Made by a program: the position numbers and the translations under genes. This document shows, piece by piece, positions 1 to 64,000 of a stretch of DNA of 64,000 nucleotides. This DNA is from Phlyctochytrium arcticum (taxonomy: Eukaryota; Chytridiomycota; Chytridiomycetes; Chytridiales; Chytridiaceae): assembly GCA_025602905.1 (NCBI GenBank), contig JAHLKI010000010.1, forward strand, positions 124,001 to 188,000, read 5' to 3'. The notes beneath the pieces are model-generated. The model saw only the letters and a program-made list of their open reading frames with translations, was not told the origin of the DNA and made no database searches. How positions within the stretch are numbered: position 1 is the stretch's first letter; each line of letters opens with the position of its first letter.

Positions 1-2
1 CC

Positions 3-683
3 CCGCATATGGCTCCCCTCTCGGTAACCTCTGGGGTGGACGGCGGATCCTCGTTTTCCGAATATGAGTTTTTCCAACCCGTCTCGGGGAGTGCCGACAT
101 TAATGACGTATGGGAATCCGTATCCGGTAGCCGGCAGTACCCTCCATCTAGCCGTCTTGCCTCTTCCTCCTCAAACAACAATAACCCGTCTGGTGGCAAC
201 AATTACGTCGACTTGGACGCAGCTGCCAGTATGATGATGGGCGTCGTCTCTTCGGCCTCTGCGTCTTCACCTCCCATCATGACAGATGTCGGCAGTGGAC
301 CCCCACCCGGCCTGATGCAAGGCTTTGGGCCCGGAAATGAACAATATGCGGGAATGATGTCGTCCATGGGCGGTCCGGCGTTCCTGGCTCATATGCAACA
401 ACAACAAATGCCCCATGGGTATTCTCAGCAACAACAATCTTCCCAGCATCATCATCAGCATCCGCAACACCCGCAGGGCTACCCTCCTCCTCACACGTTT
501 ATCCCACACACCCAACAACATCTTACCCCCCATCAAATTGCAGAACTCCAACAGCAGCAGCAGCACCAACAACAACAACAACATCATCATCACGCCCAAC
601 AACAACAACAGCAACACCAAAATTCCACTCGTGGGCCCAACTCTGCTTCTTCCTCCTCTTCCAACGCCCGATGGCAAATGTAA
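3..683 (+). CDS. C-terminal part of a Gln/His-rich disordered protein (5' end outside window)
   Basis: The reading frame is open from the left edge, so the gene starts upstream; it ends at TAA 681-683. About 226 residues are visible. The first third is rich in Ser, Gly, Asp and Asn, the middle in Met, Gly and Pro, and the last third carries long Gln and His runs broken by Pro, ending in a Ser/Asn tail. No globular domain, signal peptide or membrane segment is visible. Composition fits the disordered tail of a transcriptional or RNA-binding regulator, but that is inference from composition only. An ATG at position 9 is in frame, so a short independent gene cannot be excluded. Confidence 0.6.
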   Translation, partial: PHMAPLSVTSGVDGGSSFSEYEFFQPVSGSADINDVWESVSGSRQYPPSSRLASSSSNNNNPSGGNNYVDLDAAASMMMGVVSSASASSPPIMTDVGSGPPPGLMQGFGPGNEQYAGMMSSMGGPAFLAHMQQQQMPHGYSQQQQSSQHHHQHPQHPQGYPPPHTFIPHTQQHLTPHQIAELQQQQQHQQQQQHHHHAQQQQQQHQNSTRGPNSASSSSSNARWQM

Positions 684-990
684 TACAATTTACCACACAA
701 CTAATATTTCCTCCCCTGGTCTGTCTTCCTCTATATTATTATTTCCGTTGACGGTGCCTGGCCGCATATTATTTTGACTCTCCTGTAATGATTGTACTGG
801 CAATTTTTTGTATGATAGAAATATAGATCAAACTGTGCGCATGCTGCATTTGGACAAAAGAATCTATGGCAGACGGGAGGAAAAGTTCCCATATATATAT
901 TTACAAGTATAGGCTAAACATCCCGGTTAAAAACCGGATACACAGGCAGGAGAAAGGGTGGAAAATAGAATTACAATATTGAAAAGTATT
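684..990. other. Convergent 3' intergenic region
   Basis: AT-rich spacer between two genes that end towards each other (the Gln/His-rich gene and CEP104). It contains short TA-rich runs near 890-900 and no supported gene. It probably holds both 3' UTRs and polyadenylation sites. Confidence 0.5.
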
Positions 991-3900
991 TTAGCGGTTG
1001 ACGGATCGGCGGAGGGGTCCGTTGGGTGAGTTTTGAGAGCGGGAGGTCGGCGGTTCTTTCGGAGATTCTATCAGACAAATAAGTTTAGTGACTGTGTGGG
1101 CAAGCAAAAATATAGTAGTTTCTCACCTGAACTGGCCCGCGGCAATAAACTTCGCCGTATCCAATTCAGTTCTTTGGATGGGCTAGGTTCCGGCAATTGC
1201 GACTCTCGATTGTGGTTGACGGCCTTGGGTGAAGGGGACGAAGCAAACGTTTTCTGATCGAGTCGTTTTGGGGTGGGAAGCGTGGATTTGAGGGGTGATT
1301 GGTGGGAGGTTGTGACGGTTTTAGTGGGGATGCGGCGGGGGATGCCTGGTGATGCCAATGGGGACGAGACGGTAGGTTTGCTGTTGTTGATGGAATTTCG
1401 GACGGGGGATTTTCGGGGTGGCGGTGCATTGGGTTGTGAATGTGATGGCTCTGATTGCCCCCGATTGTAGCTTGAGTCGGCGTCATCATCTTCTAACCGT
1501 GGCCCTTGAGCGTAGAATTGGGATGCCCGAGGTTTGCGACTGGATTCGGGGCAACCATTCTCGATGAGATGTGACCGCCAGCCGTCTTCTCCTGCGGGGA
1601 TGTTGGCGTGACAAAGTGGACAACGGGCCACATTCGCGACAGTTGAAGCCGCTGTTTAAAGTATAGATGAGTGGTCTGAGAGAAAACGTTGCCCACTACA
1701 AGTCAAAACTTACGTTTGCACTTCTTTTCTTTCATGTGTATTGGCAGCTCTGCACTGAGAAAAGCTTCCTTGCAACGAGAGCACTGTTTCATTTCTGCGC
1801 GCTTGTCACATTCCGTCAAAAGATGATCGGTCAAGATGGGAATTTCAACAACCTACGAAAAATTGAATAAGTCTCCAATTGAAGCGGAGTAACAAAAAAC
1901 TGTGCGGCTACTCACCAGTTTACACTGCGGGCAATTGACGAGCACCGGGCAGTCTCGCCAATAGTGCATGTCCAAATTTTCCTCCGTAAACCCTTCATTC
2001 ATCTCATCGCAGAAAATACAGGTATGATCGATATTCCAATGGTTCGAGTAAACATCTGCGTTGGGTGCACGACGGGGAGCAACTGCAGGCTCCCGAATGG
2101 GCTTGGTAGATTTCGGCAATTGTTGCGGGTCCATATTGTTACCATTCGGCATATTGTTCACGGCGCCATTCTGAGCATTTGATAGCCGATTGCCTCTTTT
2201 TGTAGGTTTACCAACCAATCCTCCTTTGTTGCTCGACAGTGAAGAATTGGGTGATTCAGCGGCAGCCGCCACATTCATTCCGGTCTTTTTTCCTGCACCA
2301 TGACTAACGCTATCTCCGACTGGATACTTGGCAGACGGGTACTCGTCCGCAATCTTCTGTTGCAAAGTCTGAAGCATCTCCTGCAAATGGTGCACTTCAG
2401 CGTCGCCCTTTGCGGCCACTGCTGCCAAATTTTCAGTCGAGCGATTGGTCCGAGAAAGCCGTTTTGGGCTTTGCTTCCATGGTTGCTCGGGTCGCGCCTT
2501 TACTGCTCGTTTGGTCGGTGTGCCATTTGCTTCAGCCTGGCGCAATCGGATCGTTTCCAGCAATTGTGGGCGCAAATCTTTCAAGAACGGAGCAAGGGCA
2601 TCCTCGCCAAAGGATTGGCGAAGCTCCACAACAATTTTTATGGCAGCTTCCCGGACTTCCACGTTTGAATGTTGCAAATTTGGCTTGACCCATTCCATTA
2701 CACCTGGTAGGGTGGCTACCCCTCGTCGGTGCTTGCCAGTCTCCTCCTCCTCATTGATACCACACTCTTGAACCGCTTGTAGCAGAACATCCAATCGTCC
2801 CTTGATCAACTTCCAGCTGGTCGCTACGGTACCTTTCTTTGGGATGGGTTTCAATACGTACGTCCACATAGAGTAAGGCGCATCTGGAAAGGACTTGACC
2901 AATTGCACAGTCATATTGATACAAGCTTGCTTGACTCGCGGATTCATATCGGCGGCTTTAGTCAAAAGGATACTGACAAGTTTGTCAAAGTAGCGAAAGC
3001 TGACGGCTGGCGGAACGCCTTTGGCGTCACACATGATGTTGACTTGCTCCCATAATGCGATCGCGCCTGTAATGGATTTCTCGCGGCTATCCTCCACACC
3101 ATACAAAACCACTTGATATCCAGCCTCTGCAACTGCATTGTAATCCACTTCACTGCCCGTTTCCGTCTTGTAACGTGCAGATTTGGCTGTTTGGCATTTG
3201 CGGATAACTCCAGCAATCTCCCCAAATGCCCATTCGCGTAGAGGAAATTGTTTGCCCAAGGCGCACTGCATGAGCAACTGGCCAAACACCTCTATTGACA
3301 GTGCAAAATCGGGTGCCAATTGATCAGATATCGGTTCCGGGTGGTCATAGCCCGGTGGTAGTTTGTGCCCGTCAATTGTCGTGCTTTGCAATCCCTTGGG
3401 CGGAAAAGGACTTGTGATCTGCTCTTTCTTGGATGACTCAATAGAAGTGGTTACAGTCTGTGGATCGGTCCTAACTGGACTCTTCTTGCGTGCAGCGTTC
3501 TTGACCGGTTTTGACAACCTTTTTGGGGGTGGTGCTTGGAATGAATCGTCGGGGTACTCTTCCCACATCGCATTATTCTTCTGAGCATTGTTTAGAAGGG
3601 CGGGTACGGGAGGTGATACTGGACGCGGCGGTGGCTGTGGATTATTTTGAGGCTCAGGTTGAACTTGTGGTTGCGCTAGAGGTTGTGGTAAGGACTGGGA
3701 TTGATTAACGGAAGGTGTCGTGAGCTCTGCGTTTGGTGACGTGCTGTGCGTGGATGGTGCCTTTGGAGCGACTTCTTGAGGTCTGGGGATCTCGGGCAGA
3801 TGAACACTGGGAGGGAGAGGGTTCGAAGGGAGGCCGGTGCTCGATGTAAAAGCTCCACCAAATTGGGGAAGTCTATCTCCGGTGAACACTTGCGCTGGGG

Positions 3901-5579
3901 GTGGGATATTCTGTTCACGAGTAGACTGACTGAAGTGCGTCGAACGAACAGGAATGTCGGGAATGTTGAAATTTGGGGGATGAGACGCCGCTGGCACGAC
4001 ATCACGCTGGACGTCCAGTGGTGGTTCTTCGTACTGTGTAGCGCCGTACAAGGGCAATTGTGACTGAACATGCGGATGAAGGCTGGGCTTGGGTGGTGAA
4101 GCATGCTTAGATGATGGCGGAGATGGTGGAAGCGTTCGATTAAGGATGTTTGGAAGTTGGGAGTGAGATGAACGCCGTGAAAGGGAATGTTCCTCAACCG
4201 CTGGTAACTTTACGATGATACCATCATGGTCCAGCTGAAATCCGGCCCGTTTGGTGTCATTTAGTAACGCTTCCCGAATCGCATCGATATCGTCCTTCAA
4301 GTGCCCAGCGATATCGTAATCTTCGAGTTCGATCGCACGAGCCTTGGCTGTCTGCAACTTAAACAGCTCTTCAGATGCCTAAAAGTACCCTTCTGGTCAG
4401 CAATGTGGCGCTTCACAAACGATATCTTGCATACTTCTCTGCATTGGTCTGAAATCATCTTGAGGGCCTTTGCATCCGCGAACCGCTCCTCCCGTACAGC
4501 CGCCTCTTTTGCCACTGATATGGCGTTCACCAACGTCCTCATCTTATCATCCAAAATCCCTTCAAAGCCCAAGTCCTTTGTCGCAGATATGCGCCTGTTT
4601 GTTGACGATCGATTAATCATGCCCCATAACGCAGCATGCTCATTATCGTGAGGGATGCCAATATTCGAATACTCCTCGGCAGGATCAAGCTAACAGAAAA
4701 TACGCGTTAGAGTTCTGAAGGGGCAGAGGCAATCAGAGCATACTAACACCAAGTAACGCTTCTTGGCGGGAGTCCAAACTCTTTAGCATATAATCTATAT
4801 TTGCTGGTTCTCCAAAAAGGGTGACTGCCACAATCCCCACCTAATCATGCTTTTAGTCGGAGCCGGCATAATCCATAAACACAAGGAAACCCACCTGATT
4901 ATACAGATTCAGGTTATTGACGTAGCATTTGTGCGCCACAATTTTCAGGTATTCGCCCTCGGCATCAATGTGAATCTCCTTCAGTTCACGAGCCTTGTAA
5001 CCAATCTGCTCATTGTCATTCAAAGCAACATATCTGAACCCCACAGAATCAGTGGGAGTCATGTTTCCGTCCCGGAAAGAAATACCCACCCTAGTCTGGT
5101 GAATTCCACAGCCGGTTGCGCGTCCCGGTACCCTGCTGTGTCCCCCGAGTTGCTCCCTGTGATTTGCAAAGCGTTAGAATGCGTACAGCACTGTATCCTT
5201 CAAGACCTCCAGCGTACCATTAGAAGACATCTGCCTTTCCCCTGCTGTTTTTCCAACGTAAAACTCGAGACGCGTCGGGATTTTGAAGTGATGAACCAGG
5301 GTCTGAACTTTTCTTATCCGACTGTTTCCAACTCTGGTCTTCAGCACAATAACTTGCGGCCAGGTACAAAATCTGCCAAGGTCAAAGCATATCAGCAAGT
5401 GTTCACGACGCGTTGATTGTTTATGATGCCTAAAACCAATGTCCATACCGTTCAGATTGCCATCCTCTGGCATTAGGACCATGCTGTTCCAGTAGAAGCT
5501 CCTGCGGCGGACACTCTTCATCGAAACTTGTACATGCTGCAATTTCAAAGGCAAGGGGTTTGAGTTCCGCCACTACCAT
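991..5579 (-). CDS. CEP104: Centrosomal/ciliary-tip protein CEP104 homologue
   Basis: Ten exons: 5579-5449, 5372-5218, 5156-5090, 5033-4895, 4840-4748, 4689-4435, 4378-1916, 1852-1714, 1651-1127, 1067-991; 1347 aa, length divisible by three. Residues 1 to about 190 form the N-terminal jelly-roll of CEP104 (landmarks RIRKVQTLVHHFKIPTRLEF, GYKARELKEIHIDAEG, YNQVG). A coiled-coil with paired nucleotide-like helices follows (FADAKALKMI, LEDYDIAGHLKDDI), then a long Pro/Ser-rich linker, a TOG tubulin-binding array at roughly 630-910, and a C-terminal zinc-finger block (CIFCDEMNEGF, HYWRDCP, CPLCHANIPAGEDGW). In other species CEP104 binds the plus ends of ciliary microtubules. The start is the ATG at 5577-5579, which gives an N-terminus matching the family. 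Its presence indicates a flagellated life stage. Confidence 0.93.
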
Positions 5580-5956
5580 GCCTTGGTTCCGCCACCACGA
5601 CTGGGGAGAAAGAAATGTAGATCTCTTGATGCAAAATGACCGTGAAATGGACTCCCCAAAGCAGAAATGGAGCCTGTATCGGTGTGGACAACGTTATTTT
5701 GGGTCTGCGGTTTGCCCAAGTTGCTGGGAAGAGGTCAAAGTAAAGGCTCAACTCTGAAACACTCGGTCGGTCATCAGCGTCGGAGGCTGGACGGAGTGGC
5801 ACACGCCACGAGCCCATTTCTGGCTAAATTGCGCGGCAGCGCAGCATATTGAGAAAACCCTGTGGGGAGAGCAATAAAAAAACATGGAAAAATGAATGAA
5901 TTATCGAATGAAACACACGAAATAGTGTCCACAAACAGGTGGGATATGTTCGAAAT
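5580..5956. other. Spacer: CEP104 promoter side / squalene synthase 3' side
   Basis: 377 bp upstream of CEP104 and downstream of the squalene synthase stop codon. Short open frames here do not resemble any protein. It should contain the CEP104 promoter and 5' UTR and the squalene synthase 3' UTR; no clear TATA element is visible. Confidence 0.4.
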
Positions 5957-7487
5957 CTAGTAAACGGCCGGCAACATTCCCAAAGCGAGTGCCAGACCGA
6001 TAATGACAATGCCGACAAAGACCAAGGCGTCCACGCCGAAAACTTTCGTGCGTTTAGATATAACGGCCTTTCCGTGTTTCTTATCATGGGTATGGATCCA
6101 TTGGACGATCTGCAACAAATTGTCAGTTCCCACTTGCACGCTTAAGGCTGAACAACCGATTTCCTACCTTGCCACACGCTAAACTAACTCCCAAAAAGCT
6201 GTCGTCACCTGCACCACCTCGAGTACCAACACGAGCGGCATTCTTACGGCTGATTGATTGCGCGTAGCTCTCATAAGTTCGCTTCACACTCTCAATCGAG
6301 CCAGACTCAGTCATAAGCTTGACAGCCAAGCCACGACGAATCTTGGTTCCCGTAGAAGTGAATAGAGCGGGCGAGTTAAAGAAATGATCAAGGGTTGCGA
6401 TTGCCATCATCTAAAATACGATTTAGCATTTGGGATCTGTGCATTCAAGGTGGGGAAAAATCTGAATGACTTACCTGAGGGATAGCGCAAAATCGGAATG
6501 CGCTCTCATTCTGAATCTGACCCATGTAATCCAAACAAGCAGGTACATGCCTCAATGCATCCACTACAAGCTCATTCAAGCAAGCCAAAGCCTTGTCCAG
6601 ATTTTCTGGTTTGGCCAATGCCTCTACTGGCTGCCCCTTTCCAGTGTACTTGCTCCACACTTCCTTGGGCCAGAATACACGACCTTCCTCCAGATCCTCC
6701 AAGAAATCTTTGGTGATGTTCACTTTCTGGAGAAATTGTCCCATTTCATTAGCCAATTCGAGATTTGCTTTGGAGCCGAGTTCTGGCCGTTCCAGATCCG
6801 AAGCGACAAAGAGCTCAGTGAGACCAATACCGACGAGGCCAGCAACGTAGTGCGTGTACAAATCATAGTCTGCCTTTGTCTCGACCTCGATGTGATGGAT
6901 AGTGGTGGATGTCTTTACAGATGCGGACGCGTAACGAGACATTCCTTCACCCATACGCTTGGTAATATCAGCAATGACGACTTGGTACCTAGTGTTTGCA
7001 ATGATCTCAGAAAGTGTGAGTCAAAAGTTGCTCACGAAACCTACCGCTCTTTCAATTTGAGAAACTCGGCAATGACGACGTCAAAGCGCACGAGTAATTC
7101 CCGATCCTTCTCATCCTTTCCATTTTCATTGAAGTTCCAGCCCTTGATGTAAATCAAGTCGTGAAACTTTTCCAGTACCTCCTTCTTTCTTCTCACATCG
7201 ATCGTCATATCATCTTCCACCGTATCCAAGCCCCTCAGAATCAGATAGAATAAACAAATGGGATGTCGGAGCTCCTCATCCAATTCTTGAATCACACGGG
7301 CAAACGATCGAGACGTGAGGTTGAGGAAGTGATAGCACATGGCGCGGGTATAAGTGGGATCTTCGGGGGATGGGATAGGGACGAGTGTAGTAGGCTCTAC
7401 ATTGGGGGGTGGTGTTGTAATGTATTTGACAAGGGCAAATAACTCTGACGGATGTGTCGCCGAGGCGAGAATCGCAGAAGCAGACAT
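5957..7487 (-). CDS. ERG9: Squalene synthase (farnesyl-diphosphate farnesyltransferase)
   Basis: Exons 7487-7045, 6988-6475, 6410-6168, 6109-5957; 450 aa, the usual length of the family. It condenses two farnesyl diphosphates to squalene, the first committed step to sterols, at the ER membrane. Both Asp-rich motifs are present: DTVEDD preceded by TSRSFARVIQELDEELRHP, and DFLEDLEEGRVFWP. The conserved flap region YCHYVAGLVG appears here as YTHYVAGLVGIGL. The last exon encodes a C-terminal hydrophobic anchor (ALVFVGIVIIGLALALGML). The gene is head-to-head with exopolyphosphatase over 218 bp. Identification is secure. Confidence 0.96.
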
Positions 7488-7705
7488 GGCTGTATTACTA
7501 TGATATGGATTCTCACAAGAGTCTCAGTATTGTTCGGACTTGTAGGTCGCTGCCGATGCCAGACTTTCCAGGATGCCAACCAGGGGAGAGATGCTATCCG
7601 TGAGATCCGGCCCAAAAAGTCGCGCAGACGGCACAGCCATGCGGCACCAAACATGGCCTGAGATCGCGGCTCACCCCATTTTCCTGATCCAAAACAACGC
7701 AGCCA
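7488..7705. promoter_or_regulatory. Divergent promoter region, squalene synthase / exopolyphosphatase
   Basis: 218 bp between the start codons of two oppositely transcribed genes; both promoters and 5' UTRs must lie here or overlap the coding starts. No specific factor site can be named from the sequence. Confidence 0.45.
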
Positions 7706-9225
7706 ATGGCGAGTATTATAAGGTGTCTAGCTCGAGCTCGCAGAGCGCTTGCAGACCCGCTACATCCGATTACACTTGTTGTAGGAAATGAAGCAGCAGG
7801 TAAGTTGCTCCAGGGAGTGGGCCCTGGAAGATCATTCTTTAATTCGGTAGCAGATTTGGATAGTACGGTTGCATCTCTTTCCTATGCCTATCTGCGCCAA
7901 ACGCAACTTGACACCGTTGTGGGCAAAGACAACACCCAGAAAATCCCTCGAACTTTTGTTCCGCTAGTCCTTATCCCCCGGAAAGACTTCCCGCTTCGGA
8001 CTGAGTGCATACACGCTTTTCACACGGCGTTCCCTGACGTCGATGTCATCACAAACTTGATTTTTGCGGACGAAGTTGGGTTCGAGCGGGTTGTTGAAGG
8101 AAGGAATGACTGGGAAGTCGTCATTGTCGACCACAACCACATTGTTGGGAGGTGGGAGCGGCTTAGCACAGCCGTAGCCGGAGTACTCGGTCAGTATTGT
8201 ATTGCTTCAAAGAGCAAGGGCCATTCTGTGCTGTGAGCTAATTACATGGCACTGAAGATCATCACAAAGACGAGGGACTCTATCTCAACGCGCTCCCCAG
8301 AGTTATTGCACCCGTTGGTTCTGCGACAACGCTAATTGTGGAACAATGGTTGACATACTTGACCGCCCCCTCACCGACAGCAACATTGCCGCCATCATTA
8401 CCTGGGAAATCACCGGAGAGTCAGCAAAGTTCAGCAATCGGAAACTCACTTGATTCAGGCCTGGCATTATGCATGCTTTCCGCCATCCTCATTGACACCG
8501 CAAACCTGCAAGAGTCTTTGGGACGAACCCATCCTCGAGACATTGCCGCTGCACGTTTTCTTCTATCTCATATACCCCATGCAGCCGGTGATGGACACAG
8601 TGCATATTCAGACAGCTTGTATCATGCGCTCCAAAAAGCCAAATTTAGCGTGGACACCCTAAGCAGCACCGATCTCCTTCGAAAGGACTACAAAGAATGG
8701 ACATGCCCCACGTCTGGATTACGATATGGTGTCAGTAGCGTTTGCTGGGCCCTTGCCGGCCAGAAAGGATGGCTTTCGCGAGAAGCTGCTGCTGCGCGAA
8801 ATGTAGCAGGAGTTTCGCGTGAGGCAGATTTCTCTTTGGGTATGGAGCACCTGCAAGGAGAGGTGCGGGAGTTTGCGTTGAGCCGACAGCTTGATTTGCA
8901 TGCAGTTATGACAGCATTCGATCCTGCCGCGATGAACCCAGATCATCCTCAAATCGAGGGCGTCAGCTTTGCCCGTGAGCTAGCAGTGACCTTGTACAAC
9001 AAACTTTCCCCCACTCAAGACAGTAATGGTTCCGGAGAAACGATACTGAAGAAGTTGGAAAGCTCAGATCTGGGCTTGCAACCCGTTCCGCAAGTGTCTG
9101 AAACCTTTGCCAAACTATGTGATGTTTCTGGGCATGGACGCCTCTGGAACCAAATGAACATCAAAAGTAGTCGAAAGCAAGTACAGCCCTTGCTCGAGGA
9201 CATTTTATGTAGAACCGCACTTTAG
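7706..9225 (+). CDS. PPX1: Exopolyphosphatase of the DHH superfamily (PPX1/PRUNE type)
   Basis: Exons 7706-7799, 7851-8189, 8258-9225; 466 aa. The first intron is 51 nt and stop-free, so it looks like coding sequence unless spliced; removing it restores the family motif GNEAAADLDSTVASLSYAYL. Further metal-binding motifs follow: the DHN motif in VIVDHNHIVGRW, and DHHKDEGLY created across the second splice, followed by GSATTLI. The C-terminal half has the DHHA2-type fold pattern (LSAILIDTANL, GVSSVCWAL). Family members hydrolyse terminal phosphate from inorganic polyphosphate or short-chain nucleotides in the cytosol or mitochondrion. Whether this copy prefers long polyphosphate (PPX1) or short chains (PRUNE) cannot be told. 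Confidence 0.9.
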
Positions 9226-9402
9226 GAAAGACGAGCCTTCTGCAACCTGATCGTAGATTAGAATAGACAATATATAGTCCGTTTGTATGACCGCTTACAT
9301 CCGAGTACATCCTGAGAACCTCACACCCGCTTGTGGCGCAGGTGAAGTGTCATCAGCAGAGATTTCTGGCGAGCAAGTCAAAATCCAACACCAAGTGGCA
9401 AG

Positions 9403-10139
9403 ATGGATTCCACCTCTTCTTGGTCGATATTAGAGGGGCGCCTGTCGTTGACAAGACGACTAGATGAATCCGAACCTGGTTAGTAGTATTGCGGTTAACT
9501 AATATCGTGGACGCTAATATTACAATACTGGTTCCAGCTACGCATTATACAGCAGGTGCCTACATGAGAGGACTTTTCCTCCTTGCATTTCTCGGGACTG
9601 TTCTGTATGGGGCATATCTCTTTCTTCGCTGGCGTCGCCGAAAACAGGGTCACGCATTCTCGGGCTCGCGCGGATTTCTCAGTGGATTTACTCGCGGGGG
9701 TGCAAGCAATGTAACACCAGATAGAGGTGGATACGATCCTCTGGCAAATCAAAGCTTTGCATTCGATGAGGAACTAGATTTGGAGCTGAACGCGTACGAC
9801 TTTGGGGGAACGGGTGGTGGACATCCGTTTGGTGGGGTCAAGTTGCGCCCAGGGGGCGTCGGAGGGGCGGCACCTTTTCGGGATGTGGGTGTAGCAAGGA
9901 ATGGGCCAAAATCGGGGCGAAGCGAAACACCATCTGCAAGGCGTATCAGTGGAACGGGGACGGAAACTCCCCTAAGATTGACGCCACTAGATGTGGGTAG
10001 CGGCGAAGTAGAGGACGCGGATGAACTACTGAGATGGTACGCTATGGAACATCTCCGGTGTACAAGTCAGATCTTAACAAGATTTTTCAATTGTAGGGCT
10101 GAAGCAAATATTCCAAGTCCAAATTCTGCAAGACCATAG
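9403..10139 (+). CDS. Small single-pass membrane protein, unknown function
   Basis: Proposed exons 9403-9478, 9538-10036, 10097-10139; 205 aa. The first intron (GTTAGT, branch-like TAACTAA, CCAG) joins a short Ser-rich N-terminus to a strongly hydrophobic segment (GLFLLAFLGTVLYGAYLFL) followed by a positive stop-transfer (RWRRRKQG). The remaining ~150 residues are Gly-rich and acidic, cytosolic by the positive-inside rule, with no recognised domain. The last intron is 60 nt and stop-free, so its use is uncertain; splicing it gives the tail DELLRWAEANIPSPNSARP. No signal peptide precedes the helix, so it is probably a signal-anchored protein. I do not recognise the family. Confidence 0.55.
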
Positions 10140-10533
10140 CCCTCGAGGTCCCAACTTGCGATGGCGAAGGAACCTTCTTTCGACCTCCAAAGCGCCGGTT
10201 CTCAACACTGAGCATCACTTTAGATATATAGAATTAATTTTGCTGCAAATGACGGAGCTCAAAGGCCGTAATCAAGTTCGCGAACAAAACGAAGAATTAC
10301 TGACACGCAACTGATCAAGCTGTGTGACAGTAGGCTCAGAAGGGAGGATGTATGCATTCTATTTGCTGTCCGCAGAGTTTATATATCAAATTTGATAGGG
10401 AACAAAACACAAGATGCCGGGAATGGAACTGAGGGGAGGAGGAGTGTTATCAAGCACACTAGGTATCAGATATCCTTGATGACATGAGCGGAAAGTCATG
10501 ACAAGTCAGAGATGGTTGTGCGACCAACGGATA
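10140..10533. other. Convergent 3' intergenic region
   Basis: 394 bp between the small membrane-protein gene and the phosphodiesterase gene, which converge. No gene is supported; purine-rich stretches occur near 10425-10450. Confidence 0.45.
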
Positions 10534-13500
10534 CTATGGGCCGGGATTCATAGCGGATGACGCTGCTGGACTTTGTGGGTGGGCTTGGGAGGGAGAGTGC
10601 ACTAGGAAGTGTGTAGAGGTGGATGGCCCGGAAGTGGGAATGGTATTAGTCGTGCCTTGGGCTTTCATTGCTATCCTGTAACAGTCAAGAAAATGTCAGT
10701 TTCTGTGCTTGGGTGGATGTCAAATTAAAAACACGTACCAGAATTCGCGATTTCGCTGTAGGGTTTGAATGATATGTGGTATCGGAGCATATTTGTCGAA
10801 TGCCTCGAATAGTGGCGAAACCACAAATTCAATGAATCCACTCTGACTGCTGGGAATATTAAGGTTATCTCGATCCATGTACGGCGATACAGGGATCCCC
10901 ATCCGCTTCTCCTGATCACCCTGACGGAAAAACTCTTCCAGAATGAGGTGACACCAACGCTCATAGAGAGCCCAGCATTTGGTGGGATTGGACACATCGG
11001 CGCATTTTATCAGGATTTTCCAAAGTAGCATTCGGTCCTCGCGGGTTTCGTACGGGTCGAAATTGCTTGTAACTTTAGATTTGAAAGTCGATATGAGCGG
11101 GAAATGTTGTGATAGATCTTTGGCAGATTTAGTAAAAGGTCAGGTGTACATGGAAGTCGTAATTACCCGTCGCTAAAACCATATCAATCACTGCCTCCCG
11201 AACAGATCGGAAGTCTTGTCGACTAAGGTTCACCAAGAAGTTATTCTCTGTCTTGTTCATAACAACAAAAGCTGACGCTAAATGGTGATTTTCCAGAACC
11301 GATCGATCATTATACATGACGGCCCGACTGTCGTAGGTATTGACTAAGAAATTATTATTGAAGCCGGGATGTTCATGGTCTAAAAGAACATTATTGAGTA
11401 TTGAGAGTCAGGAGCAGTTGAAACAAGGCCAGTGGGGAAGACTTACCGTGAATGATGGCTGCAACATAAATTGACAGCAGGTCAATATCCCCGGCCAAAC
11501 GACATACGCTTTCGTGTGAATAGAGGAAATGATTTGTGCATTGTAGCACATCGCTCGCGTGTATGGAATTATGATCTAAAGACGAAGAATTTGCAATGTT
11601 ATTTCAGAAGAATCAGGATGAGGTTTTGCGTGTGAGTTCATACATGGTAGATCTGTGCGGTATCCACTTTCGATCGCTGTCAAGAAGTTGCGGAATATGT
11701 CTGGTGGAATGTTGAAGGCCGCAAACAGTTCAGCACGCTTGAACAAATGATATCCAAGCACAAATAATGGTCGCCCCTTTGAGGCTTCCAAAAAATCGAA
11801 TATTGGCCAGTTGTACTCATTGCACCGGGCCAGCAACATGGCCAACTCTGGAGAGGGACTCAAGAATTCATCTTGCCAGAATGGACTATTACTGGCACCG
11901 AAGGAACCTTGCTGGATCAGCGCCAAAATAGACGCAGAAGCATTGTTGCTGCCGCTCTGATATTGCCGCGTTGAATCTTGCCGATCGCTTCCAGTGTTTC
12001 CGCGCGACGCAACACTGGTACGACTTAAGCGGGTGCGGTCGCTTGACAAGATAGGCTGGCTATCGGTCATGCGTTCTCCATTGCGCTCTCCATTTGCAAC
12101 AAGCGACACATGATCTACGCTTCGATTGACCTCGGAAGCTGTTCCCGATGTTTGCCGGAATTGGGCCACGGAAAGGTTGATCATGTTGGCAATTGACGTT
12201 GACTCGGCAATTGGCATATCAATCTTGGCCGATATATCAGCGGTTATGGAGCGGCGCCGCGAAGACATGCGGTCACGGCCTTTACGACGGGGAGCAATTT
12301 CTGTAAAAAGCCATTGCTACAATTCTACTTATCAGCACATGGACTGAAGAACACATAGATATATTCCTCGGAAAATACCTCTTGCTCGTTGTCAAGCAGT
12401 TCGCCCACTTGATTCTCCAGATCGGGCGCTAACAAGTTACTTGATGCCAATAATGTCAGAATTTGAGCTATCGTGACCAGATGCGCTGGACTATTTGACG
12501 GGTCCGCCATCATGCTGCGCAGCAACATGACACTTTTTTCCAACGGTGAATCGAGGTCTGCCACTTTGTTCCCGTAGGCCTTTTGTAGCCCTTTCAGCTG
12601 ATTTGTCAATTTTACGTTCGCCTTTTCGAGAGTGTACGATGCTGAGAATTGAGCGCGACTAAAGACTTCGTTCTCGTAGGTATTGGAACTGATCACTGCG
12701 CCCGAAACTAGCAAGGCCAGAACTGACATGATGTATGTCTTTGCGGTAGAGGGCAGCAGCTCGGAATTCCCAGATGCCACGTCCGAAATGAAGACAGCAA
12801 AAAAGAGAATTACGGTAACACTCACACTTCCCACCGCGTAAATGAAGCGCAGTCGCATAAACATGCAGCTGACAAAAATGAACATGATGCAGAGAAGTGC
12901 TGGTTGAAAAACGGGTGAGCGGGGTTCTACCACATCGTACCGGACGATGAGGCCAATCGCCGCGTAGGCAATAATAAAGAGAGCCGATAGAGCGTGAATG
13001 TAGGTGGCGAGATGGGTGGGGCGGAGTTTGTAGGAGGCAATCACGAGGAGCAGACAGGGAAGGAGAATGCAACATATCCAGAAGGCGAGGTCGTATTCAA
13101 GATGATATTCATTACATATATAGTCCGGGTCACACGACATACTGGAATCAAAGGAAATGGTATGCAGATGAGTAACACGCGTTGTCGCAAAGCGGATTAC
13201 ATGTACTTACCAGAACCATCCCGTGGGACAAATGGATGCAATCACCTCTCGGGTATTTAGACCTTTCACTGGATCAGAGTACATTCTTGACCATCTGCGA
13301 CCGTCGCCAGGATTCCGAATCATGACATACGCGTAACAACATGTAGCTGCCGAGAATAGTAGGTACATGGTCCTTCGCCATGAAGCCAGATGCTTTTCCA
13401 AGAAAAATCGCTCATATTCTCGTTCCATATCGGCTTCGCGAAACGTAAGAGTAAATGGATGAAGGCGGCGTGCGATACTCCGGGAGAGAGATGCCCCGCC

Positions 13501-14035
13501 CACGTTGCCCATTGGATTATCTCCGTTCTGGGACCCAAGTAAAATGGACCCCCCACCGCGAGAGGCATTGAACTGGCTTTGGGGAATGACGATGCTTGAC
13601 ATGAGAATACCGCCAATGGGTACCCCTGTATTGGTATTTTGCGACGGTAGCGTCACAGTTCCGTTTGCGCCGGGACGAAAGGAAAGGTCGTTGCTACCTG
13701 GACCGTAGTTTCCGGCACCTCCAACATTGGACGCACTGCTTATGTTGGCAGCGTGTGCTCTTTCATTTGTACGTTGACCGCGGGAGTTCATTGTGCTGCG
13801 AGATGCGGGCACATTTACGTTGGTATAAGGGTCTGCAAGATTGCATGAGGGGTTCTTTAGCCAACAAAGTCCCCGCGAAGGCGTCACTTTGTTACTTACC
13901 TCCAGTGGCAAGGGAAGATTTGCTGGCTGTGGAATTTGTGAAAGAGCTTTTCTGTGTTGTAAGAACTGCCGGTTGTTGATGTGAGGTACCTGGTGTAACT
14001 GCTGCCTCGCTTCCTACCCCACTTGAGTCACTCAT
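10534..14035 (-). CDS. Membrane-anchored 3',5'-cyclic nucleotide phosphodiesterase (class I)
   Basis: Exons 14035-13900, 13832-13211, 13141-12355, 12316-11644, 11575-11447, 11379-11167, 11117-10739, 10675-10534; 1026 aa, in frame. Residues 1-170 are Ser/Asn-rich. From about 200 to 440 there are about six hydrophobic helices (for example LAFWICCILLPCLLLVIASY, SVSVTVILFFAVFI). A helical linker carries SPLEKSVMLLRSMM. The C-terminal domain has every class I PDE hallmark: HNSIHASDV, HDHEHPGFNN, KCADVSNPTK, and the purine-clamp Gln in SQSGFIEFVVSPLFEAF. It should hydrolyse cAMP and/or cGMP at a membrane. The intron at 12317-12354 would be only 38 nt; an alternative boundary there changes a few residues. 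A PKA catalytic subunit gene lies elsewhere in the window. Confidence 0.9.
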
Positions 14036-15950
14036 GTGTTTCGTTCGAAGACGTGGGAAGTAGCTGTCCGAATACTGTGGTATTATGTAGTTTGGGATCC
14101 GATTTCGAAAGGAACGAGTCTATCGTTAAACTCAGCAGAAAAAAGTTGTGTTTCTTCAAGGATATTGTTGTGGCCGCCTTCAAACAGATCCCTTTACATG
14201 CCACCCCCGACGTTTCTATGTCGATTTACAGATGCTCGCCAAAAGCTTGTGGGCGAATGTAGGTACCGAGACCAGAAAGTGCTATCCATGCAGCGCTGGA
14301 CTTCGCCGTTCCTGTATTATACAATCCTTGCGACTAATTTGCTTTTGGAGGTGCGAACAGCAGTCGCAATGATTGTCTTCTGTGGAGGTAACGAAGGATG
14401 CTACGGTGTCTTTCTTGATCGATTCCACCCTTGGTCGATTTGAGCGTCGATGTTGTCCCTTCCTCCGAACCCTTAGACGACTCGAAAAAGTTGGTGGAAG
14501 ATGACAGTCAAACTGTCTCCGTAGTTCTTGGACTTATACGATCTTATTCTCTCGAAAGAACCCAATAGTAGAACAAGCAGTCAAAATCCACCTAAAGAAT
14601 GAAAAGGTCGTCCAAGCAAGGAGAGCGCTAGATCAAGGACAACAACAAAAACTTAAGCGAACCCAAAAACACCGATTACCCAACCCCAAAAAGACAATAA
14701 TAAAGCACACAAAGTATAAACTGTCTGTCCGGAAAAAAATCTCTCGTCTCACGACGTGTACCCTCAAATAAAATATTAGCGGAAACAAGCAATATGGTTT
14801 TTATTATGGGGATTCAACCCTTGGTTATTTCTGATTACGAAATTATACATGGACGAATAAAGTTTTGACTGAGTGATCTGTTCCCCTCATTCATCAATTT
14901 CGCTGAGAGAATATAATAACTCGATATTCAATAGGAAAACCCCAGGCTCTGCATCGAGTTATCTCCTCTTCCGCTAACTTTGCCCAAAAAATAAAACTCC
15001 GCCTGCTTACGTAAGGTACGACGCGCAATAACTCAGACGCTTGAGTGACCTGCCCGTCTGTACTGAGCCCACCAGAAGGGATGCTTGGAAAAACCGCAGG
15101 GTTGCCAGCAATAAAATTAAGTATATGTCGAGAAGGACCCCAGCTTGGCATTTACCGTGGAGGAATGAGTTACTATCGGGCTTTCGGTCGTTCGAATGGA
15201 TGAACGACGCCCCAAACCAAATTTAATTTTCAACTGTCTGGAGGGGGATCTTGCGGGTGCATTTTAACTTTTCTGATACTTTGTGGATGTCGATGGATGA
15301 GGATTGTTGAGGTTGAATTGATGTCTTCCTTCACGGACCCGATTGTCAGCAAGCAAGGCATTGGTGTTAGGAAAAGAACATCGCGCTAGGGGATTGAAAA
15401 CCTTGCGTTATTCTGGAAACCGCGAAAAACATGGATACCGCTGCGTTGGTACGTCTCTCCTAGCAAGGGCTCGCATTAGTGACCGCGGGTTTTCCCAGCA
15501 GGTTCGAACGCTTCACCTATACCGGAAATGATCCTCGTCGTCCGATTTAACAAGGCAATAATGTTTTGAGCGCTTGGCGTGCTTCAAAGAACTCCAAAAC
15601 GTGGCATTTATTTTGATCAATGCTGGGAACAAAAAACTTCCAGTGCGAAACGGGTTAGATCAAGAATTCTTCAAGAGCAGGGTACCGTCATATACAAGAC
15701 ACCGGACATGGATCTGCGCGTCGCGTCTACGGGGCAAAGAACTCTGAGAGGGGAAGCAACCTGGATGAAAAGTTAGAAGAACAAAGAGCAAAGTCCATGG
15801 CCACATACTTCCAATTTTCTGACCGCTACCTACGCATTTAGCGAACGCCTTCGGATTTCCTTCCGGGGACGGCAAATACTCCGCAACTTAAAGAGGTACA
15901 TTGGCCGAAAAGTAGAGAATATGCACAATATCCGGGATATTAGATCGCTA
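14036..15950. other. Gene-poor stretch upstream of the PDE gene
   Basis: No supported gene in about 1.9 kb. The right part of the PDE promoter lies here. A lysine-rich open frame on the + strand ends near 14771, and several short open frames occur on the - strand near 14900-15150, but none shows a domain, good splice structure or recognisable similarity. Confidence 0.4.
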
Positions 15951-16060
15951 TCAATGCGCTGTTGCCGAATAGAATGCTGCTGTTGGAAACTGCGCTTTGG
16001 CCTGGTGAACGTGTACGCAATTGTCAGGCATCGGGTCAACCAGCGGTACTAGGAGTCTAG
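15951..16060 (-). pseudogene. Decayed fragment of a Gfo/Idh/MocA-type oxidoreductase
   Basis: About 110 bp translate (minus strand) to a peptide with the pattern L-V-D-P-M-P-D-N ... H-V-H-Q-A-K-A-Q ... A-F-Y-S-A-T-A-H. This parallels, residue by residue and without gaps, the segment LIDPVAEN..HVLQDKAQ..SYAATAQ of the intact oxidoreductase at 25640-27011. Near half of the residues match. The frame ends at TGA TAG exactly where the intact gene continues, and the neighbouring Rossmann and C-terminal regions are not found. This looks like a relic of a duplicated or rearranged paralogue. Function is not expected. Confidence 0.55.
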
Positions 16061-16677
16061 GATGCCGAGGTGTCTGTGGCCTTTCTTGCGATTTCTGGGT
16101 GGATTTAAAAATGCCTGTAGTTGGGGAGTGGGCTATAGCTCGAGCTACCCATTGAGCCTTTAAAGAACTTATTCTGATACGGGCTTGCCCGCAACTGAGA
16201 TGACATTTACACATTGTTACGTTTGCACATTGGTCCGTTGGAGAAATTACAGTTGAAGGTCGGTCTGGTGAACTACCAGCGGCACAATGCAGATCCTTGT
16301 GGTACGCAAATTCCCCCGTGCTTCGCGGTGCCATTACTATTTTTGCTTGCTCTTTGGACCCGCAAATAAAGCGTAATTTCCGGTCTGCCATATCTATAAA
16401 AGGCCATACCCATTTCGTTTCGCTCTCCCCTCTCACATGTTTTCTCATGTTTTCTGCCCTATCATATGTACATGCCTCTGCCAAATGCGACCCACGACTC
16501 GGACTGCGTGGATGTCATCAGCCACTCGACGGCTAGAACTACGGCAACAAATGCATAACCTTGCCGACCTGCTACCTGGACTCTAGAGCTTCTTTTGAAT
16601 GAACGCTGTGGAAACAGCCATGCGCACTTGTGATCTACATGTGGACAAGATAATCAAAAGTAGTGCTGCGCTGAATT
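16061..16677. other. Intergenic, no gene seen
   Basis: A long minus-strand open frame runs through this stretch into the oxidoreductase relic, but its upstream part has no recognisable motif and probably reflects chance lack of stops. Confidence 0.35.
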
Positions 16678-17140
16678 CATAAACATTGCGATGACAGCAA
16701 GATGCTGGAGATGATGCCAATATTGACGCTAAGGTAGGCCCGGTATTAGCCTGACAAGCATTGGGAATGCTTATTCATTGCTTGTCCCAAGATCCAAGAC
16801 TGGAAGCGCGGCCTGTGCGAGTGAGGAAGGCTCCGCTGAAATCATAAACATTGTGATGACAGCAAAATGTTGGAGATGATGCCGATTTTGACGATAAGGT
16901 AGGCCCGGTATCAGCCTGGCAAGCATTGGAAATGCTTATTCATTGATTGTCCCAAGATTCAAGACTGGATGCGCGGCCTGCGCGAGTGAGGAAGGCTCCG
17001 CTGAAATCATAAACATGAGATGATGCCGATTTTGACGATAAGGTAGGCCCGGTATCAGCCTGGCAAGCATTGGAAATGCTTATTCATTGATTGTCCCAAG
17101 ATTCAAGACTGGATGCGCGGCCTGCGCGAGTGAGGGAGGC
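16678..17140 (+). repeat. Tandem repeat, three imperfect copies of a ~165-bp unit
   Basis: Copies begin at 16678, 16842 and 17007, each with tcataaacat. The period is 164-165 bp; the third copy lacks about 21 bp near its start. Copies 2 and 3 are nearly identical, copy 1 differs at scattered positions. Each unit contains the small palindrome AAGCATTGGAAATGCTT (or one-base variant) and the phrase GGTAGGCCCGGTAT. There is no conserved open frame, so it is most likely a non-coding minisatellite-like array. Confidence 0.9.
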
Positions 17141-18739
17141 TGATGAGACGCAAAAAGTATCGGAACGCGGCTGATCGTTGGCGTCGATGAAATGAGGACA
17201 AATCACCTGCTGGCCATGATTTTCGAGGGTACCCCTCTTCGATCAATCATCGTGGGAGATTGTTGTAGCCGTGAAAGAGCAAGTGGTCCGTGATGAAGCG
17301 ATCATGAGTGACATTTGGTGAGTGACGGTTGTTGATTGACATTTGAGGATTGACATTTGATGGCTGACGTTTCCTGGTGGCTACATCGGCAGATGAACGG
17401 TGAAAGTGGAAAGGATGGAGGCGGGGCGGTACGTCGAACGACGTGGTGGTTGCTCTCTGCGTACTCGCTGGATCTGGGACGCACTACCAGAAGAACAAGG
17501 TGTAAATTAGAAGAAGGCGCAAAACCCGCCAATTTTGCTGGAGCTTACCAGGATGGACGACAAAGAGATATTCCTACTCGCAGTCCCTAGTCGCAGGTCG
17601 AAAAGCCGACAATATGACGGGTGTCTTAATTGGGTTGACGCGCAAAGGGCAGTTCCGAGGTCTGAGTTGGTGGTAGGCGGTTCGCAAATCAAGTGCTCCG
17701 TTCCCGAGCGTGGGTTTCCGTCAAGCCTGTGGGCTTCATAAGAGTAGTAGGACTTGGTTCTGATGGGTCAGTCTTCTTGCGGTCCAGTGGAAGGAGCTAC
17801 CAGTTTAGCGCACGCGAGAGATCAACGTTTGGTTTCCCCCCTTGGCAAGTTCATGTCATGTGACCTCAACTCCAGATGGATTTCCGCTACTGACGGCGAT
17901 GGACGACGATACCAACACAGGAAAGAATGGATCATGATTCAGCACAAAAGCAAGCTGATCAGCTTTGAAGCACAAGATGAGGGCCAAAGCCAAATTGTTG
18001 AGCTTGACACTCATTCAGATTCAGCCGGTGGGGAGCACGCTGGCGTTATGCAGCATGGATTCACCCGCAAATTGACCAAGCACCACGCAAAAAACGCTGA
18101 GGGCTGTGGGTAGAGTGCCAGATTTTGGCGAAAACATTGATTTTCATAAGGTCACCGTTTGGCCTAGTGTGCAGAGCGAGAGAACATCGACTAAGCGCCA
18201 TGTACCGGGTTCAAACCCGCCCCTTGCCCCTCCACTTTGTCATTATTCTGCAGCTCGCAACTGCGGGAACCGCAACACGCCATTGCATGAACTATCAGTT
18301 CGCTACTGAGGTTCGGGTGTTCCTTGAAGGGATCTGGGGCGGAGGCGAGTCTCAGGATTCCCTTTTGCCACGCATTCTTTTTTTCATAAAGTCCCGGGAT
18401 GCCATTTCGATCTAGGCGGAATCAAGTATACGATGCGAATGATGCAGACAGACTCTGCAGACTGCCTTTTGGCCCGCATTCATAGATCGTAAATGGAGGG
18501 AGAGCTGGACGAAAAGTATTCACGATAAAGTGTATCAACTCGCTGATAGTTTACCTGCCTGGACAGAAAGAGTCTAGGGGATAAGTTTGTGGGTCTGAAG
18601 CAAAAGTTGAATGATTGGGATGGACGATTAATGGTTGGTTCGTATAGCTCGAGTGGAAAAAAAGAAAACTAGAACAAAAACCAGTATCAGTGACTGGAGA
18701 AAAGCTGTGCTTTTTTTTGAACTTACCTTGTCACGTTTT
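17141..18739. other. Gene-poor stretch
   Basis: No supported gene. Short tandem-like tgacatttg / gattgacattt words occur at about 17308-17365. A + strand open frame at 17754-18113 (119 codons) has no domain or hydrophobic core and is not called. Confidence 0.35.
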
Positions 18740-18777
18740 CACAGCATGAACTTACCTTCACAGCATGAACGTACCTT
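18740..18777 (+). repeat. Two tandem copies of a 19-bp unit
   Basis: The unit cacagcatgaacttacctt occurs at 18740-18758 and, with one change, at 18759-18777. A related gaacttaccttgtcacg phrase flanks both sides (18719-18735 and 18767-18783), so the block has a nested repeat structure. Confidence 0.85.
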
Positions 18778-18783
18778 GTCACG

Positions 18784-20555
18784 GGCCCTTGACGATAGTT
18801 ACGAGCACCGCGCTGCTACTTATGCCTTGTTGGCGCGAAACCTCAGCGGTTGCGGGAGCCGTTCCTGGACGCGTCACGGCCAATCTAACGGTCGACGCGT
18901 CGGGACGACAGCATCGCGACTTTGCACACCAAACACTCGGAAAAGAACCGGCGACCACAAACAGAAACCAGGAATATTGGTGCTGGCACTGGCACTGGTA
19001 CTGGCCAGTGCACGCCGGCTATGGGCAAAGATGGCCGTCGGGGTATATGGGGTTCCGGGTATGGTGGTTGGTGCGTTGAGCAAGCTTTTTTTTCTTTCTC
19101 TAAACTCTGAAAATAGGCTCAAGTAAACCTACCACCACACCTACCCAGGGATCAACCAACAAAACTACCTCCTAGTCCTGTTCAAACCACGGCCTCTCGA
19201 AACCACCTCCTACTTTCCCAAACCCATCCTTGTTTACGACCGCAAAACAGCGAACCAACTTCCGCCAGAGCCCCCGTTTGGACCCGGGAATATGTCTTGG
19301 GCGGACATGCTCTTCTCCAGGAATGTATTGTCTGAGCCTCCCTCGGCGTTTGATTGCAGTAAGATCGACACTCGTTCTCCAGCTCACAGGAGGGCAGAAA
19401 CTGACGACCGTTTTAGACTGGCGCTATGATCCTCCATTCCTACGCATACACACGACACCATCCCGTCCTTTGTATACCTCCAGCAAACCTTTTCCCCTCC
19501 ACTTTTGGCTGACAAACGAATCGCTGCCCATCCTTCACCGCAAATCCCGGGATCACCTTTCCCATATCACCACTAAACACTTGCCATGAATGTATGTCGC
19601 CAAACCCGTTTTGGATACCGCTTCGTCCTCGTACCAGGAGCCCCTCGCATATTGCGACACAAGCTTTCGCCCACAGCAAATAATCCTCCTTCATTCACAT
19701 ACCGCACTGTATTTTCAGCCTGCCAACTTTTCTGCGCAATCTCGGCTGGTCATCTCCGCAACTGAAAGAGTCGTCTGAATGCGGAACATGTACCCTTTGG
19801 TTTTTTTTACCTGAAAGCATGTGGGAAAGCCGAACTTTACATCTACCAACATTTCGGTCATCTGCGTTGCACAACAGTTGTGCTTCTGGTCAAACCAAAC
19901 CACATAATATGTCACCAACCTCACACTCTTGCCTCTGGTAAGTCACCTGACATGAGAATGCCAGACTCCAGGAGAATTGATTGTCTCTGCTAATCTTGTG
20001 CGTATTAAAGGGAAATCCGGCCTGCCGTCGGCGATACTCGATGGAAGTAGGAGGCGCTCTCTTCTTTATAATTATGAGGGAGCAGGTCATTTGTACCTTG
20101 AGGGCTAGAAAAGCCCGATTAGGGGTGTCAAAGAATGGGCCAAGGACATATTATTACTTTCTTGTCAAGCTTTAACTTCTGTTTGTACTTTTCCATACAA
20201 CCAAATACTAGTCCGAACATTGTATCGGTGCAAATTCAAATGCATGAACTTTTGGGAGGAAAGGGTCAAAATCTGCTATACCTCGTATTTGCGCCCCATA
20301 GTCAAAAGTCATTTTCAGTGAGCGCAAAGGTAGAGTGACATTGGCTCGTGGTTGTAAGATTCGGAGTATTGTTGCGAAATAGGGTCTTTTCATCATTTGG
20401 CTTACAGGTAATGAAAGCCTTTCCCATTTCCCTTACGTATAAACACCAAACACCGAAATCTCTCTCCCACTTCTGTAATCTTAACTTGCGTACATCAGTA
20501 TATTGAGCAAACCTTTTAGTTCACAAAACGTTATCAGCACCATAGTCTCTCCACT
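18784..20555. other. Gene-poor stretch
   Basis: No supported gene. Around 19170-19700 the minus strand is open in all three frames for 60-80 codons, which reflects base composition more than coding. A simple ctggcactggcactggtactgg run lies near 18982-19004. Confidence 0.35.
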
Positions 20556-20951
20556 ATGGCAGACCAAAGACAATCGTCGTCCGCGGATACTACTGTTACC
20601 CCAGCTGCTCTGAAATTGACAGCCGAACTCCTCAAAAGCAACAAACCCGAAATAGATGAGATTGAAAGAGTTTCATTCATCATCTCGTTAGTTTCCCACA
20701 CTGACTATTGACACAGAAGATGTATTGACTGTCAACGGAATGAAACAAAGTATTCAAGGACATGTACCGGCAAAGTTATATTTGGCAATTACGGGAATTC
20801 TGATCGACGTACATGTATTCATTGCAATGCGCTGAATCAGTCGCTAAACCGTCTCACAGTCGTGCGACAAGGATGGTTAGTGGATACCAATGCCGTGTAC
20901 AAATATCAGCACCTGGATAGCGTCTCGAAGTGGGGTTCTGGATATAGATAG
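20556..20951 (+). CDS. Possible small cysteine-rich (zinc-binding-like) protein
   Basis: ATG at 20556 follows a pyrimidine-rich leader (ctctctcccacttct near 20461). A first exon of 45 codons is closed by a stop unless a 30-nt intron (GTTAGT...CACAG, 20698-20727) is removed. The joined frame then stays open for 74 codons to TAG at 20949. The second part has two CxxC pairs (RCIDCQ and TCIHCNALN) with one Cys between, spaced like a small zinc ribbon. The intron is unusually short for this genome and no family is recognised. The reading is therefore tentative. Confidence 0.3.
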
Positions 20952-22510
20952 CTGATGCAGTTGCACTTTGTAGCATAGACTGGATCATGCTTGCATTTGC
21001 ATGTCTGGTTGTAGGTAAAATCGGAGAATACATTTTTGTATATGTCATCATATAATCGGAGAATACATTCACATGTAGATAAAATCGGAGAATACATCGC
21101 TGATGCAAAGATGGACGCGATGACCCCTACTCTGCTTGCGAGTCAAATATACTGATTTACTCGCACATCGCCTCAGACCCTCATGATTACATACTTTGCT
21201 ATCCTGCCAGTAATATAAAACGGCGCTCGTCCTCCCACTTCCCCTTTCCCCAGATCTTATTTCATGCCTCTTTTGTTGTTGGGAGGGTTTGACTGCGCAA
21301 CCACGACATCTCAGCAAGTAGATCATCGTTTTCGGGTAATGCATTCAGGCTTAGAACATCTTCGTTCATATAATGACGAACCCCTAGTGCAGAGTAGCAG
21401 AGTACAAGGACAGCCATAATCTCTACATTGGAAAATTAGAAATGAACCTCATGGTACTCGATTTTTTTTGTTCAGGCGTGTATTGACCTGATACACGCGG
21501 ATAACCTGTGGAATTTCCCGTCTAGACAACGCTACATCTTAATGGACGTCATCATTTGACTACTTTGGCGGAAGATATACTTGGCACAAGGTGTCGAATG
21601 GCAAGCTATTAGTACTATGGCTTTGGATAAGCCGAATACAGCCTTGCTTTGTCATGCAAACGCGTCGTATCGGGTGCTTACTGGAAACTGGATAGATGGA
21701 ATCAAAGCTTCAGACTAACTAGACCCGGCATGCGCAAATGCAGAAAAGCGCTGGCGAAGGTTCACATACAATCTGCGCTGCGCAACGAAATGTGGAGAGA
21801 ATGGTCATCACATTGTGGAGAGAACTTTTGGCCCAGATTTTGAAAGGGAGTCTTGCTATACATTTTATGGGCAAACTACTGCAACCGTGGAGCAGAGTAT
21901 GGCAAGCGTATACCACACGGCCACTCGAAGTCAGCAATTGTCGGAGCTTAGGTGATGTGTCGTGTCAATGTTCTTTTGAGAAGATATATAACGCGTCGTT
22001 CGGCGTCGTTCGAAGTTTTTGAATTTGGTAAGCGTTTTTACGCGTCGTGAAATTCCCCTGATAAAGCAGCCTTCTCCCCAAACCCCCCTGCCTCTTTTCC
22101 TTACAGCTCCCAACTCAGATCATGACAAGGCAGGTTTCTCTTTATGCGGATATCGTCATGCGATGGATTTGTACTGATCAAAGTCTCTTTCCGTCAACCA
22201 CCAGGCGTCTGCGACCAAAACCCTCGTCTTCACCGCTACTCCAAGGCGCATCGTCGGATCACCAACACACGTCCCTTCTTCGTCTGGCCCAAATACAATC
22301 AGAGGACAACACTCACATTTGGCAACAACGACGACAACCCAAGAAAACACACTCCATTACCACACCACACACCTCCAAGATCACATCACACATTCCGCGA
22401 CAAGTCCCCCCGCGCTACCAGGCAAGTCTCCTCATCACACCCTGTCACCATATCTTTAGCCTCTAATCACGGACTCCTACAGGCGTAACCCAGTGAGCAA
22501 CACACAAGCT
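20952..22510. other. Gene-poor stretch
   Basis: No supported gene apart from the small repeat at 21011-21097. The + strand open frames at 22122-22490 are low-complexity (Thr/His/Pro/Gln) and lack motifs. Confidence 0.35.
21011..21097 (+). repeat. Repeated 23-bp motif, 64 bp apart, with a third partial copy
   Basis: gtaggtaaaatcggagaata.. at 21011-21033 recurs with one change at 21075-21097. A shorter copy sharing atcggagaatacat lies between them at about 21053-21068. Confidence 0.8.
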
Positions 22511-22577
22511 TCAACCTGCACGTCAACACACAACCTCAACCTGCACATCAACACACAACCTCAACCTGCACGTCAAG
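22511..22577 (+). repeat. 25-bp tandem repeat, 2.7 copies
   Basis: Units tcaacctgcacgtcaacaca.. start at 22511, 22536 and 22561 with single-base differences. The block lies just upstream of the small spliced frame at 22614. Confidence 0.85.
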
Positions 22578-22613
22578 ACCTTCATCCGGGCTCCCGCTGC
22601 CGCGCGGCAAAAC

Positions 22614-22826
22614 ATGGTCGTCTGGTGAGTATCTGTCTTGGAGGGTCCTATGTCGACTACATCAGCTAACTGTTGCCGTCTCTTCTCTAGTCCTACGGCG
22701 CGATCCTCATCTTCATCCTCATCCTCATCCAAACGACGAGCCATACTCAGCTTCGCCATCCTCCCCAACCCACCTCACCATCGCCTATGTATCCCGTGTC
22801 CGGTCACCAAAGCCTGCCCTGTCTGA
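22614..22826 (+). CDS. Possible small spliced gene, Ser-rich
   Basis: ATG GTC GTC TG is followed by a textbook intron: GTGAGT at 22625, branch site GCTAAC, pyrimidine tract TCTTCTCTAG ending 22690. The second exon runs to TGA at 22824-22826 and encodes a Ser run, a basic patch (KRRAILSF) and a C-terminal Cys/Pro segment (CIPCPVTKACPV). About 48 aa in total. The splice signals are convincing but the product is too short and simple to judge; the intron may equally belong to a non-coding transcript or to a longer 5' untranslated leader. Confidence 0.3.
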
Positions 22827-24029
22827 TAGCCGTCTCCGTGTGATGAAACGTCACCGCAGGTCACTGCGTGGAGAGTGCAGGTAAAGGCATGGGGATGCCT
22901 CGCTCCAACGGCTAGGCGCTTCCTTCAGTGGTTACCCTCAGTGGTTCGACTTCACGTTTCTCTCGCTGCTGCCAAGTGCCACCCCGAGTGAGATTCAGTT
23001 CTCCCAAGCGTATCGAGCAGCTACGCCCTGTTTCAAAGACGAGTCGTCGGAGATTCAGGGCTAGATTTCAGTAGAGCTTGGAAGCGGCAGAGGAGCGTGG
23101 GGGAATCTGTCAGGTTTTGGGTCGGATCCATGATGCATGGGTGTGTAAGTGTGTGAGTGAGTAGCGGGAACACTGATATGGTCTCTGTCCTAGGATCTTG
23201 CCGCATGCATCCGCCCTCTCAAGACCCCTCTCTCAAGACTCCCCTCCCAAGACCCCCCTCCCAAAAACATCATCAATCACATCATCGACATCAAGTCAAG
23301 TCAAGTCAAGATGGGTTCATCCTCTTTCGCAATCATCGTCTCTCGCACTGTATTTAGTAGATCCCTTTTGTAACCTTTCTCAATCTTGTCAATATCAAAT
23401 TCATTTTGCATCATACATCCATCATCTCCCCAAATGACATACTGAGTTGATGTTGATCGATGATTTTGACCGTATGATGTGGGCATTTGACCATGCCGCA
23501 AAGTGTTTCACATGGGGTAAGAAGCGAATACCGCAGCACATCAGAGCCCGAGCATAGGGCCGCATCAGGGCCGCATAGTCTATATACATTATCATCTGGT
23601 GGGAATCTTCTGACCATCCTAGGTGGTTTACATAGTCAGTACCAGAAGTTCACAAAACTCCTGAATACAATCACTACCGCATTCACCACCAAAAAAATCA
23701 TATATATTTCAAACAAAAAACAAAAAAATATTTACAAAATCCGGGCCTTTTTTTAGCAAACTGAACCACCGCTGATGAGCGGCCTGGTCTTCCTCCACCC
23801 CACATATCCCGGCCTTGGTACTCCCTAAAACTTCCACGGCTTGGGCGTGGAAGTTGGTGGTGGTGGAGAGATAGTGTAGAGCTTGATCTCGGCATCTCGT
23901 GGTGGTGAAGTGAATTATACAGCATCGGTGAATTTTTTGAGTCCCGGGTTTCCCTCCACATTTGTGGAGCTGGATCTGCGGACGACCGAAGGTGTTGATT
24001 CCTTCAAAACCCAATAGCCAAGTGACTAA
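22827..24029. other. Gene-poor stretch with simple repeats
   Basis: No supported gene. It contains CT/CA-rich tandem phrases (ctctcaagacccc variants, 23215-23270), a gtcaa pentamer run near 23292-23310 directly before a short ATG frame, AT-rich sequence at 23690-23740, and a perfect hairpin at 23829-23855. Confidence 0.4.
23829..23855. repeat. Perfect inverted repeat, 10-bp stem, 7-nt loop
   Basis: AACTTCCACG at 23829-23838 pairs exactly with CGTGGAAGTT at 23846-23855. It is followed by a ggtggtggtgg run. No adjacent gene explains it. Confidence 0.85.
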
Positions 24030-24560
24030 TCAACCCGCTGTGCCATGTGATATGCGTCGTGGAAAAAGGACATGGAGGTCGAGACCTGCTTGTTCATTGT
24101 TTGTTACGCTTGGTACGCGTGAGACAGAGACCACCTCGGCAAACGATGCCGCCTCCGTATCCTTGAGAATAGGGATGCTCGTCATAATCAATCTTGCAGC
24201 GTACGCGGCTGCAGCATGTTGGAACCCTGGGTAGAGAGATACCGTTTGTGAGGTAGGGTTGTCCTTGGATGGTGCATTGGCCTTGATGGCGATATTCCTT
24301 CCCAGCCTCAAGGTTGCAGGCCTAAATCACAGAAAGTCAGCAAAAAAACTCGGAAAGTCAGCAAAGCTTGCGGTGCGCAGACTCACACTAGGTACGGGTT
24401 TGCATGGCGGGCGTGCGGTGTAGGAGCCTCGGAGGGTCTTTGCGGGATATTGGCGATATTGATGCCGAGGCGTCCCGGCAGGAGTCCACGCGTAGGACCT
24501 GATTTGCAGCTTGACCTCGTAACGAACTTTTCACTGGGAGATCTAAAAAAAATTGAATGT
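24030..24560 (-). other. Ambiguous, possibly coding stretch with an intron-like signal
   Basis: On the minus strand an intron-like segment (GTGAGT at about 24383 to GATTTAG at about 24326) joins two stretches that stay open in more than one frame. One joined frame gives a roughly 145-residue protein ending at 24030 with a helical Ala-rich middle (YPGFQHAAAAYAARLIM). Another gives a Cys-rich product (CTIQGQPYLTNG, RVPTCCSRVRCKID). A further intron-like GTAAAT...TTTTTTTTAG lies upstream (24550-24610), but connecting upstream exons keeps only a third, short frame open. I cannot decide which frame, if any, is used. Confidence 0.25.
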
Positions 24561-25639
24561 GTAAATGTTTAAATTCCTCTTGGTGCAGCATAACGGCTAG
24601 GGGGTATTTACCATTGACATTGAGTCCGATTCTGAAGTAAGCTTTCGCTGATGCTTTGACGAGTATGTGCTGTTTCTTGAAGGAAACCGAACGGAAGCCC
24701 GGCTCGATTGACAGGCAATCGAGCCAAGATCGGTATTTTCCGACCGACATCTGTCGGCCAAACAATGCGGGTGGTCGGCCTCAATGCCAGGAAAATGTGG
24801 GCGATGGGGCCATGGCAGTTTCTTGCCCTTCACGAAAACCAAGCGATGAAGATGAAGGCGAGATGGAGAGAGATGGGGAGGAACGCCAAATGGTTCTCAC
24901 ACTGACACTCCATCACTCCTGAAGTGGCACAGTTTTCCTGTGATTTTGACACTTTGACAATCTTGCAATCCCAAGATCATCATCCGACAGAATCGCCAAC
25001 GCTCACACGAGAGTTTGAGGCTGGTGAGAAGAGTTGCCGAGCTCCTTTGCAGCTTTCGGGACTTTCTTTGTATGGATATTGAGTTGAGATCTCGTCAACG
25101 TGTGACTACGACAACTTGAAGCGTTGTCTCACCACTGGCTTGCCAAGTCATCAAAGGGCTGGCGATACACTCTTACCCCCCAGATTCGTTCAGTGCTTTG
25201 CAGATGCCTTATACTTATATGATCGAGCATTCCGCATTCGCCATGGCGGCAGTCTTTCAATTATGTCAGAGTATGATTCGGATGGTTATTTGCTCTGGTA
25301 TATGCAATGCATTATCGCACGACCGGCACCTCAAGTTCGTCCAGGTTTAGGAAGGGCTGCCGATGGATTTCCAGAGAGTGATGTGCCTTGACACCAAATT
25401 ATTCGGACACGTTCAGAAGCAAAAGTCAAATATTGGGGTATGATGGCAAAAGGGACCCTTGCCATGGAGGTGGACGGCCAGCAGATGGTGCTAAATCCAA
25501 GGTCAGGAGAGTGATTCAATTGTGACTTTATTGAGTATATACACGTATGAGTTATGAGTGTCTGGTATACAGAATCAAGTAAAGTGTTCGTTGGTGCGCT
25601 AAAATGATGCCCGCATCATCGGGAGGAAAGAAAGCAATC
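24561..25639. other. Intergenic, no clear gene
   Basis: About 1.1 kb between the ambiguous stretch and the 3' end of the oxidoreductase gene. Short open frames on both strands show no motif. Confidence 0.35.
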
Positions 25640-27011
25640 TCAAACAACAGCCTCCATAAGCCCGTCATGTTTTTCCCGGAGAGCGCTAGCAATACCGATC
25701 GCCCACGTCAATTCATACGATTTCGCCCCATCTTCCCAGTTTGACAAAATCCCTCCCGCCTTTAGCAATTCAGAATTTCGCACACCCTTCTGCTTGGCTC
25801 GAACAGTTTCGACCAATGCGGCCATTTGAGTCAGGTACGGGTCATCTTCAGGGAATTGCTGTTCCTGCTCTTCTTCGCAGGTCGGTGAGCGCACATACAA
25901 TTTGGGATGGTTGTACGGGTCCACGACGCGAAACAACCACCCATCGGCCATGACTTCAATTTCGGCCGAGTAATGGCTTCCATGCAGACTGATGCCGTGG
26001 GTGATGGATCCGACCGCTCCGCTTTTGTATTTCCAGACTGCAGCAGTCAGACGCGGGATCCGGTCGTCCTTGGGTATAACCTTTTCGTTGATGGGCAATT
26101 TGGAGAGTTTGCCGGGCTTTTCCCAGTATTCGACAGCATGGGCAAACACGGATTCAATGTCGACATCACCGCCAAAGAACCGACTCAGGTCGCAGAGATG
26201 CGTACCCTGTTCCACGATGGGTGGCCCCGATATAGACTTTTTCCACCAATGTTCCTTTTCGATTGTCGTGTAACAAGAGAAAAACCGCGCAGTCGTGGCC
26301 ATCACATTCAGGTCGTTTTCCTTGATGAGCTGCTTGACTCTGCCAACCACCTGAAGGTATCGCATGAAATACCCGACGCCGACCGGGGATTCCAATTCGG
26401 CCAGTCTTTTGCCGACCAAATGCACTTCTTCCGTGCTCGTCTTGGAAATGGGTTTCTCGACAAACAAAAACGCGTTGGGCATGGCTTTGGCCAATTGCAG
26501 TTCCAGATTTGCTCCCTTCTTCAAGCTGCCATGGAAGGCAGGGGGTACCCCAATAATGGCCGCGTCTGGCCGTAGTTCGGGGCGTAAATCTGAGAGGTAT
26601 TGTTCCAAGGTATCATATTGAGCGGTTGCTGCGTAGGACGATGCAGCTGGAGACTGGGCTTTGTCCTGGAGAACATGGGCGCGATTCTCGGCAACTGGGT
26701 CGATTAACGCCGTCACTATGAGATCTTTCCCCAGCACTCTATAAAGACAAACCAGTCAGTAAAAATCCTCATGAAATCACGACTTTAACTACTTACTTTT
26801 CGAGCCGGGCAGAATGGTTCCAAGGACCTTCTGGGGAGCCAAAATTGATGCCACCCGCGCCAAAGAATGCAACCTTGACCGGATTGCGATTGCTGACTGT
26901 CGCGAGGGTTCTTGCTGATTGAGACGACATGTTTGATGGGAAGGATGCTTTCACCGCGACGCGTGCCTTGTTCAAATGGAGAGCTGACCGAGGTATCGAT
27001 ACTGCATGCAT
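25640..27011 (-). CDS. Gfo/Idh/MocA-family NAD(P)-dependent oxidoreductase
   Basis: Exons 27011-26797 and 26738-25640; 437 aa. The N-terminal ~45 residues are basic and Ser/Ala-rich, possibly a mitochondrial presequence, followed by the Rossmann start VKVAFFGAGGINFG. The family landmark EKPIS is present (FLFVEKPISKTSTEEV), followed by GYFMRYLQVVGRVKQL and the substrate-domain region HWWKKSISGPPIVEQGTHLCDLSR, with a plausible catalytic EQG..H..D cluster. Members oxidise or reduce sugars, inositols and related polyols; the substrate here cannot be named. An internal Met (SFPSNMSSQS) is an alternative cytosolic start. A decayed fragment of a related gene lies about 10 kb away at 15951-16060. Confidence 0.85.
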
Positions 27012-27750
27012 GGTCTACGAGGACACTTTGTTCTGTTATATGAGTAGGGATTGAGCTTCTACGATTGATGGTTCAAGGAGGGACGTCATCACTTGCGGCA
27101 CCTTTTGCGGCCAGCCATGAAACACGTGACTAGTCTCAACCCTGTCTGAACCTCTGAACCCAAGACAAACCCCAACGTCCCAAGACTCTCGGGGCAAGTA
27201 AAATCTTCCCGAAAAATAACCTAAAAAGAGATACCCGACTTGTGCCCGTTGTTGGATTGAAATTACACGCATAATTTCGTGTCCGTCCCGTTCCAAAAAG
27301 ACATTTCAATATACAGCCGCTTGCAGTTTCCTCCAGGAATCAGATTCAGTTCGAACCTCAATCTTAATTGATATAGCGGGATCGCAAAAGTTGTTTGCTG
27401 GGATCCCCCAAACGGTAAAATAGACTTGATTCTAACCAGTTTAGGGCATATTTAGGCTTTTTACCCGCCAAGAATATCTGTACATCTGGGAGAGTTCAGA
27501 CGAAGAATTTAGGGCGAGCTGCTGATTTGATCTGCGTTGAAAAGGTTTCGTTGTTAGAATACTCCGATGGGTCATATCATAACAGATTTAGTAAAGAATT
27601 CCAATTCTCCTCTCTCTCTCGTTATGCGGCTTCGTCGCTTCGAGTCTTTGACGCACCGTCAATTCAAGCACGCCACTGGACTAGGGATGCACCAGTGTAG
27701 GACCAATCGAACAAACGTTTATAAAAAAAGAAGCGACATTTTTTTCTGAG
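27012..27750. other. Spacer between oxidoreductase promoter and MULE
   Basis: About 740 bp with no supported gene. It contains the oxidoreductase promoter on its left side and ends at the 9-bp target duplication of the Mutator-like element. Confidence 0.4.
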
Positions 27751-27759
27751 CAATGAGCA
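27751..27759 (+). repeat. Left target-site duplication of the MULE (CAATGAGCA)
   Basis: Nine bases immediately outside the left terminal repeat; the right flank 36215-36223 reads CAATTAGCA, eight of nine identical. Nine-base duplications are typical of Mutator insertions. Confidence 0.8.
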
Positions 27760-27894
27760 GGGCGTTTTTATTCCGTACCATGAAAATTACTATTCCGTAC
27801 CCGAGAGTTGTGGAAAATCGTAATTTGCCTTTTATGGGCCGTAATATAACTCTTTCACTCTTAAATTGTCGGAGTTTCGCGTCCGCTTGTCCAG
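27760..27894 (+). repeat. MULE left terminal inverted repeat
   Basis: Begins GGGCGTTTTTATTCCG and ends GCTTGTCCAG; it matches the reverse complement of 36080-36214 almost completely. An apparent open frame inside it is duplicated in the right repeat and is not a gene. Confidence 0.95.
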
Positions 27895-28657
27895 CAGTCC
27901 TCCAGTCCTTACCCGTAAAGCGAAGGGCATATTACTCATCGACAGAAAACCTAGACACATTATACTTCTCATCTAGATACGCTATTCTAACCTATATGAG
28001 GAATATAATCATTCTAAAGCATGTCATCGTATAGGTCGTCATCGTGCAGATCTTCGGGAGCTTCGGGCTGGTTGTAAATATTAAGATAATTTCGGCGTGG
28101 AAGTGTGGTATGAGGGGATGGTGATTTGGGTCAGGTGTTGCCCAGAGTATTTTTGATTGGGTAAAGTATGAGGCGAATGTGGTACGGACGGGTGGGTATA
28201 AAAGGAGCTGAAGGGCTGCTGGTGATATGATGGCTGGGAGAATCGTGGGAGGTGAAGCTGCTGGTGAGCATGCGATGGTAGATGAGGATAACCGACTTGC
28301 GGGTAGAAATCATAGATAGGGGATTGGGGGGCAAGCATTGATGGGTGAGGATAGAAAGATAGCTGTTGTTGTCGGGAAACTGGGGGCGGGTACGATGAGG
28401 ATGCCTGGGATTGTTGATGATGCGGGAAATGTTGTTGGGCAACAGGAGGTGAGTATGTTGAAGCTGCCTGGCTTTCTTGTTCTTGTGGGGGATGGCTGGG
28501 AGTTTGGGGCAACAGCTGGGTCTGCATTACTGCATTAGACATATATGCTCTTTAAAGAGAATCAAGACGATATAATTTCTTACCTTCTTTTGTGGGCATG
28601 TTGTTCTATTATGATTTGCGTATTTCCCACAACACCCGCACTTCCGCATTCTGGTTG

Positions 28658-28662
28658 GCCCG
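28658..28662 (+). repeat. Copia target-site duplication, left copy (GCCCG)
   Basis: GCCCG directly precedes the left LTR, and the same five bases follow the right LTR at 33731-33735. Five-base duplications are standard for Copia integrases. Confidence 0.95.
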
Positions 28663-28925
28663 TGTCAGAATTGTGGGTACAATCTTCTCCCTCTTATTCA
28701 TCCGGGGGGGGGGGGGGGGGGGGGGGGGGGCGAACCTCTCCCGTTTTATAGTACAGGAAATCCCCCCATGGGGGAAAACACTATGGAAAAACACAGAAGG
28801 GCAATTTACTATACTAGGCTAAATATCGAAGGCGATCGAATGTCCTCCCCAGTTGTGGCTGGAGTGCGGCGGTGACTCAAGGTCATCTGGCCTCAATCCG
28901 TGTCCTTGGCTCCAGCTTCCTGACA
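28663..28925 (-). repeat. Copia LTR (3' LTR of the minus-strand element)
   Basis: 263 bp. Identical to the other LTR except for a G homopolymer (27 versus 8) and one T in a T run. It contains the 12-bp palindrome CCCCCATGGGGG. The sequence just inside it, CGGGTGGG on the element strand, is a short polypurine-tract candidate. Confidence 0.95.
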
Positions 28926-28935
28926 CCCACCCGTG

Positions 28936-31900
28936 TTAGTGAACTTCGGTGATGTCGCTAACAATGTTTGATCTGGAGCGGAGATTGCTGAGTACCGGGG
29001 CTGGCAGAGCCTTGGTCATCATGTCAGCCAGCATCTTGTCCGTAGGGGTGTATTGCACCTCGAGTTCCTTGCGCTCGATAAGTTCTTGCAGGAATCGTTT
29101 ATGAACGGTAACATGTTTGGTCCGTTCCGACTGTTTGTTGTGCTTTGCCAGATCAATTGCACCGCGGTTGTCGCCGAAGAGAAGGATGATGTCGGTCTTG
29201 ATCTTGATCGATTCTAAAAAGTTTCGAATCCAAAGACCCTCTTTAGCTGCATACATCATCGAGTAAAACTCAGCTTCTGTGGTCGAAAGCGCGACCGTTG
29301 GCTGCAACTTCGACTTCCAGGATATCGGCGAACCGTTAATGTAAAAACAGTAACCGCTGGTAGAACGGCTCGACGAAAGACATCCTGCGTAATCCGCGTC
29401 GGCGAATCCGTACCATTGTAGATTAGGCGTTGTTTTCTTGAAGAGGATGCCGTGGGTTATGGTTCCTCTTAGGTACTTGAGGACGCGTAGTGCTGCTTGC
29501 AGATGGTTCTTCTTTGGCGAATTGGCGAAGCGGGACAAGATTCCAAATGCGAAGGCAATGTCTGGCCTGCTTCCCATGGCTATGTACATTAGCTTTCCGA
29601 CGATGCTTCGGTAAAGGTGGTGATCCTCCTGGTGCAGTGGTTCTGAGTCGGTGGTTGCTGTCAGAACTTGTCCCGGGTCCATAGGCGTGCTGACGGATTT
29701 AGCGTCGTTCAGGTCAAAATGCTCCAAGGTGTCCTTGATAAACTTGGCTTGGTGCATAATGAACCCACCCGAGCTGAGAGACGCTATTTCGGTGCCAATG
29801 AAGTACTTCACGGGTCCTTTGAAGGTGACCTTGAATTTGTCGTAAAGTTGTGTCTTGATCTTGTCCTGGATGGGATTGGCCGCGATGATCAAAATATCAT
29901 CGACAACGACGATGGCGAGGGCATTGTCTTTTGGGTGGAAGTAAACGCTTTCATCGGCGGGAAGTGGTTGGAATCCGAAAGACTTCATTGCTGAACTTGA
30001 TTCTTTCCACTAACAGTTGGCGCTTTGGCGTAATCCGTACAGGGGAAGGATGATCTGGAGGAATTGAGCGCCGGGAAAGTGGTGTTCCATGCCGGGAGGT
30101 AGTTTGCAGATGACTATCTCGTCGTGCGTAAATTTTCCGTGCAGGTAGGCATTCGGGACATCGTATTGTTGGATTGGCTGCTCTGTATGTGCCGCAAAGG
30201 CGAGTCCGATTCTGTACGAGCGTAGATGGGCGACAGCTGCGTAACTTTCCTCGTAGTCAATTCCTTCCTGTTGTCGGTTTCCTTGGGCGACCAAGCGTGC
30301 CTTGTATTTATCGAGGGATCCGTCTGCGTTGTATTTCTTCTTGAATACCCATTTCAGGTTGATGACGCGTTGTTTTGGGGGCTTGTGTTGAATTATTTGA
30401 AAAGTACCGCGTTGAATGAGTGCATCGATTTCGGTCTTCATTGCTGTTTCCCACTGGGGCCATTCGCGACTGGCTTGTGCTTGCTTGAGGGTTTGGGGCT
30501 CGTCGTGGAGGGAAGCGATGAATGCGGTAGTTGCATCGTAAGCGGGATCGAGGAGTTCCTCCATGTCTGGTAGGCGCTGGTGCCATGAAAGTTGGGGGGC
30601 ATGAAGAGATTGCTGGAAATCGTGGCGTTCTTGATCCAAGAAGACTTGGGGAATGGGGGCTCCGGGTTCGACGCCAGGGTAGGGTGTCCAAACGAGTAGT
30701 TGTTCGAGAAAAATGGCATCGCGGGATTGAACGAATCTTGTTGCGGGGTGTTGATCCATTGGGTTCCAGAATGTCCAACCTTTCGTGCCGCTAGGATATC
30801 CAACGAAGCGTACTTTGACGGAGCGGGGTGCGAACGAGTTGCGCGTCTTTTCCGGGATGTGGATGTAGGCTAGGCAACCCCATACTCCTAGATGTCCAAG
30901 GTCGGGTTTATAACCGTAGTATGCCTCATGGGGTGTCTTGTTGTCGAGCAGCGGTGTCGGAGTTCTATTCTTGAGGTAGCATGCAGTGGCGTACGCGTAG
31001 GTCCGTAAGTACGAGGGGCAGTCCGTGGCATAAAGGAGTGTTCGACCGATGTCTGCTATGACTCCGACTGATCGTTCGGCGGCTCCATTCTGTTCGGGGC
31101 TGTAACGTACGGTTGCTTCGAATTGAACTCCGGGGAAATGGCGTTGAAATTTCGGGGTCAAGAAGATGGTGCCGTTATCGGAGCGAATGCGCTTGACTTG
31201 TTTGCCTGTTTCTTTCTCAACCATTAAACGCCATCCCTTGGCGATGTGGTAGACGTCGTCCGTGTTGACCAGGAAATATATCCATCGTTTGCGCGTAAAG
31301 GTGTCGTAAATAACGATGAAGAAAACTTCGCCTTTTGGGGATGGAGTGGGGTACTTGCCGGCGAGGTCGATATGGACGAGTTCTAGCTTGTCGGTAGGAG
31401 GCCTGCTTGGGGCGAAAGCTTTGGTAGGAAAAGGCTGGCGCTTCATGTGACCGTAGAGACATCCCTGGCAGTTGACGAGCTTGCTGGTTGGTGATAAAGT
31501 TGATGGTAGTCCGACACTGGAGTCTTTGGCTTTGATTAGGACGGTTGAGCTGGGATGTCCCAATCGGTGATGCCAAAGCGTTTCTTTGGTCCAGGTGAGC
31601 TTCTCTTGGGGTTGGATTTTGTCTTGAGTGGTAGTTCCCGAGGTAGGGGTGGTGGTAACGAGTGCCTTGTTGGTGTTGGCTCCTGGGCGAGTGAACGGGA
31701 TTTGCCAAAGATTGGTGTTGGGATCTTTGGTTGCGCGGAGGTAAACTTTGTTGTCCTTGTGCATGATGGCGGTGTTGTTCGCAAAAGTCCACTTGAACTG
31801 GAGCATGGTTGTTTCTTGGACCGAGAGAAGGTTAAATCCGAGGGTAGGAACATGTAGAACCGGGATGTCGCATCTATTGAAGCGAACCGTTCCAGTCCCT

Positions 31901-33258
31901 ATGGCCTTGATAGTAGTATTGCCGCCCACAGTGATATCCTTGTTGATTGGCCGGTAGTTGCGGATGTCTTCTTTGCGACAATACATATGCGCCGTGGCCG
32001 CGGAGTCGACGATCCATTTATCTTGAAGTAGGCTTGGGTTGGATACTTGGAGCGCAATGTAATGGGCGTTCGATAGCTGATCCATGGTGTCTTCGTGTTT
32101 TAATTCTCTTGAAGTGGTGGCGTGCGCGTGGAGTTCCAGGTCTTCATAGTTGTCGTTGGTGCCGAGTGTGATGGGGGATGATGAACTGGCTATGGCTGCT
32201 GTGTGCTGCTTCGATGATTTCGTCTTTTCCCATAATACGGGACAACTTTTGAAGTGGTGGGGTTCACCGCAGTGTGCGCATGGGGTCCGTGGTTGCTGAT
32301 TTTGCTGTCGGGGTTTGAAATTGCCGCGCCCTCGGCCTCGTCCTCGTTGGTTTGAGTGCTGCCTGTCCTGATTTCGTTCGTTGTGTGATGACCGGAACGC
32401 GAATTGCTGTGATTTTTCGGGGGCTCTTTTGAGTGCTTTTTCGCCCTTGTCGGTATCGGCGCGTAAAAGTGTGGCTTCGGCATTGACTGTCATCCGTTGT
32501 AGTTCTTCCAGCGTCCATTCCTCCAGTGGTTGCATCACGAACGCGTTGTCGATTCGGCCTCGGATTCTCTTGTTTAGTCCTTTGAGGTAAATGTGGATCA
32601 ACTCCCTGGTGCTGATGTTTGTGATGGAGGATCGTATGTTGTCGAAGGCCGTATTATACTGCATTGCGGACGTGGTTCCTTCCAGTCGCAGACGTTCGAG
32701 GCGTGCGATTTGTTGCTCATTGTACGCTCCTGGGGTGAATTCTTCGTGAAGAAATTTGGTCTTGAATGTCGTCCAATTGGTGATTTCGGCTTGCCAGTCT
32801 GGATTGTTTTCTTTGTAGGTAATCCAGCGCTCCAGGGCAAGTGACGAAAGACGATTGATTGCGAGGTTTAGGGCGTCGCCGTTGGTTAAATCCGAGGTTT
32901 GGCTGAGGTAGTGTTCCATCTTCGCGATCATGGTCTTGAGGAGTTTGATGTCGTAATTGCCGGAAGAGTCCAGTTCGCCTGTGAATGTGGGGATATTTTT
33001 CAACGCGTCTTTTTGAATACTTGATTGGTATGAATTTTCTTGGTTTTGACGCGTAGGTGTTACTGGTGAGGGGAGTTGGGCATTGGTGGTTTGGATTTGT
33101 TGTCGTAGGAGTGCGATCGTTTGTTCGTAGTTTTCGCGCATCGCATTGAGTTGTTGCGAGAACCGTTCGTCCATTTGCCGAGTTGTGTTTTGAATTGCTG
33201 CGTCGAGGGCAGCTTGGATTGTCGGGTCCATCTGGGGTGGTTGTGGGTGAGATGCCAT
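28936..33258 (-). pseudogene. Copia gag-pol polyprotein with one in-frame stop
   Basis: Starts at ATG 33258 and runs 1082 codons to TAG at 30012-30010, then continues in the same frame for 357 codons to 28936. Visible are Gag with the knuckle CAHCGEPHHFKSC (~residue 323), aspartic protease WIVDSAATAHM (~415), pre-integrase WHHRLGHP, integrase HIDLAGKY and SDNGTIF with a later Glu, reverse transcriptase RLVAQGNRQQEGIDYEESYA and VVVDDILIIA, and RNase H ADADYAGC with STTEAEFYSM. The TAG falls within the reverse transcriptase after GLRQSANC, before WKESSSA. Either this copy is dead or the stop is read through; a single mutation is the simpler view. Confidence 0.93.
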
Positions 33259-33309
33259 GGTTTCTTGATAAATTGCTGAGCAGAGGCTAGCTTTTCTTGA
33301 CTGTGGCGA

Positions 33310-33384
33310 CTAGCAGAGGCTGTCGTAATGTCGTAGATCCTTGATATATCCAACAACAAATCAACAATCGACAGCCTCTGCTAG
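33310..33384 (-). repeat. 16-bp inverted repeat in the Copia leader
   Basis: CTAGCAGAGGCTGTCG at 33310-33325 pairs perfectly with CGACAGCCTCTGCTAG at 33369-33384, loop 43 nt. Related partial copies lie at about 33281-33294 and 33401-33417. In the genomic RNA this would form a stable hairpin between the primer site and the gag start. Confidence 0.85.
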
Positions 33385-33473
33385 TTGCCACCACCAAGAA
33401 GACAGCCTCCGCTAGTCCGTCTTTATTCCCACGGGTAGAGAGTAAGTTGTTGGTTATAGCGCAAAGAAGCTCA

Positions 33474-33485
33474 GGGCTCATAACC
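33474..33485 (-). promoter_or_regulatory. Primer-binding site matching the initiator-tRNA anticodon stem-loop
   Basis: Directly inside the 5' LTR, the + strand reads GGGCTCATAACC, the anticodon arm sequence of eukaryotic initiator tRNA-Met. The element RNA is therefore complementary to that internal region rather than to a tRNA 3' end, as known for Drosophila copia and relatives that prime from a cleaved half-tRNA. Confidence 0.75.
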
Positions 33486-33730
33486 TGTCAGAATTGTGGG
33501 TACAATCTTCTCCCTCTTATTCATCCGGGGGGGGCGAACCTCTCCCGTTTTTATAGTACAGGAAATCCCCCCATGGGGGAAAACACTATGGAAAAACACA
33601 GAAGGGCAATTTACTATACTAGGCTAAATATCGAAGGCGATCGAATGTCCTCCCCAGTTGTGGCTGGAGTGCGGCGGTGACTCAAGGTCATCTGGCCTCA
33701 ATCCGTGTCCTTGGCTCCAGCTTCCTGACA
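33486..33730 (-). repeat. Copia LTR (5' LTR of the minus-strand element)
   Basis: 245 bp, TGTCAG...CTGACA. It should carry the element promoter reading to the left. The only differences from its partner are homopolymer lengths. Confidence 0.95.
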
Positions 33731-33735
33731 GCCCG
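33731..33735 (+). repeat. Copia target-site duplication, right copy (GCCCG)
   Basis: Exact match to 28658-28662. Removing one copy plus the element rejoins the MULE transposase frame. Confidence 0.95.
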
Positions 33736-36079
33736 GCTGCGGCGAGACGCGTTTCTTCATTCTCGGCTGCTGTCTTCAGCCGGCGCTTGGCATTCTTTGC
33801 AATGGGGTCAGGGGGATCGGTCTGATGAAAGAAAGGGGCTCAAAGAAAAGTAAAATGGACGCTATATGCAACTTCCCAGGTTGCGAGAGTTCGGGTAGTG
33901 TTATGGTCGAAAAATACTTAAAGTTATGTCTAATGCTATCAGAGTACTTTATGATGGAAGAAAACCTGTCACGAGTGTGGCGCATGCCAGCTCGCGCAGT
34001 AATGATTGCTACCGCTCTCAGGGACCAATGACACATGTCATTCGGCCGCCTGCCGCTAGTATAAAAGAACCAGAACCCGTCACATTCTTACCTTTGACAA
34101 GAGGGGGGCGGAAGGGCGCTGGACGCTTACGAGAGGCTGACTTCTCGTCGAGGAACCAAAAAGGCATTGTAATAGACTCCGCCTCGATCCGATCTCCGCG
34201 TCGTAGGATATCAAGTAGAGTGTGTGAGCACGGCAGCCCATAAGTTCTAGTAAATGTATGGGAGCACTCCGACGGATCGTGCTGGCCGGCTGTTTGCCTC
34301 TCCTTCGTCAACTCTATCTTGGCCTTCTCCACTTGCTGCTGCAGCAGTACAGATGCCTTGTTGGACACTAGGCCATCAACCTCTGCCAAAATATCCGGGA
34401 CCGCCGTATGGGTTACACCTTCCTGTCGTTCGGTGTTGAAACCAGCGTCTTCCAGCTGCTCCTCTGAGCGCGTCCGCAGTTTGATATAAATAGCGAATAA
34501 TCCTTGGTTCGCACTGCCCAATGCCGATTTCACACTTCGGTGGCCGCTCTCCACCCTTGAGGTATGCCTTTGACCCAAATGCATAACGTTACGGAGCCAA
34601 GGTTCGCAGAACCGTTCCTTGTGAACATCAATCCAGATGTTTTGGATATATTCTGCTACTTGTTCTTCAATCTTGCCGCGAATATCAGCCCAATCGCGAT
34701 CAAACACTTCTTCAGTGGCAGAGTTGAGAAAAAGGTTAAATATACGTTTCTCGAATTGATCCCAGCTGAACATCGCGTCGTCTAACGCGCTGACGGCGGG
34801 GAAGTCCTTTTTGTGATGTGCGAGGATATTCATCACGATGTGCCAGACGCAGAGCATGTGACGCGACTCTGGGAAAATAGCTTCAACAGCATTTATCAGG
34901 GCGCCTTCGGCATCGGTGAGGATGGCCTTCGGTTCAGCAACCACCCCAAAATCTATGCACGGCTGGAGAACCCATTCGTAGTCTTCTTGCGTAATAGTGC
35001 TCATGAAACAGTAGGCGACCGTATATGTTTTGTAGTCCTTCGTGTGCGCAACAATGTGAAACATTTGGATGCCGTATTTGTTGGTTCTGAAAGTGCCATC
35101 CATTTGTAAAACGGGGGTCGTCCTTTCTGCCTTGACAATCTTGGGAATAGCACTCGGGATAATAAGGATATGGCTGAGATTATTGCTGGCGTCAACTTTC
35201 GTGCGGTGCATTGCACCATCTCTGTCGATATCACGGACTAAGGCTGACATCTCATCCTCGCCCTCGAGCAAGTCTCGTTTGTGGCTGCTGATCTTGTTAT
35301 AAATGTCTCCAATCCTGAAATTACAAGTGGGATGTTGTTTTTTGACCGCTCGTAGCAAGTCTCTAGCCTTTGTGCCTGCCTTCAAATGATTGTTGACAAA
35401 CGCTGCCAGCTCAGGATCGTGGGACTGACGAGCTTGCGGATAAATTCGAACGTCTCCAGTCGGCCGGTGGTTATGCATAACACGCAAGAACCGGATTGTA
35501 TAGTTGCTCTGCGCTGTCTCTTTTCTAATTTGAGCTTTCCATTTGCAATCCGTGAGTTGGGTGGTGACTTTTCTCTGAGGGGCCTGTGCAGCCAAGGCAC
35601 TCTTGACGTAGACACCGCCGCGAGCGCAATGGAAGTCCTGATTTGTGCCTCCAGTGATTGTCAATGCGTACTTTTTCTTGCCTTTGACCGCGAAACCGAA
35701 CTCTTTAGCCCAAGTTTCCAGAGCTTCCTTCGCCAAAGCAAAAGTCTCAAAGTTTTGCTCCGCAAACTGCTGGTCGTCAATACCAAAGTCAGACGGGTTG
35801 TTGGGAGAAGGGGCCTCATCCTCAGACTGATTTTCATCGCCGGTGGTACCAGGTTCGTTGTTATTTTCAGCGTTGCCATCCGAGACGTTACCGTCGTTGG
35901 TGACAGCCTGATATCCGGAATGTTGACAAGATCCGGCATGTCGGGGGTAGTGTTGGGTTGCTCAGACATGCTTGATGGGTTGAGTCGTAAGGAAAATGGG
36001 CAGTAGTAAAAGTTTAGGGTGCGCAATGGTAGTTCAGAGGGCAAACCTAACAAGAGTGATCTTGGGGACTGGGCAAGAT

Positions 36080-36214
36080 CTGGACAAGCGGACGCGAAAC
36101 TCCGACAATTTAAGAGTGAAAGAGTTATATTACGGCCCATAAAAGGCAAATTACGATTTTCCACAATTCTCGGGTACGGAATAGTAATTTTCATGGTACG
36201 GAATAAAAACGCCC
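36080..36214 (-). repeat. MULE right terminal inverted repeat
   Basis: Reverse complement of 27760-27894 with a handful of differences. It lies upstream of the transposase start and probably carries its promoter. Confidence 0.95.
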
Positions 36215-36223
36215 CAATTAGCA

Positions 36224-36508
36224 TGCATCTCTTGGTACCAGAGTTGTACATGATTCACGATATGTTTTATAGAAGCCTGGGTGAGGGGGGATATGGTTTA
36301 GAGGGCTTTATTACAAGTATGATAGAATAAAAATAGTGGGGAAACTTGGGGGAGTGACAGAGAAGGGGAGTAACAAGAGGAATACATAGATGAGGTTGCG
36401 GAGCGAGAGTGATTGTTTGAGAGGGGGGTTATATACAGATGATCCTTTCGTATAGATTCGAACTTCAAATCTTCCAGGCAAAGATCTGAACAAAGAGGAG
36501 ATCATTCA
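36224..36508. other. Spacer between MULE target duplication and secreted-protein gene
   Basis: 285 bp without a gene; it forms the 3' side of the small secreted cysteine-rich protein gene. Confidence 0.4.
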
Positions 36509-36793
36509 TCAATCCTCAAACTTGCACATGCAGCTTTTGAACGCTTGGTTGCTACATGTGTTGTAACAAGGAGGGGAGCTGCATCGCCAGTCAATCAGAC
36601 ATCTGTTGTAGACACGGGTGTAGCAATCTTGAGCGTTTGGGCAAGGGTACATGATGTGCATACGACCCGGTTCAGATGGTGCCTCGGTTGGTTGATCATA
36701 GTCGTTCTTGGCAGATGGTGCAGTAGCTGGCAGAGCAGCAGCAGAGCCGGCAAGAAGGGCAAGGGCAGCGGCAAGGATGGTGGTCAACTGCAT
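36509..36793 (-). CDS. Small secreted protein with eight cysteines
   Basis: Single exon of 94 aa starting at ATG 36793. It opens with a clear signal peptide (MQLTTILAAALALLAGSAAA, cleavage expected near ALPA). A short acidic/Pro propeptide-like stretch follows (about 25 residues), then a compact domain with eight Cys in the last ~46 residues (YPCPNAQDCYTR, NRCLIDWRCSSPPCYNTC, SCMCKF), enough for four disulfides. No known family recognised; the pattern is that of secreted effector-, toxin- or antimicrobial-like proteins. A TATA-like TTTTAAAA lies about 90 bp upstream and the leader is pyrimidine-rich. The gene sits 295 bp from the MULE end. Confidence 0.75.
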   Translation of the reverse strand: MQLTTILAAALALLAGSAAALPATAPSAKNDYDQPTEAPSEPGRMHIMYPCPNAQDCYTRVYNRCLIDWRCSSPPCYNTCSNQAFKSCMCKFED

Positions 36794-38131
36794 GGTGGTG
36801 AGAGAGGGTTTCCGGTTGACGTTGATGACGGGGTGTTGGTCAGAGGAAGTTTGGGGCGACCGCGACCTTTTAAAACAAAAGGTAGAGAGAACTTTAACGG
36901 TCCTTTTTCCTGGGATCTTCTCGCCTTGCACCGTGTTGTTCAGTCAGCCCGCCCAAACGGTAAAGTCGTTTCCGCAAATGGGAGATGGGTCTGGAAATTA
37001 CGCGCAAGTCGACGCCCGGTCGCAGCAGCAGCTGAATTGTTCTGTGACTGTGCTTGTCCCAGGCTTGTCCCCATAATTATAGGACTTGACCGAATTCGTG
37101 TGTCCCGTTCAATTTGTTCACCAAAATTGTCGTGATGCGGAATTGTCCCTCACGATTCACGAAATCAGCGTCTCGGTTCACCGGCTGTGTTGGTACGCTA
37201 CAACACAATGGCTTTGTGCGATCGATGCACACGACCCGGTGGTACCGGTACAGGAATACACGGATGAGTTGAAAGATGATGAAATGCTCATCGTCCGTGT
37301 GTTTGTGGTCAACATTTACAGTCGGTAAACGCTTTGGCGGCTTGGCCATGATGCATGCTGGTTGAATGAAGGGCATTTTGCCAGATGAATCAACCCACTG
37401 CCATTTCCAGAATCTCAAAAAGCTGGAAGATCTGAGTACCCATTTACAAACGATCCCAAAGAATAAAATCTTACGAAGCAATCCCCCTTCTTTTTCTTAA
37501 TGTGATATTTTCCTATCCATCTCTAAAAACATGTGAAGCCAAACCAGGGAATCGTGGCTTACCATGAGGCGCTCGTGTGATCGTAGATTCGTAGACTTTG
37601 TGGACTTTAGAGACATTTTGTATTCGTAAAGTACCAGAATGATTTAGTATATTTGACCGTTGATGACCGCAGGCCCGACCGACTCCATTTCTAGGAACCG
37701 GTTTTTTTTTCCATTTGGGAAATTACGACGGCCAAGCGTAGCGACCAGAATGTGGTGCCACATACGTATAAGCGGATAGGACTACTAGTACTACTCGTAT
37801 GTTATTGTGACAATGCGTGTCTTTTGACGCCCGTCGGAGGTAATGCCAGTACAGTAGGTAACCGCTGTTTTGTACCTTGCCGAATTTGCGAAATTGAGGA
37901 TGATGACTTGCGTATTTCTTGAACCCTGGTCTTGAACTTTTACCGGTGCCAAACAAACCAAACAAACAACGCCTGCATCATCAGAAAGAACCTGAGAAAG
38001 AACTCATCCCAGATCTGGCTATACGTCACTTTCATTAGTTGAAAATAAACAAATTACTTACTGTCATTCTGGACCAGATTCTGGACCGTCTATTGAATTG
38101 AATAAATTCTTTTCATAATAGTACGAGTAGC
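36794..38131. other. Long intergenic region upstream of malic enzyme
   Basis: About 1.3 kb holding the divergent promoters of the secreted-protein gene and malic enzyme. Open frames at 36545-37135 (+) and 37077-37481 (-) lack motifs and introns and are not called. Short T and A runs occur near 37490 and 37700. Confidence 0.4.
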
Positions 38132-40055
38132 ATGACGGCCAAGGTATGGATAAAGAAGTACTGCGCTGTAGCGCGACTGCATGTTATACTATCCAAAGAT
38201 TGATGCGTTTTCCAGACCGAAACTACATCAAATCCTGCATCAAAGCCTCGCTTTGCGCATATCCCTTCATATCAGTTGGTGCCTGATCCGACGACTGGAA
38301 AGCACCATTATGAGACCACCCTTCGTCCCCAGGACATTCTGAACAATCCCGTTCTGAACAAGGGTACAGCGCCCCATTCATGAACGAGAAGATCTGGGAT
38401 TAGAGATCCTTTTGCCCTGTGCAGTCGCAACCCTGGAGGATCAAGTCAAGCGAGCATATAGTCAGTTCTGCGATGCACGGACACCCATCCAAAAGAATGC
38501 TTTCATGAATAGCATGCTAGATCAAAATCAGGTATGGGCTATAAAGCTGATGGAGGTCATTGACTGATGATGTATCAAGGTCTTATACTACAGGCTTATT
38601 CAAACGTATCTGGAAGAGATGCTGCCCATCATCTACACTCCCACCGAGGCAGATGCGATCGCCAACTATAGCGAGCTCTTCCGGCGACCTCGCGGAGTGT
38701 TTCTCAGTTATCTGCAAAAAGATCGGATAGAACAATTACTCAAGCCTGTGCTCCCAGATGTCGTTGATGCCATTGTGGTCACTGACGCTGAAATGATTTT
38801 GGGAATCGGAGATCAGGGCGTGGGCGGTATCTGGATCAGCGTGGCCAAATTATCTCTGTTCACGGCATTGGGGGGTGTTCATCCCGATCGCGTTGTGCCC
38901 GTCGTTCTGGACGTGGGAACAGACAATGAAGAGCTTCTCAATGATCCCCTTTACACAGGATGGAGACATAAGCGCATTCGAGGCAAAGAGTATGAAGACT
39001 TTGTCGATGCATTTGTGCAGGCAAAGACAAAGTTGATGTCAGCAGCATACTTGCATTGGGAGGATTTCGGGCGTGACGAAGCCCGACTTTTACTTGACAA
39101 ATATAGCGCTGACATGTGCACCTTCAATGACGATTTGGAAGGTCAGTCCACAAAGCTCATGTTCCCCGTTCAAATTGTCTAACTAGACGCTACTGTAGGA
39201 ACTGGTGTGATTGTGCTAGCTTGCGTACTCTCAGCAATGAAACACCTAAAATCGTCACTAGAGAAACAACGTATTGTTGTTTTCGGGGCAGGGACGGCGG
39301 GAACTGGAATTGCCGACCGACTAGCCTCCGCGGACCCAGATATCGATATAGAAAAGGCACGGCAAAACATCTATCTGGTCGACAAAGACGGGCTGATTTT
39401 GCGCAGCAACTCGGACGCAACCAAGTACCAAAAGCCGTACGCGAAGGATCCGCAAGAGTATCCAAAGAGCAAATCGTTATTGGATGTGGTTGAATCTGTC
39501 AAACCCACCATTCTGATCGGGACATCTACGTGTTCTGGCGCGTTTTCAAAAGAAGTTGTGGAAGCCATGGCCAAGTATTGCGACCGACCCATCATTCTCC
39601 CTCTTTCCAACCCCACCCGACTATGCGAAGCAGACCCCGAGGATTTATTTGCTTGGACTAACAACAAGTGCCTAGTCGCAACCGGCAGTCCGTTCCCGCC
39701 CGTCAAGGTGGGCGATACGCGCTACAGTATTGCCGAGGCCAATAATGTCTTTGTTTATCCTGGTATTGGGATGGGATGTATCGTTGCGGGCGCAAAGAAA
39801 GTTACAGATATGATGCTGCGGCGCGCTGCAGATGCTGTTGCAAACTTGGCCCCCAACGAACTGACAGGAAGCTTGATGCCCGAGATCAGTCGTTCTCAAG
39901 AAGTCTCGTTCCATGTAGCTTGCGCAGTTGCACGGCAGTGTGTGGAAGAAGGACTGGCCACCAAACTTTCAAGGGTGCAGGATGTGGAAGCGGCGGTGTG
40001 TAAGGCCGCGTGGAAGGCAGAGTATGTGCCAGTTGTGCGTGTGAAAGAGCTTTGA
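38132..40055 (+). CDS. MAE1: NAD(P)-dependent malic enzyme, frameshifted in this sequence
   Basis: Exons 38132-38143, 38216-38531, 38580-39141, 39199-40055. It converts malate to pyruvate with CO2 release and NAD(P)H production. Motifs: DILNNPVLNKG, YYRLIQTYLEEMLPIIYTPT, FRRPRGVF, VTDAEMILGIGDQGVGG, VVLDVGTDNEELLNDPLY, metal site WEDF and CTFNDDLEGTG, dinucleotide fold VVFGAGTAGTGIADRL, and LSNPTRLCEA. In exon 2 the frame breaks between NKGTA and HEREDLGLE: the run cccc at 38372-38375 has one base too many for the conserved protein, and the total exon length is off by exactly one. Either a sequencing error in a homopolymer or a disabling mutation. The very short first exon (MTAK) is supported by splice phase only. 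The third exon begins GTCTTATAC after CAAG. Confidence 0.88.
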
Positions 40056-40181
40056 TACGTCCATCCTTATAATCCGTTACCCTGCCAAATACATCCTGAC
40101 TGCATAAATTAAATTCTATTTACATGACTATGGACTAGCCAACTCTATGTTGTAAAAAAAGTGTCTGAAGTCCCCGCCCGT

Positions 40182-41681
40182 TCATGCGAAAAGATGCTTT
40201 CGCATAAGAGAGCCTACCACTCTACAGTTGAGACTATTCCCCAAAAGTCGCCACTTTTGTATGGTGCTCAAGTCTCGGGGAAATACAAAAGGGTGCTTGG
40301 GGGCCAGGAGTGATGTTGACTTTTCAGGATCGCAGAGGTGACGGTGCACCTTTTGTTCACCTTCGATGGGGAAAGCGTGCAAACGGGCTACCTCAGTAGG
40401 AGTGAAGAACCGAAATTTGACGGGAAGCAGAGAAGAGGGGTCATCGAAATCATAGGGCATCTACGCGCAGACATGAGTTGATCGTGCAGCGTGGATCATT
40501 TTAGAAAAATGAACTTACATCATGGTTTTGACTGTGCAGGAATGACCCGCTACCAATGACATGATGTGATCCATAAGCCTGCAAACATCAGAATTCAAAA
40601 CACAGTCCGGCGGACACATTGTTTGCTGATTACCTTTGTGAAACAAGAGCATTTGCGTTCGCTGGGCTTGACAATATCTACCAAAATGTGAGCCGGACGA
40701 TTTGTTGCGAAAAGCCAGACACGCCCACCCACCGAAACGAAACTTGTGACGCTTCATGATGTAGGAGTCCGGTACGAAATACGGGGTCTCATCCTGTAAA
40801 TCCTCCAGATATTCCGAGAGTTGTGGTGGCTGACTGTCAACAAAAGTCCCTGGTTCATCGGTGTGAGAGGCATCTATTGGTGATGTATGAATGACTGCCG
40901 TTGCTCGATAAGATAATTCATTGTTGGTCCCCAGCTCTCGCTCGCGTCGAGCCTATCGTCAATCAGTCTAGAGATGTTGAACGTCAGAAATCCATGGCCA
41001 AGTTTACCGTTAGATAATAGCGTCTCCGGTCCCCTGCCATCCCAAATTGGGTTGGACTCACTAGGAACTCATGAATGGTATATCCTAGCTGATCCAACTT
41101 GTCGACAAGAATTTCACGACTACGAGAGACCTATCGACATATAAGCCATTTGCCATTTCTGTAAGGAAATACTTGATATACCTCAAAATTTGGCACGTTC
41201 TGAATTTTCCAAATGTATGTTTGGGTCAGCTCGAGACAAAGCATTATATGCAACGATACACATACCTCCACAAATATGTACTCGGGAATAACTTGAACTT
41301 TGTCCAATATCTCAATCAGGTGCAATAGCCCATCTGCGCGAGGATCTTGATCATCCAACTTCTTGCCCATTTGTGTATAAGGCTGGCAAGGAGGCGACAT
41401 CACCCAGCAATTGGCTTTAAACTTGCCGATAAAAGCAGGTGTAAGATCCTGTATCCCCTTTTGTATTGGCTTGATTCCAAAGTTTGCTTCATAGCAGCTG
41501 TTGGCATGTTGATTTATGTCGAATGATGCCAAGACTTGGACGTTTGGGTGCGCATATTCCAGTCCATAGTGCTGATCTGTATTATGAGTTGCGAGTTGAA
41601 TGATGCACGAAGGATGAGTCTTACCAGGCCACCTATCCCCGAAAAGAACTCTAAAGCCTTGATCTCTTGTTGGTCCACCAT
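40182..41681 (-). CDS. DNMT2: DNMT2-type tRNA cytosine-5 methyltransferase
   Basis: Eight exons: 41681-41625, 41571-41266, 41199-41182, 41130-41008, 40952-40733, 40677-40634, 40578-40519, 40460-40182; 368 aa. It should methylate C38 of tRNA-Asp using S-adenosylmethionine. Motif I is FFSGIGGL; motif IV holds the catalytic Cys (MSPPCQPYT); motif VI ENV is created by joining FVE to an 18-nt micro-exon (NVPNFE). The DNMT2-specific CFT signature is present as CSCFTKAYGSHHVIGSGSFL, and motifs IX-X as TPTEVARLHAFP and LLGNSLNCRVVG. An upstream in-frame Met at 41753 would add 24 residues not expected in the family. Head-to-head with the flavin-reductase gene over 205 bp. Confidence 0.93.
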
Positions 41682-41886
41682 TCTTTTGGTTGTTTTTGAG
41701 CCCACAGAAATCGCAATTGCTGCGTGCCAAGCCTCAAATGGCAATGTAACCACTTTGGGATTAATGAGATCCTGACCTCATGAATTCGAAGATTTTGAAC
41801 CAGATTTTGAACAGTCGCAACGTATACATGATCTTGCGAAACTCTGAGTTTGAAACAAGATTTAAACGAAAAACTGGTTGTTTGTT
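41682..41886. promoter_or_regulatory. Divergent promoter region, DNMT2 / flavin-reductase-domain gene
   Basis: 205 bp between opposite start codons; must hold both core promoters. No specific element is identified. Confidence 0.45.
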
Positions 41887-43229
41887 ATGGAGCGAGTAAT
41901 GTTGTATGGGGCGCGGAGGCTCTTACCGGCTCTTGGCCTTGTAACCCGGCCTCTTCAAGTTGATATTGGAATGAGCTTTACCTTTCGGAGAGTCGTTCAG
42001 TCTTACAGCACAAATACAACCCAGGATAAGCGACCGAAAACCGGAAACCTATTTGGGGGAGAACTGCGAGAGATCATGCGGAAAGTACCATCGCAAGGTA
42101 GTCATTATGTTTAGATCGCTTGCTTGGCCACTTTGTTTACACTCCGTCTACAGTCGTCGTAGTAACACTCACAACAAATGAGACCGAGTCAAATCATTTG
42201 GGTACGACATGTAGCTCATTCACATCGGTTTCCTTGGACCCTCCAGTTGTATCTTTCTGTATACGGCATCCATCCCGCACATCAACGGTGCTGCAGCAAA
42301 AAACATCTTCTCATTTTGCCATACACATCCTGTCCCGACATCAGACACAGCAATCATTAGCATACTCTTCCCCGCAAACACAACACATTTTCGATACATA
42401 TCCCCATCACATCGATACGGACACCAAACTTCCTATTCTGCATAATTGTCTGGGCGTGCTGATATGTAAGCCAGTTCAGTCAGTCCAAGTGGGAGATCAT
42501 GAAGTGTGGTTTGGGGAAGTTTCCAGTATTGTGCATGGGGTGGGGAGCACGAAAAATGGCGGAAAGGATATGGAACCGCTTGTCTACTACGAAAGCTCGT
42601 ACAGAAGTGTAGGGGATGAGGTGTTCATGGAGCAGTTAGAGAAGGGGGCATTGTCATTTGACGAATGGACTCATCGTGCGCACTTACGGTAAGATCTGTC
42701 CGTGGTTTGTACTCGTCAGACAAGAGCTAACCTCTCGTTGAAAGAATGGCTTGGAACTATTTGAGGGAGGGGTCCTTGGAAGCTGCATACCCTCGCGTAA
42801 AGTAAGTATTCAACTAGCCATGTTTGCCCATTCTAACGGTCATTGTATTGCAGGAGGACTGTGATGAATCATAATGCAACCAATGCCCACTTGATCAAGC
42901 ATGGATACAATGATACCATAACCAGATTTTACTTGCACCTAATACATCTGGCCTTCAAAGCAGAAGAAGCACAAAACTGCAATTCAGATTTTTTGGAATT
43001 CCTTGCCAAGTACCCATTTTTGGAAGATCAGCACGTTATTACCCGCTACTTTTCACCCGCTTTGTTAAAGTCTCCCCATGCAAAGGAAGAGTAAGTCTTT
43101 TGCAAGATTGCCATCCCACAAAGTACCAGCTGACTGTCGCTTAGATTCGTTCAACCTGATTTACAAGCGCTACCAACGTCCGTTGACGAAATAAGGCGAT
43201 CAAATGTAGCTCCGCCAATTGGGGAGTGA
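41887..43229 (+). CDS. Flavin-reductase-like FMN-binding protein with a conserved C-terminal extension
   Basis: Exons 41887-42097, 42154-42688, 42745-42801, 42854-43090, 43145-43229; 374 aa. The basic, Arg/Leu-rich N-terminus (MERVMLYGARRLLPALG...FRRVVQSYST) suggests mitochondrial import. Residues ~60-230 are a flavin-reductase split barrel (VVVVTLTTNE, GTTCSSFTSVSLDPPVVSFC), which binds FMN and usually reduces flavin with NAD(P)H. The C-terminal ~130 residues contain FDEWTHRAHLRMAWNYLREG and a His/Asn-rich motif (MNHNATNAHLIKHGYNDTIT), a helical extension I recall from fungal and bacterial proteins without a settled function; its conserved His residues could bind metal, which is inference. 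ATG 41899 is an alternative start. Confidence 0.85.
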
Positions 43230-43344
43230 GTTGAATCTACCTGAGGCCATATACCCTTCATTTATTACAATGTCACATATACTGTACAAGAGAGACAATA
43301 TACATAGTTTTGGATTATTTTTACATACAAATACTCAATTCGAT

Positions 43345-44427
43345 CTACAGTGCTCCCCCAGGGGGGTGACTGAACAGCCACTCTACAGCAGCTTGAACAT
43401 TGCCGTGGGTAAGAGTCAACGCCCTGACATTCTCTGTGGCGTCGTAAAATCCCATTTCTTGCAGTTGTTGCAGCTGTGTTGCGAATCGCTCTTCTGGGGG
43501 TCGGCTATCCTGTGGGGGTGCAGCACCCGCGCCCATACCCCCCATGCTACCCATCAGCGATTGAAGCAAGGCAGGGTTTAAGCCTGGCGCTCCGGCTCCA
43601 GGTGCACCTGGTGAGTTGGCACCTGCCCCAAACATACCAGCCATGGGGTTCCCGCCGCCCATTCCTCCCATTCCCCCTCCACCATTCATTGCCGACATCA
43701 TTGGGCCCATTTGCATCATAGAACGCATCATATTTGGGTCGCTCATGATACGGCGGAACTCTTCGCTGCCCATCATCTCGCGCACTTGCGGTGTTATCAT
43801 GGACGCCATTCCGGGGTTCATCGCCGTCAACTGATCGAGCATTTGGGGGTTGGACATCATCTGCGAAATTGACTGTGCGACGGCTGGGTTGTTCAAGAGG
43901 CCAGCCATCATAGACGGGTCCATAGCTGACATCCCTCCTCCCATGCCTCCTCCTCCAAAAGCCGCGAAAGGGTTGCCGCCTGCTCCGGCGGTTGCACCGC
44001 CCCCAAACATGTTGAACGGATTTGCCGCTCCAGCACCAGCTGGGTTTGTTGTCGCTGAGGCCGCGGTGGATGAAGCAGTTGCCGAAGATGCCGTCGCTGA
44101 AGCAGCTGCGGCGCTGCGTGCTCCAGATGAACCCTTCACCATATGCACGCTGTAAGTAGATTTGATCAGTCACAAATAACCTGGCTTTCGCCTTAAACGT
44201 CGCTCAAAGACTTACGTGTTGCCCTCGGTCATTTTGTAAGAGTCTAACTTGTCTTCATCTTTCAAGACCTTTCCTGCAAAGATTAACCGCTGCTGAGTGG
44301 TAGGAACATTTCCAGGCCCATCTGCCTCGATCTTCTGCTTCAATTGCAACACGGTAGACGATAGATCTATGGTAACCGAAAAGGCGGACTCATTCGCCTG
44401 CTTGATCTTGATGGTAGCTTCGGTCAT
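43345..44427 (-). CDS. DSK2: Ubiquilin / Dsk2-type proteasome shuttle
   Basis: Exons 44427-44216 and 44149-43345; 338 aa. The N-terminal ubiquitin-like domain (about 1-75: IKIKQANESAFSVTI, QQRLIFAGKVLKDEDKL) is followed by an Ala/Ser-rich linker. A Met/Gly-rich STI1-type region follows (SNPQMLDQLTAMNPGMASMI, REMMGSEEFRRIMSDPNMM), then a C-terminal UBA (FATQLQQLQEMGFYDATENV, GNVQAAVEWLF). Such proteins carry ubiquitylated clients to the proteasome and chaperone membrane-protein segments. It is shorter than animal ubiquilins and close to yeast Dsk2. It converges with the flavin-reductase gene across 115 bp. Confidence 0.95.
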
Positions 44428-45080
44428 TTTCGAAGGCGGTAGCCGGGAGTAGAACTGTGTTTGCTGTGTTTGTTGAGCTTGAGATTGTTTTTTGACTGCG
44501 TGTGGGAGCCGGGTAGCCGAACTTCTGCCGAAGTCGCCGCAACCTTGCCACGTCACAACCAGCCGTCACTTGGAATTTTTGAACCACTGACTGTTGGATA
44601 AACCAGCTCTTTCAAGAAAATTAAAATCCATCGAGGGCACCGTAGAGGTTGGGGCGGATATCTCAAAGATTTACCGATCATAAATTTTGATATATAGTTC
44701 CTTTCAAATCGAAACTTTCCGTAGCAAATTTGACCTTCTACCCCTCCACAGAATTGTTATCCATTGCCTCAAATATGCTGTTCTGTAGCCTGATTTGGGA
44801 TTCTGCTCTTTCATTTCGGGCCTGCTATACCTCGGTACTATTTTACTATAATTCCAATCCTTCTTCTTTTGTTTCTTTTTCGTCAATTATCGCACTCTCT
44901 TAGCTGGTGATTCTTTTCTTTATAGGATGTCCATCACTTGGATAAGTTCCCACAGCCTCGAATATATATATGTGTATTCTACGTACAATGTCCGTGGATA
45001 ACTAAGAACAAAAGGTTGACTAAGGCACATACTATGCGCTAATGTTGGAAGGGCGTATCTGATTTAATCATTAGATCGTC
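44428..45080. other. Spacer between Dsk2 promoter and RhoGEF 3' end
   Basis: About 650 bp, AT-rich towards the right, no supported gene. The Dsk2 promoter is in the left part; the right part is 3' UTR of the RhoGEF gene. Confidence 0.4.
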
Positions 45081-48000
45081 TCAAGTTCCTTCAGACTGAG
45101 CCCGTCCTTTGATGCTCTCCAGCCAGCTCGAAATTTCTTCGAATGGGCCTCTGAAGTAAACAACACATTCACGATCGCGTATGCGCAGTACCGCCTCCCT
45201 TTTGTCTTTCTCCTTAGATATACCGATCAACTCTGTCATTTCGACAGCATTCTCATCCGTTGACGCCAAGTCAATGCCGCGTATCAGTTCATGCTCGCCA
45301 TCTGATCCAGCTTTTGCCCTGCACCAGCAAAGCACGTCACTGAACAGGTAAAATTGGAATGTTTTGCCGACCGTACGGTTGAGACGAAGGCTAGTTAGCG
45401 CATCTCCTTCCTTGTCCGCTTTTGTATTTTCCGTAAGCGTGTCATTGCCTCTAGCTCCAAATCGTGTTTCGATCAAATGTCCCAGCACACTTTGCTTAAA
45501 ACGGTCCTTCTTCCCCCCGCAAGCTTGCAATGCATTGATCCGCGTACCACCCGTGGCCGCGCCCACAAACTCGACAGATTTCAGTACTTTCAATTCTCCC
45601 TCTCTCAAGAACTTTCGTCCTGGTCTCACATGTTTAACGGTTTCGGCACCCGAAGACCATGGTTTTACCCTCACTCGTAAGAGCACGTTCAGACCTCGTT
45701 CCCGCGCTTCCCACTCCCGCTTTTTCTCATTGCACTCCTCGACGCGCCTTCGAACCTCCTCCCGCGCTTTTCGCAGCTCGTGATAGTCCGGATGCTCCGG
45801 GGGTGTGCATTCAAGTAGCTCGTCAACCAGTAGCTTGTATCGCGGGAGTCGCTGAACAGGGAGAATTAAAAAGGATTGCAAGCTGTTCTGCGTATGGCGA
45901 GGATCTTTCTTGACCTCTATCGAGAAATCCCGAAATTGCTTTGCTCGAGCTTTGCTAGCAGCGCGTTGGGCAATGGTTTGGGATGGTGGTTGAGTCGACG
46001 CCGAAACCGCTGGCGAAGGGAGAGAAACTGGAGAAGACCCCGTGGCAACTTGAGCTTCTAGGTGATATACAACGCTATTCGCGGCATCAAAGTTGTTGTA
46101 GTAAACCTGCCGGAAAATGTTAAATAAATTTTAAGAGGACTTCGAGTGGCAAACATACCGAGTACATCCTGAGGAAAGGCGCGCCAGCGAAGAAAACGGG
46201 CCCTAGACATTGTTCCTCGGTTTTGCATCCCTCTTCCAGATCCGGTAGCAAATGCCTGAGAACATACGTATCAGTTGACGCTCCGATAGAAACTGGTTTG
46301 ACTCACTCTTGGTGGAAGATCAGAATGTTCTTCACATTCGAGAACAAAGTATTGGATTCTTGGACTGTGAGAATACCACGTTCCTCTATCGGCTTGATGT
46401 AGACTTCCACCAAAGCTTCAAGCTGTTGTACATAAGTTCGCTCAGTAGTCAAGATCTCCAATGAAACTTTCCGTCGCCGTTCTGGAGTCTGTTTTTTCTT
46501 TAAACGCTCAGCTTGCTTAGCATCTTGCTCCTCATCTGTTGGGGCATGGATTGTTTGGCAAGAAAGTACTTCAACATTGGCACCATTGGCTCTCGGATCC
46601 AACTCATGAGCATCTCGTAAGTGATTGAGCAGTCGGTGCAAGTATATTCGGGATGTCGGTCCATTAGAACTGGAAACTTCGCTTCCACCATTTACAGGCG
46701 GCTTCCCACCGAAAAGGGAGAAACGGTTACGGTTTGCAGATGGTTTTCTGGGAGAGGGTTGTATCTGGAGGCACGTAGAATCACGCGCGCCCTCCATGTC
46801 TAGAGAAGAGCTTCTTGGGCCAATATGTACCGTTGGGATGGAGCCAGATTCTGACACAATAGGGGGATCAGTTTTTGCACTACTGCTCGGTAAATCTAAA
46901 GAATTCTAATCAGCACAATTAAGTAGCGCACATCACCGAATTTCTATGACTTACCTATCGTGGGTATTCGCGAACGTCGTTTCGAACCCATTCCGATTGA
47001 ACCCATTCCGAAAATACGACCTTTTTTATCAACAGTATGATTTGGATCACTGTCATCTTTTTTCTGCCCATCTGCCTCCTCGGGTGAAGCGATAGGCTCT
47101 GGAGATCCTACAAAAGCACCAACCAGGCCTAAGCGGCTTCTCATACTTCCGCTCGACATTCGGAAGCTGCCGCTGTTGGTGTCACGTCCGCCACGCAACT
47201 TTGGTTCTGACTGTGCCCCAATCATTGTCACAGGCTGCCGACCAGAAACGTTGACTTTGTGACTACCGCTTTTACTACGCAAGCTTCCTTTGCTTGCATC
47301 TGTTTGACCGCCGCCCGCGAAAAGAGTCTCAAGCTTTGCAAATTGAGCCTGACTAAGTCCTCCGGGAGGCAAACTTCGAATCCGTTTCCCGTCCAAGGTG
47401 CTCGACCTTGATTCTTCCTTGGAATCTGGTGCCTCCTCTTTTTCAATAATGACGGTGGAAACAGGAGTTTCTTTTTCGATGATTACTGAATTTTCTGCCG
47501 GTCGAGTTTCACTTCCTGGGAGAGGAGATGGTGAGCGATCTACCACATTATGCTCAAACTCTTGTCGCATTGCTGCGACTAGTGGAGTTATCAAGCTTTG
47601 AAATGATGAATCAAAGTTGTTGTTATCCACATGCAAATGTAGCAAAGAATCTTTCAGTACGCCCAACGAGGATGGAAGCATTCGTAAGTTGTTGTGTGAC
47701 AAGTCCAAATTGGTTAGCCGCTTCATGTTGCTAAAAATCGTTGGTGCTAGTAAATCATGAATGAGCGCGACGAAAATTCATGATGGGAGAATCGCAACTT
47801 ACAAATATTTTTGAGCCTGTTCCTAGCCAAGTCTATAACCTGTAAGTTATGACAATTGGAGAGCTCCTCCGGAATAATCTCCAGCCGATTTTCTCGCACA
47901 TATAGTTCGCGCAGTTCCTTCAGCAGACCCAACTCAGCGGGAAGTTCGTGTAGGAGATTCTGACTCAGATCCAGGACTTGCAGTCTCTTCAGCATCGCCA

Positions 48001-49138
48001 ATGACGTTCCAGGTATGGCTGTAATCCAGTTGTTCACAAAATGAACCTCTGTCAGGCCGGCGAATCGTTTCGGGAGGCGTGGGAAATGGGACAAATTGCG
48101 TGAGGATACATCTAGGTGTGGTTTGTTGTCGTCGAAAGGAACCATCTTGATATCAAATGGAGAGCTTTTGGCAGAAACACTGTCATCGGAATCACACGCT
48201 GCTAAATGCTCTAGATCCAAAGGTGCGTTCTCGGCAGATGCATCAGCGTGACTGATGGACCTGCGTTGCGAATATACGTGCGATCGTCTCCGTACGCTTG
48301 GCAGAGCCAGACTATGATGAGAGTTGGGAAATGCTGAGGATGGCATGTCTTTATTTGTGCCGGTCGTCTGGCGAACGATTGTGGTTTCCTCGTCCTGCCC
48401 CAATGTATCGATTCTGAATGAGGGTGCATCATGTGGGAAAGGAGATAATGTTGCCTGCGAATTTGTTAATTCCAAACTTTCAACTGATACCGGAGAGACT
48501 TTGGTGGAGGACGAAGCAGATCGAGGGCGGAATAGGCGACGTAAAGACTGCCGCTTGCGGTTTTGCAGGGTAGAATCGGGCGATACCACCAGGGCTGGTC
48601 CAGGCAAGTGGGTTTGAGATGTTTCCGCAGCGGTAGCAAAGGCCTTGGAGAACGGGTCCCGGTCACCTTCGTCGGCAGCGTTAATAATGTCATCGAGGTT
48701 GGTTGCAGAAGGCGGAGCTGATTCGGACAGCATTCGCAAATCAAAATTTCCAGGTAGTCCGAACTGCTGTTTTTGAGCTTGATGTGCCAAATGTGCTGTA
48801 CCCTGGTCCACCATGGCGTTTGAATGCACAGATCTCGGGCGCTCGCTATCTTCGCCAAACAGATCTGTAATATCGAGAGAGCCTACTTCACTCCCACGCG
48901 AAGACGCATCTTCAAAGTCATCCGAAGGAGGTTCCAAAAAACTGGATGTACTCAATGGCGAACAAGAGGTCGACTGTGATTCCACCTTTGATGCTTTGCT
49001 TTGCATATCCAGCGTCTTCCTATGCATTTCAAAGGTAATGTTATCGTCGAATTTGCTGTCTCGCTTCTTTTCTGGAACAATTTTATCACCGCCACGACCG
49101 AATTCGACAGCTAAAGTTGATGCCAGGTCTTCGATCAT
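45081..49138 (-). CDS. Leucine-rich-repeat RhoGEF with PH-type tail
   Basis: Exons 49138-47803, 47746-46955, 46895-46307, 46255-46159, 46106-45081; 1279 aa, in frame. Residues 1-~335 are Ser-rich and disordered. About 340-500 carry six or so leucine-rich repeats (LDVSSRNLSHFPRLP, LQVLDLSQNLLHELPAEL, LRELYVRENRLEIIPEEL, LTNLDLSHNNLRMLP). A basic/Ser linker follows, then a Dbl-homology domain at about 830-1010 (KVSLEILTTERTYVQQLEAL, LQSFLILPVQRLPRYKLLVDEL) and a PH-like domain ending the protein (LNRTVGKTFQFYLFSDVLCW, ECVVYFRGPFEEISSWLESI). DH-PH proteins activate Rho/Rac/Cdc42 GTPases; the repeats probably bind an upstream partner. The exon joins run through the repeat and DH domains, so this is one gene. 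Confidence 0.88.
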
Positions 49139-49535
49139 TTCCGGACCGACTCAATGCTTGTTTTGGCAAGTCCAAGACTTTTGCAGAATACGACGACCAG
49201 CCTTTGTTGAATTGGCAGTGCTCCAAGTCACACGCTTACCTAAATCTTTACGCAACTTAGTTGTTATCAAGCCCAGTCAAGTCAAAGCGGCCCAGCGTAT
49301 GTATTTCGCCAATTATGATGAAGTAACTTATATCTGGACTGATTTTCATTAGAGGTTCTCATGAAGGCGCTAGCTGGAGGACGACTACCGGGACGACCGG
49401 CACACCTCGGCACAATCAGATTTTCAAGGTCCGCTTGCCAAGCCACACTCATATGACGGCAACAGGCTCGTGAAGTCGAGGCCCTGGGGCCGCTGGCCGT
49501 GGAATTCCTAGCGGAGATCGATCAAAGTTTTCCCA
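49139..49535. promoter_or_regulatory. Divergent promoter region, LRR-RhoGEF / wax-synthase-like gene
   Basis: 397 bp between opposite start codons with no other gene. Both promoters and leaders are expected here; no defined element is visible. Confidence 0.4.
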
Positions 49536-50802
49536 ATGTCTTTCCGGGACCAGCATCCGCTGAGTGGTCTGTCTACCGGGCAACTTCTGACTATCAACAT
49601 TCTTGCGCTATACAGCCTTTTGTACTTGACGTATACAACCTTGCAACAGCCGCATGCACCAAATCGATCCGTGACCCTTACCATAATATGCTTTGCATAC
49701 CTCGGAATATGCCCCTTACTGGCGCCCCATAGGCATATGGAGTCACGCTTACTTTTAAGCTGCATTGCATGGGCATTAAGTAAGGCTTTCAACGTGTATG
49801 CGAAAGCCGTTTTGGTCTCACAGTGAAATTAATAGGTTTAAGAACATGGGAGATTCGCAATAACGAACATCTCGCAAGGTCTATCAGTGGCTCTTTCCGG
49901 CACTACATGGGTTTCATACATGGTTTTATTGACCGAAAGAACCCGTATGTTCCAAACCCTCATGAACGATGGAGCAGAGCTCGAACGCGCCTCGCAAGGT
50001 TAGAGATATCTCGCAAATCCGCAAAACATTTGCAGTACTAAAAGCGGCTCATCTTAGGGGCTTTTTCAAACTTTCACTTTTTCACGTCGTGGCATCCACT
50101 TTTCCGCAACTCAGCGGAAAAGGCGCCAGCATGTTTTGGCATGAAGAAACAAACGGACATACAAGCCGAGCCATCGTATCACTACTTATGGGATTCTCTA
50201 TCTATTTCTGGATGGGCGGTCTTGCTGACATTATTTTTACTCTGGTGGAGCTGATTCTCAAAGTGCGCACACGAGACATGTTTAACCAACCGTACCTGTC
50301 AACATCACTTCGCGCGTTCTGGCGCTGGAGGTGGAATGCCACTGTTCAGGAGAGCCTAGAAAAGGCAGTTACGACTGATGGGGTAGAAGACTCCGTAAGA
50401 TATACGGAAGATCAGAGTGAACGCAAGCAGAAGCAAGCTGGACCCAGAAAAGGCGTAGTTATGCGCCGACCCTTCCGCGACGTTGCCCTGGCTGCATTCA
50501 AAGTGTTCTTTTTATCGGGCGTTCTACACGACCATGTCAATTGGATCGCATTCGGCGATGCGCCCTACCGGAACATTATTTTCTTCATGCTGCAATTTGT
50601 CGTCGTGGCTCTGGAGATGGGGCTATCGAAATCCCTCATCTACAAGTCCATGCCAAGTCTAGTGCGTTGGTCTGCTGTGGTTTTGTTCGCAGCTTGGACC
50701 GGTCCTACTTTTGTCGGGCCTTACATGCGAAACGGCGGTTTGGCTATTTTCCCAATGCCAAAATGGGGCATGCCCGCATGGTGGCCGACACTCACACTGT
50801 AG
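49536..50802 (+). CDS. Wax-synthase-like membrane-bound O-acyltransferase
   Basis: Exons 49536-49779, 49836-49998, 50058-50802; 383 aa. The second intron has a perfect TACTAA-type branch site. Several hydrophobic helices are visible (LLTINILALYSLLYLTY, AIVSLLMGFSIYFWMGGLADII, IIFFMLQFVVVALEMGL). The signature of the plant/fungal wax-synthase family is present: SLRAFWRWRWNATVQESL, then RRPFRDVALAAFKVFFLSGVLHD with the conserved His-Asp. It should transfer an acyl group to an alcohol or terpenoid/sterol acceptor at the ER; the substrate is not predictable. Related fungal enzymes sit in terpenoid pathways, but no such cluster is seen here. Confidence 0.8.
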
Positions 50803-50884
50803 AATAGAGGCGTTCTAGTGGGATGTGACGTATACAGATTGAATATATGGGTTGGTATGTAGAATTTTGAGCAAGCTAGTGTAT

Positions 50885-51973
50885 CTAAATTATGTTATTT
50901 ATGTTCGCGACCACACTATCTGCAATAAACTCGGCCGCCTTAATTTGTTCACTGGAGCAACCCAACTGTGCAGCACCCCTGCCCGAAAAAGAGTTGGTAT
51001 TTGGAAGCTTGATGACAGAAAGAAAAGCCGCATTACCGCCTATGGCTCTCCACTTGCCTGGAGACGGCACCACCCTGCACTTTCAATGCGGCCACCATGA
51101 TTAGCTCCGTTACTGAGAGCTCGAGAACGCTGTTTTCCGCTAGAACTTTTCCGTATGATTCTGATAGTATGAGCGGCAACAGATCCGGGTGAAGCGAGGT
51201 TAGAATAGACTTTAGGCGCTTGGCTGTGAAAACATCTTTAGCCTCCTTATATGTGATCGGCAAAATACATATTGCAAACCAGTTCGACCGTAAATTTGGT
51301 CAAAAAGTTCTTCTCCGCGATTCGTCCAGTCTTGAACATCATTGAAAGATTCCGGAACTCGTGCCGTATTTGACAGACGTTCTTCAACCTCTTGATGTGC
51401 AATTGGACACAAGGCGATTGCTGCATTCCGCAGCTCTGTGAGTCCATTGATTGCCTGCATGCAGTCTCAGAGAGGGTCCAAATCATGAGGATCTGACAAA
51501 AACCTTAGGAGTTCCGGCAACTGTGTACGCCTACGTACATACAGAGAATATATTTAAAATAATGCTCAATCCAAATGCAACATACAGACCTCTGACCTTA
51601 AAAATAGCTTCCCGTCCATGAAGCAGGAAGTTGATGCGCTCTTTATCCGATTTTGCAAGCTCCTCAGTCATATATTGAACGGCATGAGGAATGACTTCCG
51701 GTGCATTTGCACTCATCAAAGCTGCACACTTGAATCCACTTATTAATCTCTGTGTATTCGAAAGTCATAGGCTAATATACTCACCAAGACCGACCAGGAT
51801 ATTGGCTTCTCCAACGCGTGGGTATCATGCAGAATTTTACCGATGACCTTCCCATCCATTCCATGCTTTGACGAGGAGCTGCTCATCCTTGCAGGTATTA
51901 AGCGCAAGCGTGGGGTGGTGCTCCTACTATGCTTCACGAATAGGGCAGCGGGGACGAAAGATCGGAACAGCAT
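50885..51973 (-). CDS. Carboxymuconolactone-decarboxylase/AhpD-like protein
   Basis: Exons 51973-51785, 51728-51597, 51530-51504, 51454-51280, 51223-51037, 50978-50885; 267 aa. The start MLFRSFVPAALFVKHSRS looks like a mitochondrial presequence; an upstream in-frame Met at 52072 would add 33 residues. Family landmarks of the fungal branch: AALMSANAPEVIPHAV, a 27-nt micro-exon (AYTVAGTPK) joining to AINGLTELRNAAIAL, LHPDLLPLILSESYGKVLAE, TELIMVAALKVQ, and SRQVESHRRGAAQLGCSSEQ. The peroxidatic CxxC of bacterial AhpD is absent, so peroxidase activity is doubtful. Role unknown. Head-to-head with the next small gene. Confidence 0.8.
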
Positions 51974-52359
51974 TGTCCTTTCGCGACACTGACACTGACA
52001 GCAAAGGGTAGCAAGATCATTTTGGCGCACCGTTGCACCCCGGATGGCGGACTTTACTAACACAGATCGCAAGCAATGGGGTAAAATGCGCCAGTCACAG
52101 GAAGCAATCGTATCTCACGGTATGTAGAAATGTCATTTGAAACCAACTAACTGGTCGGCATGGACTATGATGTTCAAATTTGAACATAATAGCAGTTTTG
52201 AGCCTTGTTCTACGGTTCACTTTTCTCCACACAAGCAATCTGCCATCATTGATGCAAGAGAATATGTGAACAAGGACGATCGGTATGACTTTCGAGAGAA
52301 CAGTTGAGGCGGCAAGGTGAAGAAATCCATTAAAACACCGATATCTGTGAAAGAGAGAT
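51974..52359. promoter_or_regulatory. Divergent promoter region, AhpD-like gene / small hypothetical gene
   Basis: 386 bp between opposite starts. Nothing else is visible; the left end could be coding if the AhpD-like gene starts at 52072. Confidence 0.4.
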
Positions 52360-52713
52360 ATGCCAGAAGCAACGAAATCATTGTATCATAATGGTGAGCG
52401 CTACAGTGACGCTATATCGAAAGCGGTACATGCGTATCTGCGAACCGGAATGTTACCTCCTACGGACATTGATGTTGCCGCTCCGGGACCGGATGAAGGG
52501 CCTGGACGAGGAATGACCGGGACTATTACTTCATCAGATATCAAACACTTCGCCAAGCGTTGGTACATTGGATGCGATGGTGAAATGTACCACGAGAGTG
52601 AAGGGCCCGGACCAGTCCGTTATGATGGACCTGAGAGGACAAATATCGGTCAAAAAGTCAAGAGCATGGTTGCGGCCCCTCCCAAAGATGCATTTCATGA
52701 TTGGAATGATTGA
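52360..52713 (+). CDS. Small acidic/Gly-rich protein, unknown function
   Basis: Uninterrupted frame of 117 aa. No signal peptide or membrane segment. Two related Gly/Pro phrases occur (AAPGPDEGPGRGM and SEGPGPVRYDGPE) around a conserved-looking core TSSDIKHFAKRWYIGCDGEMYH. The composition and the compact position between two real genes favour a true gene, but I do not recognise a family. Confidence 0.55.
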   Translation: MPEATKSLYHNGERYSDAISKAVHAYLRTGMLPPTDIDVAAPGPDEGPGRGMTGTITSSDIKHFAKRWYIGCDGEMYHESEGPGPVRYDGPERTNIGQKVKSMVAAPPKDAFHDWND

Positions 52714-52780
52714 GGCGATTTAGGGTATGTACAAGTGGCAGTTCTTCTATGATCTACTAGTAACCGTGCTATATATACAA

Positions 52781-54952
52781 TTAGAATGCGTCGCTTGGTT
52801 CCTCCATTTCTAGACCGTCTTCTTGTGATCTTTGCTTTCGATATTTCCATTCTGACATGCGGTGTTCCCACCATTGTGTGGTTTTTGACTTTACTGACGA
52901 AAGGGATATCGAGGGCAATCTGAATCTTGTGATGGAGGACTGCATTCTTTTAGGTAGAAAACTGAGAATAAGCAGTAGTGGCGCAAGTAGAATTTGTGAT
53001 ATTGTCTGTCCAACCGCTGCAGGAAATATATATTAGTGTCCAAACGTCACTGTCTTGACTATAAAAAACTTACTCTCCCATGAATGGCCCTTTCGTACCA
53101 CAATATACCAGAATGGCAGACCTACAGCAGTGAATGCTAGCGCGTATAAAGCCTCCATTGGTGCCTCTCGTATGCTCAGTGTCAGGAGAAAAATGACGAC
53201 AACCAAGAAGAGGAATGGCATCACTATCCAGACACGATAGGGTCTCTCCAAGTGTGGCTCTTGAACACGTAGAATCACCAACCCAACCACCGCCAGAAAG
53301 TAGAATGACCATGCTATCATGGAGTAGAAATTCACCAGGGAGGTAAAATTTCCGAAAATGATAAACACACAGGACAGCGTGCCCTGAACCAGCAAGGCAT
53401 TGAACGGCGTCCTGAATTTGGAATGTATCTTGGCGAGGAATGCTGGTGCATGGGCCGACCTTGCTGATACATAGGCAACTCGGGCACCAGAAAATATGGA
53501 CGCGTTCGCTGCCCCAAGCGTGGAGCCAATGACAATCAACGGGATAATAATACCACCAAAATGACCAAAAGCTCGCTTGCCAAAATCCTAAGCAGATGGC
53601 GTTAAACAATTTGCCCAAGATCTGATAAACAAGTATCTCTCACCATCGCGATTGTATTCGAGTCTCTCACGATTTCGGCAGGCAAAACAGCATAATAAGC
53701 AATATTGGCCAGCACGTAAGCCACGATGACGATGAGAGGACCGGCAGTGATAGCCCGCGGAAGATCTCGGGTGGGGTTTCTCAATTCCCCCGCAACATTA
53801 TTCAAGTTGTTCCTAGTGAGATATTAGTTTTGCCTCATGATCAACAAAAAGCATTGCGCGAACCATCCGTCATAAGCCCACAAGGCAGAATAAAGCGCCA
53901 GCGCATAGTCTCCTGCATTATCTGAGCTTCCTTGAAAAATTGACTTGTTGTGAAAATTATGCGATTCTCCCTCCTTTCCCGAATTGTTGGCAGCCCCTAC
54001 TCCAACTTCAGCAAGTTTGACCACCCCGATGGCACCAATAATTAGCAGTGAGAGCAGTTTCAGTATCGTGAAAATGTCCTGCACCCGCGTGCCGAGTTTG
54101 GTGGATACACAGTTAATTGTGGTTAGGCCGGCGATGACGCAAATCGCAATCAATTTGACGAGCCAACTGGGAGGATCGTCGGCAGCAGTCGGATGCGCAT
54201 ACAAAATCAATCGGACGGTATATTCTGCGCAGATAACCGTGATGATTGCCACGGATCCCGGACGGGTGACAGTTACGCCGGTCCAACTGAATAGAAAGGC
54301 AGGAAGCGAGCCATAAGCTCTCATCAAGTATGGGTGCTCCCCACCGGAGCTGGGTATTGCCGTTCCCAGTTCCGCATAGCAGAGTCCGCCCACGACCGCG
54401 AGCAGCCCTGCCAGTACCCAGACACTCAAGGCTGCCCCCACAGACTTTGTGAAAGTGAATACAGGACCGGGGGATGCAAAAATTCCACTTCCGATACTCA
54501 TACCAACGATCATGGCAAGTCCTGACCAAAATGTCAGGTTTTGCGGAAGCTCAGTTTCAGATTTGGAAAGTGTTGACGATAATGGTATCAGATGGATTGC
54601 TCCAAAATCAAAACTTGGCGATGACGGGCCGGGAGATGTGGTAGAGTTTGGATGTGTCCGGTCATTCGGTCTTGATTAAAGGAAAATTGTCATTCAAGTC
54701 GCATATCCAACAAATTACAATTCATTGCACTCACGGTAGCAAAGCATTTATATCGTCGTCCAAATCAAACTCAAGGTCTGCGTCAGGATCGACATCATTC
54801 TTCGCCAGAAAAGAGTCTATGCTGTCTCTTCGGCTATTATCTTCGGAGACATCCTCACTAGGACTATGCCCTTGAACGTGCTTCCCTTGTTCGGATCCCG
54901 GCTGCCGGGGAAAGTCTGCGAACTGGGCAAAGCCAGAGGAATTGCTTGGCAT
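52781..54952 (-). CDS. LAT-family (SLC7-like) amino-acid transporter
   Basis: Exons 54952-54735, 54670-53864, 53812-53644, 53587-53074, 53016-52781; 647 aa. A ~130-residue acidic cytosolic N-terminus precedes about 12 membrane helices. The unwound first helix has the APC-superfamily substrate motif MSIGSGIFASPGPV; further landmarks are ELGTAIPSSGGEHPYLMRAY, YSALWAYDGWNNLNNVAGEL (split by an intron), and GAANASIFSGARVAYVSAR. The basic C-terminal tail (WWEHRMSEWKYRKQRSQEDG) is cytosolic. This is the light-chain-like exchanger/permease type for neutral or cationic amino acids; fungi usually use these without a heavy chain. Exact substrate unknown. Confidence 0.92.
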
Positions 54953-55575
54953 ACCGTATACCGCTTGGTATCCAAATCAGACCATAAAGAGGAGGCTATA
55001 TAAACATGTAATCCGAGCTGCTGCATATGCCATCTGCATTGGTGATGACCGTCACGACTCGCAAGTCTCTTGCATCTCCGCCAAACTGCCAAGCCACTTG
55101 GAGACCGCAGAGCGGAGCGGCCTCTTGCAAAACCGACGAGCTCCGCTTCAGCTGTTGAAAGGACGCTGACATCTGTTCATGATTGGAACCAAAGATGGCG
55201 TTACCCTGGACGAGGAATACTCTGGTGAGGACAGTGTCCGCCGAGGTAGAATCGGAAAAAGATGGGATCCAGAGGAACCGCTTGGCGGCGAGGACAGCCG
55301 AGATACATAGATATCATGTCTGGAATGGGATGCCTGGCAGGTAATGCTATAAAAACTCTGAGAACCTTTACTTCTGTAGACGTCTGCCCATTTACGACAC
55401 CTCCTGATGACTCTGTGTTGTGGACATTGGTGGGAAAATTGGTCATGGATTCTGAGTAAATTATATATATAAAGCACGGTGCTGTCCATGTATCAGAGGC
55501 AGAAGATCTCAAAGATTAACACCAGAATTTATTTGACCTAGACCACACAAATATGCCTTTTCAAATTCAGAACGA
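54953..55575. other. Spacer with a possible tiny spliced frame
   Basis: Lies between the transporter start and the PKA stop. On the + strand ATG 55179 opens an acidic frame (MIGTKDGVTLDEEYSG). An intron-like GTAATG...CTGTAG (about 55342-55380) joins MSGMGCLA to a Pro/Asp-rich end stopping at 55459. Connecting the two requires a second, purine-rich intron that looks poor. I do not call a gene. Confidence 0.3.
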
Positions 55576-57267
55576 TTAAAAGTCCCTAAATTTGTCACGG
55601 TAAGGGTCAGGGCAAACGATACCATACGGCTCATGGTCTTCTGGGTACGCATCAAAGTTGCTGGTATCCCCTTCTCCCTTCAGAGGTGGAATATAAGGAG
55701 CTTGCACTTGCAAAGCTCGTAGTTTTTCCCAATCGATTCCCGCAAACCATTTGTGCCGCTTGATATCGTTGACTCCTCCTCTCAGATTACCGTAACGTTT
55801 GGTGAGATCTGGAGACAGCAGTCTTTTCACGAGGTCCTTTGCGGCTGGATCAAAATGCGTTGGGAACTTTGGCTTACAAGCCAGAATTTTTTCGTAGAGC
55901 TTGAAGTGATCTTCATCGTAGAAAGGAGGATGGCCTGCCAACATCTGCTCAACTGTAAGCAACTGCCATCTCCGAAGGCAAAGGTATATTTTCAAACCTC
56001 GTAAATGAGAATGCCCAGTGCCCACCAATCGACAGCTCTACCGTAACCGCGAGATTGAATGATCTCGGGTGCGAGGTAGTCAGGTGTACCGCAAAGTGTC
56101 CATGTTACATCTGGAACGTGTTTAGCAAAACCAAAGTCTGTAATCTTGATGTTGCCTCTGGCGTCTATGAGAAGATTCTTACGCGGTAAAAGGTTGAGAG
56201 AACGTAGGTCAGGAGTGAGTTGTTACGGAATTACCTCAGGCTTCAGATCTCTGTAGATGACATCCTTGGAATGCAGGTGCTCGAACGCCATTACTACCTC
56301 TGCTGCATAAAATCGAGCTACGTGATTTGGAAACCGCTATTGAGAAACCTCAGCCGATTGAAATATCCCAGTAAACAAGATCTAAGGATCATACCCCACA
56401 ACGCCGCAAATATGAAAATAGCTCTCCTCCTTGCACATATTCCATGACAAAGTACAGATTGGCACAATCCTGAAATGTGCCCAGCATGCTGACCAGGAAT
56501 GGGAAGTCGATTTGTTCGAGAATGTTTTTCTCGTTTACTGTATGCTCAACTTGCTTCATCTTCACAATTTCGGACTTCTTCAGAACTTTCATGGCATAGT
56601 ATTTGCCCGTCGCCTTCAGTCGAACAAGGTGCACGCGTCCGAAAGAACCAGTTCCCAACGTCCGATCAAGATTGAAATCCTGTAAGGAGAACTTCTGCCT
56701 TTTCTTAACGACGGAACTTGCGCCAGGTACCGCAGGAAGACTAGGTGCGATGGTATGACCGGCCGGATTTACTGGAGAGGTACCTGCGGTGCTTGGTGCC
56801 GGTCGAGTGACGGCAGCAGGTGGAGATGTAACTCCACTTGAGCTTCCAGCAGTTGAATCTAACCAATTCTGCGAACATGAAGTGCCTTAATTAGCATGTA
56901 CGAGAACGATTGAAAATAATCGGGATATCCCCACCTTTCCACCTTTATTGGAATTGTCCAAATCCATTGGAAGAGGCCCGCTGTCATGAGTCCCAGATCT
57001 GGAGTGTCCGGATTGATGATGATCAACTTGCATAGCATGTCCGCCGACAATAGACATGGCAGATGTGTCCTTTAAGATTGGGGAAGGACTTTCCAATCTG
57101 ACTGCCGATGGTTCTTTGGTCAATGCGCTATTCGCAGATAGCGAGGATGGCAACAGCGGTGGTTCTGGTCCTTTCGCAGGTGTTGGGTTTATAGCGTTGT
57201 TCTTGACTCCAGTTCCTTTGCTCGAGCCAGTAAGTTTTTTCAAAAGTGACATGACCGCTCCCGACAA
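55576..57267 (-). CDS. TPK: cAMP-dependent protein kinase catalytic subunit
   Basis: Exons 57267-56935, 56868-56395, 56336-56235, 56177-55998, 55944-55576; 485 aa. A Ser/Pro/Gly-rich, disordered N-terminus of ~165 residues, common in fungal PKA, precedes the kinase domain. All AGC/PKA features are present: GTGSFGRV loop, AMKVLKK lysine, YRDLKPEN catalytic loop, TDFGFAKH, activation segment [14 protein letters not shown] with the PDK1-site Thr, [15 protein letters not shown], and the C-tail ending in the hydrophobic FRDF motif. It phosphorylates targets when cAMP releases the regulatory subunit. The membrane PDE elsewhere in the window would oppose this pathway if it accepts cAMP. Confidence 0.95.
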
Positions 57268-57757
57268 ATATCCTGCGCGAATTCCAGTTCAAGCTGCTCG
57301 CAAGAACTCTAGGCGCCCTTGGCCTGGTGACGAGATACTTCCGGTTGATTGTTCGTTAACGGCCTCCACTAATAGTACTGAACACGACGTGAGAGCTGTC
57401 GTTCACGGCGCAAAATCGAATGCTGACCTAATTACATCCGCTCGTATGCAGCAGTCAGCCCAGTAGCCAAAACCCAAACTTGCCCAGTTGCTATAAACGG
57501 AGACACACCCGTTTGGCACGCGGAAGTTAAAATTATAGGAGATTTGAATGAAATAGAACGTATGACTCTAAAGCGAGAAAGTATCTGCTGGTTTTAATTC
57601 GACAGAATCTCTGCTTTGCCTTTTCAAATTTAGCTTACTTGCTGGCGATGATCGTCCTGGGAAGACGACCGACCAAGGCGGAAACGCGCTGACATTCCGA
57701 CAAGCTGTCGTAAGCCTGCGCCACAGAACATTGTCATCACTTCCATAATATTTCCAA
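57268..57757. promoter_or_regulatory. Divergent promoter region, PKA catalytic subunit / multi-pass membrane protein
   Basis: 490 bp between opposite starts; a + strand open frame overlapping the PKA first exon is a shadow. No specific element identified. Confidence 0.4.
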
Positions 57758-58807
57758 TTGCCTACCACCACCATGCCAAGACGGAATTCTTTTGGCACAG
57801 GCCCACTTGTCGACAATGGGCCGCTGTGGATAAGTCTTAGTTACACCCTTGGATCTTTTCTATTCCTGCTCAGCGCGGCTCTTGGTTATGCTGCGTCCAT
57901 ACCCCTCACTGCTACATATGCACACTTGCTTTGGTCTAACCTTACGTTTCTTGTCGGATGTATCTTTTTCACCGTTACAATCTCGATCGAGTTTACATCT
58001 GCCACGCCTCCATCGTTCTCCGAGCTTTGGCCCCACTTTTGTCCTCCAAAAAAAGTCGCACCAGCAGTTCCATCGAATTTGAACAGTAGCATTTTCAATC
58101 ATGATGGAAAACCAACGCAACGGCGTGTGCATCCGGAAAGCAAGCTTGTTGTGGAAGACTTGACGAAATTAGATGATGAACTGCTGTGGGATAGCGCGGC
58201 AAGTTCAGAAATTACAACGTCCGGCAGTTTCGATTTGGCGAAGCAGGAATATACTGAGAAGCAGCTTTCTGCGCACAATTCGTCCAGCCTATACCTCTGG
58301 TTTGCGACCTTTTTTTACTTGGTCGGTATATTCTTCTTTGATATGGAAGCTATCACGCTTCTTCTTGTATCAGCACCTGGCATCACCTTACAGATTCAAA
58401 CTCTTGAACATGCTACGGACCTCGTATCTCGATTGGGCATTTACTTCTGCAGCCTGTTGGGATCACTGGGATTTCTTTTAGGAGTTATCTTTTCTCTGTG
58501 TGGTTTGCTGAAAACAACAACCCTGCCTGCACTTTGTCGGCAGCCGAATTTCTATACTTTATTCTGCTTCTTCTGGGGCTCAGTGGCTTTCTTAATCGGC
58601 AGTCTTCCAGGCCTGTACGACTTGAACCGAATAAGTATTCAGAATACGTGTGTGCCTTGGCTTATCGGCAGTGCTCTATACACTGTTGGGAGCCTCTTCA
58701 TGGTTTTATCCACTCAAATGGAGGTCCGTCAGAGTGAGAGCTATAAGTTACAACGCCCACCATCCGTACAACGGGCACAATCAGCTTTAGGGGTTACAAT
58801 TGTATAG
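57758..58807 (+). CDS. Multi-pass membrane protein with repeated GS-L/F-F helices (YrhK-like)
   Basis: Single exon, 349 aa. Helices come in pairs beginning with a Gly-Ser motif: SYTLGSFLFLLSAALGYA, NLTFLVGCIFFTVTISIEF, FYLVGIFFFDMEAITLL, SLLGSLGFLLGVIFSLCGLL, FFWGSVAFLIGSLPGLYDL, LIGSALYTVGSLFMVLSTQM; about eight segments in total. A ~90-residue soluble loop (Pro, Ser, Asp-rich) separates the first pair from the rest. The repeating pattern resembles the YrhK-like domain seen in uncharacterised fungal membrane proteins. Function unknown. The gene converges with the esterase-ABC gene across only 56 bp. Confidence 0.7.
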   Translation: MPTTTMPRRNSFGTGPLVDNGPLWISLSYTLGSFLFLLSAALGYAASIPLTATYAHLLWSNLTFLVGCIFFTVTISIEFTSATPPSFSELWPHFCPPKKVAPAVPSNLNSSIFNHDGKPTQRRVHPESKLVVEDLTKLDDELLWDSAASSEITTSGSFDLAKQEYTEKQLSAHNSSSLYLWFATFFYLVGIFFFDMEAITLLLVSAPGITLQIQTLEHATDLVSRLGIYFCSLLGSLGFLLGVIFSLCGLLKTTTLPALCRQPNFYTLFCFFWGSVAFLIGSLPGLYDLNRISIQNTCVPWLIGSALYTVGSLFMVLSTQMEVRQSESYKLQRPPSVQRAQSALGVTIV

Positions 58808-58863
58808 TAGTAAGCCACAATAATTATGTTATGTACATACATAGGCCTTCTCTTTTATGTGAG

Positions 58864-61800
58864 TTACAGAGGATTCTCTATATCCTGCTGCGCAGTAGCC
58901 ATGGCTGCATCCAAAAAGCCCTCATCAAAATTTCCCACAGAATCCCCCGTTTGTGTTCCCATTTCCTTCTTCAAAGCGCCGTCAAGAACCTTTTGGCTTG
59001 CTCGAACCCAAGCAGAGGGCCCGAATTTGCGCTTGTTCGCGTTCCAGAATGTATCCCAATATGCGTCGCGCAGCAACAAGAGAAATTGGATCGTTCTCAT
59101 GGCGAGCCAGATCAGTGCTAATGATACAATACCTTGTCCCGGTGGAATTTTGTCCGTCCTGGCTTCTTCCACAATGACATCGCCAATCGTCGCATGGCAA
59201 TATCCACCTCTTTGAAATATGCACTCTCCCACCCCGGCAGCATTCGCTCTGATCAAAGGCGACAACGCCCAGAAGGTTGGATTGAGATACTGAAACCAGG
59301 CAATCCAATCGTATACGCTCGAGTCACCCTTTTTAATCCAGATACCACTGGTGATCGCAAGAACGGCTTGAGAGAAAAAAGCCACACTTCTAGCCTCAGG
59401 ACGGCCCAGGCGCGTGCAGTATACCAGGGTAAACAGTGTGGTGGTGCAGTTGTAGTAGAGTAAAAAAATGGAAAGCACGGTCCCAATGCGACTAGGATCT
59501 GGATTGCACTCTAGAATGAAATATGCAGATATCACGGCAGCAAGCCCTTCCATGGTTGCCATCGCCGTTTCATATAGCAGCCGATGGCAGAAAAATGCTA
59601 TTGGGCTGATCGATCCATTCTCCGAGTCATTGTTATAGACATCGCGATCCTCATAGTAGTCGAAGGAAATATGAATATTCTTTAGTGCTGGAAGACCCAC
59701 GCATGCTTTTGAAAAATTGTTTTAGAATTTCAATTCTGTCGCAACAAATTGCGCAGCATACCTAATGCAAGTCCCTTGGTTTGTAAAACAATAGAAAGAG
59801 CATCATTACCAGGACGCCTTTGTAATAATGCGAGAAGCCATACTCCCCCACCAGATATAATCATCATGTTGAATTTCCTCCTGACTGGTCGAGTTGTCCA
59901 CCATCTGGATGCGATGATAAAAATCTGCTTAACTGGCCATGGCTTGATGTTTTTGCTCCGAATCTTAAGTGTCTTGCCGCTGGATATTTTTAGGGCCTCC
60001 ATAGACCCGGCTGCTGCAATCGTAGTAACTGCGGGAGGTAGAGTGAATCCGCGGTGCGTCGAAGTATCAGGTTGTACAGAGGTTTTGTTTTTGAAAGGAA
60101 AAGTGATACTTAAAGAGCTACGCTTCTTGGCAGTATCGCTGCTGCCTTTACTATAGGGCAAGTATTCCAGCGCTAGTATTGGCGATGGTGCGACATCTTT
60201 CCCGACGACATCCATCCAAGATTCGTTACGAGTGATTGCTAGGTGTCCCTCCGGACGTTGATCACGCTCAACATACTCGTCCCATTGGCTACTTGCCCAG
60301 GCGGCATTGCGGGGACGAATAGCTCCTGCCACGTCCATGATAAGATCTGCAGGGTTCGCCTCATCAGCTTTTTTGCCGTCTTTAGCTTCATCTGCATCTT
60401 CTTCTTCTTCAAGAACCGCAGCATTGGTTTCCTTTTCCACAAGTTTGTTCCGGAGATATAAGAAAAAACTTTCGGATCCTTCGGGAGTGTTCGCATATAA
60501 TAACCGGCCGTAGACCAGCACCACTACCTGAGAGAAAAGCCGGAACATTTCCGGACGGGGTTGATGAATTGAAACAACTACCGTATAGCCCTGCCCCGCC
60601 AGCTGCGACAATGCAATACCAACGTCAAGAGTCGATTTTGCATCTGATTAGGCAGAGTGAGTAGATGACTTTTTTTTTGAACCGCAAATTTCGAATACCT
60701 AATCCTGATGTGGGTTCATCCAAAAACAAAACGCTGGGCTTCTTGAGAAGGGCAACTGCAATGGATAAACGTCTCATCTGACCTCCAGATATGCCGCCTT
60801 GATTATGCTCCGGTCTTTGAATCACCACGTCCGCGCAGGATGTTAAATTCAATAGGTTAAGAAGACGATCGATTCGACTGCTGCGCTGCGCATGAGTCCT
60901 TGTCACTGGTAGCTTGAAGCAAAACCAATTCAATAATTGCTAATGCTTTTTACCATCGTGAGAACCTTACCTCCAGTAGTGAATTGAAAATCATGACCTC
61001 ACGAACTGTGAGACCATAGTAAGGTGGGTCATGCTGAGGCACAAAGCCCGTCATAAATCGAAAAGCTGTAGCGCTGTAGGAAGATAGGGGCTGTCCCGCG
61101 AATAGAATCTTTTCTTGCGGAGCAGAGGCTTTCAAGCGACGATTGAGCTAGGCCGCTGTATCAGTAACTGTCAAATGACTCAACCCGCTTACTAACCAAT
61201 GATAGTAAAGTTGTCTTCCCTGCTCCACTGGGACCCATGATGGCGGTAATCGTACCTGGTTCACATTTGAAGGACACCGCATCTAACAGTCTCTTTCCAT
61301 TTGCGACATCCCCTGCTCGGTAAGTGACGTTCTTGCACTCTAACATCACAGGACGTGGCATCTCCTCGGGGCCCATAGTTTGATATTTCGACATGGATGG
61401 TTTCCGACCCTTTTCATCATTTAAACCTTCTTCCGAAGCACATATTACACGAAAGAGCCGCCGGAAATGGTACCGTAGCGCAAAGCTGCCGAGCAGGAGA
61501 AACAAGTTTGTTCCTAAAAAAAAGCCGACCATACTAATTGCGACGCCTAGAACAGGGACCGAAAGGCCGGCAGATTTCTTCTGTAGACTGTAGATGTATG
61601 AATCTTCAAACCTTGGCGAAAATTGATAACCTTGTCGGTCCCACAGATCGCATTTCTCTGCTAGTGGGTGTATCTTGTCAAGAATAGGAGTATAAGAGGT
61701 GTTGGCTAATGCTTGCGCAGCTGGAAAACGCAGCACAGTGAACTCAGAAAGCGTTGCGGGCAGCCACGGTGGGTCACTGATTGTTAGATCAAGATCGTGC

Positions 61801-63386
61801 ACAAAGCTATGAAAATAGGAGCGAAAGGCGTCTCCCACCGGTTGAGAGACCGCTTGGTATATTATTAGTGAATGCAATATGGTAAGAGCGCGCAAAACTT
61901 TACCAACCATCACTTGGGGTCCTGAATAGGTATGATAGATCGGTGGTATGACAAGCATGGTCATCGCAAATATTGCCCAAAGGTTCGTCGGAGCCACCAA
62001 GCCAGGGTGCCTCGAATATGTACGATCGCACAGTGGTGGACAGTGAGGCGCGAATCGACTTGCGCAGCGGGCAGAGGAACAGCCAATCGCCGATCATGTC
62101 AGTAAGATGAGGCTTTCGATCGGCTAGATAGTCATCATTCTCAGCATTATACACTTGCTGGACAGCTTTCGCATTGGGAGCAAATAAGGCATCGCTAGAA
62201 AACACTTTAGTCACAAAACGACGCGAATCTCGTACATACTTACAGCGCAACATTGAACATTCCCGAACTGACCTCTCCGGAAAACGCCTCTTTTAGAAAC
62301 AAGTATGCTTCGTAGCTGACACCACCGATCTGGGCAAATGATGAGATAGGTGAGCATCAGTGTAAAGACGACATTGATGCTTACAATGGCTTGAACACCA
62401 TTAGTTACGTGGGCGTCCCCAAGAATATCAAAGGGGTTAAGGATAATGTCTACGCCATCCATCACGGGTGCCATTGACTTGATCTCAATTTTTGCCAATT
62501 TTTTTTCTGTGTCGTCGTCCTCTTCCGCAGCATTGAGTACTGCACGCATAGACTTGTCTCGAAGACATGTCACAGCTGCGCATTTTAAAGATTTTGCTAA
62601 CTTGGCGGCCAATTCTTGACTTTCGAGACGCGTCGATAGCTTTATTGCCGGAGGACTCATCAAAAAGACTTTGGATATCTGCTCTCTTGTCGCTTGATCC
62701 GCCAGATGCATTAAAATCGATTGTGCTCCAGCCGACTGACCTAAGAAAGTGCTTCTTGAAAAGTTCCCACCGAATGAATGAATGTCTCGTGCAATCCATT
62801 TGAGTGCCACACGTTGATCCAGCAGCCCAAAGTTGGTCGTCTGTGCTGTGTTATCCAAAGCGCTTAAATCAAGGAAGCCTAAGACTCCCAGACGGTAGTT
62901 GAACGACACTACAATAGCATTCATGCGCAGCGCCAGTTCTGCGCCATCGTAAGCAGCCATCCCCGCTCCCCCAAATTGAAAGGAACCTCCATGAAAGAAG
63001 ACGATCACTGGCAGAGATGTAGATGTAGAATTGATCTCTGATGCATTGTTGAAAGGGGTCCATATGTTCAAAAACAGGCAATCTTCCGCAATCGTTTCCG
63101 GGCATAATACCGTCTGGCATATTTGCGGGCAATTACTTCCAAAATAGAGTGCGTCTGACGCTGCTGTGTTGTTGTCAAGGTTTGCGGTTGCCCACCGCAC
63201 GGCTTCTCCGTATCTAATTCCAAGAAATTCGAAAGCACCTAATTTGTTCAATCGACCCCGAACGGACCCCCCCAAAGATAAGTTGACCGTCGCAAATTCA
63301 TTTACGTTGGATGAGGCAATAGATACCCAGAGGAAAGGGAAAATCAGGAAAAATGCCTTGGCTACTATGCCACTAATCTTGGCCAT
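58864..63386 (-). CDS. Carboxylesterase-ABCG transporter fusion protein
   Basis: Eight exons: 63386-62385, 62329-62244, 62194-61908, 61852-61197, 61147-60971, 60912-60699, 60643-59762, 59705-58864; 1381 aa, in frame. A signal peptide ([15 protein letters not shown]) precedes a carboxylesterase/cholinesterase-fold domain, ~30-540: [25 protein letters not shown], nucleophile GQSAG (Ser218), likely Glu near 341 (VSYEAYLF) and His near 444 ([10 protein letters not shown]). A helix at ~552-583 follows, then an ABCG NBD: Walker [10 protein letters not shown] (~665), FVPQHD, signature [12 protein letters not shown], Walker [14 protein letters not shown]-loop SIHQPR. The C-terminal ~360 residues are an ABCG membrane domain ([12 protein letters not shown]). 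N-glycosylation sequons lie in the esterase part. Exon 61852-61197 alone encodes the esterase tail, the helix and Walker A, so fusion is not an assembly of neighbouring genes. Confidence 0.9.
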
Positions 63387-63777
63387 ATTTTGTCCAAGAG
63401 TGCTAGACGCTTCTGAACTGCTCTAGGTAGGTAATTGGAAAACATTTTACGTAAATGGGAAATGACGGTTGTTTTATCCTGGTATACGTCAATCCGGTTC
63501 ATAACTTCTTCCAACGCGCGAAGTCGAGGTAGTAAGAGCTGGAATGAACCACCAAAACTACTATTATTTATGATTCAAGACTTAATTCATTTGTGCTAAG
63601 CAACAGAGGCAATTCGGCTGCAGTTTTAGAAACAACAGAAGTGAGAAGAATTACAGATCCTCATGATCCAAGAAGATATTAGAAAGAAATGTATCTACAA
63701 ATTGGTAACGGTATACATTCAAGATAACAATTGCCACATCATGCCAAGCTTCTTCTATATACACTGACCCAGTCGGC
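63387..63777. other. Spacer between dynein 3' end and esterase-ABC promoter
   Basis: 391 bp with no gene; the promoter of the esterase-ABC gene and the 3' UTR of the dynein gene share it. Confidence 0.45.
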
Positions 63778-64000
63778 CTAGTCCGCTCCACACAACAGAC
63801 AAACTCCACCAAGAATCCATTTCTGTGGTCGCTCTTTGGTTTTCAAATTAAATGTCCATACGAAAGTAGGCCCACGTTGGCGTGTGCGATACACGGGGCA
63901 CTCATACACCCCTTTAGTATCTTTTTTGTCGACGGGTATAGCTTTGATGTATATTACTGGCATCGCTGGGGTGAGTTCTTTGAGCAGACTCTCCTGGATG
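63778..64000 (-). CDS. C-terminal end of an axonemal dynein heavy chain (partial)
   Basis: The last 73 or so codons of a gene that continues past the right edge, ending at 63778. The peptide ESLLKELTPAMPVIYIKAIP ... YECPVYRTRQRGPTFVWTFN ... KERPQKWILGGVCLL is the characteristic final beta-barrel of dynein heavy chains. The RGPTxVWTFNLKTKE wording is that of outer-arm beta/gamma-type axonemal chains rather than cytoplasmic dynein; that subtype call is from memory of the family. The protein drives flagellar beating. Confidence 0.88.
   Translation of the reverse strand, partial: IQESLLKELTPAMPVIYIKAIPVDKKDTKGVYECPVYRTRQRGPTFVWTFNLKTKERPQKWILGGVCLLCGAD

Follow-up and report, generated by a model that had tools for sequence, protein, structure and literature searches.

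A single gene of Phlyctochytrium arcticum encodes a carboxylesterase and an ABCG half-transporter as one protein of 1381 amino acids. The gene lies on the minus strand of the stretch of 64,000 nucleotides that we analysed (the window). The layout of the protein is itself known, and the new element appears to be an intact esterase in an Adp1-like ectodomain slot. Many members of the Chytridiomycetes keep both the pairing and the active site, suggesting cooperation between the two halves.

Gene structure and domain map

An independent splice model gives eight exons and seven GT-AG introns of 49-58 bp, and reproduces the ends, the protein length and the internal exon at 61852-61197 of the first-pass annotation. 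In an alignment to nine relatives, the protein has no gap at any of the seven exon junctions in the rows that cover them, with the exception of P0004, which has one insertion at junction 7. The donor of intron 3 (GTTGGT) is weak, yet the frame is kept there and is consistent with the relatives; retention of this intron would truncate the protein shortly beyond His445. As had been claimed, the C-terminus of the esterase and the Walker A motif share one uninterrupted exon; this exon 4 also encodes the membrane helix between them, all in one open frame.

58864..63386, minus strand: whole gene, start to stop codon (splice model, and junctions against relatives)
62385..63386, minus strand: exon 1, aa 1-334 (splice model, as for all exons)
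62244..62329, minus strand: exon 2, aa 335-363, last codon shared
61908..62194, minus strand: exon 3, aa 363-459, end codons shared
61197..61852, minus strand: exon 4, aa 459-677, first codon shared with exon 3 (also open frame)
60971..61147, minus strand: exon 5, aa 678-736
60699..60912, minus strand: exon 6, aa 737-808, last codon shared
59762..60643, minus strand: exon 7, aa 808-1102, end codons shared
58864..59705, minus strand: exon 8, aa 1102-1381 and stop

Pfam finds COesterase (PF00135; aa 33-490, 243.7 bits against a cut-off of 27), ABC_tran (aa 648-805, 102.3 bits against 25) and ABC2_membrane (aa 1108-1252, 40 bits against 26.9), in the order that the first-pass annotation had expected and with the ATPase ahead of the membrane domain, which is the order of an ABCG half-transporter. 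That annotation had also described a signal peptide, a membrane helix before the ATPase and an ABCG half with every ATP motif. Hydropathy agrees on a signal-peptide-like N-terminus (core aa 6-24) and on the helix (aa 553-571), and Walker A, signature, Walker B and H-loop are all present alongside the Pfam matches. The nearest solved structures to the ABC part are ABCG25, CDR1/Pdr5, ABCG2 and ABCG5/8. N-glycosylation sequons, seven before Walker A and six after, do not tell the halves apart.

63309..63386, minus strand: likely signal peptide, aa 1-26, hydrophobic core 6-24 (hydropathy; cleavage site inferred)
61758..63290, minus strand: carboxylesterase domain, aa 33-490, exons 1-4 (Pfam)
62733..62735, minus strand: codon of catalytic Ser218, GQSAG (alignment)
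62309..62311, minus strand: codon of catalytic Glu341 (alignment)
61948..61950, minus strand: codon of catalytic His445, C-x4-CHTTD (alignment; near-invariant esterase His column)
61515..61571, minus strand: membrane helix between esterase and ATPase, aa 553-571 (hydropathy)
60704..61286, minus strand: ABC ATPase domain, aa 648-805, exons 4-6 (Pfam)
61212..61235, minus strand: Walker A GPSGAGKT, aa 665-672 (motif in alignment)
60778..60792, minus strand: ABC signature ISGGQ, aa 777-781 (motif in alignment)
58975..59888, minus strand: ABCG membrane domain, about aa 1060-1345 (Pfam match 1108-1252; outer limits our own)

Conservation among chytrid fungi

The same architecture is found in several other chytrids. 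From the best 120 of 294, 120 of 7306 and 120 of 350 matches we collected 23 family members with an ABC part, and in 22 of them the predicted protein also contains esterase sequence; P0127 is an ABC member without the esterase ectodomain. For six of eight relatives that share the layout, E is reported as 0, so the resemblance is beyond chance. All named members are chytrid fungi, and the proteins already stand in public databases, named for one half or as uncharacterised. Because the family is spread over several chytrid orders, in free-living as well as parasitic species, it may serve the basic biology of zoosporic fungi.

Nor are the halves always encoded by two separate genes in relatives, an outcome that would have spoken against the fusion: they form a single protein in Spizellomyces (SPPG_09314 in S. 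punctatus), Powellomyces, Geranomyces and Thoreauomyces. Among the matches listed, the only case of separate records for the halves is Fimicolochytrium, where an esterase (P0241, 461 aa) and an ABC protein (P0121, 997 aa) are each assigned to a contig of 814,245 bases. P0241 stops at the position of intron 3 of the window gene and P0121 begins within the esterase C-terminus, so the split falls inside the esterase and not between the domains. That pair of records and the weak intron 3 donor are what could be cited for a wrong gene model having merged two adjacent genes. However, an uninterrupted exon is common to both halves, the Fimicolochytrium split does not fall between the domains, and the identical layout recurs in many separately annotated species among the matches listed. 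We find the artefact scarcely credible and reject it on the shared exon 4 and the relatives.

In the esterase half, Ser218 and Glu341 share their alignment columns with the presumed catalytic Ser and Glu in acetylcholinesterases of known structure, and His445 aligns with a near-invariant His of 37 esterases. The triad first proposed, Ser218/Glu~341/His~444, thus holds for serine and glutamate, while its histidine was one position off. Every family row that covers the respective column keeps the residue (Ser 19/19, Glu 18/18, His 22/22). Because this triad is invariant although the esterase half averages only 41.4% identity to the window protein (15 rows with more than 80% coverage), an active enzyme seems to have been kept, and the ectodomain is very probably catalytic.

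Judged by sequence, a Ser-Glu-His triad and an oxyanion Gly-Gly place the domain with the type-B carboxylesterases. It shares sequence family, triad and oxyanion HGG with acetylcholinesterase, para-nitrobenzyl esterase and bile-salt lipase; in P0165, Pro replaces the His next to the Gly-Gly. It differs from these enzymes in the attached ABC protein and in the loop between the first conserved cysteines, which is short (18-20 residues) and has two extra cysteines in nearly all rows. The Trp of this first disulfide loop, presumably the choline-site residue of cholinesterases, is absent in all 17 family rows covering the loop, and a cholinesterase-type choline site therefore appears to be missing. 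Ten Cys columns are nearly invariant across the family's ectodomains, which fits an oxidising compartment.

The motifs of the ABC half are kept as well. Among 23 ABC rows, Walker A and DEPTSGLD are each present in 22/22 covering rows, the signature reads SGGQ in 20/22 and SAGQ in two, and the H-loop His is found in 23/23. Plain hydropathy, some of whose calls are not true helices, counts four helices after the start of the ATPase in the window protein and two to seven in 21 Walker A-bearing relatives, where an ABCG half-transporter should have six. Mean identities of membrane domain (53.2%) and ATPase (53.3%; 21 rows each) are alike. Against ABCG controls, which mix paralogues and were compared with six family rows left out, conservation of the membrane domain is higher at 30-55% ATPase identity and about equal from 55% up. 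This weakens the idea that the membrane domain is unusually conserved, leaving it only partly special. The stretch that links the esterase and ABC halves shows little conservation, with a mean identity of 19.6% across 20 rows.

Precedents and proposed function

Ectodomain, membrane helix, ATPase and membrane domain form the known layout of Adp1-type ABCG proteins of group VII. These begin with a large soluble domain, their single ATPase is flanked by membrane parts on both sides, and up to six genes encode them in Spizellomyces punctatus; the function of Adp1 itself is called enigmatic (PMC2848647). The fusion resembles them in the order of all four parts, but their soluble domain is described there as EGF repeats, whereas the fusion has a COesterase enzyme domain and no EGF match; the words "esterase" and "hydrolase" are absent from the main text of that paper (PMC2848647). 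Dictyostelium TagA/B/C also join a hydrolase acting outside to an ABC transporter in one protein, but theirs is a serine protease with an ABCB-group transporter, in contrast to an esterase with an ABCG one (PMC3743828). TagB/TagC, the precedent named at first pass, hold as a likeness of concept, and the closer precedent for layout is the Adp1 type (PMC2848647). The titles and abstract openings of the open-access journal literature searched point to no esterase-ABCG fusion and no intact esterase in an ABCG ectodomain slot; at that depth, the earlier statement that no such fusion had been described stands uncontradicted.

We hypothesize that the protein sits in the plasma membrane or an endomembrane, with a secreted, disulfide-rich carboxylesterase held on the outer side by one helix, followed by the ABCG ATPase and membrane domain. 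The half-transporter would pair, most simply with itself, which would complete two ATP sites and put a pair of esterase heads over the exit. Most eukaryotic ABCG proteins export their substrates. In what we consider the likeliest mechanism, the pump would carry a compound with an ester bond, be it a lipid, a sterol ester or a secondary metabolite, through the membrane, and the tethered esterase would hydrolyse it as it leaves, releasing the product and blocking its return. We give a shared substrate, exported and then cleaved, a little under an even chance. More tentatively, we propose that chytrids possess a machine for transport-coupled hydrolysis in which cleavage makes export one-way.

A fusion fixes two activities at one place and in one ratio, which for a protein of Adp1-like layout strongly hints at a shared pathway. 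If our proposal is true, the protein would be a small-molecule eukaryotic counterpart of peptidase-bearing exporters, and might produce and set free a lipid or signal at the cell surface that is particular to zoosporic fungi. Should the cargo of the pump be what the esterase cleaves, the activity of the enzyme would be a handle on the cargo of an orphan ABCG, which is otherwise hard to find.

The anatomy would be identical if the protein served scavenging, with a surface esterase cleaving environmental esters and the ABCG half importing what is released, for example a sterol or fatty acid. Chytrids take their food by absorption and some ABCG proteins do import, such as yeast Aus1/Pdr11, but few eukaryotic ABC proteins are importers and we think this use unlikely. 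It is a minor but real possibility that the halves share no substrate, and that the esterase acts independently at the surface while the ABC half mainly carries, presents or regulates it. The poorly conserved linker is consistent with such an arrangement, as is TagC, whose ABC activity is reported to be required for presenting its protease domain (PMC3743828). However, the ATP motifs and membrane domain are kept as in a working pump, and a plain anchor is disfavoured because it would not need them.

Detoxification would be the role of the protein if it worked as an efflux pump and its ectodomain hydrolysed xenobiotic esters outside the cell. Detoxification genes usually expand, whereas this family is conserved and of low copy, with at least one fused place in this genome and at least two records in Quaeritorhiza; even though published abstracts count both carboxylesterases and ABC pumps as detoxification genes, we regard this role as quite unlikely. 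The carboxylesterase fold includes several dead, adhesive members, and a neuroligin-like ectodomain for adhesion or sensing could be imagined on that model. An invariant triad at 41.4% mean esterase identity makes a non-catalytic ectodomain very improbable, and we reject a pseudo-enzyme since the triad is complete in all covering rows.

Origin and related loci

In trees of our own sampling, the ATPase domains of the fusion proteins form one clade (support 100/99), as do their esterase halves (100/98). One clade per half is as expected of a single old fusion, and we propose that the family may derive from one such event in chytrid fungi. Three other ABCG genes of this genome, L040, L041 and L039, have sequence before the ATPase. 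They served as stand-ins for the Adp1 type in the tree: a clade uniting the fusions with these three is missing from the best tree and is not rejected (p-AU 0.256), so descent of the fusion from an Adp1-type ABCG is neither favoured nor dismissed. By eye, all three have a hydrophobic helix before the ATPase, and L040 and L041 a clear Cys-rich stretch there. Pfam finds ABC_tran in all three and ABC2_membrane in L040 and L041 (L039 was read as one exon), but, in contrast to the fusion, COesterase in none.

Among the COesterase places checked in this genome there is no second fusion. L001 encodes an esterase on its own, and the 1.5 kb flanking it on either side contain no ABC match. L003, the third COesterase place (wider stretch L036), has in-frame stops and no ABC match beside it. 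A frame neighbouring L003 is hydrolase-like, with Peptidase_S9 and BD-FAE matches just under their cut-offs.

Gene structure, domains and active site

Rebuilding the splice pattern from the DNA gives a fusion gene of eight exons that starts at 63386 and whose stop codon ends at 58864 on the (-) strand, with a product of 1381 aa; the first-pass annotation, which had proposed a single esterase-ABCG gene from the sequence alone, had arrived at the same ends, internal exon 61852-61197 and length. All seven introns are GT-AG and 49-58 bases long. Compared with nine relatives (rows covering each junction), the protein aligns gap-free across each of the seven joints, with one exception, an insertion in the relative P0004 at junction 7. 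The donor of intron 3 is unusual and weak (GTTGGT at 61907); a rival donor, GTAAAG, lies four bases further on and loses the frame with the same acceptor, and retention of the intron would lead to an in-frame stop at 61900, shortly past the active-site His. Mis-splicing or retention here (61907-61898) would end the protein after a complete triad and ahead of the membrane helix.

Features of the 1381-aa product
aa 6-24, hydrophobic N-terminus (hydropathy)
aa 33-490, COesterase (Pfam, over cut-off)
aa 553-571, single helix ahead of the ATPase (hydropathy)
aa 648-805, ABC_tran (Pfam, over cut-off)
aa 1108-1252, ABC2_membrane (Pfam, over cut-off)

The sequence data show the anatomy of the fusion protein and its conservation. 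In a 26-row alignment, counting the rows that cover each column, Ser218 is Ser in 19/19, Glu341 is Glu in 18/18 and His445 is His in 22/22; the oxyanion Gly-Gly is present in 18/18 and the His before it in 17/18 (Pro in P0165). Mean identity to the window protein is 41.4% for the esterase (15 rows, >80% covered), 53.3% for the ATPase and 53.2% for the membrane domain (21 rows each); in the region of the linking helix it falls to 19.6% (20 rows). Ten ectodomain cysteines are nearly invariant (16/18 to 19/19 rows).

The closest solved structures to the esterase half are acetylcholinesterases and para-nitrobenzyl esterase, and those to the ABC half are ABCG25, yeast PDR pumps, ABCG2 and ABCG5/8. 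The absence of Trp from the first loop in all 17 covering rows speaks against a cholinesterase; our guess is a small, open-site esterase. For the Spizellomyces and Boothiomyces relatives the top NCBIfam match is a pigment precursor permease, at 252 and 201 bits far under the model cut-off of 736.

Distribution in the Chytridiomycetes

Two family searches, each listing the best 120 matches, define the family. Among the matches listed, the full-length search recovered the same layout in eight proteins, from Spizellomyces punctatus (57% identity over 97%), Powellomyces, Geranomyces (three), Thoreauomyces, Boothiomyces and one more, and the ABC-part search added P0121-P0132, P0154 and P0165. COesterase is called in 18 of the 23 ABC-bearing rows, window included, and P0121, P0122, P0126 and P0154 start within the esterase (three of the four upstream of the catalytic His), so that 22 of 23 carry both halves. 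P0127, from Entophlyctis, begins at the ATPase and may represent either a true loss of the esterase or a cut gene model. The gaps in P0006 (part of the ATPase), P0130 (Walker A) and P0124 (oxyanion stretch) look like missed exons. In public records these proteins are named 'uncharacterized', 'hypothetical', 'ABC transporter' or 'Carboxylesterase family-domain-containing'.

Taxonomy look-up of 16 named species among the matches listed puts all of them in the class Chytridiomycetes, in the orders Spizellomycetales, Rhizophlyctidales, Rhizophydiales and Chytridiales plus two species of uncertain place; the placement follows the genus for Gaertneriomyces sp. JEL0708 and for Boothiomyces sp. JEL0866. 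Chytridiales is represented by Entophlyctis, the row without esterase, and Gaertneriomyces semiglobifer, one of the 16, by an esterase fragment only.

Fimicolochytrium has its esterase in one record (P0241, 461 aa) and its ABC half in another (P0121, 997 aa), both listed with a contig of 814,245 bases. Because P0241 terminates, with three odd residues, at the position of the fusion gene's intron 3, and because the N-terminus of P0121 is esterase C-terminal sequence, the pair fits one gene annotated as two, though it may also reflect a genuine split.

Several members show peculiarities of their own. Quaeritorhiza has two fused records, P0131 and P0132, both with ISAGQ for ISGGQ in the ATPase signature. 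P0008 (Boothiomyces) has a C-terminal ubiquitin domain, likely a run-on gene model; none is listed for its kin P0128. In P0165 (Gaertneriomyces sp. JEL0708), a deep-branching fusion, the oxyanion position reads PGG for HGG and the catalytic His lies in GHGVD; this protein may represent a second fused paralogue.

Origin of the two halves

In the ATPase tree (45 rows, 23 of them hand-picked outsiders, P0006 left out for its gap) 22 family rows lie on one side of a branch (100/99). The same holds for 19 family rows (100/98) in the esterase tree, which has 42 rows, again with 23 hand-picked outsiders, omits seven ABC-bearing members with too little esterase, and has long branches for P0165 and several outsiders. 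Quick trees of 67 and 80 rows are concordant (support 97 and 98). Within this sampling each half therefore goes back to a single origin, the pattern that one fusion predating the divergence of these chytrid orders would leave. Related species group together in both trees; some deep branches are weakly supported, and details differ between the two.

The nearly invariant ectodomain cysteines of the fused esterases include two patterns, a four-Cys first loop and a C-x4-C-His at the catalytic His. Both occur in one of 130 non-fused esterases tested, some of which are fragments. This one, P0244, is sister to the fused esterases (97/95) in the esterase tree, where its residue composition is flagged as odd; it may be kin of the captured esterase or a cut-off fusion, its contig having only 2371 bases. 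A search of the 31.5-Mb P. arcticum genome itself found three COesterase places: the fusion gene, a stand-alone esterase and a weak match whose frame is interrupted.

Downstream of the ATPase the family is better conserved than 133 control ABCG units from other proteins, in which paralogues are mixed and stretches cut not quite alike, at 30-55% ATPase identity (at 45-50%, 39.1% in the family vs 29.2% in the control), and equally conserved from 55% up; the comparison was made without P0006, P0130, P0154 and P0241-P0243. Since the excess is limited to that band and given the control's caveats, the pump half looks like an ordinary, well-kept ABCG.

Three more ABCG genes in the P. arcticum genome (L040, L041 and L039; C13, C8 and C5) show, by eye, a hydrophobic helix upstream of the ATPase, and two of them a clear Cys-rich stretch ahead of it. 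PMC2848647 describes the Adp1 layout, a fungal ABCG type with an ectodomain, and counts as many as six genes of this type in S. punctatus. The ectodomain slot is thus not new; an intact esterase in it appears to be. The ABC half may derive from Adp1-type genes: a clade of the fusions with the three further ABCG genes is absent from the best ATPase tree and not rejected (p-AU 0.256). Among titles and abstract openings, outside subscription journals and preprints, we found no esterase-ABCG fusion.

Proposed function and genomic neighbours

The likely signal peptide and conserved cysteines suggest that the esterase would lie outside the cell. We also infer that the protein works as a dimer, and that esterase and pump meet on one substrate. 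Because most eukaryotic ABC proteins are exporters, we favour an order in which the ABCG half would export a substrate that the tethered esterase would then cleave. Scavenging and detoxification remain as rivals to export followed by cleavage, as does presentation, by analogy with the Dictyostelium protease-ABC transporter TagC as described in PMC3743828.

A 352-aa open frame with several hydrophobic stretches occupies 57749-58807 (+), convergent with the fusion gene; the frame at 57773-58804 (+) has no Pfam match. Directly past the window end, on the (-) strand, L038 appears to encode a dynein heavy chain, with Pfam matches to the dynein motor, the stalk and the C-terminal domain. The end of that gene is probably the open frame at 63778-64000 (-), and an axonemal dynein would fit a flagellated organism.
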